Of a stretch of DNA of 64,000 nucleotides, positions 1-64,000 are shown one piece after another. How positions within the stretch are numbered: position 1 is the stretch's first letter; the number at the start of each line of letters is the position of its first letter. The notes below the pieces were generated by a model that made no database searches, was not told the DNA's origin, and saw nothing but the letters and a program-made list of their open reading frames with translations. This DNA comes from Terriglobia bacterium (GTDB lineage: Bacteria; Acidobacteriota; Terriglobia; JAJPHL01), in contig JAJPHL010000068.1 in the NCBI GenBank assembly GCA_021325275.1, positions 248,001 to 312,000 on the forward strand. Direction: 5' to 3'. The translations under genes were made by a program, and so were the position numbers.

Positions 1-2
1 AT

Positions 3-1094
3 TGGGTGCTTTCCCTCGATGCCGACGAGCGTCTCGACCCCGAAGAAGCCCAACGCTTGCGGGAACTGATGGCCGGAAAGGCCGCCGCGTATCAAGTGAT
101 TATCCGCAACTACGTGCGCAGCTTGAACGAGCGTCTCTGGGACCAGGCGGCGCAAGCGAATCCCGGAACCTTCGAGGAGTCGCGCGAATATCCCGCCTAC
201 CTGGAACACAAAAACGTGCGACTCTTCCGCCGCGATCCGCGGATTCACTTCGTCCATCGCGTTCACGAAAGCGTCGGACCGCAGGTGCAGGCGCACGGCC
301 TGATGCTCGGCGAGGCCGGCTTTCTCATTCATCACTTCGGACTTGCGGTGCAAGGCGACGAGCGCACGCGCAAGAACGAACTGTACCGGCGCATGGGAGA
401 AGCGAAAGTCCGCGAGAATCCGCGCGACGCGCAGGCGCATTTTGAGCTCGGCCTCGAATTGTTCGAGCATTTCGGAGCGGCGCCAGATTTATTGAGAGAA
501 GCGCTCCAGCATTTCACAGTCGCCGCCAAGCTCAATCCCAAACTTTCAGTCGCGTGGCTCTTTCAAGGACTGGCGTGTTTGAAGCTCGGCCACGATCGCC
601 GCGCCGTCGACTGCTTGCATCGTGCGAAGCGCGCCATGCGCGACACGGCGATCATCGCGGAATCCGAAGGCGACGCGCAATTCAACCTCGGCGATCTCGC
701 GGCCGCGGAGCAGGCGTATCGCCGCGCGTTGAAACTGTCGCCGGAATCGCCGACCGTCGAGAGCAAGCTCGGCCTCGCCTGCGTGCGCGCAGGGCGCGGC
801 GACGCGGGAATCGCGCATCTGGTGCAGGCGTTGCAGCGCCAGCCCGAATGCGGCCACTTGTACGATCGTTTGGTCGCGGCGACCGTGAGTTTAAATCGCT
901 TGGACGATGCGGCCGCCGCTGCCGAGTGCAAGATTCGCAATACTGCGCCCGATGCCGACGCCTATCTTCGCGCGGCCGTGTTGCGCCATCGCTCGGGCGG
1001 CGGCGCGCGCGCGGTGGAGTTGCTTCACGCCGGCATCACGCGATTTCCCGAGGCTCCAAAATTGCGCCAATGCCTTACCGAGTTGTCTCGCTAA
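3..1094 (+). CDS. GT2 glycosyltransferase with TPR C-terminus (5' truncated)
   Basis: The reading frame is open to the window edge, and the first visible residues, WVLSLDADER, match the end of a family 2 glycosyltransferase catalytic domain, where DAD binds metal and nucleotide sugar. So the catalytic N-terminus lies upstream. From about residue 130 the protein consists of tetratricopeptide repeats, for example FELGLELFEHFG, AWLFQGLACLKLG, AQFNLGDLAAAEQAYRRAL and VESKLGLACVRAG. Such GT2-TPR fusions glycosylate proteins or cell-surface glycans in the cytoplasm. It lies 180 bp upstream of two flagellin genes in the same orientation, which suggests (inference) a role in flagellin modification. 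Confidence 0.85.
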   Translation, partial: WVLSLDADERLDPEEAQRLRELMAGKAAAYQVIIRNYVRSLNERLWDQAAQANPGTFEESREYPAYLEHKNVRLFRRDPRIHFVHRVHESVGPQVQAHGLMLGEAGFLIHHFGLAVQGDERTRKNELYRRMGEAKVRENPRDAQAHFELGLELFEHFGAAPDLLREALQHFTVAAKLNPKLSVAWLFQGLACLKLGHDRRAVDCLHRAKRAMRDTAIIAESEGDAQFNLGDLAAAEQAYRRALKLSPESPTVESKLGLACVRAGRGDAGIAHLVQALQRQPECGHLYDRLVAATVSLNRLDDAAAAAECKIRNTAPDADAYLRAAVLRHRSGGGARAVELLHAGITRFPEAPKLRQCLTELSR

Positions 1095-1139
1095 GCGACA
1101 GTCCTACAAGCACGCCTCTCTCCACAGTTTCCTCCTCGC

Positions 1140-1166
1140 TAAAGCCTTTCCGTTTCTTCCCGATCT
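1140..1166 (+). promoter_or_regulatory. sigma-28 (FliA) type promoter of first flagellin
   Basis: TAAAGCCT at 1140-1147 and CCCGATCT at 1159-1166 are separated by exactly 11 bases. This matches the enterobacterial FliA consensus TAAAGTTT-N11-GCCGATAA in spacing and in most bases. It sits about 108 bp upstream of the flagellin start, as expected for a late flagellar gene. Confidence 0.6.
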
Positions 1167-1273
1167 AGTCTGTGTAACAAGAAAACAAACCGCGCAAACG
1201 GGTAATAAAGCCTCTCGTGAGGCAAAAGCCTGAACGCGAATCACCCGACGCGGAAAAACAAGGAGCAACGTAT

Positions 1274-2089
1274 ATGGCTTTGAGTGTTCTCAATAACGTT
1301 TCCGCGCTTTCGGCCGAGCACCAACTCTCCGCGACGCAGAACAATCTTTCCAATGTCTTGAATCAATTGTCTTCGGGCAACCGCATCAACAGCGGCGCCG
1401 ACGATGCAGCCGGCTTGTCCATTGCAAATGGCTTGCAGGCGAACGTCATCGCGCTGAACCAGTCGGTGCAGAATGCCAACGGCGGCGTGGGTCAGTTGCA
1501 GGTCGCCGACGGCGCCCTCAGCCAGGTCACCACGCTGTTGAACCGCGCTGTCACGCTGGCCACTGAAGCCGCCAACGGCACGGTGACCTCGGCGCAACAG
1601 ACCTCGATCGACACCGAGTTCAGCTCGATCAAGAACGAAATCTCGCGCATCGGCACCGACACGACCTACAACGGTTCGTCGGTCTTCACCGGCAGCGCCA
1701 CGTCGATCTTCCTGAGCGACGCCAAGAGCCAGAGCACCATCGCGGTGACCATCGGCACGCTGTCGGCGACCACCTTGTCGCTGAACGGCAACAGCATGAC
1801 CAGTGCGTCGAATGCAGCCACGGCTCTGACGGCGATCAACACCGCCATCGGCACTGTCGCGTCCACGCGCGGCACGCTCGGCGCTACGATCAACCGCCTG
1901 AACTCCGCGGTCAACGTCATGAACACGCAGGTGACCAACCTGACTTCGGCGGAGGACGGCATCCAGGGCGCGAACATCGCGCAGGACGTGGCCGATATGT
2001 CGAAGTATCAAATCCTGAATCAAACGGGTATGTCTGCCTTGGCGCAAGCCAACCAGACGCAGCAATCCATCCTCACCCTGCTCCACTAA
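1274..2089 (+). CDS. fliC: flagellin (first copy)
   Basis: A 271-residue flagellin, the subunit of the filament. The N-terminus carries the conserved D0/D1 signature (LSSGNRINSGADDAAGLSIA) and the C-terminus the matching D1/D0 helix (NQTGMSALAQANQTQQSIL). The variable D2/D3 region is very short, so the protein is near the minimum for a flagellin. I chose ATG 1274 because AAGGAGC lies about 8 bases upstream and the protein then starts MALSVLNN like the second copy; an in-frame GTG at 1217 lacks this support. A strong hairpin follows the stop. Confidence 0.97.
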   Translation: MALSVLNNVSALSAEHQLSATQNNLSNVLNQLSSGNRINSGADDAAGLSIANGLQANVIALNQSVQNANGGVGQLQVADGALSQVTTLLNRAVTLATEAANGTVTSAQQTSIDTEFSSIKNEISRIGTDTTYNGSSVFTGSATSIFLSDAKSQSTIAVTIGTLSATTLSLNGNSMTSASNAATALTAINTAIGTVASTRGTLGATINRLNSAVNVMNTQVTNLTSAEDGIQGANIAQDVADMSKYQILNQTGMSALAQANQTQQSILTLLH

Positions 2090-2112
2090 AGCAGGTCGAT
2101 GGATCTCTCGGC

Positions 2113-2148
2113 GCGGCCCGGAACTTCGGGGGGAGCTACCCGGGCCGC
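2113..2148 (+). terminator. GC-rich hairpin after first flagellin
   Basis: GCGGCCCGG at 2113-2121 pairs perfectly with CCGGGCCGC at 2140-2148 around an 18-nt loop. It starts 24 nt after the flagellin stop. There is no U-tract, so it is either a factor-assisted terminator or a 3'-end stabiliser. Confidence 0.5.
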
Positions 2149-2165
2149 CGCTGAGTAAGATGGAG

Positions 2166-2185
2166 GACAGGCTTCCTCGCCTGTC
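2166..2185. repeat. short GACAGGC/GCCTGTC palindrome
   Basis: GACAGGC at 2166-2172 and GCCTGTC at 2179-2185 form a 7-bp stem with a 6-nt loop. The same arm occurs at 8882-8900 in another intergenic gap, so this is probably a dispersed short palindrome. Confidence 0.45.
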
Positions 2186-2253
2186 GCCTTTCGGAGTGAT
2201 TGTCTGAGTGAGTTTTAACGTTTTTTTCCCGCACAAAATCCACTGCCTCACAC

Positions 2254-2281
2254 TAAAGCATGTAACACGATGGGCCGATAG
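2254..2281 (+). promoter_or_regulatory. sigma-28 type promoter of second flagellin
   Basis: TAAAGCAT at 2254-2261 and GCCGATAG at 2274-2281 match FliA -35 and -10 elements with a 12-base spacer, one more than at the first flagellin. It lies about 88 bp upstream of the start codon. The two flagellins therefore appear to be transcribed from separate promoters. Confidence 0.6.
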
Positions 2282-2368
2282 ATCTCTTGAGGGCGAAGTA
2301 CACGCAAGTTGCTTCAAGCCCCCGATGCACAGTGAAGTGCCTCGACCCCCAAATAGGAGATCTGTTTT

Positions 2369-3184
2369 ATGTCCTTGAGTGTACTTAACAACGTTTCAGC
2401 TTTAACGGCTGAGAATCAGCTCAACATTACGCAGGGAAGTCTGTCGAAGACTTTGCAGCAGTTGTCTTCGGGTCAGCGAATCAACAGCGGTGCGGACGAT
2501 GCCGCCGGCCTGGCGATCGCCAATGGACTTCAAGCCAACACCACGGCCCTGAATCAGTCCGTGCAGAACGCCAACGACGGCGTGGGCGAATTGCAAGTCG
2601 CCGACGGCGCGCTAAGCCAAGTGACCACGCTGCTGAATCGCGCCGTGACCTTGGCTACCGAAGCCGCTAACGGCACCGTGACCTCCTCGCAACAAGCGTC
2701 GATCGACACGGAATTCCAATCGATCAAGAACGAAATCTCGCGCATCGGCACCGACACGACCTACAACGGTTCGTCGGTCTTCACCGGCGGCGCCACGTCG
2801 ATCTTCTTGAGCGACGCCAATACGCAAAGCACGATCGCGACGACGGTCGGCACGCTGTCGGCCACCACGCTGTCGCTGAACGGCAACAGCATGACGAGCA
2901 CGGCGAACGCGGCCACGGCGCTGACGGCGATCAACAACGCCATCAGTACGGTCGCCTCCACGCGCGGCAACCTCGGTGCGACGATCAACCGCTTGAACTC
3001 CGCGGTGAACGTCATGCAGACGCAGGTGCAGAACCTGACTTCGGCCGAAAACGGCATCATGGGCGCCAACATCGCCGAGGATGTTGCCAACATGGCGAAG
3101 TATCAGATCCTGAACCAGACGGGCATGTCGGCGCTGGCGCAAGCCAACCAGACGCAGCAGCAAATCCTGCAACTGTTCCACTAA
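2369..3184 (+). CDS. fliC: flagellin (second copy)
   Basis: Also 271 residues and closely similar to the first flagellin over its whole length, differing by scattered substitutions mainly near the N-terminal helix and in the central region. It has the same D0/D1 blocks (LSSGQRINSGADDAAGLAIA) and ends QQQILQLFH. TAGGAGA lies 12 bases before ATG 2369. Tandem duplication is the simplest origin. Identical stretches in the D1-coding part (around 1636-1700 and 2731-2795) suggest recent duplication or gene conversion. Confidence 0.97.
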   Translation: MSLSVLNNVSALTAENQLNITQGSLSKTLQQLSSGQRINSGADDAAGLAIANGLQANTTALNQSVQNANDGVGELQVADGALSQVTTLLNRAVTLATEAANGTVTSSQQASIDTEFQSIKNEISRIGTDTTYNGSSVFTGGATSIFLSDANTQSTIATTVGTLSATTLSLNGNSMTSTANAATALTAINNAISTVASTRGNLGATINRLNSAVNVMQTQVQNLTSAENGIMGANIAEDVANMAKYQILNQTGMSALAQANQTQQQILQLFH

Positions 3185-3220
3185 ACAGGACGGTAGTAGG
3201 TAACTTCGAGTTGGGGGAAA

Positions 3221-3264
3221 GAACCGAGGCCGGTTGAGCGCCACCAAGCTCGCCGCCTCGGTTC
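3221..3264 (+). terminator. hairpin between second flagellin and fliD
   Basis: GAACCGAGGC at 3221-3230 pairs perfectly with GCCTCGGTTC at 3255-3264, and flanking GGGGAAAG/CTTTCCC can extend the stem. It begins 37 nt after the flagellin stop and ends close to a possible weak sigma-28 -10 (GCCGATGA, 3282-3289) for fliD. It may be an attenuator or a terminator. Confidence 0.5.
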
Positions 3265-3306
3265 AGGCTTTCGCCTTTCCCGCCGATGAAATAAGAAAGA
3301 CCACGC

Positions 3307-4677
3307 ATGTCAACTTCTTCCTCGACGTCGATTCTTAGTGTCGGCACCAACAGTCAAGGGTTACCGACGCTCGGCAACACCGTCTCGGGCGGAATTGACG
3401 TCAACTCGGCGGTGAACACGGCGCTGGCGGCGGCGGAAATCCCAATGCAGTTGCTGCAGCAGCAGCAGAGCAAGCTGCAGTCGCAGGACAGTTCGCTCAG
3501 TCAAGTTTCAACCGATCTTTCCTCGTTGCTGACGAGCGTACAAGCTCTCGGCGACCCCTGGGGAGCGCTGAATTCGATGACCACCACCAGTTCCGACACC
3601 TCGGTGGTCACGGCCAGCGCGGCTGCCGGATCGCAAGCCGGCAATCACACCGTGGTGGTCGGTAATTTGGCCACGAAATCGTCCTACTATTCAAGCGAAC
3701 TCGCCAGCGGCTCCACGACCTTTACGGCCGGCACGATCACGCTCAAGGTCGGATCGGGATCGGCGGTGACAATTCCCGCCAGCGGCACGGCCAACACGTT
3801 GACCAGCCTTGCGCAGGACATCAATAACGCGAATGCCGGTATCACCGCGACGGTTGTCACCGATGCCGGTGGCTCTCGCCTGGCGATGGTCGCCAATTCC
3901 AGCGGCGCGGCCAGCGACATTTCGGTGACGGGCAACACCACGGGTCTGACGATGACAAAAGCCGTTGCGGGCGTCGACGCTTCGTTGACCGTCGACGGCG
4001 TTCCGGTGGACAGCGCGTCGAATACGGTCACTACAATTCCCGGAATCACGCTGAATCTGCAAAGCGCCGCGCCGAGCGAAACGATCAGCGTCGGTGTTTC
4101 CGCCGATACTTCGGCGGCATCGAGCGCCGTGCAAGGGTTTGTCTCGGCGTACAACACGGTCATCAACGAAATCAACGCGCAGGCCGCCACAAGTTCGAGC
4201 GGCGCGTCGTCGTCGGCGGTCTTGGCCGGCGATTCCACGATTCGCGACATTCAGCAGCGCATCCTCACCGACGTCACGACGTCCCTGACCGGCAACGGCG
4301 GCATCAATAATCTCGAGACGCTGGGCGTGCAGATGAACAACGACGGCACGTTGACGGTCAACACGGCCACACTGAACAACGCGCTGAACACGAACTTCTC
4401 CGCGGTGCAGAATTTCTTCCAGAATGCCTCGGGCTTGGCGCCGACGTTCTCCAGCGACCTGTACAACCTGACAGATCCGACGCAAGGTGAAGTCGCCTTG
4501 GTGGTCAAAGGCAACAACGCCACGATTTCGGCGCTGCAAAACTCGATCAACGACGATCAGGTAAACCTTACGAGTCAACAGTCGATGTTAGAGAGCGAGT
4601 ACAACGCGATCAACACGACGCTCGAGGAATTGCCGACGTTGCAAGCGCAGACCTCGGCGCAGTTGCAGAATATTTAG
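3307..4677 (+). CDS. fliD: flagellar filament cap protein FliD
   Basis: A 456-residue hook-associated protein 2, which caps the filament and promotes flagellin polymerisation outside the cell. The N-terminus has the FliD_N pattern (GIDVNSAVNTALAAAEIPM followed by a Gln-rich coiled coil). The middle is the Ser/Thr/Ala-rich beta region, and FliD_C lies near residues 225-440, ending in a coiled coil (QSMLESEYNAINTTLEELP). The length is normal. The promoter may be GCCGATGA at 3282-3289 with a poor -35. The order flagellin, fliD, fliS is the classic late flagellar arrangement. Confidence 0.95.
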   Translation: MSTSSSTSILSVGTNSQGLPTLGNTVSGGIDVNSAVNTALAAAEIPMQLLQQQQSKLQSQDSSLSQVSTDLSSLLTSVQALGDPWGALNSMTTTSSDTSVVTASAAAGSQAGNHTVVVGNLATKSSYYSSELASGSTTFTAGTITLKVGSGSAVTIPASGTANTLTSLAQDINNANAGITATVVTDAGGSRLAMVANSSGAASDISVTGNTTGLTMTKAVAGVDASLTVDGVPVDSASNTVTTIPGITLNLQSAAPSETISVGVSADTSAASSAVQGFVSAYNTVINEINAQAATSSSGASSSAVLAGDSTIRDIQQRILTDVTTSLTGNGGINNLETLGVQMNNDGTLTVNTATLNNALNTNFSAVQNFFQNASGLAPTFSSDLYNLTDPTQGEVALVVKGNNATISALQNSINDDQVNLTSQQSMLESEYNAINTTLEELPTLQAQTSAQLQNI

Positions 4678-4718
4678 CGGAGAGCGCCCGCAAGAGTCCG
4701 ATCGGAGCGATCCAAAAA

Positions 4719-5132
4719 ATGACGAATCCCGCTCTCGTATACCGCCAGCAAGCTGTTCGCACGGCGAGCGCTTTGGGTTTGGTGGTCCTACTTTACGATT
4801 CGCTGCTGTTGTCGCTGAATCGCGCGATTCGCGCCTTCGACGCCGGCCAAATCGAATTGCGCGTCACCGAGTTAAATAGCGCGTTGCAAGTGCTGGACAC
4901 GCTTCAGCGCACGCTCGATTTCGAAAAAGGCGGCGATGTTGCCGCCACCTTGGATCGCCTGTACGAGGCATGCCGAGGGGCGATTCTGGGCGCGAATATC
5001 AGTCAGAAGAAAGATGCCATCGTGAAGATTGCCGGGCAACTGCAAGGCGTCCGCGACGCATGGCGTGAGGCGGACCTGAAGTCGAGTCTCGAACAAGGTC
5101 AGTTGGCGGGAGCCGGAACTTGGAACGCCTAA
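4719..5132 (+). CDS. fliS: flagellin export chaperone FliS
   Basis: A 137-residue, all-helical protein with the FliS layout: N-terminal YRQQAVRTASALGLVVLLYDSLL, then a helix bundle containing FEKGGDVAATLDRLYEACRGAILGAN. FliS binds the flagellin C-terminus in the cytoplasm, prevents premature polymerisation and delivers subunits to the export gate. The gene follows fliD by 41 bp. Its TAA stop shares a base with the next start (TAATG), so the downstream small gene is probably translationally coupled. Confidence 0.93.
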   Translation: MTNPALVYRQQAVRTASALGLVVLLYDSLLLSLNRAIRAFDAGQIELRVTELNSALQVLDTLQRTLDFEKGGDVAATLDRLYEACRGAILGANISQKKDAIVKIAGQLQGVRDAWREADLKSSLEQGQLAGAGTWNA

Positions 5133-5434
5133 TGTCACCGCTGGAAGGCGCCATCGCAAGCGCCAATCGGAAAATCGCAGCTTTCTTGGAAGCGGAGTGC
5201 CCCACGCTGCCGCCGGTTCGCGACGGATTGGCCGGCGTAGCGCCGTTTTTGCCGTGCACGGATCCTACTGACCAGGAACGGGCGGCGTTGCAGGAATATC
5301 GCCAGAATCTTCAGGCGCTGCAAGCGGGAATCGAGCGTCTCGGCGATCGATTGCTCGAACGGCGCGCCGCCGTTGCCGGAAAGCTTCGCCGCGTGAAAGT
5401 CGCGCGGACGTATCAGCAGTTCGCAGGCTTGTAG
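5132..5434 (+). CDS. small FliT-like flagellar protein
   Basis: A 100-residue, largely helical protein with a probable coiled coil (QEYRQNLQALQAGIERLGDRLLERR) and a basic tail. I chose ATG 5132 because it overlaps the fliS stop as TAATG. Its position after fliS and its size and helicity match the FliT/FlgN export-chaperone group, but no diagnostic motif is visible, so the function is inferred from context. Confidence 0.75.
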   Translation: MSPLEGAIASANRKIAAFLEAECPTLPPVRDGLAGVAPFLPCTDPTDQERAALQEYRQNLQALQAGIERLGDRLLERRAAVAGKLRRVKVARTYQQFAGL

Positions 5435-5512
5435 CGGCCCGCTACCCGTCTGCTGTCGCAAACGGTTCCAAAAACGCAATCCGGCATATGATCGTTGCCG
5501 GAGGTTCCGCGT

Positions 5513-6379
5513 TTGGTCGAACCAATTTCCCATTTTTTCCACTCGCATCGCCTGCGCCTGCAATTCTGGGATTGGGGCAGTGAAGGGAAGCCGGCGCTGC
5601 TACTGGTGCATGGCGCGCTCGATCACGCCCGCAACTGGGATTGGGTGGCGCGCGATCTTTCCCGCGACTATCACGTGTACGCGCTCGACTTGCGTGGTCA
5701 CGGCAACAGTGCGTGGGCGCCTGGCGCCACGTACACCGTTGTCGAGCACGTCCTCGACCTCTCGGCGCTCGCCGACATCATCCAAACGTTCCCGATTTAC
5801 ATCATTGGCCATTCGCTCGGTGGCGTGATTTCGCTGTTGTACTCGGGCGTCTATCCCGATCGCGTGAAAAAAGTCGTGGCCATCGAGGGTTTGGGATTGC
5901 CTCACGGTCATCGCGTGCACCGGCCGCTGACCGAAAAACTCCGCCGATGGATCGAGGAAATTCGGAACAGCGAACAGCGCGAGCCGAAGGCGTATCCGAA
6001 TTTGCAAGCGGCGGTGAATCGCATGAAGGAAGCGAATCCGCACTTGAGCGACGAGCAAGCGCGTCATCTCACGCTACACGGCACGAACTGGAACGCTGAC
6101 GGCTCGCTGATTTGGAAATTTGATAACTACGCGCGTCTTTTTCCGCCGTACGGGCACTCGCTCACGGATATGGCCGAGATTCACTCGCATATTACGTGTC
6201 CCGCGCTGCTGTTTTGGGGTACGGAAAGTTTTGCGGGCGATCCAACGAAGGACGGGCGCGCGTCAGGAATCCGGAACAAGCGCTTTGTAAGAGTAGAAAA
6301 AGCGGGCCACTGGCTGCATCACGACCAGTTGGAGCTTTTCCTGCGAGAGACGCGCGCGTTTTTCTCGGAAGGCGACTAG
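5513..6379 (+). CDS. alpha/beta hydrolase
   Basis: A hydrolase of the alpha/beta fold, about 288 residues. It has the oxyanion-hole region LLVHGALDHARNW, the nucleophile elbow GHSLGG with Ser, and a C-terminal GHWLHHDQ histidine. Similar proteins include esterases and epoxide or haloalkane hydrolases; the substrate cannot be told. I chose TTG 5513 because CCGGAGG (5497-5503) lies 9 bases upstream; the frame is open to an alternative TTG at 5495 that would place that ribosome site inside the coding region. No signal peptide is seen. Confidence 0.88.
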   Translation: MVEPISHFFHSHRLRLQFWDWGSEGKPALLLVHGALDHARNWDWVARDLSRDYHVYALDLRGHGNSAWAPGATYTVVEHVLDLSALADIIQTFPIYIIGHSLGGVISLLYSGVYPDRVKKVVAIEGLGLPHGHRVHRPLTEKLRRWIEEIRNSEQREPKAYPNLQAAVNRMKEANPHLSDEQARHLTLHGTNWNADGSLIWKFDNYARLFPPYGHSLTDMAEIHSHITCPALLFWGTESFAGDPTKDGRASGIRNKRFVRVEKAGHWLHHDQLELFLRETRAFFSEGD

Positions 6380-6380
6380 T

Positions 6381-6508
6381 TTTGGAGTGCGGCGACTTGT
6401 CGCCGCTTTGGTAGCCCGCGGCTTGACGCCGCGCTTCACGCAGTTACGAACGGGCGCGCGAGTCAAGCCTCGCGCGTCGAAAGCGGCGACAAGTCGCCGC
6501 ACTCCAAA
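6381..6508. repeat. palindromic element E1 filling a convergent gap
   Basis: A 128-bp element with perfect 29-nt terminal inverted arms at 6381-6409 and 6480-6508. Each arm contains its own small palindrome GCGGCGACTTGTCGCCGC. Inside lies a second nested pair, GGCTTGAC near 6420 and GTCAAGCC near 6461. It starts 2 nt after the hydrolase stop and ends on the base before the aldehyde dehydrogenase stop. A second copy with identical arms lies at 27171-27305. Confidence 0.9.
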
Positions 6509-7927
6509 TTAGCGCGCGATTGATTTCACCTGGAAAAACTCTTCTAGTCCCCACGCACCGAGTTCGCGGCCGACACCCGATTGCTTGTATCCGCCGAACG
6601 GCGCCAGCGGATTGAAGCGTCCGCCGTTGATGTCCACTTGACCTGTACGAATGCGTCGGGCCACACGCAACGCGCGAGCGGGATCTCCCGACCAAACGCC
6701 GCCCGCGAGTCCATAGATGGAGTCGTTGGCGATGCGCACGGCGTCGTCCTCGGTGTCGTACGGCAGGATCGAAAGTACCGGGCCGAAAATCTCTTCCTGT
6801 GCGATGGTCATGTCGGATTGCACGCCGGAAAAGAGCGTCGGCTCGACGAAGAATCCTTTTCCAAAAGCCGCGGGACGCCTGCCGCCCGCGATCAGCTTCG
6901 CGCCTTCTTGTTTTCCCTTGGCGATGTAGCCTTCCACGCGTTGGCGCTGTGTGCCGCTGATCAAGGGGCCGAGTTTCGTGGCCGGGTCGAGCGGATCGCC
7001 CATCGTGAGTTGCGACAAAGTTTGCGCGGCGAGCTTTTCCGCTTCTTCCAGGCGATTACGCGGGACCACCATGCGCGTCCATGCCGAACAAGTCTGTCCG
7101 GAGTTGAGCATGGCGTTTTTCGCGCCGGCGGGAACGGCTTTTTCAAACGGCGCGTCGTCGAGGATCACGAATGCCGATTTGCCGCCCAGTTCCAGTGTGA
7201 CTTTTTTGATTGTCTCGGCCGCGAGCGCCGACACGCGCTTGCCCGCGCGAACCGATCCCGTGAAACTCACCATGTCGACGCCCGGATGTCCGGCGATCGC
7301 CTCGCCCACAGTCGGCCCCGTCCCGCTCACGATGTTTACTACGCCCGCGGGCAATCCAATTGCGATACATGCTTCGGCCAAGATAAAAGCGTTGAGCGGC
7401 GCGATCTCCGACGGCTTGAGAACAACCGTGCATCCGGCGGCCAGCGCCGGCGCGACCTTGTTCATGATCTGATGAAGCGGATAATTCCACGGCGTGATCG
7501 CGCCGATCACGCCGAACGGCTCGCGCACCACGAGGGAATTGCCGACTTCTTGCTCCGTGACGAACGTGGCGATCATTTGCGCGTAATTGTTCGTCGTCAT
7601 CACCGGCAATCCCGCTTGGATCATGCCGGAAATCGAAATTGGCGTGCCGACTTCCCGGCTGATGGTTCGCGCGATAGCCTCGCCGCGTTCCTTCAACGCG
7701 CCCGCTAGCTTCGTGAGCCACGCGGCGCGTTCTTCCTTCGTGGTTTCGCCCCAAGGTCCTGTGAATGCACGCCGGGCCGCCGCTACGGCTTGGTCGACAT
7801 CGGCCGCCGTGCCTTCGGGAACGCTGCCGATTGTCTCTTCGGTGGAAGCGGATTGCACGTCGATGCTGGAATCAGATGCCGGTTTGCGCCATTCACCGTC
7901 GATATAGAGGTCGCCGTAGATTTGCAT
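6509..7927 (-). CDS. aldehyde dehydrogenase (NAD(P)-dependent)
   Basis: A 472-residue member of the aldehyde dehydrogenase superfamily, which oxidises aldehydes to acids with NAD(P)+ in the cytosol. Visible motifs are PWNYPLHQ, the Rossmann segment [12 protein letters not shown], the general-base Glu in LELGGK, the catalytic Cys in NSGQTCSA and EEIFGPVLS. Length is normal. I chose ATG 7927 ([13 protein letters not shown]) because the open frame further upstream is non-homologous in character. TATTCT lies 8 bases before this ATG without a ribosome site, so the mRNA may be nearly leaderless. The substrate is unknown. Confidence 0.95.
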
Positions 7928-8154
7928 GGGAACCCAGAATATCGCAAAACGGGTACTATTAAATTCCGGCGAATTCTCCCGGCGCTCGTGGCACGCGGCG
8001 GACGCCGAGGCGGCGGATTTTGAGGCGCGCAACGATGGTCGGACGGTGGGGATAAAGCTGGTCCGTGTAGTTGATCAGCATACCCTTCGGTACGGGTTTA
8101 TCGAACAGTACCTTCCGGCGGCCGGAAGTAGGGTGAAACTGTCCATTTCTGCGA

Positions 8155-8160
8155 TATAAT
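8155..8160 (+). promoter_or_regulatory. -10 box TATAAT next to a TTG start
   Basis: A perfect TATAAT ends 7 bases before TTG 8168, and no Shine-Dalgarno sequence is present. Transcription starting 7 nt after the box would give an mRNA beginning at or next to the start codon. Confidence 0.55.
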
Positions 8161-8167
8161 CAAAGAA

Positions 8168-8875
8168 TTGACTAAGAAGCTTGTGGCTGCGCTTCTGCTT
8201 GGTGGCGTTATCGGCATCCCGTCGTTCAGCCAGCCGGTTGATCACGAGGTGCTTGAGTACGTCCGCGCCATTCGTGTGCAGCGCGACCGCCTCATGTACT
8301 CCGTCGACGTTACGATCGCCGCGTCGCTCCCGGGACTTTCGAAATCCGGTATTTTCAAAGCCACCAAGAAACACGGCACTGATAACAACACCTACGAGCC
8401 GGTGAGCTTCAACGGCGACGGCATCATCAAAACCGACGTGATCGCGCGCTACCTGAACGCCGAAATCGAAGCGCAGAAGCCGGAAGAAATGCTAGCCGTC
8501 GAGATTTCGCCGCTAAATTACAAGTTCACCCCAAAGGGTCACAGCAAGATCGGCGACCGCGATGCGCTGGTGTACGAAGTGAGGCCCTCGCATCACCATT
8601 CGGGATTGTTCCAGGGAACGGTGTGGCTCGATCCGCAGTCGCGCTTGCCGCTGATGGAGGAAGGAAAGCTCGAGAAGCTGCCTTCCATTTGGCTGAAAGA
8701 CGCCACGTTCACGCGAACCTATCGCATCGAGAACGGCGTGTCGCTGCCCGTGAGCATTCATTCCGAAGTGCACGTACGCGTGATCGGCAAGGCGATCATC
8801 AACGTGGATTTCGCGAATTATCACTTGCAGGAAAACCCCAACGCTGCGGCTATCGCCGATTCCGGACATCGCTAG
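8168..8875 (+). CDS. exported protein of unknown function
   Basis: A 235-residue protein with an N-terminal signal peptide (KKLVAALLLGGVIGIPSFSQ). The mature part alternates short beta segments such as YEVRPSHHHSGLFQGTVWLD and RTYRIENGVSLPVSIHSEV. This resembles the lipoprotein-sorting/LolA-like beta folds common in Acidobacteriota, but I recognise no defined family. The only plausible start is TTG 8168, directly after a perfect -10 box. A periplasmic location is likely. Confidence 0.75.
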   Translation: MTKKLVAALLLGGVIGIPSFSQPVDHEVLEYVRAIRVQRDRLMYSVDVTIAASLPGLSKSGIFKATKKHGTDNNTYEPVSFNGDGIIKTDVIARYLNAEIEAQKPEEMLAVEISPLNYKFTPKGHSKIGDRDALVYEVRPSHHHSGLFQGTVWLDPQSRLPLMEEGKLEKLPSIWLKDATFTRTYRIENGVSLPVSIHSEVHVRVIGKAIINVDFANYHLQENPNAAAIADSGHR

Positions 8876-8880
8876 GAACG

Positions 8881-8904
8881 GGACAGGCAAGCATGCCTGT
8901 GTCC
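8881..8904. repeat. GGACAGGC short palindrome, second copy
   Basis: GGACAGGCA (8881-8889) faces TGCCTGTGTCC (8894-8904), giving an imperfect stem with one 2-nt bulge. Its arm matches the palindrome at 2166-2185. It lies 5 nt after the stop of the upstream gene. Confidence 0.45.
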
Positions 8905-8927
8905 TACTTCGGATAACATAAAGTCCT

Positions 8928-10586
8928 GTGGCCAAGAAGAAGAAGGCAGCGGCCGCCACTCGCGTGGCCGCCCCGGACATCCCCTTACAGGATCGATTGA
9001 ACTGGCAGGCGGTCGCGCTGCTGCTGTTGGTGTTTGCCGCGTACGCGAATTCCCTCGGCGCGAGTTTTCACTTCGACGATTATGCGATTCTGGTCGATGG
9101 ATACATCACGCATCCGGGCTTCGGTTGGGATATTTTCCGCCCGTCACAAACGCGTCCCCTCACTTATCTGACGTTTCACTGGAATTATCTGGCGGGCGGC
9201 AGCGATCCCGAGGGATACCACTGGATCAATTTGCTCCTCCACGCCGCGAATTGCATTTTGCTGTTGGTGATCGCGCGAAAATATCTGTCGCCGTTCGTCG
9301 CGGCATGCGTGACGGCGGTTTTCGCGCTGCATCCGCTACAGAGCGAGGCGGTCACGTACGTTTTCGCGCGGTCGACGCTTTTGAGCACGCACCTTGCTCT
9401 GTGGTCGATATGGTTTTACGCCCGCGATCGTTGGGTGTGGAGCGCGGTGATGTTCGGCGTGTCGCTTTTGGCGAAGGAAGAAACGGTCGCGCTGCCCGCG
9501 TTGTTCTTGTTGCTCGATTGGTCGCAGAAGCGCCGACCACGGCTCGGATTCCTCGCGGCGCTTGCAGGATTTGCGACGCTCGCGGCGGGGCGCTTGTTCT
9601 ACTTGATCTACACGGCGCCGGTCGATCCGGGCGTCGGCCGCGTGCGCGGCATTTCCGGCGCGTCGTATTTGCTGACCCAGGGGCGCGTGCTGTGGGATTA
9701 CTTGCGGCTCACGATTTTGCCCGTGGGCCAAACGCTCGATCACGACGTTGCGGTATCGCACGGGTTGTTTGATCCAGGGACGACGGCCGTTGCGTGGATC
9801 GGTCTCGCGGCGCTCGGTGGATTTTTGCTGTGGCAGGCGTGGAAAGGGCGGCCGTGGGCCTTTTGGGCTCTCGGATATTTCGTGTTGATCTCGCCAAGTT
9901 CGAGCATTGTCGCACAAGCGGATCTGATGTTCGAGCACCGCACGTATTTGCCGATGGTCTGCTTGGTGATCGCGCTGGGATTCTTGTTGCAGCGCGTGCC
10001 TCGCCGGCAATCGACGATCGCGATCTGCGTGCTCGCGCCGGTGATGCTCGCGGCGACCGTGGTGAGAAACACTGCTTGGCACGACGAGAAATCGTTTTGG
10101 AACGACGTGATGGCGAAATCGCCGCACAAGGCGCGATCGTATCTGGGTCTGGCCCGCGCCTACATGAACGACGATCCGAAACGCACGTTGCAACTGCTGC
10201 GCCAAGGCCTGGAAATCGATCCGAACAACGCGGAGATGCAGATGAACTACGGCGTCGCGTTGATGGGTGCGCAGGAACCGGCCGAGGCGATGGTGCATTT
10301 TCAAAAAGCGATGGCGTTGACGCGCGAAACGGCCGACAACTGGAACAACATCGGTGCGGCACACTATAGTTTGAAGGAATACGAAGAGTCCTTGAAGAGC
10401 TACGAACGCGCGCTCCAACTCGATCCTTGCAGCTACAACGCGCGCCGAAACATTGTAATGCTGTATGGAACATCCAATCATCCGCAGGAAGCGTGGCGCG
10501 CGGGCGAAGTGCCGTCGACGTGTCACATGGTGCCGGATCAAGCGCGGGAACTGGAGAATCATCGCCGCCAAGTGGGTCGGCCGTAA
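8928..10586 (+). CDS. TMTC-like membrane protein with TPR C-terminus
   Basis: A 552-residue protein. Residues 20-390 contain about ten hydrophobic segments, and the early periplasmic loop ([17 protein letters not shown], then [13 protein letters not shown]) is typical of the TMTC/DUF1736 family of GT-C-fold O-mannosyltransferase-like proteins. Residues 400-530 are TPRs ([32 protein letters not shown]). The start is GTG 8928 with a Lys-rich cytoplasmic N-terminus. It probably transfers a lipid-linked sugar to secreted proteins; the acceptor is unknown. Confidence 0.82.
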
Positions 10587-10595
10587 CGGCGGGCG

Positions 10596-10601
10596 TATAA
10601 T
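10596..10601 (+). promoter_or_regulatory. -10 box TATAAT upstream of thiG
   Basis: A perfect TATAAT ends 7 bases before thiG ATG 10609, inside the 22-bp gap after the preceding stop. There is no ribosome-binding site between them, so a leaderless thiG mRNA is predicted. Confidence 0.55.
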
Positions 10602-10608
10602 CAAACCG

Positions 10609-11388
10609 ATGGATACTCCGCTCAAAATTGCCGGGCGCGAATTTCAATCGCGGCTGATTGTCGGCACCGGAAAGTACGCAAGCTTCCAGCAGATGGCGCG
10701 CTGCCATAAGGCCAGCGGCGCCGATATGGTCACCGTCGCCGTCCGCCGCGTGAATCTCACCGATAAGTCGAAAGAATCGCTGATCGACTACATCGATCGC
10801 GAGAAGATTTTCATTTTGCCGAACACGGCCGGTTGCTACACGGCCGACGACGCCATCCGCACCGCGCGCCTCGCGCGCGAAGTCGGCCTTTCGCACTGGA
10901 TCAAACTGGAAGTGATCGGCGACGAACGCACCCTGTTTCCCGATAATTTTGGACTCGTGGAAGCCACGCGCGTGCTCGCCAAGGAAGGTTTTGTGGTGAT
11001 GCCGTATACCAACGACGATCTGGTGACCGCGCGCCGTTTGATCGACGCGGGCGCCGCCGCGGTGATGCCGCTCGGTGCTCCGATCGGCAGCGGCATGGGA
11101 TTGCAGAACGTCGCCGGTTTCCGCATCCTGCGCGAGATGATCACCGAAGTTCCGCTGATCCTCGACGCCGGTGTCGGCACCGCGTCCGACGCGGCGATCG
11201 CGATGGAACTGGGCGCGGACGCGGTGCTGATGAACACGGGAATCGCCGGCGCGGAGAATCCCGAACTGATGGCCGAAGCGATGAAGAATGCGGTCCTCGC
11301 CGGACGGCAGGCGTTTCTTGCGGGGCGAATGGCGAAAAAACTTTACGCTACGGCGAGCAGTCCGCTGGAAGGAATGGTCGCGCGGTAA
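10609..11388 (+). CDS. thiG: thiazole synthase ThiG
   Basis: A 259-residue TIM-barrel enzyme that forms the thiazole phosphate of thiamine from deoxyxylulose 5-phosphate, dehydroglycine and ThiS thiocarboxylate. Visible are RLIVGTGKY, the Schiff-base lysine region WIKLEVIGD, the phosphate-binding PLGAPIGSG and [12 protein letters not shown]. Length is normal. ATG 10609 gives MDTPLKIAG; the longer open frame overlaps the previous gene. No other thi gene lies in the window, so thiS, thiF and thiO/thiH must be elsewhere. Confidence 0.96.
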
Positions 11389-11754
11389 TTATTTGCCCGG
11401 TTCCCACAATTCAATCGGATTTCCCTCCGGATCGTGGATCCGAGTGAAGCGGCCCACCGGCGGGTAATCCTGCACCTCGCCGACCGTAATTCCCGCGCCT
11501 TTGAGTTGCGCGACCATCGCGTCCATGTTCCGCACGCGGAAATTGAGCATCCACACTTTCGACATGTCGCCGAAATAGTCGGTGGTCTCTTTGGACGGCG
11601 AAAACGCAGTTGGTCCCGCCTCTTGATGCCACGGCTCGTCTCCCGCGCCGCTCGGGACAAGCGACACGCCCAAGTGATCGTTGTACCACTTGGCCAAACC
11701 CTTCGGATCTTTCGCGCGAAAGAAGAAACCGCCGATTCCTGTGACCTTCTCCAT
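11389..11754 (-). CDS. VOC family (glyoxalase-like) protein
   Basis: A 121-residue protein with one vicinal-oxygen-chelate repeat pair: an N-terminal strand GIGGFFFRAKDPKGLAKWYNDHLG and a C-terminal RIHDPEGNPIELWEP, whose Glu is a typical metal ligand. Members are dioxygenases, isomerases or resistance proteins; no specific role is indicated. AGAGGGAT precedes ATG 11754. The stop directly abuts the convergent thiG stop. Confidence 0.85.
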   Translation of the reverse strand: MEKVTGIGGFFFRAKDPKGLAKWYNDHLGVSLVPSGAGDEPWHQEAGPTAFSPSKETTDYFGDMSKVWMLNFRVRNMDAMVAQLKGAGITVGEVQDYPPVGRFTRIHDPEGNPIELWEPGK

Positions 11755-11768
11755 TGATCCCTCTCGTT

Positions 11769-12794
11769 CTATTTTTCCGCCCAGGCCAAGCCATCGGCCG
11801 TTTTGCCTGCGTCGATCACCGACGCTACTGTCCAGTCAGAAGTGCGAATCGCCGCGACTTTTCCGTTCGCATCGCACGACACGTACGCCATTTTCCCATC
11901 CGGCGTAACTAGCGTTTCCTGCGGCGACTTCGGCACGTCGATGGTCTGCGCGACCTTCATCGCTTTCAAATCGATTACCGCAACTTTGTTCGTCTTCATC
12001 AGCGCCGCGACGAGATATTTTCCATCGGGCGTAGTCGCTGTTCCATAAGCGACGTCGGGCAATTCGATCCAGTTGGCCACTTTGTTCGTCGCCGTATCGA
12101 TCACCGCAAGCTGCGGCTTGGTTTGATCCGCCGTGAAGACCCACTTGTCGTCGACGGAAATCGCGATGCGCTGCGTGGTTTTCGAAATTGGGATGATGGC
12201 GGCAACCTTTTTGGCCGCGAGATCGATCACCGAGACCGTCCCAGGGCCGACGTTCGCCGTGTAGCCGCGTTTTCCGTCGTGCGAGAGCACCAGCATGTGC
12301 GATTCTTCCGATCCCGTCGGCACGGAGCCGACAATCTTGTACGTTTTCGGATCGATGATCGTCACGCTTTTCTCGAGTTCGGTGGTCACGTAGAGCATGC
12401 CATCTTTGGGACCAAACATCGGGCAGTGCGGACGCACGCCGTGTCCAAAGTCGATGGTGTGCACGAGTTTTCGCGACGCGATGTCGATTACCGCGAGCGT
12501 ACTGCCGTCGGTGCCGGGCTTGCCGACGCCGGAATTCCCGTAGATGGGCACGAACGCCGTCTTCCCGTCGGGCGATGCGATCACTTCGTGTCCCGTGACG
12601 CCTCCTTCCGCGACCGTGGCGACCTGCTTACCTTCAGAAGGATCAATGATGCCGAGAGTCTGTTCACCTTTGTTGGCGACGAGTAGCATGCCGGCTCCTT
12701 TTTCTGCGGCTTGGACGGACCAAGCTCCAACAGACCAAAGCGTGGCGGAAACGACCAAGCACAACGCGGCCACAACAATTCGCGGGTTTTTCAT
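11769..12794 (-). CDS. secreted YVTN beta-propeller protein
   Basis: A 341-residue protein with a signal peptide (IVVAALCLVVSATLWSVG) followed by about seven 40-residue propeller blades. Repeating signatures include VIDIASRKLVHTID, IIDPKTYKIVGSVPTG, VIDLAAKKVAAIIPI and VIDTATNKVANWIEL, the YVTN pattern common in extracytoplasmic proteins of Acidobacteriota. The role is unknown; such propellers bind proteins or act as lactonase-like scaffolds. TATAAT lies 10 bases before ATG 12794. It ends 14 bp before the VOC gene on the same strand. Confidence 0.85.
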   Translation of the reverse strand: MKNPRIVVAALCLVVSATLWSVGAWSVQAAEKGAGMLLVANKGEQTLGIIDPSEGKQVATVAEGGVTGHEVIASPDGKTAFVPIYGNSGVGKPGTDGSTLAVIDIASRKLVHTIDFGHGVRPHCPMFGPKDGMLYVTTELEKSVTIIDPKTYKIVGSVPTGSEESHMLVLSHDGKRGYTANVGPGTVSVIDLAAKKVAAIIPISKTTQRIAISVDDKWVFTADQTKPQLAVIDTATNKVANWIELPDVAYGTATTPDGKYLVAALMKTNKVAVIDLKAMKVAQTIDVPKSPQETLVTPDGKMAYVSCDANGKVAAIRTSDWTVASVIDAGKTADGLAWAEK

Positions 12795-12837
12795 GATGCC
12801 GGCCATTATAGCGCATTGGTATGAGAGACTGTCACGC

Positions 12838-13872
12838 ATGAGCAAAGTTCTGGTCACCGGCGGATCGGGTTTCATCGGCAGCCACTGTATTTTGCAATTG
12901 CTGGCAGCGGGCCACGAAGTTCGCACCACGGTTCGCGACTTGAAGCGCGAGAAGGACGTGCGCGCGATGTTGAAAACCGGCGGGGCAGATCCCGGGCGCA
13001 AATTGTCGTTTGTCGCCGCGAATCTCGAGAGCGATGGTGGATGGCCGGAAGCCGTGGCCGGCTGCGAATACGTGCTGCATGTGGCGTCCCCGTTTCCGGG
13101 CGCGGTCCCGAAGCACGAAGATGAGCTGATCATCCCGGCTCGCGGCGGCGCGCTGCGCGTGCTTCGTGCTTCTGCGGAAGCTGGGGTCAAGCGCGTGGTG
13201 CTGACCTCGTCGTTCGCGACGATCGGCTACGGTCAACCGGAACGCGACACGCCCTTCACGGAGAGTGATTGGACCGATCCGAACGGCGACGATGTCCAGC
13301 CGTATGTGAAATCGAAAACCTTGGCGGAGCGGGCGGCGTGGGAATTTATCGCCAAGGAACGTCGCGCGCTGGAGCTTGCGGTGGTGAATCCCGTGGGCGT
13401 CTTTGGTCCCGTGCTATCGGCAGACTACGCGACGTCGATTCTCGCTGTGCAGCGCATGATGGACGGCGCGATTCCGGGCTGTCCGCGACTGCACTTCGGC
13501 GTGGTGGACGTGCGCGACGTAGCCGACCTGCACATCCGCGCGATGACCGCGCCTGCCGCGAACGGTGAGCGGTTTCTCGCGGTCGCTGGTGACTTCATGG
13601 CGCTATCGGCGATCGCGAAGGTCCTCAAAGATCGCATGGGCGCGGCGGCAAAACGCGTGAAGACGCGCGAAGTGCCGAATTGGCTCGTCCGGCTGGCGGC
13701 ATTGCGCGATTCGGCGGTGGCGCAGATCGTGCCCGAACTCGGAAAGCGCAAGAACGCTACGAGCGAGAAGGCACGCCGCTTGCTCGGGTGGTCGCCGCGA
13801 TCGGCGGAAGAGGCGATTGTCGCGACGGCAGAGAGTCTGGTGCGATTAGGATTGCTGAAAGACAACAAATGA
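12838..13872 (+). CDS. NAD(P)-dependent epimerase/dihydroflavonol-4-reductase-like
   Basis: A 344-residue extended short-chain dehydrogenase. The N-terminal Rossmann motif is VTGGSGFIGSHC. The active site lies at YVKSKTLAERAAWEF (YxxxK), with the serine in LTSSFATIGYG upstream, and VNPVGVFGPV follows. The DFR-like form suggests reduction of a carbonyl side chain rather than sugar epimerisation. I chose ATG 12838 because the longer open frame overlaps the divergent YVTN gene. It is transcribed divergently from that gene with only 43 bp between starts. Confidence 0.9.
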   Translation: MSKVLVTGGSGFIGSHCILQLLAAGHEVRTTVRDLKREKDVRAMLKTGGADPGRKLSFVAANLESDGGWPEAVAGCEYVLHVASPFPGAVPKHEDELIIPARGGALRVLRASAEAGVKRVVLTSSFATIGYGQPERDTPFTESDWTDPNGDDVQPYVKSKTLAERAAWEFIAKERRALELAVVNPVGVFGPVLSADYATSILAVQRMMDGAIPGCPRLHFGVVDVRDVADLHIRAMTAPAANGERFLAVAGDFMALSAIAKVLKDRMGAAAKRVKTREVPNWLVRLAALRDSAVAQIVPELGKRKNATSEKARRLLGWSPRSAEEAIVATAESLVRLGLLKDNK

Positions 13873-13900
13873 GCCGCGACTGGAATGGAGCGGCGTGAAC

Positions 13901-14833
13901 TCATTTTGCCGGTTGCAGCAGCGACGCGGCGATGGAAACCGCGATCACGCCGCCTACCACCGCGAGCGATACGCCTGTCGAAATCGGATAATACGCGGCC
14001 GCGAGCATTTTCATTCCCACAAACGCCAGCACCACGCCTAGTCCGTAATTCAAGTAGCGGAATCCACCGATGGCGCCGGCCAGCACGAAGTACAGCGAGC
14101 GAAGTCCCAGCACGGCGAAGACGTTCGACGTGTACACGATGAACGGGTGACGCGAGATCGCAAAGACTGCCGGGATGGAATCGGTGGCGAACGCCACGTC
14201 GACGGCCTCGACCAGCGCGAGAACGAGCAGCAACGGCGTGGCCAACCATTTTCCGTCAAGTCGAATCGAAAACCGATCGCCGGCGAACGTAGGCGAGAGC
14301 GGAACGAAGCGGCGAAAGAGTTTTACGACGGGATTTTTTTCCGGCTGCATGGTTTGTCCGCGATGGAAAAACAGCCTCGCTCCGGTGAAAACGATGAACG
14401 CGCCGAAGACGTACTCGAGCCAATCGAAGCGCGACAGCAACACCGCGCCGAGGGCCACGAAGATCCCGCGCAGCGCCAGCGCACCTAAAATCCCCCAGAA
14501 CAGGATGCGATGTTGGTGCGCGCGCTCCACACCGAAGTAGGAAAAAATCACGTAAAACACGAACATGTTATCGACGCTGAGGGATTCTTCCACCAGGTAC
14601 GACGCCGTGAACTCGAGACCTCGCGCGGGTCCGAACCACCAGACCACCGCGACGTTGAACGCAGCGGCCAACCCAACCCATCCGGCGAGCCAGGCAAGGG
14701 AATGGCTCACGGTCATTTGATCGTTGTTACGCCGCAACACGCCGAGGTCCAGCGCCAGCGCCGCAGCGACAACGATGGCAAACGTTAACCAAGGTACTAA
14801 ATCGGGGATCAAATCAGAGGGAGCGGGGAGCAA
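13901..14833 (-). CDS. TerC family membrane protein
   Basis: A 310-residue integral membrane protein with about eight or nine hydrophobic helices. Conserved TerC features include LDLGVL near the start, EESLSVDNMFVFYVI and EAVDVAFATDSIPAVFAI, whose acidic residues lie in the membrane. The family includes manganese exporters (MntP/Alx-like) that load secreted metalloproteins. The start is TTG 14833, 2 nt after the stop of the amidase gene, suggesting coupling. Confidence 0.92.
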   Translation of the reverse strand: MLPAPSDLIPDLVPWLTFAIVVAAALALDLGVLRRNNDQMTVSHSLAWLAGWVGLAAAFNVAVVWWFGPARGLEFTASYLVEESLSVDNMFVFYVIFSYFGVERAHQHRILFWGILGALALRGIFVALGAVLLSRFDWLEYVFGAFIVFTGARLFFHRGQTMQPEKNPVVKLFRRFVPLSPTFAGDRFSIRLDGKWLATPLLLVLALVEAVDVAFATDSIPAVFAISRHPFIVYTSNVFAVLGLRSLYFVLAGAIGGFRYLNYGLGVVLAFVGMKMLAAAYYPISTGVSLAVVGGVIAVSIAASLLQPAK

Positions 14834-14835
14834 TT

Positions 14836-16821
14836 CTACTGGACCGGGACTTCGGCGCGCTGGCTTGCGACTTTCACGCCGCCCAGCGAACTGGCGTAGC
14901 GTTGAATTCCGTGGAAGAGCGATTCGGCGATGCGCTGGCGGTACTCCGGTTTCTTGAGCAGCTTTTCATCCTGCGGATTTGAGACGAAACTGATTTCCGC
15001 CAGGATGCTCGGCATGTTCGCGCCGATCAACACCACGAACGGCGCTTTGCGCACGCCGCGGTTGCGCAGCCCCGCGTTGCCACGCGACATTCCGGTATAC
15101 AGCGACTTCTGCACTTCGGCGGCGAACTCCTTGGACTCCTCCACCTTTTCGTACAGCGTGATCTTCTTCACCAAGTCCTGCAATTCGTGGACGGATTTTT
15201 CGGATACCGCGTTTTCGCGTGCCGCCGTTTCCAGCGCGTCCTGGGAGGTGCTGAAGCTCAAGTAATACGTTTCGATGCCGCGCGCTTTGGCGTCGCGGCT
15301 GGCGTTCGCATGAATGGAGACAAATAGATCCGCTTGTTTTTGATTGGCCACCGCCGTGCGCATTTCCAGCGGCACGAATGTATCATCATCGCGCGTGTAA
15401 ACCACTTCGCTGCCGAGGCGTTCTTGCACCATTTGACCCAAGCGCAGCGCGACGTCGAGCACTAATTCCTTCTCCGTGTATCCCGTGGGCCCGATCGTTC
15501 CCGTGTCGTGACCGCCGTGTCCGGCGTCGATCACCACGCGGCCGATCTTCAGTCCCAGTGCGCGCGTGAGCGAGCGCTGGCCGCTGGCATTGGGAAGCGG
15601 CGCGGTGATCGAGCGCGGCTCGCTCGTCGCGTCGACAACGCGCGATTTTGTTGGGCTCGGAACCAGTTCCGGCGAGACTTTCGCGTAGACCGGCTCTGTT
15701 GTCGGACCCTTCGTGCTGGGGATTTCCGCTTCCGGCACCGAATCGGGCGATGTCGCGGGTATCGCTTCTATGGGCTTCGATTCAAGCGGCTGTTCGGCTT
15801 GCGATTCCACCGGTAAGTCGGCTGGCTTTAACTTTTTGTCTTTCTTCGTCTCGGGCTTCGCTTCCGGCTTTGCGGTGGCACGTACCGGGACCGGATCGAG
15901 TTTGGCCGACAATGGCGGAGGAGTTGGAGCAGGCGGCGTGTTCGACGCACTCGCGGAGTTCGTGTGCGATCCGCCTTGGATATCGATCACCAAGCGATAA
16001 GGATTCGGCAGCAGGAATGCCGAGTACGTCGCCACAGGACCCACTTCGAGCACCACGCGCGTGGTTCCTGTTTGTTTGTTCGTACCCGTACGGACTTTCT
16101 TCAGCAGGCCGTCATCGACGTCCTTGTTGCGATCCTTGAGCGCCGGCGCGAGCTTCGTATTGTGCAGGTCGAAATAAATGCGGTCGGGATTGGCGATGCG
16201 CCCCGCTTCAAATTTCACTTCGTCGTCCACGTCGATTACCACGCGTGTGTAATTCGGCGTGGTCCACTCGCGTATATTCGAGATGCCGACGAGTTTTCCG
16301 GGCGCGCGCTCTTCAGTGGCGGCAGGCGCGGTCCGGGTGACCGGAACCACCGGCGCGGCCGACGCGGGGTGTTCTTCGTCTTCGGCCTCCATGATGGCGA
16401 TCGCTTGATTCGATTGCTTGCGGTAGCGATTCTGCGGATACTCGCGCAGCAGCGTCTGATAAAGATTGCGCGCCTCGGCGCGATACTTGCCGGCGTCGGA
16501 GGGAAAGCGCTTGGCCATCTCCTCGTTCAACGACGCGGCTTGGAACAGGCTGTCCGGCGCCTGGTGAACCATTGGCGAAAGCACCAGCACCGAGTGATAC
16601 ATCTTCAGGATGGCTTGATAGTCCGAAAGGCGGCGATCGGCGATGGGCTTGGCTTCCAGCGTGGCGCGGGCCGCTTCCGCTTTGTCGAATTGTGCGCGAG
16701 CCGATTGACGCTTTTGTTGCTGGCTGGCAGGAATCGCGGCGGGAAGGGAAGCGACAGCCAGGAGCAGCACGCCGAATAAGCGCGCCATCGTGATCCATCG
16801 GGCTATCGACTTGCCGGACAT
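14836..16821 (-). CDS. N-acetylmuramoyl-L-alanine amidase (AMIN + Amidase_3)
   Basis: A roughly 661-residue periplasmic cell-wall hydrolase. It has a signal peptide (MARLFGVLLLAVASLPAA), an N-terminal helical segment, an AMIN domain at about 170-280 (TRVVIDVDDEVKFEAGRI), a Pro/Ala/Lys-rich linker and a C-terminal Amidase_3 domain. Zinc ligands are visible as VVIDAGHGGHDTG, LVLDVALRLG and FVSIHANAS, with the catalytic Glu in LAEISFVSN. It cleaves the amide between MurNAc and the stem peptide during cell separation. ATG 16821 has GGAGGGG 10 bases upstream. Confidence 0.93.
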   Translation of the reverse strand: MSGKSIARWITMARLFGVLLLAVASLPAAIPASQQQKRQSARAQFDKAEAARATLEAKPIADRRLSDYQAILKMYHSVLVLSPMVHQAPDSLFQAASLNEEMAKRFPSDAGKYRAEARNLYQTLLREYPQNRYRKQSNQAIAIMEAEDEEHPASAAPVVPVTRTAPAATEERAPGKLVGISNIREWTTPNYTRVVIDVDDEVKFEAGRIANPDRIYFDLHNTKLAPALKDRNKDVDDGLLKKVRTGTNKQTGTTRVVLEVGPVATYSAFLLPNPYRLVIDIQGGSHTNSASASNTPPAPTPPPLSAKLDPVPVRATAKPEAKPETKKDKKLKPADLPVESQAEQPLESKPIEAIPATSPDSVPEAEIPSTKGPTTEPVYAKVSPELVPSPTKSRVVDATSEPRSITAPLPNASGQRSLTRALGLKIGRVVIDAGHGGHDTGTIGPTGYTEKELVLDVALRLGQMVQERLGSEVVYTRDDDTFVPLEMRTAVANQKQADLFVSIHANASRDAKARGIETYYLSFSTSQDALETAARENAVSEKSVHELQDLVKKITLYEKVEESKEFAAEVQKSLYTGMSRGNAGLRNRGVRKAPFVVLIGANMPSILAEISFVSNPQDEKLLKKPEYRQRIAESLFHGIQRYASSLGGVKVASQRAEVPVQ

Positions 16822-16867
16822 GACCGCGTCACCCCTCCGCTCGCCCAACATCTGCTCTCCCCGATCA

Positions 16868-17653
16868 TCAGGGCAAATTCGTGTAGACCACTTTGCCGTT
16901 TTCGTCCACCGTCCGCGTGATTCCCGGTTGTTTCGCCGGCTGCGGCGCTTGCGCGTGCAGCGAGCCGTAAAGATTGCCGATCTTCTTCACGTAGTTCACG
17001 GTCTCGCGATACGGTGGAACGCCGCCGTAGCGCGTCACCGCGCCCGGACCCGCGTTGTACGCGGCCAGCGACAGCGACAAATCGCCGCCGAATTGCGTCA
17101 GCAGCGACTTCAAGTAGCGCACGCCGCCATCGACGTTTTGCGCCGGATCGAAAACGTTGGTCACACCGAGATCGCGCGCCGTAAACGGCATCAACTGCAT
17201 CAGTCCCAGCGCGCCCTTGCTCGAAACCGCGCGCGGGTTACTGTTCGATTCGGTGTGGATCATTGCCTTCACGAGGTTCACATCCACTTCGTGACGGCGA
17301 GCAGTCTGTTCCACGACAGCGTCAAGACTTGTTGAAGTACTGGACGGAGTCTTTGAGATGTTTGTTGCGGAGTCGGAAGCAACTTGCGCGCTCGGCGCGG
17401 CCGGGGCAGCGAACGACGCCGATTTCACGACCGGCTGAGCCAATGTCGCCGCTGGCTTCACGATTTTCGATTGTTTCTTGACGCCGCGCACGAGGCGCGA
17501 CGGAGCCGTTGCCTTTGGAACGGAGGTATCCGGTTTGGGCTCTGGGTTGACGTAAACGCGCCGTCCGGTCTCGTCCACATAGAAGGCGAGCTGCGCGGAA
17601 GCGGCGGTTACGCCGAGCCCCAGCAGTATTGCGATCAAGGTAAAACGCTTCAA
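16868..17653 (-). CDS. lytic transglycosylase with DUF4124-like N-terminus
   Basis: A 261-residue exported enzyme. The signal peptide is KRFTLIAILLGLGVTAASA, followed by FYVDETGRRVYVNPEP like the DUF4124 module and a low-complexity linker. The SLT domain (about 125-235) has the catalytic Glu in HTESNSNPRAVS, then GALGLMQLMP and AAYNAGPGAV. A second DUF4124-like motif, DENGKVVYTNLP, closes the protein. It cuts peptidoglycan glycan strands. The start is TTG 17653 with TATAAT 9 bases upstream. It lies just upstream of the amidase. Confidence 0.9.
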   Translation of the reverse strand: MKRFTLIAILLGLGVTAASAQLAFYVDETGRRVYVNPEPKPDTSVPKATAPSRLVRGVKKQSKIVKPAATLAQPVVKSASFAAPAAPSAQVASDSATNISKTPSSTSTSLDAVVEQTARRHEVDVNLVKAMIHTESNSNPRAVSSKGALGLMQLMPFTARDLGVTNVFDPAQNVDGGVRYLKSLLTQFGGDLSLSLAAYNAGPGAVTRYGGVPPYRETVNYVKKIGNLYGSLHAQAPQPAKQPGITRTVDENGKVVYTNLP

Positions 17654-17849
17654 AGTAATTGAATTATAACATGGGCGCGCTAGCGAACATTGTCAAGCCA
17701 TTTTGTTCTGTTACTCCGCTGTGTCTCGGCCTAGGACTGTTGTTATCCGCCTGACGTGACGTCCCGGTCTTCTCTGCAAAGCCGAGCTCGGCAGCGGCGC
17801 CCGAAGGTCCGGTGTATACTTGTCCCGCCGTACGAGGAGCGGCGTTCCA

Positions 17850-18350
17850 ATGAATCAGGCGTTGAAAGCATTACAGAAGGTTCTTGTTGTAGTGGTATTT
17901 GCAGGGTTGTGTGCGGCGTCGGTGGTTGCGATGGCGGCCGAGGCTCCCGATTGGAGCGGCACGTGGAAACTGGACACGTCGAAGAGCGACTTCGGCCAGT
18001 TCCCGGGACCCGACGCGCAAACCGACGTGTGGACCCACAAGGATCCCAAGATCAACATCAAGTCTGCCGTCAAAGGCGGACCGCAGGGCGATCGGAACGT
18101 TGAGCTCAACTACACCACCGACGGCTCGGAAAGCACCAACAAAATGGGCCCGATGGACGTAAAGACCAAGGCCAAGTGGGAAGGCAAGAAGTTGGTGATG
18201 CACTCCACCGCCGACATGCAGGGCAACGCGATTACGATCGACGCCACGTACGAAGTTTCCGAGGACGGCAAGACGATGACCGTCACTCGCAACATCGACA
18301 GTCCGATGGGCGCGATGACCCAGAAAATGCTCTACACCAAGGGCGAGTAA
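17850..18350 (+). CDS. exported lipocalin-like protein of unknown function
   Basis: A 166-residue protein with a signal peptide (VLVVVVFAGLCAASVVAMAAE) and a mature part starting DWSGTWKLDTSKSDFG. This opening strand is common in small secreted Acidobacteriota proteins with a lipocalin-like barrel. The barrel continues with WEGKKLVMHSTADM and DGKTMTVTRNID. GAGGAGC lies 10 bases before ATG 17850, and TATACT at 17815-17820 may be the -10 box. No enzymatic motif is seen. Confidence 0.78.
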   Translation: MNQALKALQKVLVVVVFAGLCAASVVAMAAEAPDWSGTWKLDTSKSDFGQFPGPDAQTDVWTHKDPKINIKSAVKGGPQGDRNVELNYTTDGSESTNKMGPMDVKTKAKWEGKKLVMHSTADMQGNAITIDATYEVSEDGKTMTVTRNIDSPMGAMTQKMLYTKGE

Positions 18351-18363
18351 TTTCACCGAAAGG

Positions 18364-18384
18364 GGCCCGACTTCTACTCGGGCC
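18364..18384. terminator. bidirectional hairpin between convergent genes
   Basis: GGCCCGA (18364-18370) pairs with TCGGGCC (18378-18384) around a 7-nt loop in the 39-bp gap between two convergent stops. The same stem sequence recurs in the hairpin at 50913-50939. Confidence 0.6.
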
Positions 18385-18389
18385 TCGAA

Positions 18390-21131
<2,742 letters not shown>

Positions 21132-21137
<6 letters not shown>

Positions 21138-21203
21138 AGATGGACACAGATGAACACCGATAACGCAAGTTGGTATCTGCGTTCATCTGCATCTAGCTGT
21201 GAT
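21132..21203. repeat. hybrid palindromic element C2
   Basis: The left arm (21132-21166) has two CACAGATG units spaced 10 bp apart and then a GATAACGC unit. The right arm (21172-21203) has ATCTGCGTTCATCTGC and ends with CTAGCTGTG. It mixes the CACAGA core and the CGCAGA core in one element. It overlaps the annotated kinase start. Confidence 0.75.
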
Positions 21204-21273
21204 AGTTTCCTAGTTCTCTTGGAGCATTACGCCGCAACCCGCCGAAGAAACTCAACACGTAAGCTTCCGGGAG

Positions 21274-21714
21274 TTATTTTTTGCCAGCCGGTTTCGTGCC
21301 GTCGATCCGGATCTGGCTAAGCGCCTCGGGTTTCGTGGAAAGTTCTTCCTTGCCCGCGGGGAATTCGTTCACCTGGAACATGAACGCCATCATGTCGGCG
21401 ATGGCCGGGCGCGTCAGTTTGCCCGGCTTGTCTTGCGGCATCGTTTTGCGGATCCGTTCGAAAAGTTCATCGGCCTTCAGGCCGTTCCAGTTGGAAAGAA
21501 ACGCGCCGCCGGCGAGCGGGGGCGCCGTTTCGCCGCCCGTGAGACGGTCGCCGTGACACGACGCGCACGACTGCGCGTAGAGCGGTTTGCCGCGCTCCGC
21601 TTGTTCGGCGGTATAAACGCCGTCCCAAACACTTTTCAGGTTTTCTTGCGTCATGGCGGGAGTGGCCGCGACAACGAGCAACGCGGCCATCAGAAACTTG
21701 GAATGTCGTGCCAT
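21274..21714 (-). CDS. class I c-type cytochrome, partner of PQQ dehydrogenase
   Basis: A 146-residue exported monoheme cytochrome c. A signal peptide (FLMAALLVVAATPAMT) precedes the heme site CASCH at residues 50-54, and the probable axial Met lies in KTMPQDKPGKL. ATG 21714 overlaps the stop of the upstream PQQ dehydrogenase frame as TAATG, so the two are translationally coupled. It most likely accepts electrons from the quinoprotein in the periplasm and passes them to the respiratory chain. Confidence 0.9.
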   Translation of the reverse strand: MARHSKFLMAALLVVAATPAMTQENLKSVWDGVYTAEQAERGKPLYAQSCASCHGDRLTGGETAPPLAGGAFLSNWNGLKADELFERIRKTMPQDKPGKLTRPAIADMMAFMFQVNEFPAGKEELSTKPEALSQIRIDGTKPAGKK

Positions 21715-23941
21715 TAATTTCGCGACTCGCCTTCCGTCGCGGCGGGCAGCGTGAAGGCGATGTATTCGCCCGAGTAATTGCCGCCGCTCACCGCGATCAC
21801 AATATATTGTTTGCCGTGAAGCATGTAGGTCATCGGCGTGCCGCTCTGTGGAGCGGGCATGAAGACCGCGCCCACTTCCTTGCCGGTGGCCTTGTCGTAG
21901 GCGCGCAGCATCGCGCCGCGTGGATGATCGGCCGTGGTTGTGACTTGTCCTTCGCCGCCGATCACCAGCGTCTTGGTGATGAGCAATCCCACGTTGTACG
22001 TCGATTGTCCGGTACGCGGAATTTCCTTGCCCTTCAGCGCCGCATGATTGCGGACGTTGTCGGGCGTTTCGCCGTGCGCAATTTGCCAGCGGATCGTGCC
22101 GGTGTCCAGATCGATGGCCGAGATGGTGCCGTACGGTGGCTTGATCAGCGGCAATCCTTGGACCAGGAGTCCGAACCCACCGCCCCCACCGCCCCACCGC
22201 CGCCACCACCGCCGGCGCCGGCTTCTTGCGCCGCACCGCCGGCAGCCGGAGCTGCGGCCGCGCCGCCCCGTCCACGTCCACCGCGACCACCTGTGGGTGC
22301 CGCGCCGCCCGCGGGTGCAGCGGCCACGGTCGCGCGACTTGGCATCGGCGAATCGGCGCCGGCGTTTTCTCCGGGGCCTGTGCGCATCCGCGGTGTTTGT
22401 CCCGCGGTGCCGGTGACGTAATTCATGTCGGAAAGATCGGCCGGCGGCTTCACCATGCCGATCGGCGTGACGCACGCGTTGCACGCGAACGCGTACACAG
22501 TGTGCGTTTCAGGATCATACGACGCGCCCGGCCAATTCGTGCCACCGCTGGCCGTGCCCAGCGTGAGCGTCGCCAGCGGTCCGTCGATCTTGCTCTCCAC
22601 CGGCGGCGTATACACCGGACCAATGTGATATTTCGACACGATCTCGAGCGCCTGCGTATGCAGCGCGGGCGTGAAGTCGATCAAATCGTCATTGGCAATT
22701 CCGTTGCGTGAGTACGCCGGCGGCTTTGTGGGGAATGGTTGCGTTTTGGAATACCACTCGCCCGGCACCGATCCTTGTTCCACCGGTTGTTCGTTGATCG
22801 GCCAAATGGGTTTGCCCGTTACGCGATCGAAAACGTAGAGGAAGCCTTGCTTGGTCGGCTGCGCGACGGCCTTGATCGCGTGTCCATCGACATTGATGTC
22901 CGCGAGAATCGGCGCGGAACTGATGTCCATGTCCCACAGCGGATGATGCACCAACTGATAGTGCCACTTCCGCACGCCGGTTTTCAGGTCGACGCAAACC
23001 AGTGTTTCGCCGAACAAGTTGTTGCCCTTGCGATGGCCGCCGTAAAAATCGTTGGTGGGCGATTCAATCGGCAGATACGCGAGTCCCAACCTTTCATCGA
23101 CCGTGAGTTGCGTCCACAGTCCGGTGTTGCCGGTGTACTCGGCCGAGCCTTGCTGCCACGTGTCGTAGCCGAACTCGCCTTTTTTCGGAATCGTGTCGAA
23201 GATCCACAAGCGCTTGCCGGTGCGCACGTCGAATCCGCGCACATAACCTTTATTGTTGCGCATGCTCTTCGGCGTGAATCCTTCGCGGAAGGCCGCGCCC
23301 ACGATCACCGTGTCGCCGGCGATCACCGGGGCCGACTGAATGCCGATTTCGCCGGTCGTGAGATCGGGCAGGAACGTTTGATCGTCGTTCAGCTTCAAGT
23401 CGACGATGCCGTTGTCGCCGAATGTCGGAATGCGTTGGCCCGTTTTTGCGTTCAGCGCGACCATGCGATAGCCGGGCGTGAAATAAATGATGCGTTCTTC
23501 CTTGCCGTCGCTCCAGTAACCGAGTCCGCGGCCGGAAAGTTGACGCGGAGCCGCCGCGCCGCGCGCACCTTCCTTTTCGCCATGCACCCAAAGCAATTCG
23601 CCGGTAGCGGGATCGAGCGCGATGGCCGCGCGACGCGATCCGGCCGTGGCGTAGAGCACGCCGTTGACCATCAGGGGCGTGCCTTCCAGTTTGTACTCGG
23701 CGCGATTACCGATGTTGTCGGTCTTGAATCGCCAGGCGATTTCGAGTTGCGAGAAATTGCTCGAGTTGATTTGATCGAGCGGGCGATAGTGCGTGCCCGC
23801 CAAGTCGGCGGCGTAGGTGGGCCATTCGCCGGTCTTGTCGACGCGCGGCTTCGGAGCCGCCGGTGTCGCCGGCTTTTTCGGTGCCGCCTGTGAAGCGGCC
23901 ATCACCGCTACCAAAAAACTCGCAATCAATACTCTCTTCAT
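21714..23941 (-). CDS. PQQ-dependent dehydrogenase, split by a one-base frameshift
   Basis: A quinoprotein of the membrane-type glucose/alcohol dehydrogenase group: signal peptide, then propeller blades with WPTYAADLAGTHYRPLDQI, LEIAWRFKTDN and LVHHPLWDMDISSAPIL. The frame from 23941 runs into a Gly/Ala-rich stretch and stops at 22145. The remaining blade (GTISAIDLDTGTIRWQ to AVSGGNYSGEYIAF) continues in another frame to 21714. One extra C in the four-C run at 22192-22195 would give a continuous protein. It could be a sequencing error, a recent mutation or slippage. The product oxidises sugars or alcohols in the periplasm. Confidence 0.87.
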
Positions 23942-23978
23942 TCATCAACCCCCAAAGTTCTACCTAATACCAGCCGGC

Positions 23979-24071
23979 TTTTTTACCGCAGAGACGCAGA
24001 GACGCAGAGAAAATCAGGGACACGCGATCAACAGGTTTTCTCTGCGTCTCTGCGTCTCTGCGGTGAAAAAA
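23979..24071. repeat. palindromic element A1 (8-bp period arms)
   Basis: The left arm (23979-24013) and right arm (24036-24071) are near-perfect inverted copies around a 22-nt loop. Each arm consists of three GCAGAGAC units at 8-bp period flanked by T-rich and A-rich ends. It lies 10 nt after the stop of the DapA-like gene and upstream of the PQQ dehydrogenase. Confidence 0.92.
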
Positions 24072-24081
24072 CCGCCGGTCT

Positions 24082-25086
24082 TTACGCTCCCGCTGCGGTC
24101 TGTTTCAACTCCGCCAATTTCGCCGTGATCACGCTCTTCTGTTCCTCGGTGACGTCGACAAACGGCGGACGCTGAAACGCCTGCCGCGTACCCATACGTT
24201 GCGCCAGCGCAAATTTCATTGGTCCGTAAGCGCCAATCCCGCCCGGACGCAGAAGTGTGGAGGCCGCGCGCAATTTCGCAAGCGGCGCATCGATGTCCTG
24301 GCCCGCGCGATGCGCGGCGAACACGGCGGCCGTCTCGCCGCAGAATACGCCGCCGGCCAGAATCGCGCCCATCCCGCCTTGCAGCGCGGCTTTCAAGTTG
24401 TTTTCGGTGCCGCTCATCATGTTGAGCTTCGGAAAAGCCTCCTGGAATTTCGCGTAACCCGCGGCGTCGCCGGTGGAGTCCTTGATGCCGGCGAGATGCG
24501 GATACTTTTCCATCGCGTGCAACAACTCGTGGGAGATGGGCACGGCGCTGGTGCCGGGAATGTGGTAAAGATGCACGGGAATCTTCACCGCCTCGAAGAC
24601 CGCACTGTAGTAGCGAATCAGGCCGTCGAGCGGGGGATTCTTGTAGTAGAACGGCGGGATCACGAGCAGGCCGTCGGCCCCGTTTTGTTCCGCATGCTGC
24701 GACAGTTCGACCGTTTCCGGCTGATTGCTCGCGCCGGGCTGCACGATGATGCGGAGTCCGCTGCGATGTTTCAGCGCGGTCTCGGCGACTTTGCGGCGTT
24801 CGACAGCGGAGAACGACGGGAACTCGCCCGTGGTGCCCAGCACGACGATTCCGTCGGCGCCTTTTTCTTTGTACCACGCCAGCATGTCCTTGTAGAGCGC
24901 TTCGTCGAACTTGAGCGACTTGTCGCACGGCGTCGGCGCGGCGACGTAATAGAGTTGCTTGGTAGTCGCGGGCGGCAGCGGCGATTTTCCCGTGGCTTTG
25001 GCGGCTGCGGGAATGGCCGCGGACACCGCGCTGGCAGCCGCAGCGGCTCCCACGGAACTTAAGAAGGTCCGGCGTGATGTTGACAT
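24082..25086 (-). CDS. Tat-exported dihydrodipicolinate synthase family protein
   Basis: A 334-residue TIM-barrel aldolase of the DapA/NanA family. The Schiff-base lysine lies in LAGIKDSTGD and the partner tyrosine in VHLYHIPG, with GTTGEFPS for carboxylate binding. The N-terminus is a twin-arginine signal (STSRRTFLSSVGAAAAAS), unusual for a family whose members are mostly cytosolic. ATG 25086 has CAGGAGGA upstream. DapA itself is unlikely; a periplasmic 2-keto-acid aldolase or dehydratase is more plausible. Confidence 0.88.
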   Translation of the reverse strand: MSTSRRTFLSSVGAAAAASAVSAAIPAAAKATGKSPLPPATTKQLYYVAAPTPCDKSLKFDEALYKDMLAWYKEKGADGIVVLGTTGEFPSFSAVERRKVAETALKHRSGLRIIVQPGASNQPETVELSQHAEQNGADGLLVIPPFYYKNPPLDGLIRYYSAVFEAVKIPVHLYHIPGTSAVPISHELLHAMEKYPHLAGIKDSTGDAAGYAKFQEAFPKLNMMSGTENNLKAALQGGMGAILAGGVFCGETAAVFAAHRAGQDIDAPLAKLRAASTLLRPGGIGAYGPMKFALAQRMGTRQAFQRPPFVDVTEEQKSVITAKLAELKQTAAGA

Positions 25087-25139
25087 GGATTTTCCTCCTG
25101 ACGCACCCGATTGGTATCTGGACGGCATTGTAAGTCAAG

Positions 25140-25323
25140 CGGAGCCGGAGAACAACGGTGTTGTGGGAAGCGGTTTATCCGCGAGAACCTTTCCAGGCGT
25201 GCCGCATCCTTTGTTTGGTTGTAAATTGCAAGAGCGTATCGGGGGTGAGTCTTCAGCGACATAGACCACCGCTGCCTCGAGATCGCGAATGGCGGCTTCG
25301 GTCCAGGCTAATCCGCGAACCAC
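25140..25323 (-). pseudogene. decayed ParE/RelE-type toxin
   Basis: The frame from GTG 25323 starts with LAWTEAAIRDLEAAVVYVAEDSP, the usual N-terminal helix pair of ParE-family mRNA interferase or gyrase toxins. After a five-base run at 25241-25245 the homologous continuation (RYALAIYNQTKDAARLERF) is found in the next frame, so one extra base disrupts it. The C-terminal strands that carry the active residues are absent. The start overlaps the antitoxin gene by 16 nt. It is probably inactive. Confidence 0.7.
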
Positions 25324-25496
25324 TTGGAGGTCCGCTGCTCGAATTCTTCCTCTGATACCACTCGGCCTTCGCGAACATCCCGGAGGCCCTTCTCGATCTT
25401 TTCGCGGACGTAGATGTGGTATTGAATGTCCTCGAAGGAAGCTTCTTCGGGCAATTCGTCAAGCAGCTTGCGAACTTCTTCCTTGGCCGTCGGCAT
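25308..25496 (-). CDS. small antitoxin-like protein
   Basis: A 62-residue acidic protein starting MPTAKEEVRKLLDELPEEA, with FEDIQYHIYVREKIEKGLRDV and a C-terminal EEEFEQRTSKWF tail. This layout matches the antitoxins that pair with ParE/RelE toxins. GGAGG lies 5 bases before ATG 25496. Its toxin partner directly downstream is frameshifted, so it may be an orphan antitoxin. Confidence 0.78.
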   Translation of the reverse strand: MPTAKEEVRKLLDELPEEASFEDIQYHIYVREKIEKGLRDVREGRVVSEEEFEQRTSKWFAD

Positions 25497-25601
25497 GCGC
25501 CCTCCGTAGTCGTAGGGTAGCACGGTACTGCCCGACGCGATTCGCTCACAGTAGGGCGTTTTTGGTGAGCGATGTAAGGTTTCACTCCGTCGAACGTATT
25601 G

Positions 25602-26540
25602 ATGATTGTGCGCATCCTTAGGAAGATCGCGATTCGCGGTGTCATCTATTACCTTCTGGGATCGCTTGCCTTCGGTGTTTTTCTGGCCGAGGTACGCATT
25701 CATCCGCCGCGCCGTACCCTTGGCCCGACGCCGCAGGGCATGGAGGATGTTTCCATTTCTACAGGCGATGGCCTCACGCTACGCGCGTGGTTTGGCGCAC
25801 CAGGAAACGTTCTGCAACCGAATGGCGACGCCGTGATTCTCCTGCACGGCGTTGCCGACAATCGTGAAGGAGTCGGCGATTACGCCGAGCTGTTTCGCAG
25901 TCACGGATACGCGGTGCTGACGCCCGACGCGCGAGCGCACGGCACAAGCGACGGCTTCGCGTCGTACGGCGTACGCGAGGCTGGCGACGTGCACGCGTGG
26001 ACCGATTGGCTTGTCGCGCGCGTGCATCCGCGCTGCGTATACGGATTTGGCGAGTCGATGGGGGCCGCGATCATCCTGCAAGCGGTCTCCGTCGAGCCGC
26101 GCCTCTGTGGAGTCGTCGCCGAATCGCCCTTCAGTACGTTCCGCGCTGCTGCGTATGACCAAACCGCGCGCTTCTTGAACGCCGGACCGTGGCTCGGCGC
26201 GACGTTCTTCCGCCCTTCCATTGAAATTGGACTGTGGTACGCGCGCATTCGTTACGGTTTGGCGCTCGCCGATGCGTCGCCGCTCGAGGCGGTTGCGAAA
26301 TCACGCGTGCCCGTGTTGTTGATCCACGGATTGGCCGACTCTCACCTGCAGCCGGATCATTCGCGCCGGATTCGGGAATCGCGAAAAGACGTCGATTTGT
26401 GGGAAGTGCCGCGTGCGGAGCATTGTGGCGCGCGCTCAGTCGACCAAGATGAATTCGACCGCCGGGTTCTGACGTTCTTGAAGACTTTCCGGTACTCTAA
26501 GCCTATTGCGCAAAAGACAAAGAGTGCTAACATGGGCTGA
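25602..26540 (+). CDS. alpha/beta hydrolase (S33/dienelactone-like)
   Basis: A 312-residue hydrolase with an N-terminal membrane anchor (VIYYLLGSLAFGVFLAEV). It has ILLHGVADNREG as oxyanion loop, the nucleophile Ser in GFGESMGA, the acid in LLIHGLADSHLQ and the His in RAEHCGA. Exact substrates are unknown; similar anchored proteins act on peptides or lipids at the membrane. ATG 25602 is preceded in frame by TTG 25599. The next gene starts 3 bp after its stop, so they form an operon. Confidence 0.88.
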   Translation: MIVRILRKIAIRGVIYYLLGSLAFGVFLAEVRIHPPRRTLGPTPQGMEDVSISTGDGLTLRAWFGAPGNVLQPNGDAVILLHGVADNREGVGDYAELFRSHGYAVLTPDARAHGTSDGFASYGVREAGDVHAWTDWLVARVHPRCVYGFGESMGAAIILQAVSVEPRLCGVVAESPFSTFRAAAYDQTARFLNAGPWLGATFFRPSIEIGLWYARIRYGLALADASPLEAVAKSRVPVLLIHGLADSHLQPDHSRRIRESRKDVDLWEVPRAEHCGARSVDQDEFDRRVLTFLKTFRYSKPIAQKTKSANMG

Positions 26541-26543
26541 GGC

Positions 26544-27170
26544 ATGGCGGCACCGCTCAACACGGTCTTCATTGTAAGTTTGCTCGTGAGCGTTTCGCTC
26601 GTGGTGCTGTACTGGCTCCGCGGATGGCGCTCCGGTCGTGCCGAGGCGCGCTCGGTCGTCGAGTGGGTGCGGAGCGGCATGGACGGTTTGGGCCGCATCG
26701 GTACGGCGCTGCCGGAAGGCGCGGTGCTTCGCGTTCCTCTCCGCTTCGAAGACGCCCGATTGCGCAACGCCAGCGCCACCGTTCATTTCAGCGAACAAGG
26801 CGAAGCCGTCGACGTGGTTTTGCGCTGCGATCTGGACCGCCCACCGCGTCGCACGGCGTTGATCAGCTCCACGCGCTGGGGATTGTGCAGCCGGCCGATC
26901 CGTCCCGACGAAAAAATGGGTCAATGGAAGATGCGGCGCTTGGGATTGTACGCGCTGACTTCAGAACGCCGACTCGTGGAAGATTACCGCGAACTCTTAC
27001 ACTCTCTTCTCGACGCCACCGCCGTGGGCATGGCGCATCTCGAACTCGACCCCGCAAGTCCGCACCTGACGTTAACGCTGTCGCTTGAACCCGGCGGATT
27101 GCCGACGCCCGCGCCGTTGTTCATGCTGATGCGGCGCTTGGCTGATACGGTCCCGCAACATTCCCGCTAA
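26544..27170 (+). CDS. membrane-anchored protein of unknown function
   Basis: A 208-residue protein with one N-terminal transmembrane helix (TVFIVSLLVSVSLVVLYWL) and a soluble remainder. That part is rich in beta strands at first (LRVPLRFEDARLRNASATVHF) and helical later (RLVEDYRELLHSLLDA). I recognise no family. It follows the hydrolase by 3 bp, so it is probably cotranscribed and functionally linked to it. Element E2 begins on the base after its stop codon. Confidence 0.7.
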   Translation: MAAPLNTVFIVSLLVSVSLVVLYWLRGWRSGRAEARSVVEWVRSGMDGLGRIGTALPEGAVLRVPLRFEDARLRNASATVHFSEQGEAVDVVLRCDLDRPPRRTALISSTRWGLCSRPIRPDEKMGQWKMRRLGLYALTSERRLVEDYRELLHSLLDATAVGMAHLELDPASPHLTLTLSLEPGGLPTPAPLFMLMRRLADTVPQHSR

Positions 27171-27305
27171 TTTGGAGTGCGGCGACTTGTCGCCGCTTTG
27201 GAAGTCCGCGACTTGTCGCGGACACGCTGGCGTTCGCGCGATCCTCGGTACCGTGCGAGACAAGTCTCGAACTGTGAAAGCGGCGACAAGTCGCCGCACT
27301 CCAAA
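27171..27305. repeat. palindromic element E2 filling a convergent gap
   Basis: Its 29-nt arms at 27171-27199 and 27277-27305 are identical to those of the element at 6381-6508. The inner modules differ: CCGCGACTTGTCGCGG near 27206 and CGAGACAAGTCTCG near 27256. It starts on the base after one stop codon and ends one base before the convergent stop. Confidence 0.9.
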
Positions 27306-27306
27306 A

Positions 27307-27777
27307 TCACAAAACGAAACGCGCGCCTTGACTCTCGAGAATCTGCCGCGTCTCCGCAGTGGCCGATCGCACCAGCACCACGACCGCGCCGTGTGTCACT
27401 TCTTTGCGCACCGAATGCGGCAGATCCAATGTGCCGCCGAATAATCCTGCTTCGCGCAGCAACTCGAAAAGCACGCCCGCGATCGACGCCAGTGCCGCCA
27501 GACCGAACACGATGATTCCCGCGGGCGACAACGTGATCATCGCCATGTGACCGGTCTTCAATCCCATGGTTGTGAAAACGAAAACCGTCAGCGCTCCGCC
27601 CGACGCGCCGCCGATCAGTCCTCCCCAGATCGCCGCTTTCAGCAAATGATTCTTCACCGCCGGCGAGTGCAGCGGCTCGGACGAAAAAATCTCGCAGTCC
27701 GCGCCAGAGAGCCGCAACATGGCGGCGCGCGCAGCCTCGCCCGTGTTGAAGACGCCGATCAGTTTGGAATCGTTCAT
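27307..27777 (-). CDS. actD: alternative complex III subunit ActD (DUF3341)
   Basis: A 156-residue protein with two central transmembrane helices (AIWGGLIGGASGGALTVFVF and SPAGIIVFGLAALASIAG) between soluble ends. The start LIGVFNTGEAARAAMLRL matches the DUF3341 pattern of ActD. ATG 27777 overlaps the actC stop as ATGA. ActD is a structural membrane subunit of the quinol:cytochrome c/HiPIP oxidoreductase. No actE or actF follows. Confidence 0.85.
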   Translation of the reverse strand: MNDSKLIGVFNTGEAARAAMLRLSGADCEIFSSEPLHSPAVKNHLLKAAIWGGLIGGASGGALTVFVFTTMGLKTGHMAMITLSPAGIIVFGLAALASIAGVLFELLREAGLFGGTLDLPHSVRKEVTHGAVVVLVRSATAETRQILESQGARFVL

Positions 27778-29138
27778 GACACGTTCTCCTGTGCCGCGAG
27801 TCCGCGATCGACTTTGTATTCCCAGATCGCCACGATCGGGAAAAACTTGATGAACACCAAATACAGAAAGATGAAATACGCGAACGCTCCCACCGTGATC
27901 GATACTTCCACCCATGACGGATGATACGCGTGCCAATTGAACGTCAAACGCGGCCGTGTCAGCGTTCCCGCAACGATCAGGAAGCGCTCGATCCACATCC
28001 CCACCAGCACCGAGAGCGACGCCATGCACGTTTTCGCCGGCGTGCGCCGCCCAACGAGAAGCGCCAGGGGAATCGGCAGGCAGCAGGCGAGCATGGTCCA
28101 AAAAAACGGCGCGTAGTATCCGAACATGCGGTGATGCATCACTGCCATCTCGGCGGTTTGATGCGCGTACCACGGCGTCAGGTATTCCGAAAAGGTGAAA
28201 TATCCCCACAGAAGGCTGAACACCAGAAGCAGCAACCCGAGATTATCGAAATGCACCGGTTCGATGTACGCCTCCAAATGTAAAACCCAGCGGATCACAT
28301 ATAAGGCCGCGAGCACCGCGGCGATCCCGGAAAAAATCGCGCCGACCACGAAGTACGGGCCGAAGATCGTGCTGTTCCACATCGGCTGTAGCGTCATCGC
28401 GAAAATCCACGAGACCACCGTGTGCACCGAGACCGCCAGGGGCATGATGATCGCCGCCATGATCGTGATGGAGCGCTCCAGCAGCGACCATTGGCGCGAC
28501 GTGCCTTGCCAGCCCAGCGATAAAATGCGATACAGCTTGCGGCGGACCGGTCCCAGGCGATTCTCAGCGGCGTCGCGGATCGCAGCGAGGTCGGGGATCA
28601 TCGGTAAATAAAGATACGTGATGCTGCCGAGCAGGTACGAATTGATGCAGGTGAAATCCCACAGCAGCGGCGACCGGAAATTCGGCCACAGTCCGCGTGA
28701 GTTGGGGTAGGGGACCACCCAGTAGAAGTCCCACACGCGACCCAAGTGGATCAGCACGAACATGGGGCCGATCATCAGCGCAAAAACGGTGATGCACTCC
28801 GCGGCGCGCGTAATGGGCCGGCGCCAACTGGCGTCGGTGACGCGCAGGATCGCCGAAATCAGCGTTCCCGCGTGGCTGATGCCCACCCAAAACACGAAAT
28901 TTACTTCGTACAATCCCCACATCGAGGTGCGGTTGTAGCCGGTGACCCCGATGCCGTAGTAAATCTGATAGCCCCAACAAAACATCGCCCACGCCATGAA
29001 CAGCGAGCACACGCCGATGGCGGTCCAGAATGCCGCGCCCGTTTCGACAATCGGGCGCAACAAGTCTCCTATGATGCGATCGTTGGAGATGCCGGCGCGC
29101 GTTACCAACGCAGGACGCGCCGTGGTGGATTCGCTCAC
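27774..29138 (-). CDS. actC: NrfD/PsrC-like quinol-binding subunit ActC
   Basis: A 454-residue polytopic protein with about ten transmembrane helices and the NrfD/PsrC layout: WAMFCWGYQIYYGIGVTGYN, EVNFVFWVGISHAGTLISA and HTVVSWIFAM. It binds quinol at the periplasmic face and passes electrons to the Fe-S subunits. I chose GTG 29138 because it overlaps the actB2 stop as GTGA and has AAGGA 9 bases upstream; the open frame extends 11 codons further. Confidence 0.93.
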   Translation of the reverse strand: MSESTTARPALVTRAGISNDRIIGDLLRPIVETGAAFWTAIGVCSLFMAWAMFCWGYQIYYGIGVTGYNRTSMWGLYEVNFVFWVGISHAGTLISAILRVTDASWRRPITRAAECITVFALMIGPMFVLIHLGRVWDFYWVVPYPNSRGLWPNFRSPLLWDFTCINSYLLGSITYLYLPMIPDLAAIRDAAENRLGPVRRKLYRILSLGWQGTSRQWSLLERSITIMAAIIMPLAVSVHTVVSWIFAMTLQPMWNSTIFGPYFVVGAIFSGIAAVLAALYVIRWVLHLEAYIEPVHFDNLGLLLLVFSLLWGYFTFSEYLTPWYAHQTAEMAVMHHRMFGYYAPFFWTMLACCLPIPLALLVGRRTPAKTCMASLSVLVGMWIERFLIVAGTLTRPRLTFNWHAYHPSWVEVSITVGAFAYFIFLYLVFIKFFPIVAIWEYKVDRGLAAQENVS

Positions 29139-29848
29139 GACGCGGATTCCTTCTCTTGCGAGGTGTTCCAATCGACGGGCTTCAGATAAATCACCTTCGG
29201 TTTCGTGCCGAGATCTTCGAGTAAACGGAAGGCCCGGCCCGAGGTTGACATGCGCGACGCGCGACTGGTGGGATCGTCAAGATCGCCGAAGACGATCGCT
29301 TCCGACGGACACGATTGCGCGCACGCCGGCTGCACGTCGCCGTCTTTGACGGTGGTCTTGCCGTCTTCCGCTTTGATTTGCGCGCCGCGAATTCGCTGCA
29401 CGCAGAACGTGCATTTCTCCATCATGCCGCGCGAGCGCACGCTGACCTCAGGATTCAACTGCTGATCGAGCGGCGCATCCCACTTGTAGTCGAACCAATT
29501 GAACGCGCGCGCCGTGTACGGACAGGCGTTGGCGCAAAAGCGCGTGCCGATGCAGCGATTGTGGACTTGAATGTTCAAGCCGTCGCTCGAGTGATACGTG
29601 GCGTAGACGGGACAGACCGGCTCGCACGGCGCTTCGTCGCACTGTTGGCACAGCACCGGCATGAAGCGCGCTTTTACGTCGGGAAATTCGCCTTCCCAAT
29701 AGCGTTCCACGCGCATCCACGACATCATGCGGCCCTTTTCGCAGTCTTCTTCGCCGACGGTGGGCACGTTGTTTTCCGCGCGGCACGCCACGACGCAAGC
29801 TTCGCAGCCGTTGCAGCGGTCGAGATCGATCGTCATTCCCCAGCGCAT
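29135..29848 (-). CDS. actB: four-cluster ferredoxin subunit (ActB2)
   Basis: A 237-residue Fe-S protein of the PsrB/HybA type with four Cys groups: CNGCEACVVAC, CQQCDEAPCEPVC, CIGTRFCANACP and CTFCVQRI, plus CAQSCPSEA. It starts WGMTIDLDRCNGC, the sequence that opens the C-terminal domain of the fused ActB of Rhodothermus-type complexes. Here it is a separate polypeptide. It relays electrons from ActC to ActA. Confidence 0.93.
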   Translation of the reverse strand: MRWGMTIDLDRCNGCEACVVACRAENNVPTVGEEDCEKGRMMSWMRVERYWEGEFPDVKARFMPVLCQQCDEAPCEPVCPVYATYHSSDGLNIQVHNRCIGTRFCANACPYTARAFNWFDYKWDAPLDQQLNPEVSVRSRGMMEKCTFCVQRIRGAQIKAEDGKTTVKDGDVQPACAQSCPSEAIVFGDLDDPTSRASRMSTSGRAFRLLEDLGTKPKVIYLKPVDWNTSQEKESAS

Positions 29849-29883
29849 TCCACGGATTCCTCAGATTCCCGGATCAAAAACAA

Positions 29884-29912
29884 TCCACAGATGACACAGA
29901 TGGCACAGATTC
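29884..29912. repeat. tandem CACAGATG element C1 between actB1 and actB2
   Basis: Three CACAGAT units at 9-bp spacing lie in the 69-bp gap between the two actB genes, ending 5 nt from the actB1 stop. Only one arm is present; no inverted partner is visible. Confidence 0.7.
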
Positions 29913-29917
29913 AAAAA

Positions 29918-31699
29918 CTACACTTTCCTTACGGAGACCTTCGTTGCCGCCCAATGCCGGCGATCAATCAACGCAAAAACGTTCGCTCCCCGATTCCTTG
30001 CGTATCGTCCGAACGATGTGTGTCCTTGACCCGCGGCCATCGCCACGAGGTCGGGCGCGCACGACGGGTTGATGGAAAGTCGAGCGGTCGCGCGTCCTGT
30101 TGGCGATTCGATTTGTACGGTGTCGCCTTCGGATAATCCCATGCGCTGTGCCGTCCGCGGATTCATTTCCAGCGACGACGCCCACACCGTTTGCGAAAGC
30201 GGATCGGGCAATTCCTGCAACCACGGAACGTTGGCCGCCTCGCCCAATCCCAGGGCGACGCCGCCATAAACTTGCAAGTGAAATTCGCCCGAGCCGTGGA
30301 ACGTCGGCGGTTCCCACGCCGGTGCCGGCGCGGATTTCGTCGCGGTGACTGTTTCCTCCGGATACGTTGCGTCGAGTACCTCGCGCCACGTTTTTTCCGC
30401 GGGCGCCTTGCCGATGCGCGCGGAAACGTCGAGCAACACATCGGCGGTGTCTCGCGTCTTGTAGAGCGGCAGCACGGCCGGCCTCACGACGATCGCTCCT
30501 TTGTCCGATTGCGACTCGTGCCACGCTTCGAGCGACGTGTGATTCGGCAGGACCATCGCCGCGGCTTCGGCTGTTTCGTCGGGGAAGGAAGAAAAACTCA
30601 CGACGAACGCGGACGGCGCAATCAATCCGGGAAACTCGTACGCGGGATTGCGTCCCGCGATGAAAACAACTTGCTGCAACTCCGGCTTACCGGCGATGTC
30701 GTCCAGCGATCGCAAGTGACGTGACGGCGGCGGATGCGTTACGCCCTTGTTCAGCGCATTCAGTTGTGCCACCGCTTCGGCGGTGGCTTGCGAGTTCGAA
30801 TGCCCGGCCGTGCTGCCACCAATCACCGCGACGGCGGGCAGGTGCTCGCGAAATTCGCGCGCCAGCCGTTCAATGCGATCCGCTTTTGCGCCCGTGATTC
30901 CCGCTGCGCGGGACGCGCTCCATCCCGATGCGCCGGCCATCGCCAAGGCCAACGCGCCCTCGGTCCCCGGCTTCACGTAGACCCATTCGTCGGCGTACGC
31001 CGCAGTCAGTGAGAATCGCGACTCCACCTGCACGAGTTTTCCGCGCAAACCGGGACGGCCCTGTCGCATGTGGCCGAGTTCGCGCTGTTGTTGCACCGGA
31101 GACGCACCGCCTTCGATGAGCGGTGCGCCGAAAGAAAGCACATAGTTGCAATTATCGAAATGAGGTGCGGTCTGTGCTTCGCGAACCGACGCCTCACTGA
31201 GTGGTTCCGCTTCCACGCGCGGTGGAGCGCCAAGCCGCGCCAGAAAATCGTCGACGACTTTGGCGCGCAGACCCGAGAGCCGCGGCGTGATGAACGCGAT
31301 TCCCTTGGGATCGGTCGATTTCAGTTTTTCCGCGAGCGTCGCGAGTGCCGCATCCCACTCGGCGGGCTGTCCTTTTACAAGCGGCGACTGCACGCGGTCG
31401 GGATTGTAGAGCAGTTGCAATTCGGCTTGACCGCGCGCGCACAGCCGTCCGCGATTCACCGGATGATTTGCCGCGCCCTCGAGTTTGATGGCGCGTCCGT
31501 CAGCCCAGCGCACTTCCAGTCCGCACGACGCGCCGCATCCGTTGCAGACGCTCGCCACGCGACGCTCCTCGCCGATCGTCATTTGATCGGAAGGAATCGT
31601 CGACGCGACGGTCTGCCGCATGGTCTTGCCGCAACTGGTTAGCACGGCGCTGCCGGCGGTGAGAATGCTCGATACTTTGATGAAATCTCGACGATCCAT
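29918..31699 (-). CDS. actB: molybdopterin-oxidoreductase-like subunit (ActB1)
   Basis: A 593-residue protein with the fold of molybdopterin oxidoreductases. The N-terminus MDRRDFIKVSS...LTSC is a twin-arginine signal with a lipobox-like Cys. The cluster ligands are VCNGCGASC and a later LCARG. It is shorter than true bis-MGD enzymes. In ActB this domain lacks molybdenum, which is established for the complex and assumed here. The C-terminal MopB-like domain is present (GLSEGDTVQIESPTGRATAR). Confidence 0.88.
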   Translation of the reverse strand: MDRRDFIKVSSILTAGSAVLTSCGKTMRQTVASTIPSDQMTIGEERRVASVCNGCGASCGLEVRWADGRAIKLEGAANHPVNRGRLCARGQAELQLLYNPDRVQSPLVKGQPAEWDAALATLAEKLKSTDPKGIAFITPRLSGLRAKVVDDFLARLGAPPRVEAEPLSEASVREAQTAPHFDNCNYVLSFGAPLIEGGASPVQQQRELGHMRQGRPGLRGKLVQVESRFSLTAAYADEWVYVKPGTEGALALAMAGASGWSASRAAGITGAKADRIERLAREFREHLPAVAVIGGSTAGHSNSQATAEAVAQLNALNKGVTHPPPSRHLRSLDDIAGKPELQQVVFIAGRNPAYEFPGLIAPSAFVVSFSSFPDETAEAAAMVLPNHTSLEAWHESQSDKGAIVVRPAVLPLYKTRDTADVLLDVSARIGKAPAEKTWREVLDATYPEETVTATKSAPAPAWEPPTFHGSGEFHLQVYGGVALGLGEAANVPWLQELPDPLSQTVWASSLEMNPRTAQRMGLSEGDTVQIESPTGRATARLSINPSCAPDLVAMAAGQGHTSFGRYARNRGANVFALIDRRHWAATKVSVRKV

Positions 31700-31723
31700 G
31701 TGTTCTTCCCAGCGGTGACAGCC

Positions 31724-32284
31724 TCAACGATGACACGTCGAGCAATCATTCGACACTTTTCTTTCCTTGTGGCAGTCGATGCAAAATCCCATCGTGAAAG
31801 TCCGATAGGCTACTGACGCATCTTCCGTCCCCGTCGCTCCGTGGCACGTTTGGCACGCCAACCCAGCGGCGCGCACGTGACGCTCATGATTGTAGTAAAC
31901 AAATGCAGGCAATCGATAGAGCCGCACCCAAGGAATCGGTTTGCTCTCCGCTTTGTATTGCGCGACTTTCTTGATTTCGGGACTATTCGCTTTGATCGAA
32001 CGATGGCACGTCATGCAAAGATTCGCCGTCGGGATTCCCGAGCGGCGCGTCGACATCGCCAATTGATGGCAATCGGTGCATTCCATCTTGCCTTCGGTGA
32101 CGTGCAGCTTGTGATTGAAGACGATCGGTTGCGCCGGCGCATCCGCGGCATGCGCGGTAGCGAGGAAGATCAGAACAAATGCGACTAGCGCTGCGCCAGT
32201 TTTGGTGCGCGCCGATGACGCCGCGGCGGCGCGGATTTCGCGGACGCGATCGTCACTCCGCGATAGCTTTCGAAAACTCCCCAA
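31724..32284 (-). CDS. actA: pentaheme cytochrome c ActA
   Basis: An exported multiheme cytochrome with five CXXCH sites: CTDCH, CMTCH, CQTCH, CIDCH and CSTCH. Five hemes match ActA of alternative complex III. The N-terminal hydrophobic segment (ALVAFVLIFLATAHA) anchors or exports it. I favour TTG 32284 because AGGAGG lies 10 bases upstream; the frame is open to TTG 32314. Either start overlaps the GH18-like gene by about 100 nt. It heads the act operon. Confidence 0.88.
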   Translation of the reverse strand: MGSFRKLSRSDDRVREIRAAAASSARTKTGAALVAFVLIFLATAHAADAPAQPIVFNHKLHVTEGKMECTDCHQLAMSTRRSGIPTANLCMTCHRSIKANSPEIKKVAQYKAESKPIPWVRLYRLPAFVYYNHERHVRAAGLACQTCHGATGTEDASVAYRTFTMGFCIDCHKERKVSNDCSTCHR

Positions 32285-33333
32285 ATGTCCGGATCCTCCT
32301 GTCCCAGTCGCCAAGCGGCCACTCCGGCCAGCTTGAAGCGGCGGGCCAGTTCGATTTTTTCAGAAACGCTTCGGGAATCCTCGAGCCAAACCGTGTTGGT
32401 CGCTTTGGCACCGGACAAGGCGTCGTCGGATTCCGTCCCCAAACTCTCGATTCGAAACCACGGCGAACGAGAGAGCGGGTCCCATTGTAGCTCAGCGCCA
32501 AGCTCGTTGAGAAGCGAAAGTGCTTGCCGGTGGCTGCCCGCCGTTGAGTCGCGCGATCCGGACGACTCGGTCCAACTGCGGTGATACATCGGAAGACCGA
32601 GCAGCAATTTCGACGGCGGAATCGCTTCGACCGTGTCGGCCAGCACGCGTTCCACCCAGTTGTAACCGGCAATCGGTCCCGGCGCGCTGCCGCGCGAGTG
32701 TTGATCGTAGGCCATCAGGATTACCAGGTCGGTGGCGCGTCCGATCGCTCGATTGTCGAATGCTTCGCGGAACGTCCCTACCGGCGCCGGCACGGCCACG
32801 CCGAGGCGTAAGCCCGCCGCTCGGAATCGCGCGTGAACGTCGGATAGCCACGCCGGGTAGCGCTGGCGCTCACTGCGGGAGAGTCCTTCAAAGTCGATGA
32901 CGAAGCCACGGAGATGAAGTTTTTTCGCCGTGGTCACGAGATTCTGCGCCAGTCGCGATCGCGCGCTCTTGGAATTGAGTAGCGCGCTCAAGCCTTCCAC
33001 CGAAAAATCGGCGTTCACCACCGAGGGCATCATCTGCACACGTCCGCGAGCGGACGCCAACTCCGGAGAAATGTGGCCCGTGAGCCGACCGTCAGCGTGC
33101 GCCGAGAAAACCGCCGGCGAAAGGATGTCGAGGTTGCGTGCATGTTCGGAGAGCGATTGCGCGGCATGGCGATCGCCCAAGGAAAACGCCAGAACCGTCG
33201 GGCGTGTGGCGGCCACTCGCGGCGCGGCGTGAACCGGCGATTTCGTGGGAACGGTAGGTCGCGCGGGCTTCGCGTACGCCACTGTGGCCGCGAGCATCGC
33301 CGCATGTAACACCAAGCCTGCGTGAGTCTTCAT
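32185..33333 (-). CDS. secreted GH18-like glycoside hydrolase
   Basis: A 382-residue exported protein with a signal peptide (AGLVLHAAMLAATVAYA). It resembles the YaaH/chitinase GH18 fold: GFVIDFEGLS carries the core D-x-E motif, VILMAYDQHSRG is beta-strand 6, and LLLGLPMYHRSW is strand 7. It may cut peptidoglycan or chitin-like glycans. ATG 33333 overlaps the stop of the permease gene as ATGA, with GGAAGG upstream. Its 3' end overlaps actA. Confidence 0.85.
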   Translation of the reverse strand: MKTHAGLVLHAAMLAATVAYAKPARPTVPTKSPVHAAPRVAATRPTVLAFSLGDRHAAQSLSEHARNLDILSPAVFSAHADGRLTGHISPELASARGRVQMMPSVVNADFSVEGLSALLNSKSARSRLAQNLVTTAKKLHLRGFVIDFEGLSRSERQRYPAWLSDVHARFRAAGLRLGVAVPAPVGTFREAFDNRAIGRATDLVILMAYDQHSRGSAPGPIAGYNWVERVLADTVEAIPPSKLLLGLPMYHRSWTESSGSRDSTAGSHRQALSLLNELGAELQWDPLSRSPWFRIESLGTESDDALSGAKATNTVWLEDSRSVSEKIELARRFKLAGVAAWRLGQEDPDIWGVFESYRGVTIASAKSAPPRRHRRAPKLAQR

Positions 33334-34634
33334 GCGCGCTTTCCTTCCCAGTAATAAAACGCCGGTACGCCGGCGGCGATGATCAACAATCCGATGCCCG
33401 CGCGCGCCGGATGCTCCCATAGGATCGAGACCGCCAGTGCCGCCGCCACCGTGACGAAGATCGCCGGCAGCACCGGATAGCCCCACGTGCGATACGGGCG
33501 CGGCAAGTCGGGCCGCTTGATGCGCAGCGCGATGACGGCGGCGGTCGCAGCGCCATAGAAAATCCACGAACCAAAGATCACGTAGTTGAAAAGCTGTTCG
33601 TACGTCCCCGTGAGACTCATCAACGCGCCGATGGCGCAGAGGAAAATCACCGAATTGCTGGGTGCGTGAAAGCGCGGATGCACCACCGCGATCGCGCGGA
33701 AGAATCGACCGTCGGCCGCCATGGCGAACGGCACGCGCGATCCCGAGAGTATCGAGCCGTTGATCGCCGCGAAAATCGAAACCATCGCGGCGATTGCCAC
33801 GAACGCGCCGCCGCGATCGCCCATGAAGACGCGCGCCACGTCGGCGGCCACGCGCTCGGCGCTGGCGACTTTCGCCGCGGGCAGCACGTAGAAGTACGCG
33901 ACGTTTGCCAAGATGTAGAGCGCTCCCACCGCGGCCGTCCCGGCAATCAGCGCCAGCGGCAAATTGCGTTCCGGCTTTTCCACTTCACCCGCGACCATCG
34001 CCACGTTGTTCCATCCGTCGTAGGCCCACAATGCCGCGACAAGTGCCGCGATAAATCCGGCAAATGCTCCGCCTACCGGAATCGAGGTCGAGAAATTCGA
34101 CCAGCTTCCTTTGCCCGTAAGTAGAGCGCCGGCGACGAGGCCGAGAATCAAGGCGATCTTCAAAAACGTCAAAAGCGTTTGTACGAAGCCGGACGTCTTC
34201 ACGCCGAAATAATTCACCACGCCGAGCAGGACGATCGTGGCGAACGAGACGGCTTTCTGCGGAACAGTCGGGAAGAAAAAACTACAGTAGCGCGCGAATC
34301 CCGCGCCGAGCGTCGCGAGCGACCCCGGCTTGCCGATGAGCATTTGCATCCATCCATAAAGAAACGCCCACAGCGGACCGTATCCCGCGCGCAGATAGTT
34401 GTACTCGCCGCCGGCTTCGGGCAGTGCGGACGCCAGTTCCGCATAGGTCAATGCGCCCGCCAGCGAAAGCGCGCCCGCAAAAATCCAAACGAAGAACACG
34501 CCGGCGGGCGTGCCCATGCCGCGCGTCATCTCCGCCGACACCAGGAATACACCGCTGCCGATCGTCGTGCCGATGACGACGGAGGATGCGCCCATGAGGC
34601 CGAGGCCGCGCACGAGTTTCGGCTGCTGGGTCAT
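33330..34634 (-). CDS. APC family amino acid permease
   Basis: A 434-residue transporter with 12 predicted helices and the APC hallmark IGTTIGSGVFL in helix 1, then AGALTYAELASALPEAGGEYNYL. It belongs to the LAT/YfnA-like subset and imports or exchanges amino acids at the inner membrane. The stop overlaps the GH18-like gene start. Element A2 lies just upstream. Confidence 0.93.
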   Translation of the reverse strand: MTQQPKLVRGLGLMGASSVVIGTTIGSGVFLVSAEMTRGMGTPAGVFFVWIFAGALSLAGALTYAELASALPEAGGEYNYLRAGYGPLWAFLYGWMQMLIGKPGSLATLGAGFARYCSFFFPTVPQKAVSFATIVLLGVVNYFGVKTSGFVQTLLTFLKIALILGLVAGALLTGKGSWSNFSTSIPVGGAFAGFIAALVAALWAYDGWNNVAMVAGEVEKPERNLPLALIAGTAAVGALYILANVAYFYVLPAAKVASAERVAADVARVFMGDRGGAFVAIAAMVSIFAAINGSILSGSRVPFAMAADGRFFRAIAVVHPRFHAPSNSVIFLCAIGALMSLTGTYEQLFNYVIFGSWIFYGAATAAVIALRIKRPDLPRPYRTWGYPVLPAIFVTVAAALAVSILWEHPARAGIGLLIIAAGVPAFYYWEGKRA

Positions 34635-34672
34635 TGCGAAATCCTCGGGCGTTGCGTTTGGGCCGACGGTTC

Positions 34673-34761
34673 TTTCACCGCAGAGACGCAGAGACGCAGA
34701 GAAAACCTGACATCACCACTTCTAGGTTTTCTCTGCGTCTCTGCGTCTCTGCGGTGAAAAA
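34673..34761. repeat. palindromic element A2
   Basis: Arms at 34673-34708 and 34724-34761 are inverted copies of the 8-bp-period CGCAGAGA unit with a 15-nt loop. It starts 10 nt after the symporter stop. Outer bases match A1. Confidence 0.92.
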
Positions 34762-34771
34762 GCAGCATGAA

Positions 34772-36199
34772 TTACGATGTCCTTTCGGACGCGAGCATTC
34801 CTACGGAAAAAGTCACCGCCGTGCCGATCAGCACGTACCAGGTGAATGCGACGTGGGTATACGTCGAAACACCCACCATCGTGATCAAACCGACGACCAT
34901 CCCAACAATCGCACCGTTCTGTGTCGCGCGTTTTGTGAGCACGCCCATCAGAAAGACGCCGAGTAGCGCGCCGTAAGCGACGCTTGCGATGCTCAAGCCC
35001 ATTTCGAAGACCGATCGATGAAATCGCGACGCCGCCAATGCTACGCCGACCAAAACCACGCCCCATCCCAATGTCGCGAACCGAGAAACGCGCAAGTAAT
35101 GAGACTCGTCATGTCCCGCCGCCCACGAGCGATAAAAGTCCACCACCGAAGTCGACGCCAGCGAATTCAGCGCCGCGCTCAGGTTCGACATGGCCGCCGC
35201 CAGAATCGCCGCGATCACCAAGCCCGCCGCGACCGGTGGAAATTGCGTGACGATAAACGTCGGGAAAATCGCGTCGTTACTCGCAAACGGCGTCGCCGGC
35301 GGGAAATGGCGATAGTACGCGAATAGCATCACGCCGATCACCAGGAACAGCGTGAACTGCACGAGGATCACGATCCAACTTCCGTAGAGCGCCTTGCGGC
35401 TGTCGCGTTCATCCCGCGCGGAAAGCAATCGCTGGACCATGAGTTGATCCGTGCCGTGAGACGCGGTCGTCAAAAACATTCCGCCCAGCAGGCCCGCCCA
35501 GAAGGTGTACGCCTTGGTGAGATCAAAGCTGAAATCGAAAATGGAAAACTTCGAGGTTGCCGCGGCGAGTGCCACCGTTTCATGCCATCCGCCGGGGACG
35601 CGATGGAGCAGCAGGAAAAAACTAAGCGCGGCGCCCGCGACGTAGATGAACATTTGGATCACGTCAGTCCAGATTACCGCTGTCATCCCGCCTTCAAACG
35701 TGTAGAAAAGCGTGAGAATCGTAATGATTACTACCGACGTCAACTGGCCCGTGCCTAAAACGATACCCACAAGAATGGAGATGGCGAACACGCGGACGCC
35801 TTCGGCGAGTCCCCGGATCACCAGAAACGCCGCCGCCGTGAGGCGTTTCAATCGCGCGCCGAACCGCCGATCGATCAACTGATACGCCGTGTATAACTCG
35901 CCGTGAAAATAATGAGGCAGCAAAACGGTGGAGATCACCACGCGCGCCAGTAAGTATCCGAAGACCACTTGCAGGAATCCGAGATTGCCGGCGTAGGCGA
36001 TGGCCGGCGTACCGATGATCGTGAGAATGCTGGTTTCCGCCGAGACGATCGAGAGCGCGATGGCCCACCAGGGAATCGTGCGTCCGCCGAGGAAATAATC
36101 CTTGAGGGAATGTTGCCGGCCGCGGAATCGCGCGCCGAACGCGGTGATTCCCGCCAAATAAACGGCAATCACCGACAAATCAATCCAGCCAAGCTTCAC
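34772..36199 (-). CDS. sodium:solute symporter (SSS family)
   Basis: A 475-residue membrane protein with about 13 helices. The start (KLGWIDLSVIAVYLAGITAFG), SLKDYFLGGRTIPWWAIALS and AETSILTIIGTPA are typical of SSS transporters of the SGLT/Acidobacteriota type, which couple Na+ to uptake of sugars, amino acids or organic anions. Substrate is unknown. GTG 36199 has AAGGA about 9 bases upstream. Confidence 0.93.
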   Translation of the reverse strand: MKLGWIDLSVIAVYLAGITAFGARFRGRQHSLKDYFLGGRTIPWWAIALSIVSAETSILTIIGTPAIAYAGNLGFLQVVFGYLLARVVISTVLLPHYFHGELYTAYQLIDRRFGARLKRLTAAAFLVIRGLAEGVRVFAISILVGIVLGTGQLTSVVIITILTLFYTFEGGMTAVIWTDVIQMFIYVAGAALSFFLLLHRVPGGWHETVALAAATSKFSIFDFSFDLTKAYTFWAGLLGGMFLTTASHGTDQLMVQRLLSARDERDSRKALYGSWIVILVQFTLFLVIGVMLFAYYRHFPPATPFASNDAIFPTFIVTQFPPVAAGLVIAAILAAAMSNLSAALNSLASTSVVDFYRSWAAGHDESHYLRVSRFATLGWGVVLVGVALAASRFHRSVFEMGLSIASVAYGALLGVFLMGVLTKRATQNGAIVGMVVGLITMVGVSTYTHVAFTWYVLIGTAVTFSVGMLASERTS

Positions 36200-36314
36200 A
36201 AGAATCTTCCTTGAGCGAACAGGACGCGTCCACCCGCATCCATCCTGGCGCCGGAAACTTGTCGCGTCCGATGGGAGCGAAGTTACCGGAGAGAAATGTT
36301 AACATGTGGGACTG

Positions 36315-36887
36315 ATGGAAGAGCCGAAGAATTCCGGCGCGCAAGGTGGGAAATTGGAAGCGCCCAAGCCCAATTCCACGTGGAATTTCATGGACGCGCC
36401 CGTGCGCTTGGTTTGCCGCTACTCGAACGGCATCAGCGAAAGCGCCGTGGCGCGCGGAATCGGCATGAAAGGCCCGGTGCTGCGCGTAATGTGCCGCACC
36501 AAATATGAACTGGGCACGACGGTCACGGCGATGGCCTCGTTCCTTCCCACGACCACGCCGGGGCAAGTGATCGCGGTGGAGCGCGGCAAAGAAGTCGGCA
36601 CTTGGCTGATGGAATTGCGCCTGCGTCCGGCCACCGCGCCGGCGGCAGAAATCGAAGGTCACACCACGCCGCTGATGCCGATGCCGGAAGCGGCCGGTAT
36701 TTTGGCGCGACGTCTCGAATCGGCTGGCTGGATTCCGTTTTTCCAGGCCGCGTTCGAAAAATCGGACGCCGTGGAGCGTCCCGCGATGTTGGCCGCCGTG
36801 GAAACGGCAGTATTTTCGCTATTGCAAGCTCGGGATCTGGCGAGCATCTCCGACCTTACCAATCGCGTCGTGAAGGGCGCTAAATGA
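36315..36887 (+). CDS. PilZ-like hypothetical protein
   Basis: A 190-residue protein of two parts. Residues 25-105 look like a beta barrel (PVRLVCRYSNGISESAVARGIG to GTWLMELRL). Residues 125-190 are helical (EAAGILARRLESAGWIPFF). A PilZ-type barrel is possible but no clear c-di-GMP motif is seen. ATG 36315 is preceded in frame by GTG 36306. Its stop overlaps the start of the next gene as ATGA, so the two act together. Confidence 0.7.
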   Translation: MEEPKNSGAQGGKLEAPKPNSTWNFMDAPVRLVCRYSNGISESAVARGIGMKGPVLRVMCRTKYELGTTVTAMASFLPTTTPGQVIAVERGKEVGTWLMELRLRPATAPAAEIEGHTTPLMPMPEAAGILARRLESAGWIPFFQAAFEKSDAVERPAMLAAVETAVFSLLQARDLASISDLTNRVVKGAK

Positions 36888-37441
36888 GCGCGCTTCGCCG
36901 TCGAAGCAAGCGAGTTTCCAAGAGTGAGCGCGTGATGCTGGACATCACCGATCCCACGCCTGTGCAAGACATCGTGGTGACGCTCGAAGTTTCCGCACAC
37001 GGCGCCAAGGTTTTGGCGCGCCGCCACATGCAGAAGGAAGCGCGGGGCACGGCGATGTTCATCGCCGCGGGCCGCAAGGTTCCGTGCCGGATTGCCTGGC
37101 AGCGCCCACCGGGTCCCGACGGCCGCATGGAAACGGGATTGGAAATTTACAGCAACGGAAATTTCTGGGGCTTGGATTTGGAGGGATCAGAGGTGGATCC
37201 CGAACCGGCGCCCGTGCCGGTGGCGCCCGCGGGTCCGAAAATGCCGGCGGCGCTGCGACCGGCGAGCGGAGCCGAATCACCTTCCGCGACCATGAGAGCC
37301 ATCACCGAAGCGATCAGCAAGAATCGCTCCGTGTCGCTGCCGATCGATCTTTGGTGCATGTTGGTGGACAATCTCGAGTCGAAGGGCGTTTTCAGCCGCG
37401 CGGAATTGATCGCGATGCTGAAAAAGATTGAGAAGGGTTAA
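36884..37441 (+). CDS. PilZ domain protein
   Basis: A 185-residue protein. The N-terminal part carries a basic RRRSKRVSKSERV, then VTLEVSAHGAKVLARR and CRIAW...GLEIYSNGNFWGL. These match the small PilZ proteins of Acidobacteriota, although the [D/N]xSxxG motif is changed to VSAHG. A Pro/Ala linker leads to a C-terminal helical part (DLWCMLVDNLESKGVFSRAEL). It may sense c-di-GMP, with weaker binding expected. Start ATGA overlap with the upstream gene. Confidence 0.75.
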   Translation: MSALRRRSKRVSKSERVMLDITDPTPVQDIVVTLEVSAHGAKVLARRHMQKEARGTAMFIAAGRKVPCRIAWQRPPGPDGRMETGLEIYSNGNFWGLDLEGSEVDPEPAPVPVAPAGPKMPAALRPASGAESPSATMRAITEAISKNRSVSLPIDLWCMLVDNLESKGVFSRAELIAMLKKIEKG

Positions 37442-37456
37442 CGCTCGAGGGAAAAT

Positions 37457-37532
37457 GCAAACGCAGATGAACGCCGATAACGCGATGAGGGTTCGATTTT
37501 ATCTGCGTTCATCTGCGTTTATCTGCGGTTCC
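37457..37532. repeat. palindromic element B1 (10-bp period)
   Basis: The left arm (37457-37483, ACGCAGATGA units) and right arm (37501-37532) are inverted repeats with 10-bp internal period. It lies between two convergent stop codons, 15 nt from each. Confidence 0.88.
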
Positions 37533-37546
37533 GTTTTTTCCGGCTC

Positions 37547-39649
37547 TTATTTCTCAATCCCAACTTCACTCATCATCCAGGCGTACTCGAACGCTTTGTC
37601 TTTCAACTGATCGTAACGGCCCGACGCGCCGCCGTGTCCCGCGGGGTCCATTTTCACTTTCAGCAGCAGCGGATTGTGATCCGTTTTCATCGCGCGCAGC
37701 TTGGCGACGTATTTCGCCGGTTCCCAGTACATCACTTGACTGTCGTTGAAGCTGGTTGTGACGAGAATCGCCGGATAATTCTTCTTCGCGACATTGTCGT
37801 ACGGGCTATAAGTCAGCATGTAGTCGTACGCGGGCTTCTCATTGGGATTGCCCCACTCGAGATACTCGCCCACGGTCAAGGGTAGCGTCGCGTCCATCAT
37901 CGTGTTCATCACGTCGACGAACGGAACCGCCGCGTGCACGGCGCGGAACAGATCGGGACGGAAGTTGGTCACCGCGCCCATCAACAATCCGCCCGCGCTG
38001 CCGCCCTCGATCACCAGGCGATTCGGCGTCGTCCATTTTTCCTTCACGAGATACTCGGCGCAATCGATGAAATCGAAAAACGTGTTCTTCTTGTTCATCA
38101 ACATGCCGTCCTCGCGCCATTTTTCGCCCATCTCGTTGCCGCCGCGAATATGGGCGATCGCGTAGGCCATCCCGCGGTCGAGCAGGGCCAGACGCGACGA
38201 AGAAAACGTCGGCGGCGTGGGAATGCCGTAGGATCCATATCCGTAGAGGAAGAGCGCGCCTTTGCCGTCGCGCGCAAATCCTTTCTTGTAGACGATGGAA
38301 ATCGGAACCTTTGTGCCGTCGCGCGCCGTCGCCCACAAGCGGCCGGATTCGTATTTCGTGGGATCGTAGCCGGGCGTTTCCTGCTGCTTCAACAGCGTGG
38401 ATCTTCCCGTTTTCGTGTCGTAGTCGAGGACGCTATTCGGTGTGATCAAGCTCTGATAGTTGTAGCGATACGTTTGCGAATCCCAATCCGGCGTGCCGGC
38501 CGGGAATGCGGAGCATACGGGCTCGGGAAACGCCACGCTCGACCATCTTTTCGCGGCGAACGAGTAGACGCGGATCCGCGGGAGGGCCTGCGACGTTTCG
38601 CTGGAGACTAAGAAGTCGCGGAATAAGTCGATGTCGTTGATCAGCACCTCGTCGCTGGGAGCAAGAAACGGCTTCCAATCTTTTCCCGGCGCGGCGTCGG
38701 TCGACGTGACGATTTCGAAATTGCGATTGTCGCGATTCGTGCGGATGTAGAACAGGCCCTCGCGATGATCGGCGTAGTAGCGGTGCTTCTTGGCGCGCGG
38801 CAGAAGCACGGCGAACGTTCCTTGCGGATGATCGGCGGCGAGGTACAGGTTCTCGTTGGTGTCTTTGCTCTCGCTGTCGAGAATCAAATATTTTTTGTCA
38901 CGCGTTTTCCCGACGCCGAGGTCGTAAAGCTCATCCTTCTCGTTGTAGATTTCCTGAAAGTCCGCCGACCCGAGCACGTGGCGATAGAAGCGGTCCGAGC
39001 GCTTTGTCACCGCGTCTTCGGTCACGAGGAAGAGCGTCTTGTTGTCGGCGGCCCATGCGACGCTCGTGACGCGCTCGGTCGTGTCGGGCAGCGTTTGTCC
39101 CGAGCGCAGGTCTTTCACGCGCAAGCTGTACTGGCGGAATCCCGTGAAATCCACGGTGTAGGCGACCTTCTGCTGATCGTCGCTCAACTCGAAATCGCCG
39201 ACGCCAACGAACTTGTGATCTTTCGCCAGCTCGTTGGCATCGAGCAAAACTTCCTCGGGCGCGGTCATCGCACCTTTGCGGCGGCAGCGGATGGGATACT
39301 GCTTGCCTTCTTCGGTGCGCGTGTAATAAAGATACTCGCCGCGTCGCGTGGGCACGCTCAGGTCGGTTTGCTTGACGTGGCTCAGCATTTCTTTGTATAA
39401 CGCGTCGGCGAACGGCTGGAGATGTTTGGTCATCGCTTCGGTGTAGGCGTTTTCTGCTTCCAGGTACTGCACGACCTTGGGATTCGACTTTTCGCGAAGC
39501 CAAAAATAATCGTCGGTGACGGTTGCTCCGTGGCGAGTTTCCTTGTGATCGACAATCGGCGCGGCCGGTGGCGTGGGACCTTGCGCCAGCGCGAAAACGG
39601 TGGAGAGAAAAAGTAAGAATGCTGACGTGAGGCGCGAGCGTTTCGACAT
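37547..39649 (-). CDS. secreted prolyl oligopeptidase (S9A, PtrB-like)
   Basis: A 700-residue serine peptidase with a signal peptide (LTSAFLLFLSTVFALAQG). Residues 40-430 are the N-terminal propeller (DDYFWLRE, YLEAENAYTE) and residues 440-700 the catalytic domain. The nucleophile lies in GGSAGGLLMG, the Asp in the LVTTSFNDSQV region and the His in PAGHGGASGR. It cuts short peptides after basic or proline residues. ATG 39649 has TAGACT exactly 6 bases upstream and no ribosome site. Confidence 0.94.
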   Translation of the reverse strand: MSKRSRLTSAFLLFLSTVFALAQGPTPPAAPIVDHKETRHGATVTDDYFWLREKSNPKVVQYLEAENAYTEAMTKHLQPFADALYKEMLSHVKQTDLSVPTRRGEYLYYTRTEEGKQYPIRCRRKGAMTAPEEVLLDANELAKDHKFVGVGDFELSDDQQKVAYTVDFTGFRQYSLRVKDLRSGQTLPDTTERVTSVAWAADNKTLFLVTEDAVTKRSDRFYRHVLGSADFQEIYNEKDELYDLGVGKTRDKKYLILDSESKDTNENLYLAADHPQGTFAVLLPRAKKHRYYADHREGLFYIRTNRDNRNFEIVTSTDAAPGKDWKPFLAPSDEVLINDIDLFRDFLVSSETSQALPRIRVYSFAAKRWSSVAFPEPVCSAFPAGTPDWDSQTYRYNYQSLITPNSVLDYDTKTGRSTLLKQQETPGYDPTKYESGRLWATARDGTKVPISIVYKKGFARDGKGALFLYGYGSYGIPTPPTFSSSRLALLDRGMAYAIAHIRGGNEMGEKWREDGMLMNKKNTFFDFIDCAEYLVKEKWTTPNRLVIEGGSAGGLLMGAVTNFRPDLFRAVHAAVPFVDVMNTMMDATLPLTVGEYLEWGNPNEKPAYDYMLTYSPYDNVAKKNYPAILVTTSFNDSQVMYWEPAKYVAKLRAMKTDHNPLLLKVKMDPAGHGGASGRYDQLKDKAFEYAWMMSEVGIEK

Positions 39650-39655
39650 AGCGCG

Positions 39656-39661
39656 AGTCTA
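39656..39661 (-). promoter_or_regulatory. extended -10 TGC-TAGACT at S9 peptidase start
   Basis: On the minus strand TAGACT is followed by exactly 6 bases (CGCGCT) and then ATG 39649, with TG one base upstream of the hexamer. This places +1 on the A of ATG. Confidence 0.6.
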
Positions 39662-39699
39662 GCAGGATTTGGCGATGCGTGGCCGCCGCTCGACCGTGC

Positions 39700-39705
39700 T
39701 AAGAT
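39700..39705 (+). promoter_or_regulatory. extended -10 TGC-TAAGAT at kinase start
   Basis: TAAGAT is preceded by TGC and followed by 8 bases before ATG 39714. No Shine-Dalgarno is present. It is divergent from the S9 peptidase promoter; the two hexamers lie 38 bp apart. Confidence 0.5.
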
Positions 39706-39713
39706 CGCTCGAC

Positions 39714-42302
39714 ATGTCTCCTGGCACGAAGCTTGGGCCGTACGAAATCGTCGCGCCCCTCGGCGCCGGCGGGATGGGCGAAGTGTACCGCGCGCGCGAC
39801 ACGCGTCTCGGCCGCGAGGTGGCGATCAAAGTATTGCCCGCATCGTTCACCGAAAACACCGATCGTCTGCGCCGCTTCGAGCAGGAGGCGCGCACCACAG
39901 GCATGTTGAATCACCCCAATATTCTGGCGGTTTACGACGTGGGCACGCACGAGGGCGCGCCGTATCTGGTGACGGAATTACTGGAAGGGAAAACTCTGCG
40001 CGAGGAACTGCCGATCCCGCGCCGAAAAGCCCTCGACTACGGCAAGCAAATCGCCACGGGACTGGCGGCCGCGCACGCGAAAGGCGTCACGCATCGCGAT
40101 CTAAAGCCGGAGAACCTGTTCGTGTGCCGCGACGGCCGCGTGAAGATTTTGGATTTTGGCTTAGCCAAAGTGGAAGCGCCCGGCGCAGAAATGACGCGCA
40201 CCGCCGGAACCACGCCAGGAGTCGCGCTGGGAACGGTCGGCTACATGTCGCCGGAGCAAGCGCGCGGAGAAGGCGCGGATGCGCGCTCCGATATTTTCGC
40301 GTTCGGCGTGATCCTCTACGAAATGCTCAGCGGCGAGCGCGCGTTTCATCGCAACACTTCGTTTGAAACGCTCACCGCTATCTTGAAGGACGATCCACCG
40401 CCGCTGCCCGACGCCGCGATGGAACGAGTGGTGCGCCGGTGTCTCGAGAAATCGCCGGAGCAGCGTTTTCAATCGGCCAGCGATTTGGGATTCGCGATCG
40501 ATGCGATGTCGGGCATGTCCGGCAGCACCGTTGCGCAACCCGCTGCGACCGATGTGCCGCGACCGCGCCATGCGATGACAGCGGTCGCCGTCGTGGCCGC
40601 CGCGCTTTTCGCCGCTGGAGTCTTCACGGCGGGCCAGTGGTGGCAAGCGCGCCGCGACACCGTCACGACCGGATGGAAGGCAACGCAACTCGGCGGCGCG
40701 GAAATGGCCACGAACCCGCGCATTTCACCGGACGGCCACACGCTGGCGTTTCTGGCGATGGTCGAGGAACTCACGCAAGTGGCGGTGATGAATCCGGAGT
40801 CGGGCAGTTGGACGATTCTCACGCATGATCGCACGCTGGGAGAAGTGGACAATCTCTGCTGGTCGCGCGACGGCTCGAAGATTTATTTCGATCGTGTCTC
40901 GAGCATTCCCAAAGGCATCTACACCGTTTCCGCCCTGGGCGGCGAAGAGCGTCTGATATTGGAAGATGCGGCGTCACCGGAGGCGTTGCCCGACGGCAGC
41001 CTGGTGGTGATGCGCATCAATGCCAAGCGGAATACGCAAGCGTTTCGCTTCTGGCCGGACTCCGGGAAGTTGGAAGCGCTGGGTGATCCGGGCTTGCTCT
41101 GGATCGCTCCTTTTTCCGTGGCACCCGAGGGCGGCGCACGCCTCACCCTGGATGGCTCGAAGGTTTTGTTTGCCGCGATCCCCGCCAACGCTTCGAAATC
41201 CCCGGCTCCGCATCTCTATTCTTTGGACTTCTCGACCAAGCAGATGCGCCAGCTTGCACCCGACTGGGCGATTTCACCAGCTGTTACTAACATCGCGCTG
41301 GCCCCCGATCCGGTCACGCGCCGGATTTACGTAGGCCTGATTGTTCGCCGGTCGTCGACGATATTTTCGCTCGACCCCGATGGAAACGGTCCTCCACGGC
41401 CGGAGATGTCCCTGACCGAAGAGCTCAACGGCTTTGATTTTTCGAGCGACGGCACGTTGTTTACCGGTCAAGCGAACTTTCCGACGGAACTGCTTCGCTT
41501 CAATGCCACGCGCGGTGCGCCGGAACGCCTCACGAGTTGGCGGGGCGCACTATCGAGAGGCGTTGTTCCGTTGCTGGGAGGTTCGGTGATGCTTCCCGCG
41601 TTTGTCGCCGACAAGGAACGAATCTTGGTGTTCCGGCCCGGCAAAGATCCCACAAATTTTCTCAGCACCGATGAGGAGACCGCCGCTCCCGTGGTCCGGC
41701 TCGGCGAGAAAGAAGTGGCTTTCCTGGCAGGCAGTGGATCCGAGCGCAGCCTCGCGGTCGCCACACTGTCGGACGGCCGAATCGTCCGGCGTTTTCCCGC
41801 GACAAAAGGCTTGGTGATCGCCGCTTTGGCGTCGGCCGCGGATGGCGGCGAACTGTATTACGTGTCCAGCGGCGACGTTTGGAGAATCCCGGCGCAGGGA
41901 GGCGATCCGCGCAAACTGACCGTCGGTGACCAGATCGCCGCCGATCCTCGCGGCAAGGACCTGATCGTTCTGCGCAACCAGCAGGACGCCGTTCATCTCA
42001 TTCGCGTGTCGTTGTCCGATGGTTCCGAGCACCCGATTCCGTTCAATAGCGATTTGCGCATCGTGTGGCTCAGTCCGCATAGTGTGGCGGGGGATGGCCG
42101 CATCGCGATCACCGTGTCTTCGCCGGATCGCTGGTTCTACAGCGCCGCGGTCCTCGATCCAGCGACCGGAAACGTGGAGAAACTTCCGGTGGACTATCGC
42201 GGCGACATCGATCATCCCGCGTGGACGCCGGACGGCCATCTCATCGCCTCGGGAGTCCCGGAACGCGAATCGCTATGGCGCTTCCGCCGCGAAAAACCGT
42301 AA
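39714..42302 (+). CDS. Ser/Thr protein kinase with WD40-like propeller
   Basis: An 862-residue receptor-type kinase. The kinase domain has GAGGMGEVY, EVAIKVLP, HRDLKPENLF, DFGLAKV and GTVGYMSPEQ. A transmembrane helix (AVAVVAAALFAAGVFTAG) near 300 leads to about 540 residues of extracytoplasmic propeller repeats (RISPDGHTLAFLA). It resembles the kinase at 18390-21137 in plan but its sequence has diverged. I chose ATG 39714 because the protein then starts MSPGTKLGPYEI like its relatives. Confidence 0.93.
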   Translation: MSPGTKLGPYEIVAPLGAGGMGEVYRARDTRLGREVAIKVLPASFTENTDRLRRFEQEARTTGMLNHPNILAVYDVGTHEGAPYLVTELLEGKTLREELPIPRRKALDYGKQIATGLAAAHAKGVTHRDLKPENLFVCRDGRVKILDFGLAKVEAPGAEMTRTAGTTPGVALGTVGYMSPEQARGEGADARSDIFAFGVILYEMLSGERAFHRNTSFETLTAILKDDPPPLPDAAMERVVRRCLEKSPEQRFQSASDLGFAIDAMSGMSGSTVAQPAATDVPRPRHAMTAVAVVAAALFAAGVFTAGQWWQARRDTVTTGWKATQLGGAEMATNPRISPDGHTLAFLAMVEELTQVAVMNPESGSWTILTHDRTLGEVDNLCWSRDGSKIYFDRVSSIPKGIYTVSALGGEERLILEDAASPEALPDGSLVVMRINAKRNTQAFRFWPDSGKLEALGDPGLLWIAPFSVAPEGGARLTLDGSKVLFAAIPANASKSPAPHLYSLDFSTKQMRQLAPDWAISPAVTNIALAPDPVTRRIYVGLIVRRSSTIFSLDPDGNGPPRPEMSLTEELNGFDFSSDGTLFTGQANFPTELLRFNATRGAPERLTSWRGALSRGVVPLLGGSVMLPAFVADKERILVFRPGKDPTNFLSTDEETAAPVVRLGEKEVAFLAGSGSERSLAVATLSDGRIVRRFPATKGLVIAALASAADGGELYYVSSGDVWRIPAQGGDPRKLTVGDQIAADPRGKDLIVLRNQQDAVHLIRVSLSDGSEHPIPFNSDLRIVWLSPHSVAGDGRIAITVSSPDRWFYSAAVLDPATGNVEKLPVDYRGDIDHPAWTPDGHLIASGVPERESLWRFRREKP

Positions 42303-42305
42303 CAA

Positions 42306-42401
42306 AGACAAAAGAACTGCAACCGCCGATGAACGCAGATGAACGCCGATAAGAAAAACGCGGCCTATCGGTGTTCATCGGCGGTTGCAGTTTCTTGTCT
42401 T
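42306..42401. repeat. palindromic element B2
   Basis: The arms at about 42306-42352 and 42365-42401 are inverted, with 10-bp units (CCGATGAACG). Pairing extends outward through AGACAAAAGAACTGC and GCAGTTTCTTGTCTT. The element fills the gap between the kinase stop and the convergent VOC stop. Confidence 0.88.
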
Positions 42402-42767
42402 CTATCTGGTCGACAACAGGAATTGGTTGCCATCAGGGTCTTTGAAGATGGCGAACGTGCCCCAATGTTCTTTTTTTGGCGGCGACACGAATTCCACGCC
42501 CTTCGCGACGAGTTCTTCGTGCGTTTTTTCCACCTTGTCGCAGAAGAACGAAGCCGGGAAGAACTTGCCGATGCGGTCTTCCATGCCCGGCGGCGTGAAC
42601 AACGTCAGCAGCACGTCGTCGCCGGGGATCGATAGTTCGATCCAGCGCTGTTTGTCAGTGAAGGGGCGGTCGGTGGCGATGCGGAAGCCGAGTTTCTCGG
42701 TGTAGAAAGTCAGCGCGCGGTCTTGGTCGGTGACGGGAATGTTGATGAGCTTGATGCCTTTGATCAT
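42402..42767 (-). CDS. VOC family (glyoxalase-like) protein
   Basis: A 121-residue protein with one betaalphabetabetabeta pair of modules: GIKLINIPVTDQDRALTFYTEKLG and AIFKDPDGNQFLLSTR. Family members include dioxygenases, epimerases and resistance proteins; no specific role can be assigned. TAATCT lies 7 bases before ATG 42767 with no ribosome-binding site. Confidence 0.85.
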   Translation of the reverse strand: MIKGIKLINIPVTDQDRALTFYTEKLGFRIATDRPFTDKQRWIELSIPGDDVLLTLFTPPGMEDRIGKFFPASFFCDKVEKTHEELVAKGVEFVSPPKKEHWGTFAIFKDPDGNQFLLSTR

Positions 42768-42774
42768 GTTTTCG

Positions 42775-42780
42775 AGATTA
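42775..42780 (-). promoter_or_regulatory. -10 box TAATCT at VOC gene start
   Basis: On the minus strand TAATCT is followed by 7 bases and ATG 42767. No Shine-Dalgarno sequence is visible. Leaderless transcription is predicted. Confidence 0.45.
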
Positions 42781-42826
42781 AGGGCGCGTGCCGCGGTTCG
42801 TCAATCCGATTTCGCTTACTATATGG

Positions 42827-42832
42827 TATTGT
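42827..42832 (+). promoter_or_regulatory. extended -10 TGG-TATTGT at HTH gene start
   Basis: TATTGT, preceded by TGG, is followed by exactly 6 bases and GTG 42839. This puts +1 on the G of the start codon. Confidence 0.5.
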
Positions 42833-42838
42833 ACTATA

Positions 42839-43138
42839 GTGGCGAAGACCATAGCGGTTGACGAATACGTTCTCGACGTCCTGATGCGCGACATCGTGGG
42901 GCACGACCGCATGCCCTCGGCGTTTCTCGTGTATTTGCATTTGTGGAGCGAATCGCACCGGCAGTCGAAGGCGTGGGTGCGTGCGAGTCACCGTACAATT
43001 GCCCAGTCGGCAGGTCTGTCAAAGAGCTCGACGCAGAAGGCCATTCGCTATCTCGAAGGCCGGACACTGGTGCGGTCGCGCCGGGCGTCGCGAACTGCCA
43101 CGCCGGAATATCGTGTGTTGCGGACGTGGCGGCGTTAA
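42839..43138 (+). CDS. helix-turn-helix protein
   Basis: A 99-residue protein with a winged-helix-like centre: HRTIAQSAGLSKSSTQKAIRYLEGRTLV, the pattern of replication-initiator or GntR-like DNA-binding domains. A basic tail follows (RSRRASRTATPEYRV). It may be a small transcription regulator. I chose GTG 42839 because a promoter hexamer lies exactly 6 bases before it; the open frame reaches 42788. Its stop overlaps the convergent GT4 stop by 3 nt. Confidence 0.78.
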   Translation: MAKTIAVDEYVLDVLMRDIVGHDRMPSAFLVYLHLWSESHRQSKAWVRASHRTIAQSAGLSKSSTQKAIRYLEGRTLVRSRRASRTATPEYRVLRTWRR

Positions 43139-44169
43139 CTCACTAGTTGGCGATAAACGGCCAGCGTTTCTTGCGCACAGCGCTCCCAAGTGAATTGCCT
43201 GGCGTGGCGGCGGCCTTTCTCCGACCATTGTTTCGCCCACGCGGAGTCTTCCAGAATTCGCGCGGCGGCGTCCGCCATCCCGCGATCGTCGTCGGGATCG
43301 AACAACTGCGCGGCGTCACCGGCGATTTCGGGGATCGACGACGTCCGTGCCGCGATCACGGGCACACCGCGTGCCATCGCTTCGAGGACCGGGAAGCCAA
43401 AGCCTTCTTCGTACGAGGGAAAAAGCAGCGCCGACGCGCCGGCATAGAGACGATCGAGCGCCGCTTCGTCGCAGTGCCCGGCAAATTCCACGCGGCTTGC
43501 GAGACCCGCCCGGCGCACGTACTCCTGCGTCGCTTCCGCGCCGTAACCCACGCCGCCCGCGACAATCAATCGCACACGCGGCGGCAAGCGCTCGATGGTC
43601 CGCACGGCGGCCAGTGTATTCTTGCGCGTTTGCACCACGCCGACCGTAAGCAAGTACGGCTCGTCCGGCGTTTCGCGCGCCACCATGGCGGCGGGATCGA
43701 TACCGTGATGAACCACGGTGATCTTCGCCGGGTCCACGCCGAGGACGCGGCAAATCTCGTCGCGCGTGTATGCGGACACGGCGATTAACGCATCGGAACG
43801 CGACACGGCGTCGCGGATCACTTTGCTGAACTTTGAATTAAACTCCGGCGACGAGTAACGATCGCTCGAGAGCGGAAAAATGTCGTGGATCGTCGTGACG
43901 GTCCGCCGAAATCTCAAGGCAGGCAGCCGCTGATTGAGTCCATGAAATATGTCGATGTCGCGGGGCAGGAGAAAACGAAACGGTTCTTGCAGGATTCGTC
44001 GCTGGAAGTTCGGAAACGTGCGCTTGAGCGCCGAAATGCTCCGCGGCCGCGCAGCCAGTGTGAGGACCAGGTCCGTTGCCGCCAGTGATTCTACTAGCCG
44101 GCGAGAATAGCGTGCCACGCCGGTCGGCTGGGGGGCTACGGAATATGTGGCGTCAAGCGCAACGCGCAT
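43135..44169 (-). CDS. GT4 family glycosyltransferase
   Basis: A 344-residue retaining glycosyltransferase with GT-B fold. The N-terminal half has MRVALDATYS and GVARYSRRLV. The C-terminal half has LLTVGVVQTRKNTLAAVR, the EX7E region (PSYEEGFGFPVLEAMARG, with both Glu present) and VIAARTSSIPEIAGDAA. It transfers sugars to glycans or lipids at the membrane. Element A3 ends about 20 nt upstream of the start. Confidence 0.92.
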   Translation of the reverse strand: MRVALDATYSVAPQPTGVARYSRRLVESLAATDLVLTLAARPRSISALKRTFPNFQRRILQEPFRFLLPRDIDIFHGLNQRLPALRFRRTVTTIHDIFPLSSDRYSSPEFNSKFSKVIRDAVSRSDALIAVSAYTRDEICRVLGVDPAKITVVHHGIDPAAMVARETPDEPYLLTVGVVQTRKNTLAAVRTIERLPPRVRLIVAGGVGYGAEATQEYVRRAGLASRVEFAGHCDEAALDRLYAGASALLFPSYEEGFGFPVLEAMARGVPVIAARTSSIPEIAGDAAQLFDPDDDRGMADAAARILEDSAWAKQWSEKGRRHARQFTWERCAQETLAVYRQLVS

Positions 44170-44190
44170 TCCGACAGTATTTCATGGTAG

Positions 44191-44276
44191 GCGGTTTTTT
44201 CACCGCAGAGACGCAGAGGCGCAGAGAAAAACCAGGTTCTCTCTGCGCCTCTGCGTCTCTGCGGTGAGAAAACCGC
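44191..44276. repeat. palindromic element A3 with matching base changes
   Basis: Arms at 44191-44233 and 44235-44276 form a near-continuous hairpin. The third unit reads GAGGCGCAGAG instead of GAGACGCAGAG on the left, and the right arm shows the complementary change (CTCTGCGCCTCTG). It starts 4 nt after the NtrC-type gene stop. Confidence 0.92.
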
Positions 44277-44280
44277 TGGT

Positions 44281-45909
44281 CTAACTCACACCATATTCTT
44301 TTAACTTGCGATACAGCGTGGTCTTGCCGATCCCGAGGAGCCGCGCGGCGAGAAGTTTGTCGCCATCCGCTTCCGAGACCGCTCGGACGATGGCGCGTTT
44401 TTCCAATTCCGCTAAAGGAATGATGCGTTCCTCCAATGGGATCTCGCTCGACGCGCCGGAAGCCCCCGGTAACGGTCGCCGCGAGGCCGACGAATTCCAT
44501 CCTGACAACCCCGGAGGACTCAAGGTCGCGCCGCCCGTGCTCACGCCCGGCATGCTCGCGACAAATCCATTTCCATTGCTGGCCATCGGTGGACGTAACG
44601 GCGCGCGCCCATTTTCAGCGAGCGGCGTGTGCGGACGCATTCCGCCGTCGGCCGTGGCCACGTTCGCCATGGTGTTCGTCAAACTTGTTGGGGACGTTCG
44701 ACCGTATTGCAAGTTCGTCGTGAGATCCCCGCTTTGCAGCACCGGTCCCGACCCCAACGCCACCGCGCGCTCGATGCAGTTTTCCAGTTCCCGCACATTA
44801 CCCGGCCAATCGTAGGCCATCAGGCGATTCATGGCTTCTTCCGACACCGCCATTCGCGGCTTGCCCGCCGGCTTGTACTTGTCGATCATGTGGTTCACGA
44901 GCAGGGGAATGTCGCTCCTGCGTTCGCGCAACGGAGGTAGGCGCATGCTCACCACGGCTAGGCGGAAATAGAGGTCCTTGCGGAAGCCGCCGTGCTGGAT
45001 CGCTTGATCCAGATCGCGGTTGGTCGCAGCGATAATGCGCGCTTCAATCTTCACCCGGCGGTTACTGCCCACCGGCCGCACTTCTTTTTCCTGCAATGCG
45101 CGCAAGAATTTCGACTGCAAATCAACCGGCATCTCGCCGATTTCGTCGAGAAATACCGTGCCGCCTCCAGCCGCTTCCAGCAATCCTTCTTTGCTGCGGA
45201 CCGCGCCCGTGAACGCCCCACGTACGTATCCGAAGAGCTCGCTTTCAATGAGCGTGGGAACCAGCGACCCGCAATCGATCGGCAAAAACGGCTTTGTGGC
45301 CAGCGGTCCCGCCTCGTGGATCGAGCGGGCTACCAGCTCTTTGCCCGTGCCGCTCTCCCCTTGGATCAGCACCGGATAGTGATTCTGGCTGACCTTAGAG
45401 ATCAGCTTGAAGAGCTTCAGCATGGGCGGAGAATTGCCCAGCAGACGCGCGTAGCCGCCCTTGCGGAGTTGCTCGCGAAGCACGAGGTTTTCGTTTTCCA
45501 AATCCAATTTCCCCACCAAGCGCTCTAATAATAAACTAAATTCTTCGTTATTAAAAGGTTTTGTGAGGTAATCGTACGCACCCAGGCGCATGGCCTGCAC
45601 GGCCGTGGCGACCGTGCCGAAGGCCGTCATGATGATCACCTCGGTGGCGGGCGAAACCTCTTTGATGCGCTCGAGCAAATCGAGACCGGTCATGCCGGGC
45701 ATCATCACGTCGGCGAGCACAATGTCGACCGAGTCGTCCTCTAGGATTTGCAGCGCACGGTTTCCGTCGCCGGCGGTCGATACGCGGAAGCCCTGCGCGG
45801 TGGCCAACGCCGCACACAATTCGCGAGAGTGGTCTTCGTCGTCCACAACTAACAAATGGAGAGGTCCCTCGACTTGCAATTCTTCGGTATATTCTTCGGT
45901 CGCTGTCAT
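44281..45909 (-). CDS. sigma-54 dependent response regulator (NtrC type)
   Basis: A 542-residue regulator. Residues 15-130 are a receiver with the phospho-acceptor Asp in IVLADVMMPGMTG. Residues 155-390 are the AAA+ domain with GESGTGKE, the sigma-54 contact GAFTGA, and DEIGEMP. After a long Ser/Pro linker, a Fis-type helix-turn-helix lies at the end (AARLLGIGKTTLYRKLKEY). ATG 45909 has AGAGGTG upstream. No cognate kinase is adjacent. Confidence 0.95.
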   Translation of the reverse strand: MTATEEYTEELQVEGPLHLLVVDDEDHSRELCAALATAQGFRVSTAGDGNRALQILEDDSVDIVLADVMMPGMTGLDLLERIKEVSPATEVIIMTAFGTVATAVQAMRLGAYDYLTKPFNNEEFSLLLERLVGKLDLENENLVLREQLRKGGYARLLGNSPPMLKLFKLISKVSQNHYPVLIQGESGTGKELVARSIHEAGPLATKPFLPIDCGSLVPTLIESELFGYVRGAFTGAVRSKEGLLEAAGGGTVFLDEIGEMPVDLQSKFLRALQEKEVRPVGSNRRVKIEARIIAATNRDLDQAIQHGGFRKDLYFRLAVVSMRLPPLRERRSDIPLLVNHMIDKYKPAGKPRMAVSEEAMNRLMAYDWPGNVRELENCIERAVALGSGPVLQSGDLTTNLQYGRTSPTSLTNTMANVATADGGMRPHTPLAENGRAPLRPPMASNGNGFVASMPGVSTGGATLSPPGLSGWNSSASRRPLPGASGASSEIPLEERIIPLAELEKRAIVRAVSEADGDKLLAARLLGIGKTTLYRKLKEYGVS

Positions 45910-46410
45910 AAAAACACCTCTTTTTTCTGAATAACGCGCCTGGGTGATACGACCGTGACTCAGTGCACGAACCGTGCCCAACGTAACTAGTTGCAAGGAA
46001 ATGACTTTCAACGACGGCCAGTGTCAAAATGGGAATGATTGCAGTTCCGAATCGGGAATCGTCGGCGATCCCCGATTTCGCAGGGCAGGAATGTCGGAAA
46101 GGAACGCGGGAAGCTAGAGGTTGATCATGCTGGTTCGCTTTTGAAGCGGGTCGATGCCCGGTGGGACTGCTTGGGCAAGGGGCTACCCCTGGCTCGAATC
46201 GTCTCTTGCAGCGATTCGCGCTAAGTTGCTGAATCCACACAGGACGCAGACACCTCATAGCCGAACGCCCCCCAGAAATTACCACACTACCGAAGTTTTC
46301 CTCAGTACTAAGTGCCCAATGGGAGTATGAAACGATAGGACGGAAGGGGGGTATCGCTGGAAATTGGATTATTTTGTAGTGAAAAACACGACATCCCGTG
46401 CTGGGATCTC
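45910..46410. other. 501-bp intergenic region
   Basis: No credible coding sequence is visible. It holds the presumed promoter region of the NtrC-type gene, an inverted repeat CGAATCGGGA/TCCCCGATTTCG near 46048-46081, and an AGTACT-centred palindrome near 46303-46308. A terminator for the upstream NarL-type gene is listed separately. Confidence 0.5.
46378..46407 (-). terminator. rho-independent terminator of NarL-type gene
   Basis: On the minus strand ATCCC-GTGCT/AGCAC-GGGAT forms a hairpin directly after the stop at 46411, followed by GTCGTGTTTTTC. The stem is short but the T-run supports termination. Confidence 0.55.
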
Positions 46411-47052
46411 TCAATCGATGAGGTGGTTCGATAATGCGTAGTGCATCAATTGCGCGGTCGTTTCCATTCCCATTTTTTCGAGAATTCGGACGCGATAGGT
46501 GCTGACCGTGGTGACGCTCAGATGCAATTCCTCGGCGATGCCTGAAACGGTCTTGCCGGAAGCCAGCATTCGCAACACTTCCAACTCCCGATCGGAGAGG
46601 GAGGAATGCCGGGGTCCCAACGGATGTTCCAAATCTCCAGCCAGTTTTTCCGCCATCGTGGCGCTCACATAGCGTCCGCCCGCCAGAACCTTGCGAACTG
46701 CGCGGATCAACTCCTTCGGAGGGCTGTCTTTGCTCACGTACCCGGAGGCGCCGGCCTGCAACACTCGCTTCCCGTATTGGTCTTCGGAATACATACTCAG
46801 AATCAGAACCGGAAGCTGTGGTTTTTCTTTCTTGAGATCGCGCAGGAGATCGACGCCGCTGCGTCCGGGCATGGCAATGTCCAGGATTAGCAGGTCCCAC
46901 TCGCGCGAGCGAACCTGGGCGATGGCTTGCTCGGCGTTTCGCGCTTCGCCGCAGACAACGTCGCCGATATTCTCGGTGAGAATCTCCATGAGACCCTTCC
47001 GGAGAATGGCGTGATCGTCGGTAATGAGAACGCGAAGCACAACTTTATCCAT
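46411..47052 (-). CDS. NarL/FixJ family response regulator
   Basis: A 213-residue regulator. The receiver domain has ITDDHAILRKGL and the phospho-acceptor in LLILDIAMPGRSG. The C-terminal LuxR-type helix-turn-helix reads LSDRELEVLRMLASGKT then TVSTYRVRILEKM. ATG 47052 overlaps the kinase stop as TGATG, so it pairs with the upstream histidine kinase. Confidence 0.95.
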   Translation of the reverse strand: MDKVVLRVLITDDHAILRKGLMEILTENIGDVVCGEARNAEQAIAQVRSREWDLLILDIAMPGRSGVDLLRDLKKEKPQLPVLILSMYSEDQYGKRVLQAGASGYVSKDSPPKELIRAVRKVLAGGRYVSATMAEKLAGDLEHPLGPRHSSLSDRELEVLRMLASGKTVSGIAEELHLSVTTVSTYRVRILEKMGMETTAQLMHYALSNHLID

Positions 47053-48143
47053 CAAGCGGACTGGCCGTCCACGCGCTGCAGCGGGACTCGCACCGTGACC
47101 ACTGTTCCTTCATTGACCGCACCCGAGATGTCCACCGTTCCGCCGGCCATCCGCGCGCGCTGCAGCATGCCTCCGAGTCCGAGCGAATTCTCCGCCTGTT
47201 TTTCTTGATTGGTGATTCCGCGCCCGTTGTCTCGAATCTTCAGAACCACGGCGGAGTCTTCTTCCGCCAACGATACCTCGACGCGAGTGGCACCCGCATG
47301 CCGGAGAATGTTGGTAAGCGCTTCCTGCGAAATGCGAAAGACTGCGGTGCTTTGCTCCGAGTTCAGATTCAGACGCTCCACCGAGCTCTCCCATTGGCAA
47401 GTGATGCCGCTCCGTTCCTGGAACTGTCGCGTCTGCCACTCGATCGCGTCAGCCAATCCCAAATGGTCCAGTACGCTGGGCCGGAGTTCCGACACGATTC
47501 GCCGCAGGGCCGTGAACGCGCCGTCCACCAGCTTGACCATGCCTTCAATCTTCGTTTGAAGCTGTCCGGTGTCTTGCAGTTGTCCAAGCTTCACGGCGAG
47601 GGCCTCGCAGGTGACCAAGTCCCATCGCAAGGTTGTCAGCATACAGCCGAATTCGTCGTGAATCTCCCGCGCGATCCTGGCGCTTTCTTCTTCTCGCGCG
47701 GAATGCAGGCGGGCGGAGAATGCGTGAAGCTGTTCGTTCTGGCTCCGGAGCTGCTCCTCGACGAACTTTTGCTCGGAAATGTCTCGTCCGATACCCACGG
47801 TCGAGCCGTCGGCAAGTCGTAGATTGGCCCACGCGGTATCGATGATGCGTCCGTCTTTTCTCCGGGTTCGCTGTTCTCCCCACTCGCCGCTCGCGTGGTG
47901 GACGAAGTTGGTAACTTCCTGGCGGGCCTCTTCGGTTGGGGCGCATGCCTTGAGAAGCCCGTCCACTCCGAGAGCTTGCGTCTCCTCGAGCGACCACCCC
48001 AGCCGGCACTCAAAGGCGCGATTGACGCGAAGAATTCGATTGCCTTTCCAATGACAAAGCATCACTGGGATGTGATCGAAGATCGTCTCCAGGAGTGCCT
48101 TATCTTCGGAAGCCGTCGTAACCGGAGCCTTCTGATCGGACAT
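47052..48143 (-). CDS. PAS-domain sensor histidine kinase (NarX type)
   Basis: A 363-residue soluble kinase. A PAS domain covers about 15-125 (FDHIPVMLCHWKGNRILRV to IGIGRDISEQ). The HisKA_3 dimerisation helix has the phospho-acceptor His in REIHDEFG. The ATPase domain has DNGRGI and SLGLGGMLQRARM. No transmembrane segment is present, so it senses a cytosolic signal through PAS, possibly redox or oxygen. TATAAA lies 11 bases before ATG 48143 with AAGGA between. Confidence 0.94.
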   Translation of the reverse strand: MSDQKAPVTTASEDKALLETIFDHIPVMLCHWKGNRILRVNRAFECRLGWSLEETQALGVDGLLKACAPTEEARQEVTNFVHHASGEWGEQRTRRKDGRIIDTAWANLRLADGSTVGIGRDISEQKFVEEQLRSQNEQLHAFSARLHSAREEESARIAREIHDEFGCMLTTLRWDLVTCEALAVKLGQLQDTGQLQTKIEGMVKLVDGAFTALRRIVSELRPSVLDHLGLADAIEWQTRQFQERSGITCQWESSVERLNLNSEQSTAVFRISQEALTNILRHAGATRVEVSLAEEDSAVVLKIRDNGRGITNQEKQAENSLGLGGMLQRARMAGGTVDISGAVNEGTVVTVRVPLQRVDGQSA

Positions 48144-48251
48144 GGCGCTGTCCTTTTATATCGCGTTGCCCCGAACCATACCCCAACAGCCAACAGTATA
48201 GGGCCCGGAACCCTCCCGGCATCAATTATCTCTAATGAATGCGGTGGCCGA

Positions 48252-48662
48252 TTAGGCTCGAGGATCGCCGAGGAACGAGGAGTCGAAGGCGTGCGGGAAA
48301 AGGGACTTCATCAGATGCGTGGCGCGTTGGTCCTTAAGATTTACGAGCACAACAGGAATATCGCCGCAAAATTCCCAGATAATCTGACGGCACGCGCCGC
48401 ACGGCGGCGTCAACGTGTCGGTATCGGCGGCCACGGCGATGCGCAGGAATTTCCGCCGTCCTTCGCTGAGCGCCTTCCAGATGGCCACGCGCTCGGCGCA
48501 CACGGTGAGTCCATAAGTGGCGTTCTCGATATTGCAGCCGGTAAAAATTTCGCCGTCGCTTGTTTCGAGCGCTGCGCCCACCAGAAAATGCGAATACGGC
48601 GCGACGCCGTTTTTCCGCGCGGCCAAAGCCGCATCCACCAATTGATTTTCGCTGACAGGCAT
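48252..48662 (-). CDS. cdd: cytidine deaminase
   Basis: A 136-residue zinc enzyme that converts cytidine and deoxycytidine to uridine forms. The catalytic block is CNIENATYGLTVCAE (proton-shuttle Glu), and the other zinc cysteines are in PPCGACRQ. ATG 48662 lies 5 bp after the punA stop; the longer open frame overlaps punA. It belongs to the nucleoside salvage cluster with punA, nupC and deoA. Confidence 0.95.
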   Translation of the reverse strand: MPVSENQLVDAALAARKNGVAPYSHFLVGAALETSDGEIFTGCNIENATYGLTVCAERVAIWKALSEGRRKFLRIAVAADTDTLTPPCGACRQIIWEFCGDIPVVLVNLKDQRATHLMKSLFPHAFDSSFLGDPRA

Positions 48663-48667
48663 ATCGA

Positions 48668-49480
48668 TTACGCCATGCGCGGCAAAACGGCACGCAACAG
48701 CGCCGTGAAATCGCCGCGGACTCGCTCGCCGGTTTCGGTGACCTCTTGATGCGACAGCTTGTGGTGCGAAATTCCGGCTGCCAGATTCGTCACACAAGAA
48801 ATTCCCAGCGTCCGCATCCCCATGTGACTCGCGACGATCGCCTCGGGCACCGTCGACATGCCCACAAGATCCGCGCCGATCGTGCGCAGGTAGCGAATTT
48901 CCGCCGGCGTCTCGTAGCTTGGTCCCGAAAGGCCCGCGTAAACGCCTTCATATAGTTCAATGCGAAGCTCGCGTGCCGCCGAGTGCGCCAGTTCGCGAAG
49001 CTCGCGCGAGTACGCTTCGGTCATATCGGGGAAGCGTGGACCAAACCCGTCGTCATTCGGTCCAATGAGCGGATTGGTACCCTGCAGATTGATGTGATCG
49101 CACAACAGCACCAGGCATCCTTGTTTGTAGCCGGGATGAATGCCGCCGGCCGCATTCGTCAATAGCAGCGACTTCACGCCGAGCGCGCCGAGCACGCGCG
49201 TAGGAAAAACCACCTGATGGATCGAGTATCCCTCGTAGAAATGCACCCGCCCGGCCATCACCGCCACGGGCGTCCCTGCGACTTTGCCGATCACCAATTT
49301 TCCCGCATGTCCGATGGCTGTGGAAAGGGGCCAGCCGGGAATCTCGGAGTAGGGAATTTCGATGCGCTCCTCCACTTCACCGGCGAACGCGCCTAAACCC
49401 GATCCCAGCACGCAACCTACTTGTGGCCGTAGCGCAGTTTTGGAAAGCAGAAAATCGCGGGCTTTCAGGACGTCATTCAT
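48668..49480 (-). CDS. punA: purine-nucleoside phosphorylase
   Basis: A 270-residue enzyme of the trimeric (class I) purine nucleoside phosphorylase family, splitting inosine and guanosine to base and ribose 1-phosphate. Motifs include LGSGLGAFA, GHAGKLVIG, GRVHFYEGYS, TNAAGGIHPG, GPSYETPAE and GMSTVPEAIVA. Length is normal. It lies between nupC and cdd. Confidence 0.95.
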   Translation of the reverse strand: MNDVLKARDFLLSKTALRPQVGCVLGSGLGAFAGEVEERIEIPYSEIPGWPLSTAIGHAGKLVIGKVAGTPVAVMAGRVHFYEGYSIHQVVFPTRVLGALGVKSLLLTNAAGGIHPGYKQGCLVLLCDHINLQGTNPLIGPNDDGFGPRFPDMTEAYSRELRELAHSAARELRIELYEGVYAGLSGPSYETPAEIRYLRTIGADLVGMSTVPEAIVASHMGMRTLGISCVTNLAAGISHHKLSHQEVTETGERVRGDFTALLRAVLPRMA

Positions 49481-49493
49481 AAACTAAAAAACT

Positions 49494-49580
49494 TAGCCGC
49501 AGATGAACGCAGATAAACGCAGATGAACATCGGAGCGAGCGTCTTATCTGCGTTCATCTGCGTTCATCTGCGGTTGCTTT
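49494..49580. repeat. palindromic element B3
   Basis: Arms at 49494-49530 and 49544-49580 contain CGCAGATGAA units at 10-bp period as inverted repeats. It lies 14 nt after the nupC stop and 14 nt before the punA start. Confidence 0.9.
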
Positions 49581-49594
49581 TCCTCCGGCAACCA

Positions 49595-50851
49595 TCACAA
49601 CAAAATCCCCGCGATACACGCCGACATGAAGTTCGCCAGCGTTCCCGCGAGCACGGCTTTCAATCCCAGGCGCGCCAGATCCGATCGCCGGTTCGGCGCC
49701 AGCGATCCAATGCCGCCGATCTGGATTCCAATGGAACTGAAATTCGCAAATCCGCACAACGCGTACGTGGCGATCACAAAGGAACGCGGATCGAGCGTGT
49801 CCTTGATCGGACCCAGCTTCTGGAAGGCCACAAATTCATTGATCACCAGCCGCGTACCGAGCAAACTGCCCACTGACGATGCGTCTTTCCACGCCACTCC
49901 CAAGAGCCATGCGACCGGTGCGAAGACCCAACCGAAAATCCGCTCGAGACTCATCGGCGCTTGGTTGAGACTCACCAGGCCCAGGATGCCGTTCACCAGC
50001 GCGATCAACGAAATGAACGCAATCAAGATCGCGCCGATGTTCAATACCAGATGCAAGCCGTCGATGGCGCCGCGCCCGGTGGCGTCGATCAGGTTCACCG
50101 GACGATTCTCGTCCTCTTCCATGTGGACCGTTCCGGCCGTGCGCGGCGTGCCGGTTTCCGGAATGAACATCTTGGCCATCAGGATCGTCGCGGGCGCGGT
50201 CATGATCACCGCCGTCAGCAGATGCAGCATGTCGACGTGGCCGATCAGGACGTAAGCGCCCATCACCGCGCCGGAAACATGCGCCATGCCGCAGGTCATT
50301 ACCGTCATTAGCTCCGACTCGGTCATGTCGTGCAGGAACGGCTTGATCGTGAGGGGTGCTTCGGTTTGTCCCATGAAGATGCTGGCCGCCACGTTGAGCG
50401 ACTCCGCGCCGCTGGCACCCATGATGTAGCTCATGGCCTTGGCGAAAGCCTTCACGACGATCTGCATCACACCGAGGTAGTAGAGCACCGCGAAGAACGA
50501 AGCGATGAAAATGATGATCGGCAGCACTTGAAACGCGAACGAAACGGCATAAGCCGCGCCCTCCGGCCCAAACGACGTGGTCATGACCTTGCCCCACAAA
50601 TTGCTGTCGCCGGGTGGTCCGAACACGAAGCTACTGCCGGCGGTGGAGTATCCCAGCAGTTTCATGCCGCCGTCGCGGATTTTTTCGAGAACGACAGAGA
50701 ATGGCGTCTTCAGCACCAGAAACGCGAAGACCCACTGCAATCCCAATCCCCAAAGGACCACGCGCAACTGGATCGCTTTGCGGTTCGTTGACAACGCGTA
50801 GGCAAGCCCCATGATCGCGACGATGCCCAGCAAGCCTTGAAGCTTGTCCAT
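49595..50851 (-). CDS. nupC: NupC-type concentrative nucleoside transporter
   Basis: A 418-residue polytopic protein with CNT-family blocks: GLGLQWVFAFLVLKTPFS, AASIFMGQTEAPLTIKPF and MTVMTCGMAHVSGAVMGAYV, plus LNLV-type helix GTRLVINEFVAF. It imports nucleosides with Na+ or H+ at the inner membrane. It lies between deoA and punA, consistent with salvage of imported nucleosides. Confidence 0.94.
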   Translation of the reverse strand: MDKLQGLLGIVAIMGLAYALSTNRKAIQLRVVLWGLGLQWVFAFLVLKTPFSVVLEKIRDGGMKLLGYSTAGSSFVFGPPGDSNLWGKVMTTSFGPEGAAYAVSFAFQVLPIIIFIASFFAVLYYLGVMQIVVKAFAKAMSYIMGASGAESLNVAASIFMGQTEAPLTIKPFLHDMTESELMTVMTCGMAHVSGAVMGAYVLIGHVDMLHLLTAVIMTAPATILMAKMFIPETGTPRTAGTVHMEEDENRPVNLIDATGRGAIDGLHLVLNIGAILIAFISLIALVNGILGLVSLNQAPMSLERIFGWVFAPVAWLLGVAWKDASSVGSLLGTRLVINEFVAFQKLGPIKDTLDPRSFVIATYALCGFANFSSIGIQIGGIGSLAPNRRSDLARLGLKAVLAGTLANFMSACIAGILL

Positions 50852-50870
50852 AGGGGAACCATTAAAACAT

Positions 50871-50957
50871 AGTTCCGAGTTCCGAGTACCGAGTTCCGAG
50901 TGCGAAAAAAGGAAGGCCCGAGCTTTTCACTCGGGCCTTGACTCGGAACTCGGAACT
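50871..50957. repeat. palindromic element D (7-bp period) enclosing a terminator hairpin
   Basis: The left arm (50871-50901) has four GTTCCGA-type units at 7-bp period, the third reading GTACCGA. The right arm (50941-50957) is CTCGGAACTCGGAACT. Between them AAGGCCCGAG and CTCGGGCCTT (50913-50939) form a 10-bp stem. The element starts 2 nt after the deoA stop. Confidence 0.88.
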
Positions 50958-50959
50958 GC

Positions 50960-52264
50960 TTATTGAATAATCTCGTAGATCAACGGTTTCGCTTCCGGCG
51001 CGGCGGCGGCGATGCGGAAGGAATCTTCCACCATCTGCGTCGCTTCTTCCAGATGCTCGTCGCTGTTGTAGTACAGCGTACAGAGCGTGTCGCCGGACTC
51101 CACGCGCTCGCCGACCTTGCGCTCGAGTACGATGCCCACACCGTGATCGATCTTCGAGTCGACGGTTTCGCGGCCCGCGCCCAGCAGCATCGCCGCCGTG
51201 CCGATGTCTTCAGCCTGGATGCGCGACACAAAGCCGCCGCGCGGCGAAGCCACGGTGTATTCGGCCGACGACGTCGGCAATTTCTCGAACGCGTCGACCA
51301 CGCCCGCGTCGCCGCCCTGGTTGGCGACCAATTGCTTGAATTTCTCGAGCGCTTGACCGTTTTCCAAGAGCGTGGTGCACTGCTCGCGCGCCTGATCGTA
51401 ACTCTTTGCCGAATCCGCCAGCATTAACATACGCGCCGAAAGCTCCACCGACAACTCGGTGAGATCGGGTGGACCCTGATTGCGCAGCGTGTTGATCGCT
51501 TCCATCACTTCCAGTGAATTGCCCACGGCGTTGCCGAGCGGCTGATCCATGTCGGTGATCAGCGCCAGCACGCGCTTGTTCATGCGGCGGCCGATGGAAA
51601 CCATCGCTTGCGCCAAACGACGCGCGTCGGTCTGCTTCTTCATGAAGGCGCCCGAGCCGGTCTTCACGTCGAGGACCAGCGCGTCGATGCCTTCCACCAT
51701 TTTCTTGCTCATGATCGACGCCGCGATCAGCGGAATGCTCTCGACGGTGCCGGTGGCGTCGCGCAGGGCGTACAACGCGCGATCGGCGGGAGCCAGTTCG
51801 TCCGTTTGTCCCACCAGAGCCGCGCCCACCGAAGAAAGTCCTTCGCGGAATTGTTCCGTCGTGAGGCGCGTGTTGAATCCCGGGATGGATTCGAGCTTAT
51901 CGAGCGTTCCGCCGGTGTGTCCCAGGCCGCGGCCCGAGATCATTGGCACGTGCACGCCGGCGGCGGCCACAACCGGCGCCACGATCAGGCTGGTTTTGTC
52001 GCCCACACCGCCGGTGGAATGTTTGTCGACCTTCACGCCGGGGATCGCGGAAAGATCCACGACTACGCCGGAGCGCATAATCACATCGGTGAGATCCGCT
52101 ACTTCGGTTTCCGACAAGCCGGCGAAATAAACGGCCATCAAAAACGATGAAACTTGATAGTCGGGGACTTGCTTCTTGGTGTATCCTTCGATCACATGAG
52201 CCAGCTCCTCGCGGCTCAGTTCTCCACCGTCGCGCTTCTTCCGAATGATATCAACTGTGCGCAT
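50960..52264 (-). CDS. deoA: thymidine/pyrimidine-nucleoside phosphorylase
   Basis: A 434-residue enzyme that phosphorolyses thymidine or uridine to free base and (deoxy)ribose 1-phosphate. The family signature KHSTGGVGDKTSLIVAPVVAA is intact, as are SGRGLGHTGGTLDKLESI and LVLDVKTGSGAFM. It is the first gene of the salvage cluster. A leader hairpin and a sigma-70 type promoter lie upstream. Confidence 0.96.
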   Translation of the reverse strand: MRTVDIIRKKRDGGELSREELAHVIEGYTKKQVPDYQVSSFLMAVYFAGLSETEVADLTDVIMRSGVVVDLSAIPGVKVDKHSTGGVGDKTSLIVAPVVAAAGVHVPMISGRGLGHTGGTLDKLESIPGFNTRLTTEQFREGLSSVGAALVGQTDELAPADRALYALRDATGTVESIPLIAASIMSKKMVEGIDALVLDVKTGSGAFMKKQTDARRLAQAMVSIGRRMNKRVLALITDMDQPLGNAVGNSLEVMEAINTLRNQGPPDLTELSVELSARMLMLADSAKSYDQAREQCTTLLENGQALEKFKQLVANQGGDAGVVDAFEKLPTSSAEYTVASPRGGFVSRIQAEDIGTAAMLLGAGRETVDSKIDHGVGIVLERKVGERVESGDTLCTLYYNSDEHLEEATQMVEDSFRIAAAAPEAKPLIYEIIQ

Positions 52265-52278
52265 GATCCTCTCAGTGT

Positions 52279-52302
52279 GCCAACGCAGATAGCTCAGTTG
52301 GC
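52279..52302 (-). promoter_or_regulatory. leader hairpin before deoA
   Basis: GCCAAC and GTTGGC pair with a 12-nt loop in the predicted 5' leader, 14 nt upstream of deoA ATG and just ahead of its GAGAGGAT ribosome site. It may modulate translation. The sequence on the plus strand resembles a tRNA D-arm but the rest of a tRNA is missing. Confidence 0.4.
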
Positions 52303-52331
52303 GGGGATTGCCCGTGTAGTTTAGTTGAAGG

Positions 52332-52359
52332 TTTATAGTAGCATCCGCGAACGTACCAA
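52332..52359 (-). promoter_or_regulatory. sigma-70 type promoter of deoA
   Basis: On the minus strand TTGGTA (-35) and TATAAA (-10) are separated by 16 bp, giving a leader of about 60 nt to ATG 52264. Confidence 0.5.
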
Positions 52360-52437
52360 GTAAAGCGATTTATTTCCTAAGGTTTGTGATGTTTGGCAAT
52401 CGACGTGCTTGGAGTGTGCGTTCGCGGACAGCGCCAA

Positions 52438-53382
52438 TTACGATGGCAGATCGCGGTGTAAAACCTTAGCACTAAAGCCCGCTGCGGCCAGGTTTTTGCG
52501 GATGGAATCGGCCATTGCCACCGACCTGTGCTGGCCTCCCGTGCATCCAAACGAGATGGTCAAGTAGCTTTTTCCCTCGCGGATGTAATGAGGAATCAAA
52601 TAGACCAGCAATTCCGTGATTCTTTGAATAAATTCAATGGTCTGCGGAAAAGACTTAATGTATTTCGCGACCTGTGGATGGCGGCCGGTCAGGTGGCGGA
52701 ACTGCGGGATGTAGTTGGGGTTCGGGAGGAAGCGCACGTCGAACACAAGGTCGCTGTCGCCGGGGATTCCGTTGCGATAACCGAAGCTGGTGCAAGCGAT
52801 CAAGAGCGGCCGCGCGCCCTCGCGTCCTTGGAAGCGCTCGACAATGAACGCGCGCAGCTCGTGGACGTTGAACTTGGTGGTGTCCAGAGTCACATCGGCT
52901 TCGGCGCGGATGGCGCGCAGCGAGCGCCGCTCGGCTCGGATGGCTTGTCTCACGGGCTGATCGGGCGCCATCGGGTGTGGCCGGCGCGTCTCGGAGTAGC
53001 GGCGCATCAGCACCTCGTCGGTGGCCTCGAGAAACACCAGCGAGATGCTGATTTCCCGGCGCAGCCGTTTCAGGATCGCGGGCAAGCGGCGCAGTCCCTC
53101 GCCTTCGCGAATATCCACCACCAGGGCGGATCGCGCGATGGCGCGAGATTGCTCCGACAATTCGGCGAACGTCGGGATCAGCTCCACCGGCATGTTGTCG
53201 ACGCAGAAATATCCGAGGTCCTCGAAGGCGCGGAGCACCGAGCCTTTTCCGGAACCGGACATTCCGGTAATGATCACCATGTCGGTGCGCGATCCCGCCC
53301 CACCGTTTCCGGCGAGTACGCCGCTGGGCGGCCTCGCCGACTGGATGGACGCTGTCGTTACTTTTGTTTTGCGCGGGGGCAC
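52438..53382 (-). CDS. rapZ: RNase adapter protein RapZ
   Basis: A 314-residue P-loop protein. The Walker A is GMSGSGKGS; the C-terminal domain has CTSFGYRNGIPGDSDLVFDVRFL, GCTGGQHRSVAMAD and ends HRDLPS. RapZ binds GlmZ/GlmY-type sRNAs or nucleotides and links cell-wall precursor supply to regulation. A 34-residue low-complexity extension precedes VIITGMSG; ATG 53280 is an alternative start. The GTG start has TAAAAC 6 bases upstream. Confidence 0.95.
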   Translation of the reverse strand: MPPRKTKVTTASIQSARPPSGVLAGNGGAGSRTDMVIITGMSGSGKGSVLRAFEDLGYFCVDNMPVELIPTFAELSEQSRAIARSALVVDIREGEGLRRLPAILKRLRREISISLVFLEATDEVLMRRYSETRRPHPMAPDQPVRQAIRAERRSLRAIRAEADVTLDTTKFNVHELRAFIVERFQGREGARPLLIACTSFGYRNGIPGDSDLVFDVRFLPNPNYIPQFRHLTGRHPQVAKYIKSFPQTIEFIQRITELLVYLIPHYIREGKSYLTISFGCTGGQHRSVAMADSIRKNLAAAGFSAKVLHRDLPS

Positions 53383-53400
53383 ACAATTGTTTTATCGCAT

Positions 53401-53492
53401 TTCTCCGCGTCTCTGCGTCTCTGCGTTAAAAAAACCTTAACGCTTTGGCTAACCGTCTTTTCAACGCAGAGACGCAGAGACGCAGAGAAAAC
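53401..53492. repeat. palindromic element A4 with inside-out arms
   Basis: Arms 53401-53436 and 53454-53492 are inverted copies of the same 8-bp-period unit as A1-A3. In A1-A3 the CCGCAGAGA end points outward, while here the GAGAAA end points outward. It lies between the divergent rapZ and msrP starts. Confidence 0.88.
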
Positions 53493-53498
53493 CGAGAC

Positions 53499-53504
53499 TA
53501 CAAT
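53499..53504 (+). promoter_or_regulatory. -10 box TACAAT at msrP start
   Basis: TACAAT is followed by exactly 6 bases and ATG 53511. It begins 6 nt after the end of repeat A4, so any -35 element would lie within the repeat. Confidence 0.55.
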
Positions 53505-53510
53505 AGAGCG

Positions 53511-54452
53511 ATGTTCCACTCCGAGGGATTGAAACATTCCGACGTCACGCCGCACAGCGTGTATCTCACGCGTCGGTGTGCGTTGGCGGCTCTGAGCGCC
53601 CTCGCGCTGCCGATTTCTCGCGCGACAGCCGGCCAGACCACGCGCTTCACCAGCATCGCGAAGCCATCGCTTGCGAACGTCGCGAAAACGTCGTATGGCG
53701 CGGGTGAAGCGCTGACGCCGCAGAGCGTCGTCACCGGATACAACGATTTCTACGAATTTGGTTCCGCGAAAGACGAGCCCGCACAGAATGCCGCGAAGTT
53801 TGTCACATCGCCATGGACCATCACGATGGACGGCGAAGTCTCGAGGCCCGTGACCGTCGATCTCGACCGCGTCATGAAGCTCGCGCCGCTTGAGGAGCGT
53901 ATCTATCGCCATCGCTGCGTCGAAGGATGGTCGATGGTCGTGCCGTGGATCGGCTATTCCCTCAGCGCACTGTTGAAGCAAGTACAACCGACGGCGAAGG
54001 CCAAATTTGTCGCGTTCCAAACGTACTTCGACGCGAAGAAAATGCCCGACGCCGCGGCGCTAAGATTTCCCTACGTCGAGGGACTGCGCCTCGACGAGGC
54101 CATGAATCCGCTGACACTGCTGTGCGTCGGCTTGTACGGAACGCCTTTGCCGAATCAAAATGGGGCTCCTGTGCGCGTGATTGTCCCGTGGAAGTACGGA
54201 CTGAAGAGCATCAAGTCGATCGTGAAGATCACGTTTCAGGAGTCGATGCCAGCGACCACGTGGAACACTTTCAACCCCGTGGAGTACGGTTTCTACTCCA
54301 ACGTGAATCCTGCGATCGAAAACTACCGCTGGAACCAGAAAGACGAGCGGCGTCTCGGCGAATTCGGCAAGCGGCCCACGCAGCTTTTCAACGGCTACAT
54401 CAAGGAAGTCGCGTCGATGTACGCGGGTATGGACCTCAAGAAAAACTACTAA
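53511..54452 (+). CDS. msrP: periplasmic methionine sulfoxide reductase MsrP
   Basis: A 313-residue molybdoenzyme of the YedY family that repairs oxidised methionine in periplasmic proteins. A Tat signal (TRRCALAALSALALP) starts the protein. The molybdenum cysteine lies in YRHRCVEGWSMVVPW; pterin-binding parts include WKYGLKSIKSIVKI and YGFYSNVNP. Its TAA stop overlaps the msrQ start as TAATG. Confidence 0.95.
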   Translation: MFHSEGLKHSDVTPHSVYLTRRCALAALSALALPISRATAGQTTRFTSIAKPSLANVAKTSYGAGEALTPQSVVTGYNDFYEFGSAKDEPAQNAAKFVTSPWTITMDGEVSRPVTVDLDRVMKLAPLEERIYRHRCVEGWSMVVPWIGYSLSALLKQVQPTAKAKFVAFQTYFDAKKMPDAAALRFPYVEGLRLDEAMNPLTLLCVGLYGTPLPNQNGAPVRVIVPWKYGLKSIKSIVKITFQESMPATTWNTFNPVEYGFYSNVNPAIENYRWNQKDERRLGEFGKRPTQLFNGYIKEVASMYAGMDLKKNY

Positions 54453-55096
54453 TGCTTGCCTTTCTGCAAAAGTGCGCGCGCTTCACTCGCAAAATCCTCA
54501 CCAATCGCTGGACCAAGCCCGTGGTCTTTATCGGCTGTCTGATTCCTCTGGCCGCCGAGGCCGCGGGATGGTTCGCATGGCTCGGCCAAGACCTCGGCGG
54601 CAACCCCATCGAAGACCTCACGCACGAAACCGGCGAGTGGGTATTGAAATTCCTGATGGCGTCGCTAGCCGTGACGCCGTTACGCAAGCTGCTGCGAATC
54701 CCCGAGCTGATCCACTATCGCCGGATGCTGGGGCTTTTCGCGTTCTTCTACACGGTGGTGCATCTCTACACCTACGTTTGGATGGACAAGTTCTTCGACC
54801 TGGACGCGATCTTCCACGACCTGGCGTATCATCCCTACATCACGATCGGCACATTCAGTTTTGTCCTGCTGCTACCGCTCGTGATCACGTCCACGCGCGG
54901 CTGGATCATTCGCCTGCACGGACGCTGGTGGCGCCGGCTGCACCGCTTGGTCTACGCGGCGGTGTTCCTCGGCGTGTTTCACTATTACTTGGTGATGCGC
55001 GCCGACGAAAGCGACGTGTGGATGTACGCCGCGATCTTCGGCGCGATTTTCTTGCTGCGAGCTTATACGGTGTGGCGACCGCCCGCGAGGGCGTGA
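54452..55096 (+). CDS. msrQ: heme-binding membrane subunit MsrQ
   Basis: A 214-residue b-type heme protein with six transmembrane helices that delivers electrons from the quinone pool to MsrP. Conserved parts include TGEWVLKFLMASLAVTPLR, YRRMLGLFAFFYTVVHLYTY and WWRRLHRLVYAAVFLGVFHYY, whose His residues bind heme. It is coupled to msrP by TAATG. Confidence 0.94.
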   Translation: MLAFLQKCARFTRKILTNRWTKPVVFIGCLIPLAAEAAGWFAWLGQDLGGNPIEDLTHETGEWVLKFLMASLAVTPLRKLLRIPELIHYRRMLGLFAFFYTVVHLYTYVWMDKFFDLDAIFHDLAYHPYITIGTFSFVLLLPLVITSTRGWIIRLHGRWWRRLHRLVYAAVFLGVFHYYLVMRADESDVWMYAAIFGAIFLLRAYTVWRPPARA

Positions 55097-55104
55097 AAAA
55101 AAGT

Positions 55105-55569
55105 TCAGGCCGGCTTGAAGTACAACACCAATGCCGCGCCGGCCGAAGCCATCAGGTAGCCGACCCAGAGCAGGGGATTCGGCGTATTCTTCGGCGGACT
55201 CACGATCATCGCGACGAGCACGTTGATGAGTGGCGCGCCGCCAAATACCAGCGGCATCACCACCGCTGCTTTGCCGCCGTTTTTGAACGCAAAGATGATG
55301 CACACCGCGCCGATGGCGCCGAGCGCGCCGCCGATGGTGGCCCACGCCATGCCTCCTGACGAAAACTTGTTCAGTTGGCCGGCGCCTCCCAGCACGAAAA
55401 CCGGTGCCAGCACGCCGATCACAAAATAGGCGATACCGACAAAGAGTAGCGCCTTCATCGGGCTGGCCAGTTTGATTTGTCCGGTTTGCAAAGCAACGCC
55501 GTAAAAGCCCCATGCAAGGGCCGCACCCAGAGCAAAGAGAACCCAGGTCATTGGTTTTTTATTCTCCAT
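55105..55569 (-). CDS. half-size EamA-type transporter
   Basis: A 154-residue membrane protein with five predicted helices (MTWVLFALGAALAWGFYGVAL, FVGIAYFVIGVLAPVFVLGG, WATIGGALGAIGAVCIIFAF, and two more). It is a single EamA/DMT repeat, so it probably forms a dimer. Substrate is unknown. It converges with msrQ, leaving an 8-bp gap. Confidence 0.82.
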   Translation of the reverse strand: MENKKPMTWVLFALGAALAWGFYGVALQTGQIKLASPMKALLFVGIAYFVIGVLAPVFVLGGAGQLNKFSSGGMAWATIGGALGAIGAVCIIFAFKNGGKAAVVMPLVFGGAPLINVLVAMIVSPPKNTPNPLLWVGYLMASAGAALVLYFKPA

Positions 55570-55649
55570 CGCTTTGCTATCAGATCAAAGAAACGGGTTA
55601 GCGTGCAACTGAAACTTTACACCTTGCTACCAGCACTGCCGAAAAGTTG

Positions 55650-55655
55650 TATATT
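55650..55655 (+). promoter_or_regulatory. -10 box TATATT at antitoxin start
   Basis: TATATT is followed by exactly 6 bases and ATG 55662. No Shine-Dalgarno is visible. It predicts a leaderless toxin-antitoxin mRNA. Confidence 0.55.
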
Positions 55656-55661
55656 GAGTGT

Positions 55662-55889
55662 ATGGCGCAGCTCATTTCCACGACCGTTCGCTTGGCTGAA
55701 GAAGATATTCGGGCATTGAAGCGCGCTCGCCGGGCGGGTCTTTCCGCGTCCGATCTCATTCGCAAGGGTCTACGCGTGGCCGCGGCGCGCTACTATTCCG
55801 GACGACGGCCGCCATCCACACTGCTTTTCGAATCCACAAACGCCAAGCTTGGGGACGAATCCGAACTCTTCCGGGATATCGAGGAGTGA
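55662..55889 (+). CDS. ribbon-helix-helix antitoxin (VapB-like)
   Basis: A 75-residue protein with an N-terminal ribbon-helix-helix: STTVRLAEEDIRALKRARRAGLSASDLIRKGLR. The C-terminal tail (TLLFESTNAKLGDESELF) is expected to bind the toxin. Its TGA stop overlaps the next start as GTGA. Probably autoregulates its operon. Confidence 0.85.
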   Translation: MAQLISTTVRLAEEDIRALKRARRAGLSASDLIRKGLRVAAARYYSGRRPPSTLLFESTNAKLGDESELFRDIEE

Positions 55890-56317
55890 CGCCGCCTCTC
55901 GTCGCCGACACAGGCGGGCTTCTTCGGGCGCTTGCCCGGTTGCCGGACGGAAAACCGACTTTCCCGGAATATCAAGAAGCACTGCTCTCAGCGGCCGCAA
56001 TCATTGTGCCCGGCCTCGTTCTTGCCGAAATCGACTATTTTCTGCGAGCGGAACGCGAAGCGATGCGAAAACTGGTCGCGGAAATCTTTGATCCCGCGAC
56101 GCGTTACGAATATGAATCGCCGTTACCATCGGATATCGCGCGGGCGCTTGAGCTGGATGCCAAGTTTGGAGAGCTAGGCCTTGGACTCGTGGACGGGACC
56201 GTGGCTGCCGTGGCCGAACGCCGGCGTGTATACCGCGTCCTCACAATCGATCGGCGCGACTTCGGTGCAATTCGGGTGGGTCCGCGCTTCGCGCGGAGTT
56301 TTGAGTTGTTGCCCTGA
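55886..56317 (+). CDS. PIN domain toxin (VapC-like)
   Basis: A 143-residue PIN ribonuclease. Acidic residues for Mg2+ binding are visible in VADTGGLL, LAEIDYFL and GLVDGTVAAVAE, and DRRDFGAIR lies near the C-terminus. The start GTG 55886 overlaps the antitoxin stop. It would cleave tRNA or mRNA when free. No sign of decay, in contrast to the ParE-type module at 25.3 kb. Confidence 0.87.
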   Translation: MTPPLVADTGGLLRALARLPDGKPTFPEYQEALLSAAAIIVPGLVLAEIDYFLRAEREAMRKLVAEIFDPATRYEYESPLPSDIARALELDAKFGELGLGLVDGTVAAVAERRRVYRVLTIDRRDFGAIRVGPRFARSFELLP

Positions 56318-56324
56318 AGAACCG

Positions 56325-57356
56325 CTAGACGATCTCCAACATCCGGTCAACCGCGCGCCGCGCGCGCCGCGCCGTCTCCGCCGGCACGCGAATTTCCGGC
56401 GACAGCGTTTCGAGCGACCGCAAGATCTTGTCGAGCGTGATCGTCTTCATGAACGCGCACACCGCGTCGGGATTGACGGGGAGAAAATCGCGATCCGGCT
56501 GCTGGATGCGCAACCGGTGCAGCATGCCGATTTCAGTAGCCACGGCAAACTGCTTCGCCGGGGACTCCTGTACGTGGCGGAACATGCCTTCGGTCGAGAG
56601 GAAGAACGTGCGGCGTTGCGGAAGCGTGCCGTCGAGCACTTTGGTCATGCAGGAACTCACGCAGCCACATTCGGGATGGATCATCAGCTCGATTTCCGGG
56701 CGCGATTCCAACATCGCGGTGACCTGACCAGAGCGAATGGTCCGATGCACGTGGCAATATCCCGGGTAGGCGATCAAATTCTTACGCTTCGTTTGCAAGG
56801 CCACGAACGCGCCCAAGAATTTGTCCGGCACGAAGAGGATTTCCTTGTCCTCCGGGATCGACGCCACCACTTTTGCCGCGTTCGCCGACGTGCAGCAGTA
56901 ATCGCTTTCCGCTTTCACCGCCGCCGACGTGTTCACGTACGCCACTACGACCGCGCCGGGGTACTTGGCCTTCCATTCGCGCAACTCCTCGATCGAGAGC
57001 GCCGCCGCCAGCGAGCATCCCGCCTTGAGATCGGGCAGCAGCACGGTTTTGTCCTGGCAGAGGATCGAGGCCGTTTCGGCCATGAAGTGCACGCCGCAAA
57101 AAACGATCACGTCGCTCTCGGTGCGGGCCGCCTGCTGGCTCAGTCCCAGGGAATCGCCGACAAAGTCCGCGACTTCCTGCACTTCGTCGCGCTGATAGTT
57201 GTGCGCCAATAGCACGGCGTTGCGCTTGCGCAGCAACTCGCGGATACGCGTCTGTTTGTGGAGCACTTGTTCAGGGGTGTCCGCCAGGCGCTCGATCGCA
57301 GGAAGCGTATAGCGCTCTTCGTAGGGAAGTTGAGAAATCACGAGTGGCTCACTCAT
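56325..57356 (-). CDS. nadA: quinolinate synthase NadA
   Basis: A 343-residue [4Fe-4S] enzyme that condenses iminoaspartate and dihydroxyacetone phosphate to quinolinate. It has LLAHNYQRDEVQEVADFVGDS split across conserved parts, and cluster cysteines in VFCGVHFM, DYCCTSANA and HPECGC. ATG 57356 overlaps the nadC stop as TAATG; the longer open frame lies inside nadC. nadB is not present nearby. Confidence 0.96.
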   Translation of the reverse strand: MSEPLVISQLPYEERYTLPAIERLADTPEQVLHKQTRIRELLRKRNAVLLAHNYQRDEVQEVADFVGDSLGLSQQAARTESDVIVFCGVHFMAETASILCQDKTVLLPDLKAGCSLAAALSIEELREWKAKYPGAVVVAYVNTSAAVKAESDYCCTSANAAKVVASIPEDKEILFVPDKFLGAFVALQTKRKNLIAYPGYCHVHRTIRSGQVTAMLESRPEIELMIHPECGCVSSCMTKVLDGTLPQRRTFFLSTEGMFRHVQESPAKQFAVATEIGMLHRLRIQQPDRDFLPVNPDAVCAFMKTITLDKILRSLETLSPEIRVPAETARRARRAVDRMLEIV

Positions 57357-58339
57357 TATTCTATCAACTTTTGATGAAGATCGAGCGCGCGTGCCGAATG
57401 GGTGAGCGCGCCCGAGGAAATGGCGTCGACGCCCGCGGCGGCGTAGGCGGCGATCGTGCGCTCGTCGATGTTGCCGCTCGATTCCAGGAGCGCGGATTGG
57501 CGCAGCTTGTTGGCTTCCAGATCCGCGACCACGCGCGCCGTTTCCGCGGGCGTCATGTTGTCGAGCATGATGATGCACGGGCATGGGGGCGCCGCCTCTT
57601 GCGCCGCAAATTGCGAGAACGCCACGGCGGCGATCCGCGCGGACTCCAGCGATCGAACTTCTACTTCCACGAACGCGGCGTCAGCTCGCCGGGGCCACGC
57701 GCGATCGAGCGCCATGGACACCGCGGTTTCCTCGCGCCCATCGAGCAGGGCGAGGTGATTGTTCTTGATCAGGATGGCGTCGCCGAGTCCTAGGCGATGC
57801 GTGGCCCCGCCGCCGCAGTGAACCGCACGCTTGTCGAGTAATCCCCAAGGTGTCTTGCGCGTGGCCGCGACAAAGGTTGAATCCGACTTCGCTTCGACGA
57901 TCTCCTGCCAGCGTCGCGTGGCGGAGGCGATGCCGCACATTCGTTGCAGGATATTCAGACAGACGCGCTCAATGCCGAGGAGTTGTGCCGCGGCGCCCTC
58001 GAGGACGAGCAGGGCATCGCCCGGCCGCAGCGCATCACCATCGTGTGAGATCGCGCGCGCCTCGACGCCGCCGCGCGCGGCCAGCCATTGCGCTTCCTTG
58101 AGTCCTGCGGCAACGCCTGATTCCTTTGTGACGATGCGCGCCGACATGCGCGAGGGCGAATCGAGCCCTAGCGCTGCGGCCGTCGCGTCGCGCGGCTCGC
58201 GATCTTCCTGGAACAGCGTGCCGGCAATGGCCTCCAACGTCCGCAGGTATCGCGGATGATCCAGCGTCAGCTTGTCGCCGTGAAAGAGTGCTTGACGTAC
58301 ACGTGCGGCGCGGCCCGAGGAACTTACGGCGAGCGTCAT
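57356..58339 (-). CDS. nadC: nicotinate-nucleotide pyrophosphorylase NadC
   Basis: A 327-residue enzyme that makes nicotinate mononucleotide from quinolinate and PRPP. Visible are ILQRMCGIA, ATRKTPWGLLDKRAVHCGGG, HRLGLGDAILIKNNH and LLESSGNIDERTIAAYAAAGVD. I chose ATG 58339 because TATAAT lies exactly 6 bases upstream; the frame is open to 58369. It is the first gene of a nadC-nadA operon. Confidence 0.95.
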   Translation of the reverse strand: MTLAVSSSGRAARVRQALFHGDKLTLDHPRYLRTLEAIAGTLFQEDREPRDATAAALGLDSPSRMSARIVTKESGVAAGLKEAQWLAARGGVEARAISHDGDALRPGDALLVLEGAAAQLLGIERVCLNILQRMCGIASATRRWQEIVEAKSDSTFVAATRKTPWGLLDKRAVHCGGGATHRLGLGDAILIKNNHLALLDGREETAVSMALDRAWPRRADAAFVEVEVRSLESARIAAVAFSQFAAQEAAPPCPCIIMLDNMTPAETARVVADLEANKLRQSALLESSGNIDERTIAAYAAAGVDAISSGALTHSARALDLHQKLIE

Positions 58340-58345
58340 TGTGAA

Positions 58346-58351
58346 ATTATA
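58346..58351 (-). promoter_or_regulatory. -10 box TATAAT at nadC start
   Basis: On the minus strand a perfect TATAAT is followed by exactly 6 bases (TTCACA) and ATG 58339. +1 is predicted on the A of ATG. No ribosome-binding site. Confidence 0.65.
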
Positions 58352-58394
58352 TCCCGGCCCATGCGCCACGGCGGTTTTGCGCCGTCGAATGCGC

Positions 58395-58400
58395 TACAAT
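58395..58400 (+). promoter_or_regulatory. -10 box TACAAT at DUF4159 gene start
   Basis: TACAAT is followed by exactly 6 bases (GAGGCC) and ATG 58407. It is divergent from the nadC box 43 bp away, and both predict leaderless mRNAs. Confidence 0.6.
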
Positions 58401-58406
58401 GAGGCC

Positions 58407-59231
58407 ATGTTAGGCAAGTTCCGGTTCGGCCGCATGCTGGGCGCCGCCTTACTCGTCTTCCTATTGGCCGCAGGCGCTCTCCTCGCCGCCGCTGCCAGCG
58501 AGCGTGGATACCGCGATCTCGCCAAGGACGCCATTTCTCCTCCCGAAGCCGAGTTCCACATGGCTCGCATGATCTATCGCACCTACAACGGCGGAGGGTC
58601 GCACGGATTCTGGGAACCTTGGTGGGCCATCGACTACCCACTGGCCGAGGAACACTACCTTCCCGCGCTGCGCCGCATGACGCGCACCGAAGTGGCAGAG
58701 GATAGCCGTCACCTCGACGTCGTGAATCCTCGCGTCTACCAATACCCCTTCTTGTTCATGCAGCAGCCGGGACGTGGAAACTGGGATCCCAACGCCAAAG
58801 AAGCCGCGGCACTGCGCGAGTACCTATTGCGCGGCGGGTTCCTACTGGTCGACGATTTTCACGGCGAGCGAGAGTGGGCGGTGTTCGAAGCGGGCTTCCG
58901 GCGCTCGTTTCCCGATCGCGCGATCGTGGACATTCCCGCCGACGACAGCGTGTTGCACGTCTTCTTCGACATCGATCAGAGGATTCAGATTCCCGGCAAG
59001 CGCCACGTCCGCGGCTGGAACGGCGGAGAACTCATGGTGCGCGGCATGCAAGGCCCGCCCACGTGGCGTGGTCTTTACGACGACGACGGCCGCCTGATGG
59101 CCGCCATGAACTTCAACATGGATATGGGAGATTCCTGGGAGCACGCCGACGATCCCGGTTACCCAGGTACGATGACGGCGCAGGGCTATCGCGTGGGAAC
59201 GAACTACATCTTGTACGCGATGACGCACTAA
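58407..59231 (+). CDS. DUF4159 domain protein
   Basis: A 274-residue exported protein with a signal anchor (MLGAALLVFLLAAGALLAAAA). The DUF4159 domain follows: FHMARMIYRTYNGGG, LREYLLRGGFLLVDDFHG, and late VLHVFFDI. The domain resembles the glutamine amidotransferase-like fold that occurs next to MoxR-type AAA ATPases and von Willebrand factor A proteins in many bacteria; none is seen here. Function is unknown. Confidence 0.85.
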   Translation: MLGKFRFGRMLGAALLVFLLAAGALLAAAASERGYRDLAKDAISPPEAEFHMARMIYRTYNGGGSHGFWEPWWAIDYPLAEEHYLPALRRMTRTEVAEDSRHLDVVNPRVYQYPFLFMQQPGRGNWDPNAKEAAALREYLLRGGFLLVDDFHGEREWAVFEAGFRRSFPDRAIVDIPADDSVLHVFFDIDQRIQIPGKRHVRGWNGGELMVRGMQGPPTWRGLYDDDGRLMAAMNFNMDMGDSWEHADDPGYPGTMTAQGYRVGTNYILYAMTH

Positions 59232-59250
59232 CGCAGTAACACCAAGACTA

Positions 59251-59340
59251 ACCGCAGATGAACGCAGATAAACGCCGATAAAAGCGGACGCGCATCCGTT
59301 CCTATCGACGTTCCTCCGCGTCCATCTGCGGTTGCTTTTT
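59251..59340. repeat. palindromic element B4
   Basis: The left arm (59251-59279, CGCAGATGAA units at 10-bp period) and right arm (about 59304-59335) are inverted but more diverged than in B1-B3. It fills the gap between two convergent stops at 59231 and 59343. Confidence 0.82.
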
Positions 59341-59342
59341 TC

Positions 59343-60779
59343 TTACTTGAGAATGTCCGCTGCCTGCGAGGCCCACTCGAGGACCATCGTGGGGAAAACG
59401 CCCAGCGCAAAGACACCGATCACGGTGAAGATCAGGACGAGCGTGCCGGACGCGGGTACGGCGGGTGTGGCGGCTGGGGATTCGGCATCTTCCATGTACA
59501 TGGTCACGACCACGCGTAGGTAGTAATACGCGCCGATCGCGCTGTTGATCATGGTGATGATGGCAAGTCCCGGCAATCCCGCGGCCACCGCCGACGTCAC
59601 AATGTAGAATTTGCCGAAGAATCCGCCGGTCAGTGGTACGCCGAGCAGCGAGAGCAGGAAAATCGTGAAGCATGCAGCGAGCACCGGATGGCGCTTGCCG
59701 AGGCCGCGATAATCCGAAATCGCCACGGTCGATTCGTCTTTGCCCGCGAGATGCGCCACCACCAGGAACGCGCCGACGTTAGTCACCGAATAAACCGCCA
59801 GGTAGAAAATCGCCGCGGCCCCGCCCATCGCGGAGCGCGTTGTGAACGCCGCGAGCACGTATCCGGCGTGTGCGATCGACGAATACGCCAGCATGCGCTT
59901 GATGTTGCTCTGCATCAACGCGCCCAAATTGCCCACGAACATCGACAGCACGGCGCATCCCCACAGCAGCCAGAAGTATCCGGCCGCGGGCGTCAATCCC
60001 GTGAGGAAGACGCGCAGGAACATCGCGAAGGCCGCCGCTTTCGGCGCCGCCGACATAAATGCGGTCACCGGCGTCGGCGCGCCTTGATAAACGTCGGGCG
60101 TCCAAACCTGGAATGGCGCGCCGGAAACCTTGAACGCCATTCCTACGAACATCAGGGCCGCGCCCATTGCGACCAGCGGACCGTTGGCCTGCGGAATCGC
60201 CGCGCGGATCGCCGCCAGATTCGTGCTGCCGGTCGCGCCGTACACCAGCGCAATGCCGTAGAGCAGGAATCCCGTGGCGAACGAGCCGAGCAAAAAGTAT
60301 TTCAGGGCCGCTTCGATGCCTCGCGCGTCGTGGCGGCGATATCCCGTCAAGATGTACGTGGAGATCGAGGAGATCTCGAGCCCGATGAAGATCATCACCA
60401 GATCCGTCGAGCAGGCCATCAATCCCTGGCCGACCACGCTGAACAGGATCAGCGCGTAATACTCGCCGGTCTCGATTCCTTCGCGTTTGAGGTAATCGAA
60501 GGAGGAAAGAACCGCCAGCGCGGCGACGATGATGAAGAGTTGACGAAAGAGAATCGCGAACGCGTCGTTGGTCACCAGGCCGTCGAATGCGGAACCCATG
60601 TACTCACCGTGGTGATACGACACGTGCGATCCGAACAGCGCCAGCACCAGAGCGAACAACGCAATGCGTCCAAGCCAGCGCGCGTTTTTCACCGTGGGCG
60701 AAAGCACCATGATCAGCGTGCCCGCGACGGCCAGGACGGTCTCCGGGAAGAGATGCAGCGTTTGGTCGAGATAGCTCAA
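59343..60779 (-). CDS. nuoN: NADH-quinone oxidoreductase subunit N
   Basis: A 478-residue antiporter-like membrane subunit of complex I with about 14 helices. Characteristic parts include SSFDYLKREGIETGEYYALILFS, LEISSISTYILTGYRR, KVSGAPFQVWTPDVYQGAPTPVTAF and YSSIAHAGYVL. The start is TTG 60779, overlapping the nuoM stop as TTGA. It closes the nuo operon. Confidence 0.96.
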   Translation of the reverse strand: MSYLDQTLHLFPETVLAVAGTLIMVLSPTVKNARWLGRIALFALVLALFGSHVSYHHGEYMGSAFDGLVTNDAFAILFRQLFIIVAALAVLSSFDYLKREGIETGEYYALILFSVVGQGLMACSTDLVMIFIGLEISSISTYILTGYRRHDARGIEAALKYFLLGSFATGFLLYGIALVYGATGSTNLAAIRAAIPQANGPLVAMGAALMFVGMAFKVSGAPFQVWTPDVYQGAPTPVTAFMSAAPKAAAFAMFLRVFLTGLTPAAGYFWLLWGCAVLSMFVGNLGALMQSNIKRMLAYSSIAHAGYVLAAFTTRSAMGGAAAIFYLAVYSVTNVGAFLVVAHLAGKDESTVAISDYRGLGKRHPVLAACFTIFLLSLLGVPLTGGFFGKFYIVTSAVAAGLPGLAIITMINSAIGAYYYLRVVVTMYMEDAESPAATPAVPASGTLVLIFTVIGVFALGVFPTMVLEWASQAADILK

Positions 60780-62284
60780 CGCGTGCCCCCTTCATATGTT
60801 GCCGGTGCCGCATTCTTCACATGTGCGGGTACGCCGGTTTGCTTCACAACGCGCGCCGTCGACGCTTCCATCGGCTTGAAGAACCATCCCGACGCCACGC
60901 CCATGATCAAGGCCATGGCCATCACCGGAATCGCCACGGTTTTTTCGCGCAGCGAAAGATCGGGCAGATTGGCGTTGGCGGGATTGGTGTTTTCCCCAAG
61001 GAAAACGCGTTGATACATCCACAGCATGTAGACCGCCGAGAGGATCGTCGCGGTCCCGGCGATGATCGAGTACACGAAGCGCGCCTGCGACGCACCCACC
61101 AGAACCAGGAACTCGCCGACGAATCCGTTCAGCAGCGGCAATCCGATGCTCGACAACGTCACAAACAGGAAGAACGACGTGTAGATCGGCATCGGCGTCG
61201 AGAGTCCTCCGTATTCGGCGATCTCGAAGCGATGGCGGCGATCGTAGAGCATGCCGACGAGCAAGAACAACCCGCCGGTCGAAATGCCGTGATTCAGCAT
61301 TTGATACACCGCGCCGTCCATGGCGATTTGGTTGAAGGCGAAAACGCCGAGCACCACAAATCCCAAGTGACTGACGGAACTATAGGCGACTAATTTCTTG
61401 ATATTCGGTTGGACCATCGCCACGAGCGCGCCATAAACGATGCCGATGAGCGCCAGCGCGATAATCCACGGCGCGTGACGCCCCGCGGCCTCTGGGAAGA
61501 GCGGCAGACAGAAGCGCACCATGCCATACGTTCCCATCTTCAGCATCACCGCGGCCAGCATCACCGATCCCGCGGTGGGAGCTTCGGTATGCGCGTCGGG
61601 GAGCCAGGTGTGCAGCGGGAACATCGGCACCTTGATCGCGAACGCCACGAAGAATGCCAGGAAGAGCCAGCCCTGCTCGGGTCCCGAGAATAATTCGCGA
61701 TGCGCCAGCAACGCCGGCACCGAGAACGTATGCGCCGCGCGATAGAGCCATACAATCGCCACCAGCATCAGCGTCGATCCGGCCATCGTGAACAGGAAAA
61801 ACTTTATCGCCGCGTAGACGCGCCGGCCATGTCCCCACACTCCGATGATGAAGTACATCGGCACGAGACTCACTTCCCAGAAAACATAGAACAGGAACAA
61901 GTCGAGCGACGCAAAGACGCCCATCATGCCCGTTTCCAACAGCAGGAAGAGACAGAAAAACGCCTTCACGCGCTCGGTGATTCCCCACGAGGCCAAGAGC
62001 GCAATCGGCATCAGGAAAGTGGTCAGGAGAATCAGCCACAGACTGATGCCGTCAATGCCAAGGTGAAAGTGAATGTCTGGAATCCCGATCCACGGAAGGT
62101 CGCTTTCAAACTGATAGCCCGCGGCGTTGCTCTCGAATTGCCAGAGCAATCCCAGCGACAGCATAAACACGATCAGCGCCGCGGCGAATCCCGCGCGGCG
62201 GATCGTTTCCGGCTGCGAGCTTGGGATGGTGAGCAGCGCGAGCGCGCTCACCGCCGGCAATAGGATGACCAGTGTCAGCAACAT
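60776..62284 (-). CDS. nuoM: NADH-quinone oxidoreductase subunit M
   Basis: A 502-residue antiporter-like subunit of complex I. It has DGISLWLILLTTFLMPIALLASW, FWEVSLVPMYFIIGVWG, KVPMFPLHTWLPDAHTEAPTAGS split over conserved regions, and YSSVSHLGFVVLG. It conducts protons across the membrane. The nuoL stop directly abuts its start (TAGATG). Confidence 0.96.
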   Translation of the reverse strand: MLLTLVILLPAVSALALLTIPSSQPETIRRAGFAAALIVFMLSLGLLWQFESNAAGYQFESDLPWIGIPDIHFHLGIDGISLWLILLTTFLMPIALLASWGITERVKAFFCLFLLLETGMMGVFASLDLFLFYVFWEVSLVPMYFIIGVWGHGRRVYAAIKFFLFTMAGSTLMLVAIVWLYRAAHTFSVPALLAHRELFSGPEQGWLFLAFFVAFAIKVPMFPLHTWLPDAHTEAPTAGSVMLAAVMLKMGTYGMVRFCLPLFPEAAGRHAPWIIALALIGIVYGALVAMVQPNIKKLVAYSSVSHLGFVVLGVFAFNQIAMDGAVYQMLNHGISTGGLFLLVGMLYDRRHRFEIAEYGGLSTPMPIYTSFFLFVTLSSIGLPLLNGFVGEFLVLVGASQARFVYSIIAGTATILSAVYMLWMYQRVFLGENTNPANANLPDLSLREKTVAIPVMAMALIMGVASGWFFKPMEASTARVVKQTGVPAHVKNAAPATYEGGTR

Positions 62285-64000
62285 CTATTTAGCCCACTGC
62301 AAAATCATGTAGAACAGCGCCCCCACAGCGCCGAACAATACCCAAGCCGCGTAACTGCGAATGAATCCCGATTGCATCAGCCGCGCGAATCCGCCCATGG
62401 CGCGCGCCGTCGATCCCACGCCGTTGGCCGCGCCGTCGATCACCGTTTCGTCGACCGCATGCCACAAGACTTCGCGCGAAACCGCGGTGGTCGACTTCAG
62501 GAACAGCACTTCGTACAACTCGTCGACGTAATACTTGTTCAAGAGCACGCGATACGCCCCGTGGAATTGCGCGGAGAGCTTTTGTCCCGTCTCCGGCTTC
62601 ACAACGTACGCGTAATACGCGAGTCCAATGCCCGACGCGCCGATCACGACGGCGATCAAGCTGAACAATCGCTCGGCGCCCGGCTCTTCGGGTTCTGCCG
62701 GCTCCGGATTGGGGCGGGGAATATCGATGGGATCGCTGCCGGACGCTCGCGCGTACGCGCTGAATTCCACGGGCACGCGCGCCAACGACGGCTCGAGGAA
62801 ATGCTCGAAGTGCGCCGACCCGCCGAGCGCCTTCGGCACGCCGATCCATCCGCCAATCACGCTGAGCACCGCGAGACAAATCAGCGGCACGGTCATCGTC
62901 GACGGCGATTCATGCGCGTGTTGCGCGTGATCGCTGCGCGGCTCGCCGAAAAACGTGAGGAACAGCAAGCGGAACATGTAGAACGCGGTCATGCCGGCGG
63001 TGATCGATCCACCGAGCCACAGCCAAGGATGTCCGTTGTGCCACGCGCTCCAGAGAATTTCGTCCTTACTGAAGAATCCCGCGAACGGCGGAATGCCCGA
63101 GATTGCCAGACACGCCAGAAGCATGGTCATGAACGTGGTGGGAATCTTCTTGCGCAGCCCGCCCATCGCGCCCATTTCCTGCTCGTGATGCATCGCCGTG
63201 ATCACGCTGCCCGCGCCTAAGAAGAGCAGGGCTTTGAAGAACGCGTGCGTCATCAAATGGAAAACGCCCGCGGAAAATGCGCCGACGCCACAGCCCAGGA
63301 ACATGTATCCAAGTTGGCTGACGGTCGAGTAGGCGAGCACTCTCTTGATATCGGTTTGCACTAAGCCGATCGTCGCCGCGAAAATACACGTGATGCATCC
63401 AATTACCGCGACCACTTCCATTGCCACCGGCGACTTCACAAACAAGTGGCTTGATCGTGCCACCATGTACACGCCCGCGGTGACCATCGTCGCCGCGTGG
63501 ATCAATGCGCTCACCGGCGTGGGACCTTCCATCGCGTCCGGCAGCCAGACATACAGCGGAACCTGCGCGGATTTGCCGCACGCGCCCATCATCAGCAGCA
63601 AGCAAATGATCGTCACCGCGCCGACGCCGTTTTCCACCGGGGCGTTTTGGAACGCCTTGAAGACGGTCCCGTAATCGAGACTGCCCGCTGTGCCGATGAT
63701 CAACAACATCGCCAGCGTGAATCCAAAATCGCCGATGCGGTTGACGACGAACGCCTTCTTGCCGGCGATAATCGCCGACTGTTTCAGGTAATAGAAGCCG
63801 ATCAGCAGGTACGAGCAGAGTCCCACGCCTTCCCAGCCGACGAAGAGAAGCAAGTAATTGCCCGCCAGCACCAGCGTGAGCATGAAAAACATGAACAGAT
63901 TGAGATAGCAGAAGAAACGATAGAAGCCATCCTCATGCGCCATGTACTCGGTGGCGTAGACGTGGATCAAGAAGCCGACGCCGGTGACCACCAGCGTCAT
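62285..64000 (-). CDS. nuoL: NADH-quinone oxidoreductase subunit L (5' truncated)
   Basis: The visible 571 residues lack the first helices, because the window ends inside the gene. The remaining sequence has LFVGWEGVGLCSYLLIGFYY, GKSAQVPLYVWLPDAMEGPTPVSALIHAATMV in pieces, YSTVSQLGYMFLG and HAFFKALLFLGAGSVI. The C-terminal amphipathic helix region is present. It is the largest proton-pumping subunit of complex I. Confidence 0.96.
   Translation of the reverse strand: MTLVVTGVGFLIHVYATEYMAHEDGFYRFFCYLNLFMFFMLTLVLAGNYLLLFVGWEGVGLCSYLLIGFYYLKQSAIIAGKKAFVVNRIGDFGFTLAMLLIIGTAGSLDYGTVFKAFQNAPVENGVGAVTIICLLLMMGACGKSAQVPLYVWLPDAMEGPTPVSALIHAATMVTAGVYMVARSSHLFVKSPVAMEVVAVIGCITCIFAATIGLVQTDIKRVLAYSTVSQLGYMFLGCGVGAFSAGVFHLMTHAFFKALLFLGAGSVITAMHHEQEMGAMGGLRKKIPTTFMTMLLACLAISGIPPFAGFFSKDEILWSAWHNGHPWLWLGGSITAGMTAFYMFRLLFLTFFGEPRSDHAQHAHESPSTMTVPLICLAVLSVIGGWIGVPKALGGSAHFEHFLEPSLARVPVEFSAYARASGSDPIDIPRPNPEPAEPEEPGAERLFSLIAVVIGASGIGLAYYAYVVKPETGQKLSAQFHGAYRVLLNKYYVDELYEVLFLKSTTAVSREVLWHAVDETVIDGAANGVGSTARAMGGFARLMQSGFIRSYAAWVLFGAVGALFYMILQWAK

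Follow-up and report, generated by a model that had tools for sequence, protein, structure and literature searches.

Much is already known of REPs and the transposases associated with them: RAYTs, the REP-associated single-tyrosine HUH transposases, are flanked by inverted REPs, REPs form REPIN doublets, gene ends are preferred, and Acidobacteria carry Y1 transposases with other inverted repeats (PMC2817692, PMC3116915, PMC3733652, PMC6006769). According to Quentin 2018 (PMC6006769), most TIRYTs belong to subclass 2.1 and carry C-terminal HTH domains, and subclass 2.8 is characterised by GT[A/G]G feet, a proline-rich N-terminus and an occurrence mainly in Cyanobacteria. For IS200/IS605 elements, the choice of target is guided by sequence lying 5' of the hairpin (PMC8266576). 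Here we describe a dispersed family of inverted doublets with a RAYT gene inside identical arms, a tag that borders genes of the same RAYT clade in several phyla, and an association with stop codons. In the main texts of the open-access papers searched, no report was found of the tag TTTGGA[G/C]TGCG or of base-exact placement at stops.

The window, the whole 64-kb stretch of DNA that was analysed, carries two of these elements, copy 1 at 6381-6508 (128 bp) and copy 2 at 27171-27305 (135 bp), which, like their inner hairpins, are assigned to neither strand. Direct reading of the sequence confirmed that their 29-nt terminal arms are identical, as had been claimed in an earlier, sequence-only reading. 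The left arm, TTTGGAGTGCGGCGACTTGTCGCCGCTTT, lies on the plus strand at 6381-6409 and 27171-27199, and the right arm, AAAGCGGCGACAAGTCGCCGCACTCCAAA, its exact reverse complement, on the minus strand at 6480-6508 and 27277-27305. Each arm is made up of a tag, TTTGGAGTGCG, overlapping a perfect hairpin (GCGGCGACTTGTCGCCGC, arranged GCGGCGA-CTTG-TCGCCGC) that is followed by TTT, and two more hairpins lie inside the element. The inner hairpin GCGCGAGTCAAGCCTCGCGC, read from the sequence at 6456-6475 of copy 1, recurs across 18 aligned elements; in copy 2, GTCCGCGACTTGTCGCGGAC at 27204-27223 differs on both sides of its stem from the common GCCCGCGGCTTGACGCGGGC, and the element alignment places GTGCGAGACAAGTCTCGAAC at 27253-27272. 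When folded as RNA, either strand of both window elements forms one long hairpin, at -91 to -96 kcal/mol and with z-scores of -9.4 to -11.9. An Rfam scan of the 64-kb window yielded no match.

Copy 1 is located between convergent genes for an alpha/beta hydrolase (5513-6379, plus strand), whose TAG stop ends at 6379, a single nucleotide (T6380) before the element, and for an aldehyde dehydrogenase (ALDH; 6509-7927, minus strand), whose TAA stop starts at 6509 and abuts it (0 nt). The C-terminus of the ALDH is native, with the Pfam match reaching the end of the profile (461/461) two residues short of the stop. Copy 2 separates two convergent genes lacking a Pfam match, one for a 208-aa protein (26544-27170, plus strand), whose TAA stop ends at 27170 and abuts the element (0 nt), and one for a 156-aa protein (27307-27777, minus strand), with its TGA stop at 27307, 1 nt away. 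Codon usage in both gene pairs is of the coding type. The claim that both elements occupy convergent gaps to within one base is thus borne out, stops lying 0 or 1 nt from every end.

The arm recurs genome-wide: with up to 3 mismatches allowed, a 26-nt arm matched at 58 places in the genome (6.86 Mb in 75 draft contigs, at whose ends repeats may be missing), and the reversed control gave 0. These counts, together with the folding z-scores, show that the window elements are not chance structures. From the arm matches, 28 complete two-arm elements were assembled, plus a few degraded ones; most are 128-142 bp in size, six, with a core that forms no hairpin, measure 86-90 bp and one is 106 bp; one arm pair spans 628 bp (C40:69908-70535) and has a transposase gene inside. 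The foot TTTGGAGTGCG is present in every copy and no target-site duplication was found at the element flanks. Pairwise divergence among the 18 aligned long elements amounts to 1.5-2.6% in the arms and 24% in the interiors, where the inner stems vary on both sides, for example from CCCGCG-GCTTGA-CGCGGG to CCCGCGAC-TT-GTCGCGGG. The suggestion that the ends had spread recently gains support from the dispersed family, from the divergence of arms and interiors and from the RAYT gene between the same arms; the interiors are, however, too diverged for a very recent spread of most copies, which implies that the arms are maintained by something.

The sequence-only reading was right that the window holds no transposase gene; the genome does contain one outside it, bounded by the same arms. 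The 628-bp unit on C40 encloses a single ORF of 182 aa, and its arms are identical over 31 nt on the two sides, in inverted orientation. The protein is a RAYT, as indicated by a match to NCBIfam NF047646 REP_Tyr_transpos (86.4 bits, curated cut-off 80), an HUH motif (NHYH) and YVHQNP, and a weak match to PDB 4er8 (TnpArep; E 1e-5). REP_Tyr_transpos is its only NCBIfam match, about 31 residues extend beyond it, and the HUH, W and Y..NP motifs are kept among homologs. Four other Y1 transposase genes of the same genome (L087-L090, on C24, C70, C14 and C1) have unrelated flanking inverted repeats, and none of three tag or repeat motifs scanned for was present at these four loci. The RAYT unit sits where a Ser/Thr kinase gene begins (L043, G000:C40, 69865-70580 in contig coordinates), and a sequence of about 25-30 bp from the 5' end of the kinase gene (GGCTCACGCCTCGGACCTTA) flanks the unit on both sides, slightly diverged.

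A scan of public genomes yielded 52 clear RAYT homologs with 44-69% identity in the best segment; most are from Verrucomicrobiota and Acidobacteriota, with single cases in other phyla. Within 300 bp, TGGA[G/C]TGCG was found on both sides of the gene in 44 of the 52 loci and on one side in 6, and the tag density is 4.77 per kb near the RAYT gene against 0.08 per kb at distances above 1 kb, a difference of about 60-fold. At these homologous loci the stems differ between species and the tag is constant. The presence of a RAYT inside the same arms, and of the tag on both sides of RAYT homologs, points to a REPIN/RAYT system with its own tag. In the RAYT tree, read without rows L093, L095, L098 and L099, whose translation from the wrong strand makes them a false clade, the phyla are interspersed, with 11 changes where the minimum possible is 7; this accords with horizontal movement, subject to the caution that MAG contigs always call for. 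G309 and G313, two genomes reached by way of their own RAYT loci, carry the same arms and the same doublets of 131-133 bp, and in one other genome a similarity search showed that most copies stop at identical TTTGG/CCAAA borders. In G141 and G029 the arm matches are single REP units and not doublets, so that these genomes provide no test of stop fitting. G141 (L220-L239) holds about 50 such units, TGGAGTGCGGCGGCT[T/C]GCCGCCGCTTTT, a one-hairpin version of the family; behind each comes semi-conserved sequence of about 50 nt, often ...CAAACCATAATTCATC.

For the fit to stop codons, genes were called by codon usage with a caller of our own, for which 464 kb of the genome served as training set, and the background statistics cover 464 kb together with the individual element loci. 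In 20 of the 28 elements at least one end comes within 1 nt of a native stop codon, and 18 ends lie at exactly 0, where 1.1% would be expected within 1 nt for random noncoding junctions (p = 2e-33) and 4.7% at YAA/TTR junctions (p = 6e-21). Since the fit exceeds the prediction from a YAA target alone, targeting or selection beyond the motif is needed. The TAA is an in-frame stop at 16/18 TAA-flanked ends, whereas 28/98 of the noncoding TAAs found in convergent gaps are stops (29%; p = 1.6e-7), and TAA accounts for 21/27 of the abutting stops against 115/323 in the background (p = 4e-5). An A occupies position -1 at 42/56 element ends, and the flanks favour YAA|T. When an element is removed on paper, the junction reads TAA|TTA, with two convergent stops abutting, or TAA|TG, where stop and start overlap, and at the TAA|TG junctions the last A of the element restores ATG. 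The Pfam profiles of ALDH, MnmE, YchF, M19 dipeptidase, fucose isomerase and MetRS reach to within a few residues of the stop, in keeping with native C-termini. That the element itself supplies the stop codon was considered and rejected: the flanks are not always TAA, the frames match at both ends and the C-termini are native. Copies had been expected between convergent stops, and of this expectation the gene-end preference proved to be real and base-exact, with convergent gaps enriched, but only 10 of the 28 copies are convergent, 14 being in tandem and 4 in divergent gaps (background 45 convergent, or 14%, 232 tandem and 40 divergent).

In G309 and G313 the elements tend to lie near stops, commonly at 0-20 nt, but they are rarely exact and their flanks are not TAA-rich, so that exact fitting cannot be claimed as general. 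A second palindrome family of the window's own genome (GCAGAGACGCAGAG) has 2/24 stop-facing ends within 1 nt, compared with 25/34 for the REPINs; its borders are uncertain by about 10 nt, and when they are drawn 10 nt further out the figure becomes about 5/24. It follows from these two comparisons that the base-exact fit is a property of the REPIN family in the window's genome.

Other repeats were noted in the window. A second inverted-repeat hairpin family (ACCGCAGAGACGCAGAGACGCAGAGAAAA), at 23985-24064, 34677-34755, 44202-44265 and 53399-53491, has 63 arm matches in its own genome, usually in tandem gaps near a stop codon, and no link to a transposase was found for it there. A third family (AACCGCAGATGAACGCAGATAAACGC and its complement) is present at 37499-37544, 42314-42354, 49494-49589 and 59239-59347, with several copies forming inverted pairs in intergenic gaps. 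Moreover, an inverted repeat of 109 nt, 78% complementary, occurs at 20995-21103 and 39733-39841, 18.6 kb apart and near two large ORFs; it probably represents paralogous gene ends.

We consider it very probable that the elements are REPINs, that is, non-autonomous mobile doublets of inverted REPs spread by the RAYT which is encoded between the same ends in the same genome (C40:69908-70535): the inverted REP doublet, conserved ends, variable spacer, extragenic dispersal and cognate RAYT are all present. Inverted terminal repeats, a short non-coding body and two size classes would suit MITEs with terminal inverted repeats mobilised by a DDE transposase, an explanation that is made extremely improbable by the HUH/Y1 RAYT, rather than a DDE enzyme, enclosed by the arms, by flanks free of target-site duplications and by ends that are themselves hairpins. 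It also seems unlikely that they are bidirectional terminators or mRNA 3'-end elements, selected by the host, incidentally repeated and held in position because termination is useful. Very stable hairpins on both strands, the location at gene 3' ends with enrichment in convergent gaps, and conserved arms around divergent interiors would all suit such a role, but the same arms enclose the RAYT gene, the tag goes with this RAYT clade in different phyla, about one third of the copies are in divergent gaps or in tandem gaps at gene starts, and the G309 and G313 copies, with the same arms, are often away from stops. Moreover, a consensus scan for intrinsic terminators (GC-rich hairpin plus U-tract) gave no match inside either window element, the first hairpin of each being followed by TTT only and not by a U-tract. 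A role of the elements in termination or at RNA 3' ends, as far as can be judged from sequence, is possible.

For REPINs spread by their RAYT, the transposase would recognise the tag and hairpin on single-stranded DNA, excise or copy the doublet, and join it 3' of a short Y-A-A target, often TAA, with T next. By analogy with the IS200/IS605 model, such joining 3' of YAA with T next is the most likely course, and the flanks suggest insertion at TAA|T. One search for an empty site, made for G309, gave none. Insertion at TAA|T would leave both neighbouring reading frames intact, at convergent stops (TAA|TTA) as at stop-start overlaps (TAA|TG), and purging would then remove insertions that hit genes and many promoters. 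Effects at mRNA 3' ends, if any, such as a stabiliser, weak terminator or translation brake, would be by-products. To explain why true stops are used in excess of other YAA|T sites, one has to assume targeting or else a strong purging of insertions elsewhere. It may be that no special targeting exists and that the exact fit is wholly due to purifying selection acting on insertions into common YAA|T sites; we rate this explanation as only a little short of an even chance. It accords with the YAA|T preference of the flanks, with the rarity of TAA in the coding DNA of a genome of 60% GC and with noncoding TAAs being in part stops. Set against this, stops make up only 23-29% of the noncoding TAAs that lie outside promoter-near zones, well below the proportion among TAA-flanked ends, long convergent gaps, presumably neutral, are under-used, and few stop-facing ends of the second palindrome family lie within 1 nt of a stop with either placement of its borders. 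More tentatively, and with confidence clearly below even, we propose that this RAYT lineage inserts REPINs preferentially at stops, with a single-stranded target, TAA|T, that is provided by convergent stop-stop and TAATG stop-start junctions; since the target would be met at these junctions, insertion would be neutral for both flanking proteins.

If this is true, stop-preferring insertion would mean that a REPIN system chooses its targets in a gene-sparing way, and TAA|T would be the first defined insertion target for REPINs. Within one genome it is possible to read the element ends and the tag, to identify the cognate RAYT and to propose a target junction, and several phyla share this RAYT clade and its tag; this yields a defined substrate and a simple prediction, namely cleavage next to TTTGG and joining 3' of YAA. 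Furthermore, genes with a strong hairpin 0-1 nt past the stop form a natural set that should be useful for studying the effects of REPs on translation and mRNA 3' ends.

The system shares with the REPINs and RAYTs of Pseudomonas fluorescens (Bertels & Rainey 2011, PMC3116915) the inverted REP doublets, conserved ends, variable spacer, dispersal outside genes and a REP-flanked RAYT. It differs from them in its longer doublets (about 130 bp with four hairpins, or about 88 bp), in the tag TTTGGAGTGCG and in abutting stops to the base. The RAYT gene between two oppositely oriented REPs and its HUH-Y1 protein recall the REPtrons (Nunvar 2010, PMC2817692; Corneloup 2021, PMC8266576). Those have canonical REPs, marked by GT[A/G]G, that are familiar from gamma-proteobacteria, whereas the present clade carries the TGGA[G/C]TGCG tag and occurs mainly in Verrucomicrobiota and Acidobacteriota; in place of the 5' GTAG or GTGG that precedes the palindrome of a canonical REP, the foot is TTTGGAGTGCG here and TGGA[G/C]TGCG in the homologs.

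There is also a likeness to the TIRYTs and TIRtrons (Di Nocera 2013, PMC3733652), Y1 genes with inverted repeats that are not of the GTAG type, some of them in Acidobacteria, with some self-complementary terminal repeats and moderate repeat families. GGGGWSAS, the motif of TIRYTs, does not occur in the arms; the two systems were compared by motif and description. TnpA-Y1 subclass 2.8 (Quentin 2018, PMC6006769) has in common an NHYH HUH motif, W-[Y/H], YxHxNP and REP flanks; compared by description, NHYH and WY match the present protein and YVHQNP is close to YIHYNP, but the GT[AG]G foot is absent here. Finally, the REPs of E. coli (Liang 2015, as cited in PMC12306157) are likewise palindromes located shortly downstream of stop codons; as cited there, they lie within 1-20 nt of the stop, whereas the distance here is mostly 0-1 nt and TAA is enriched.
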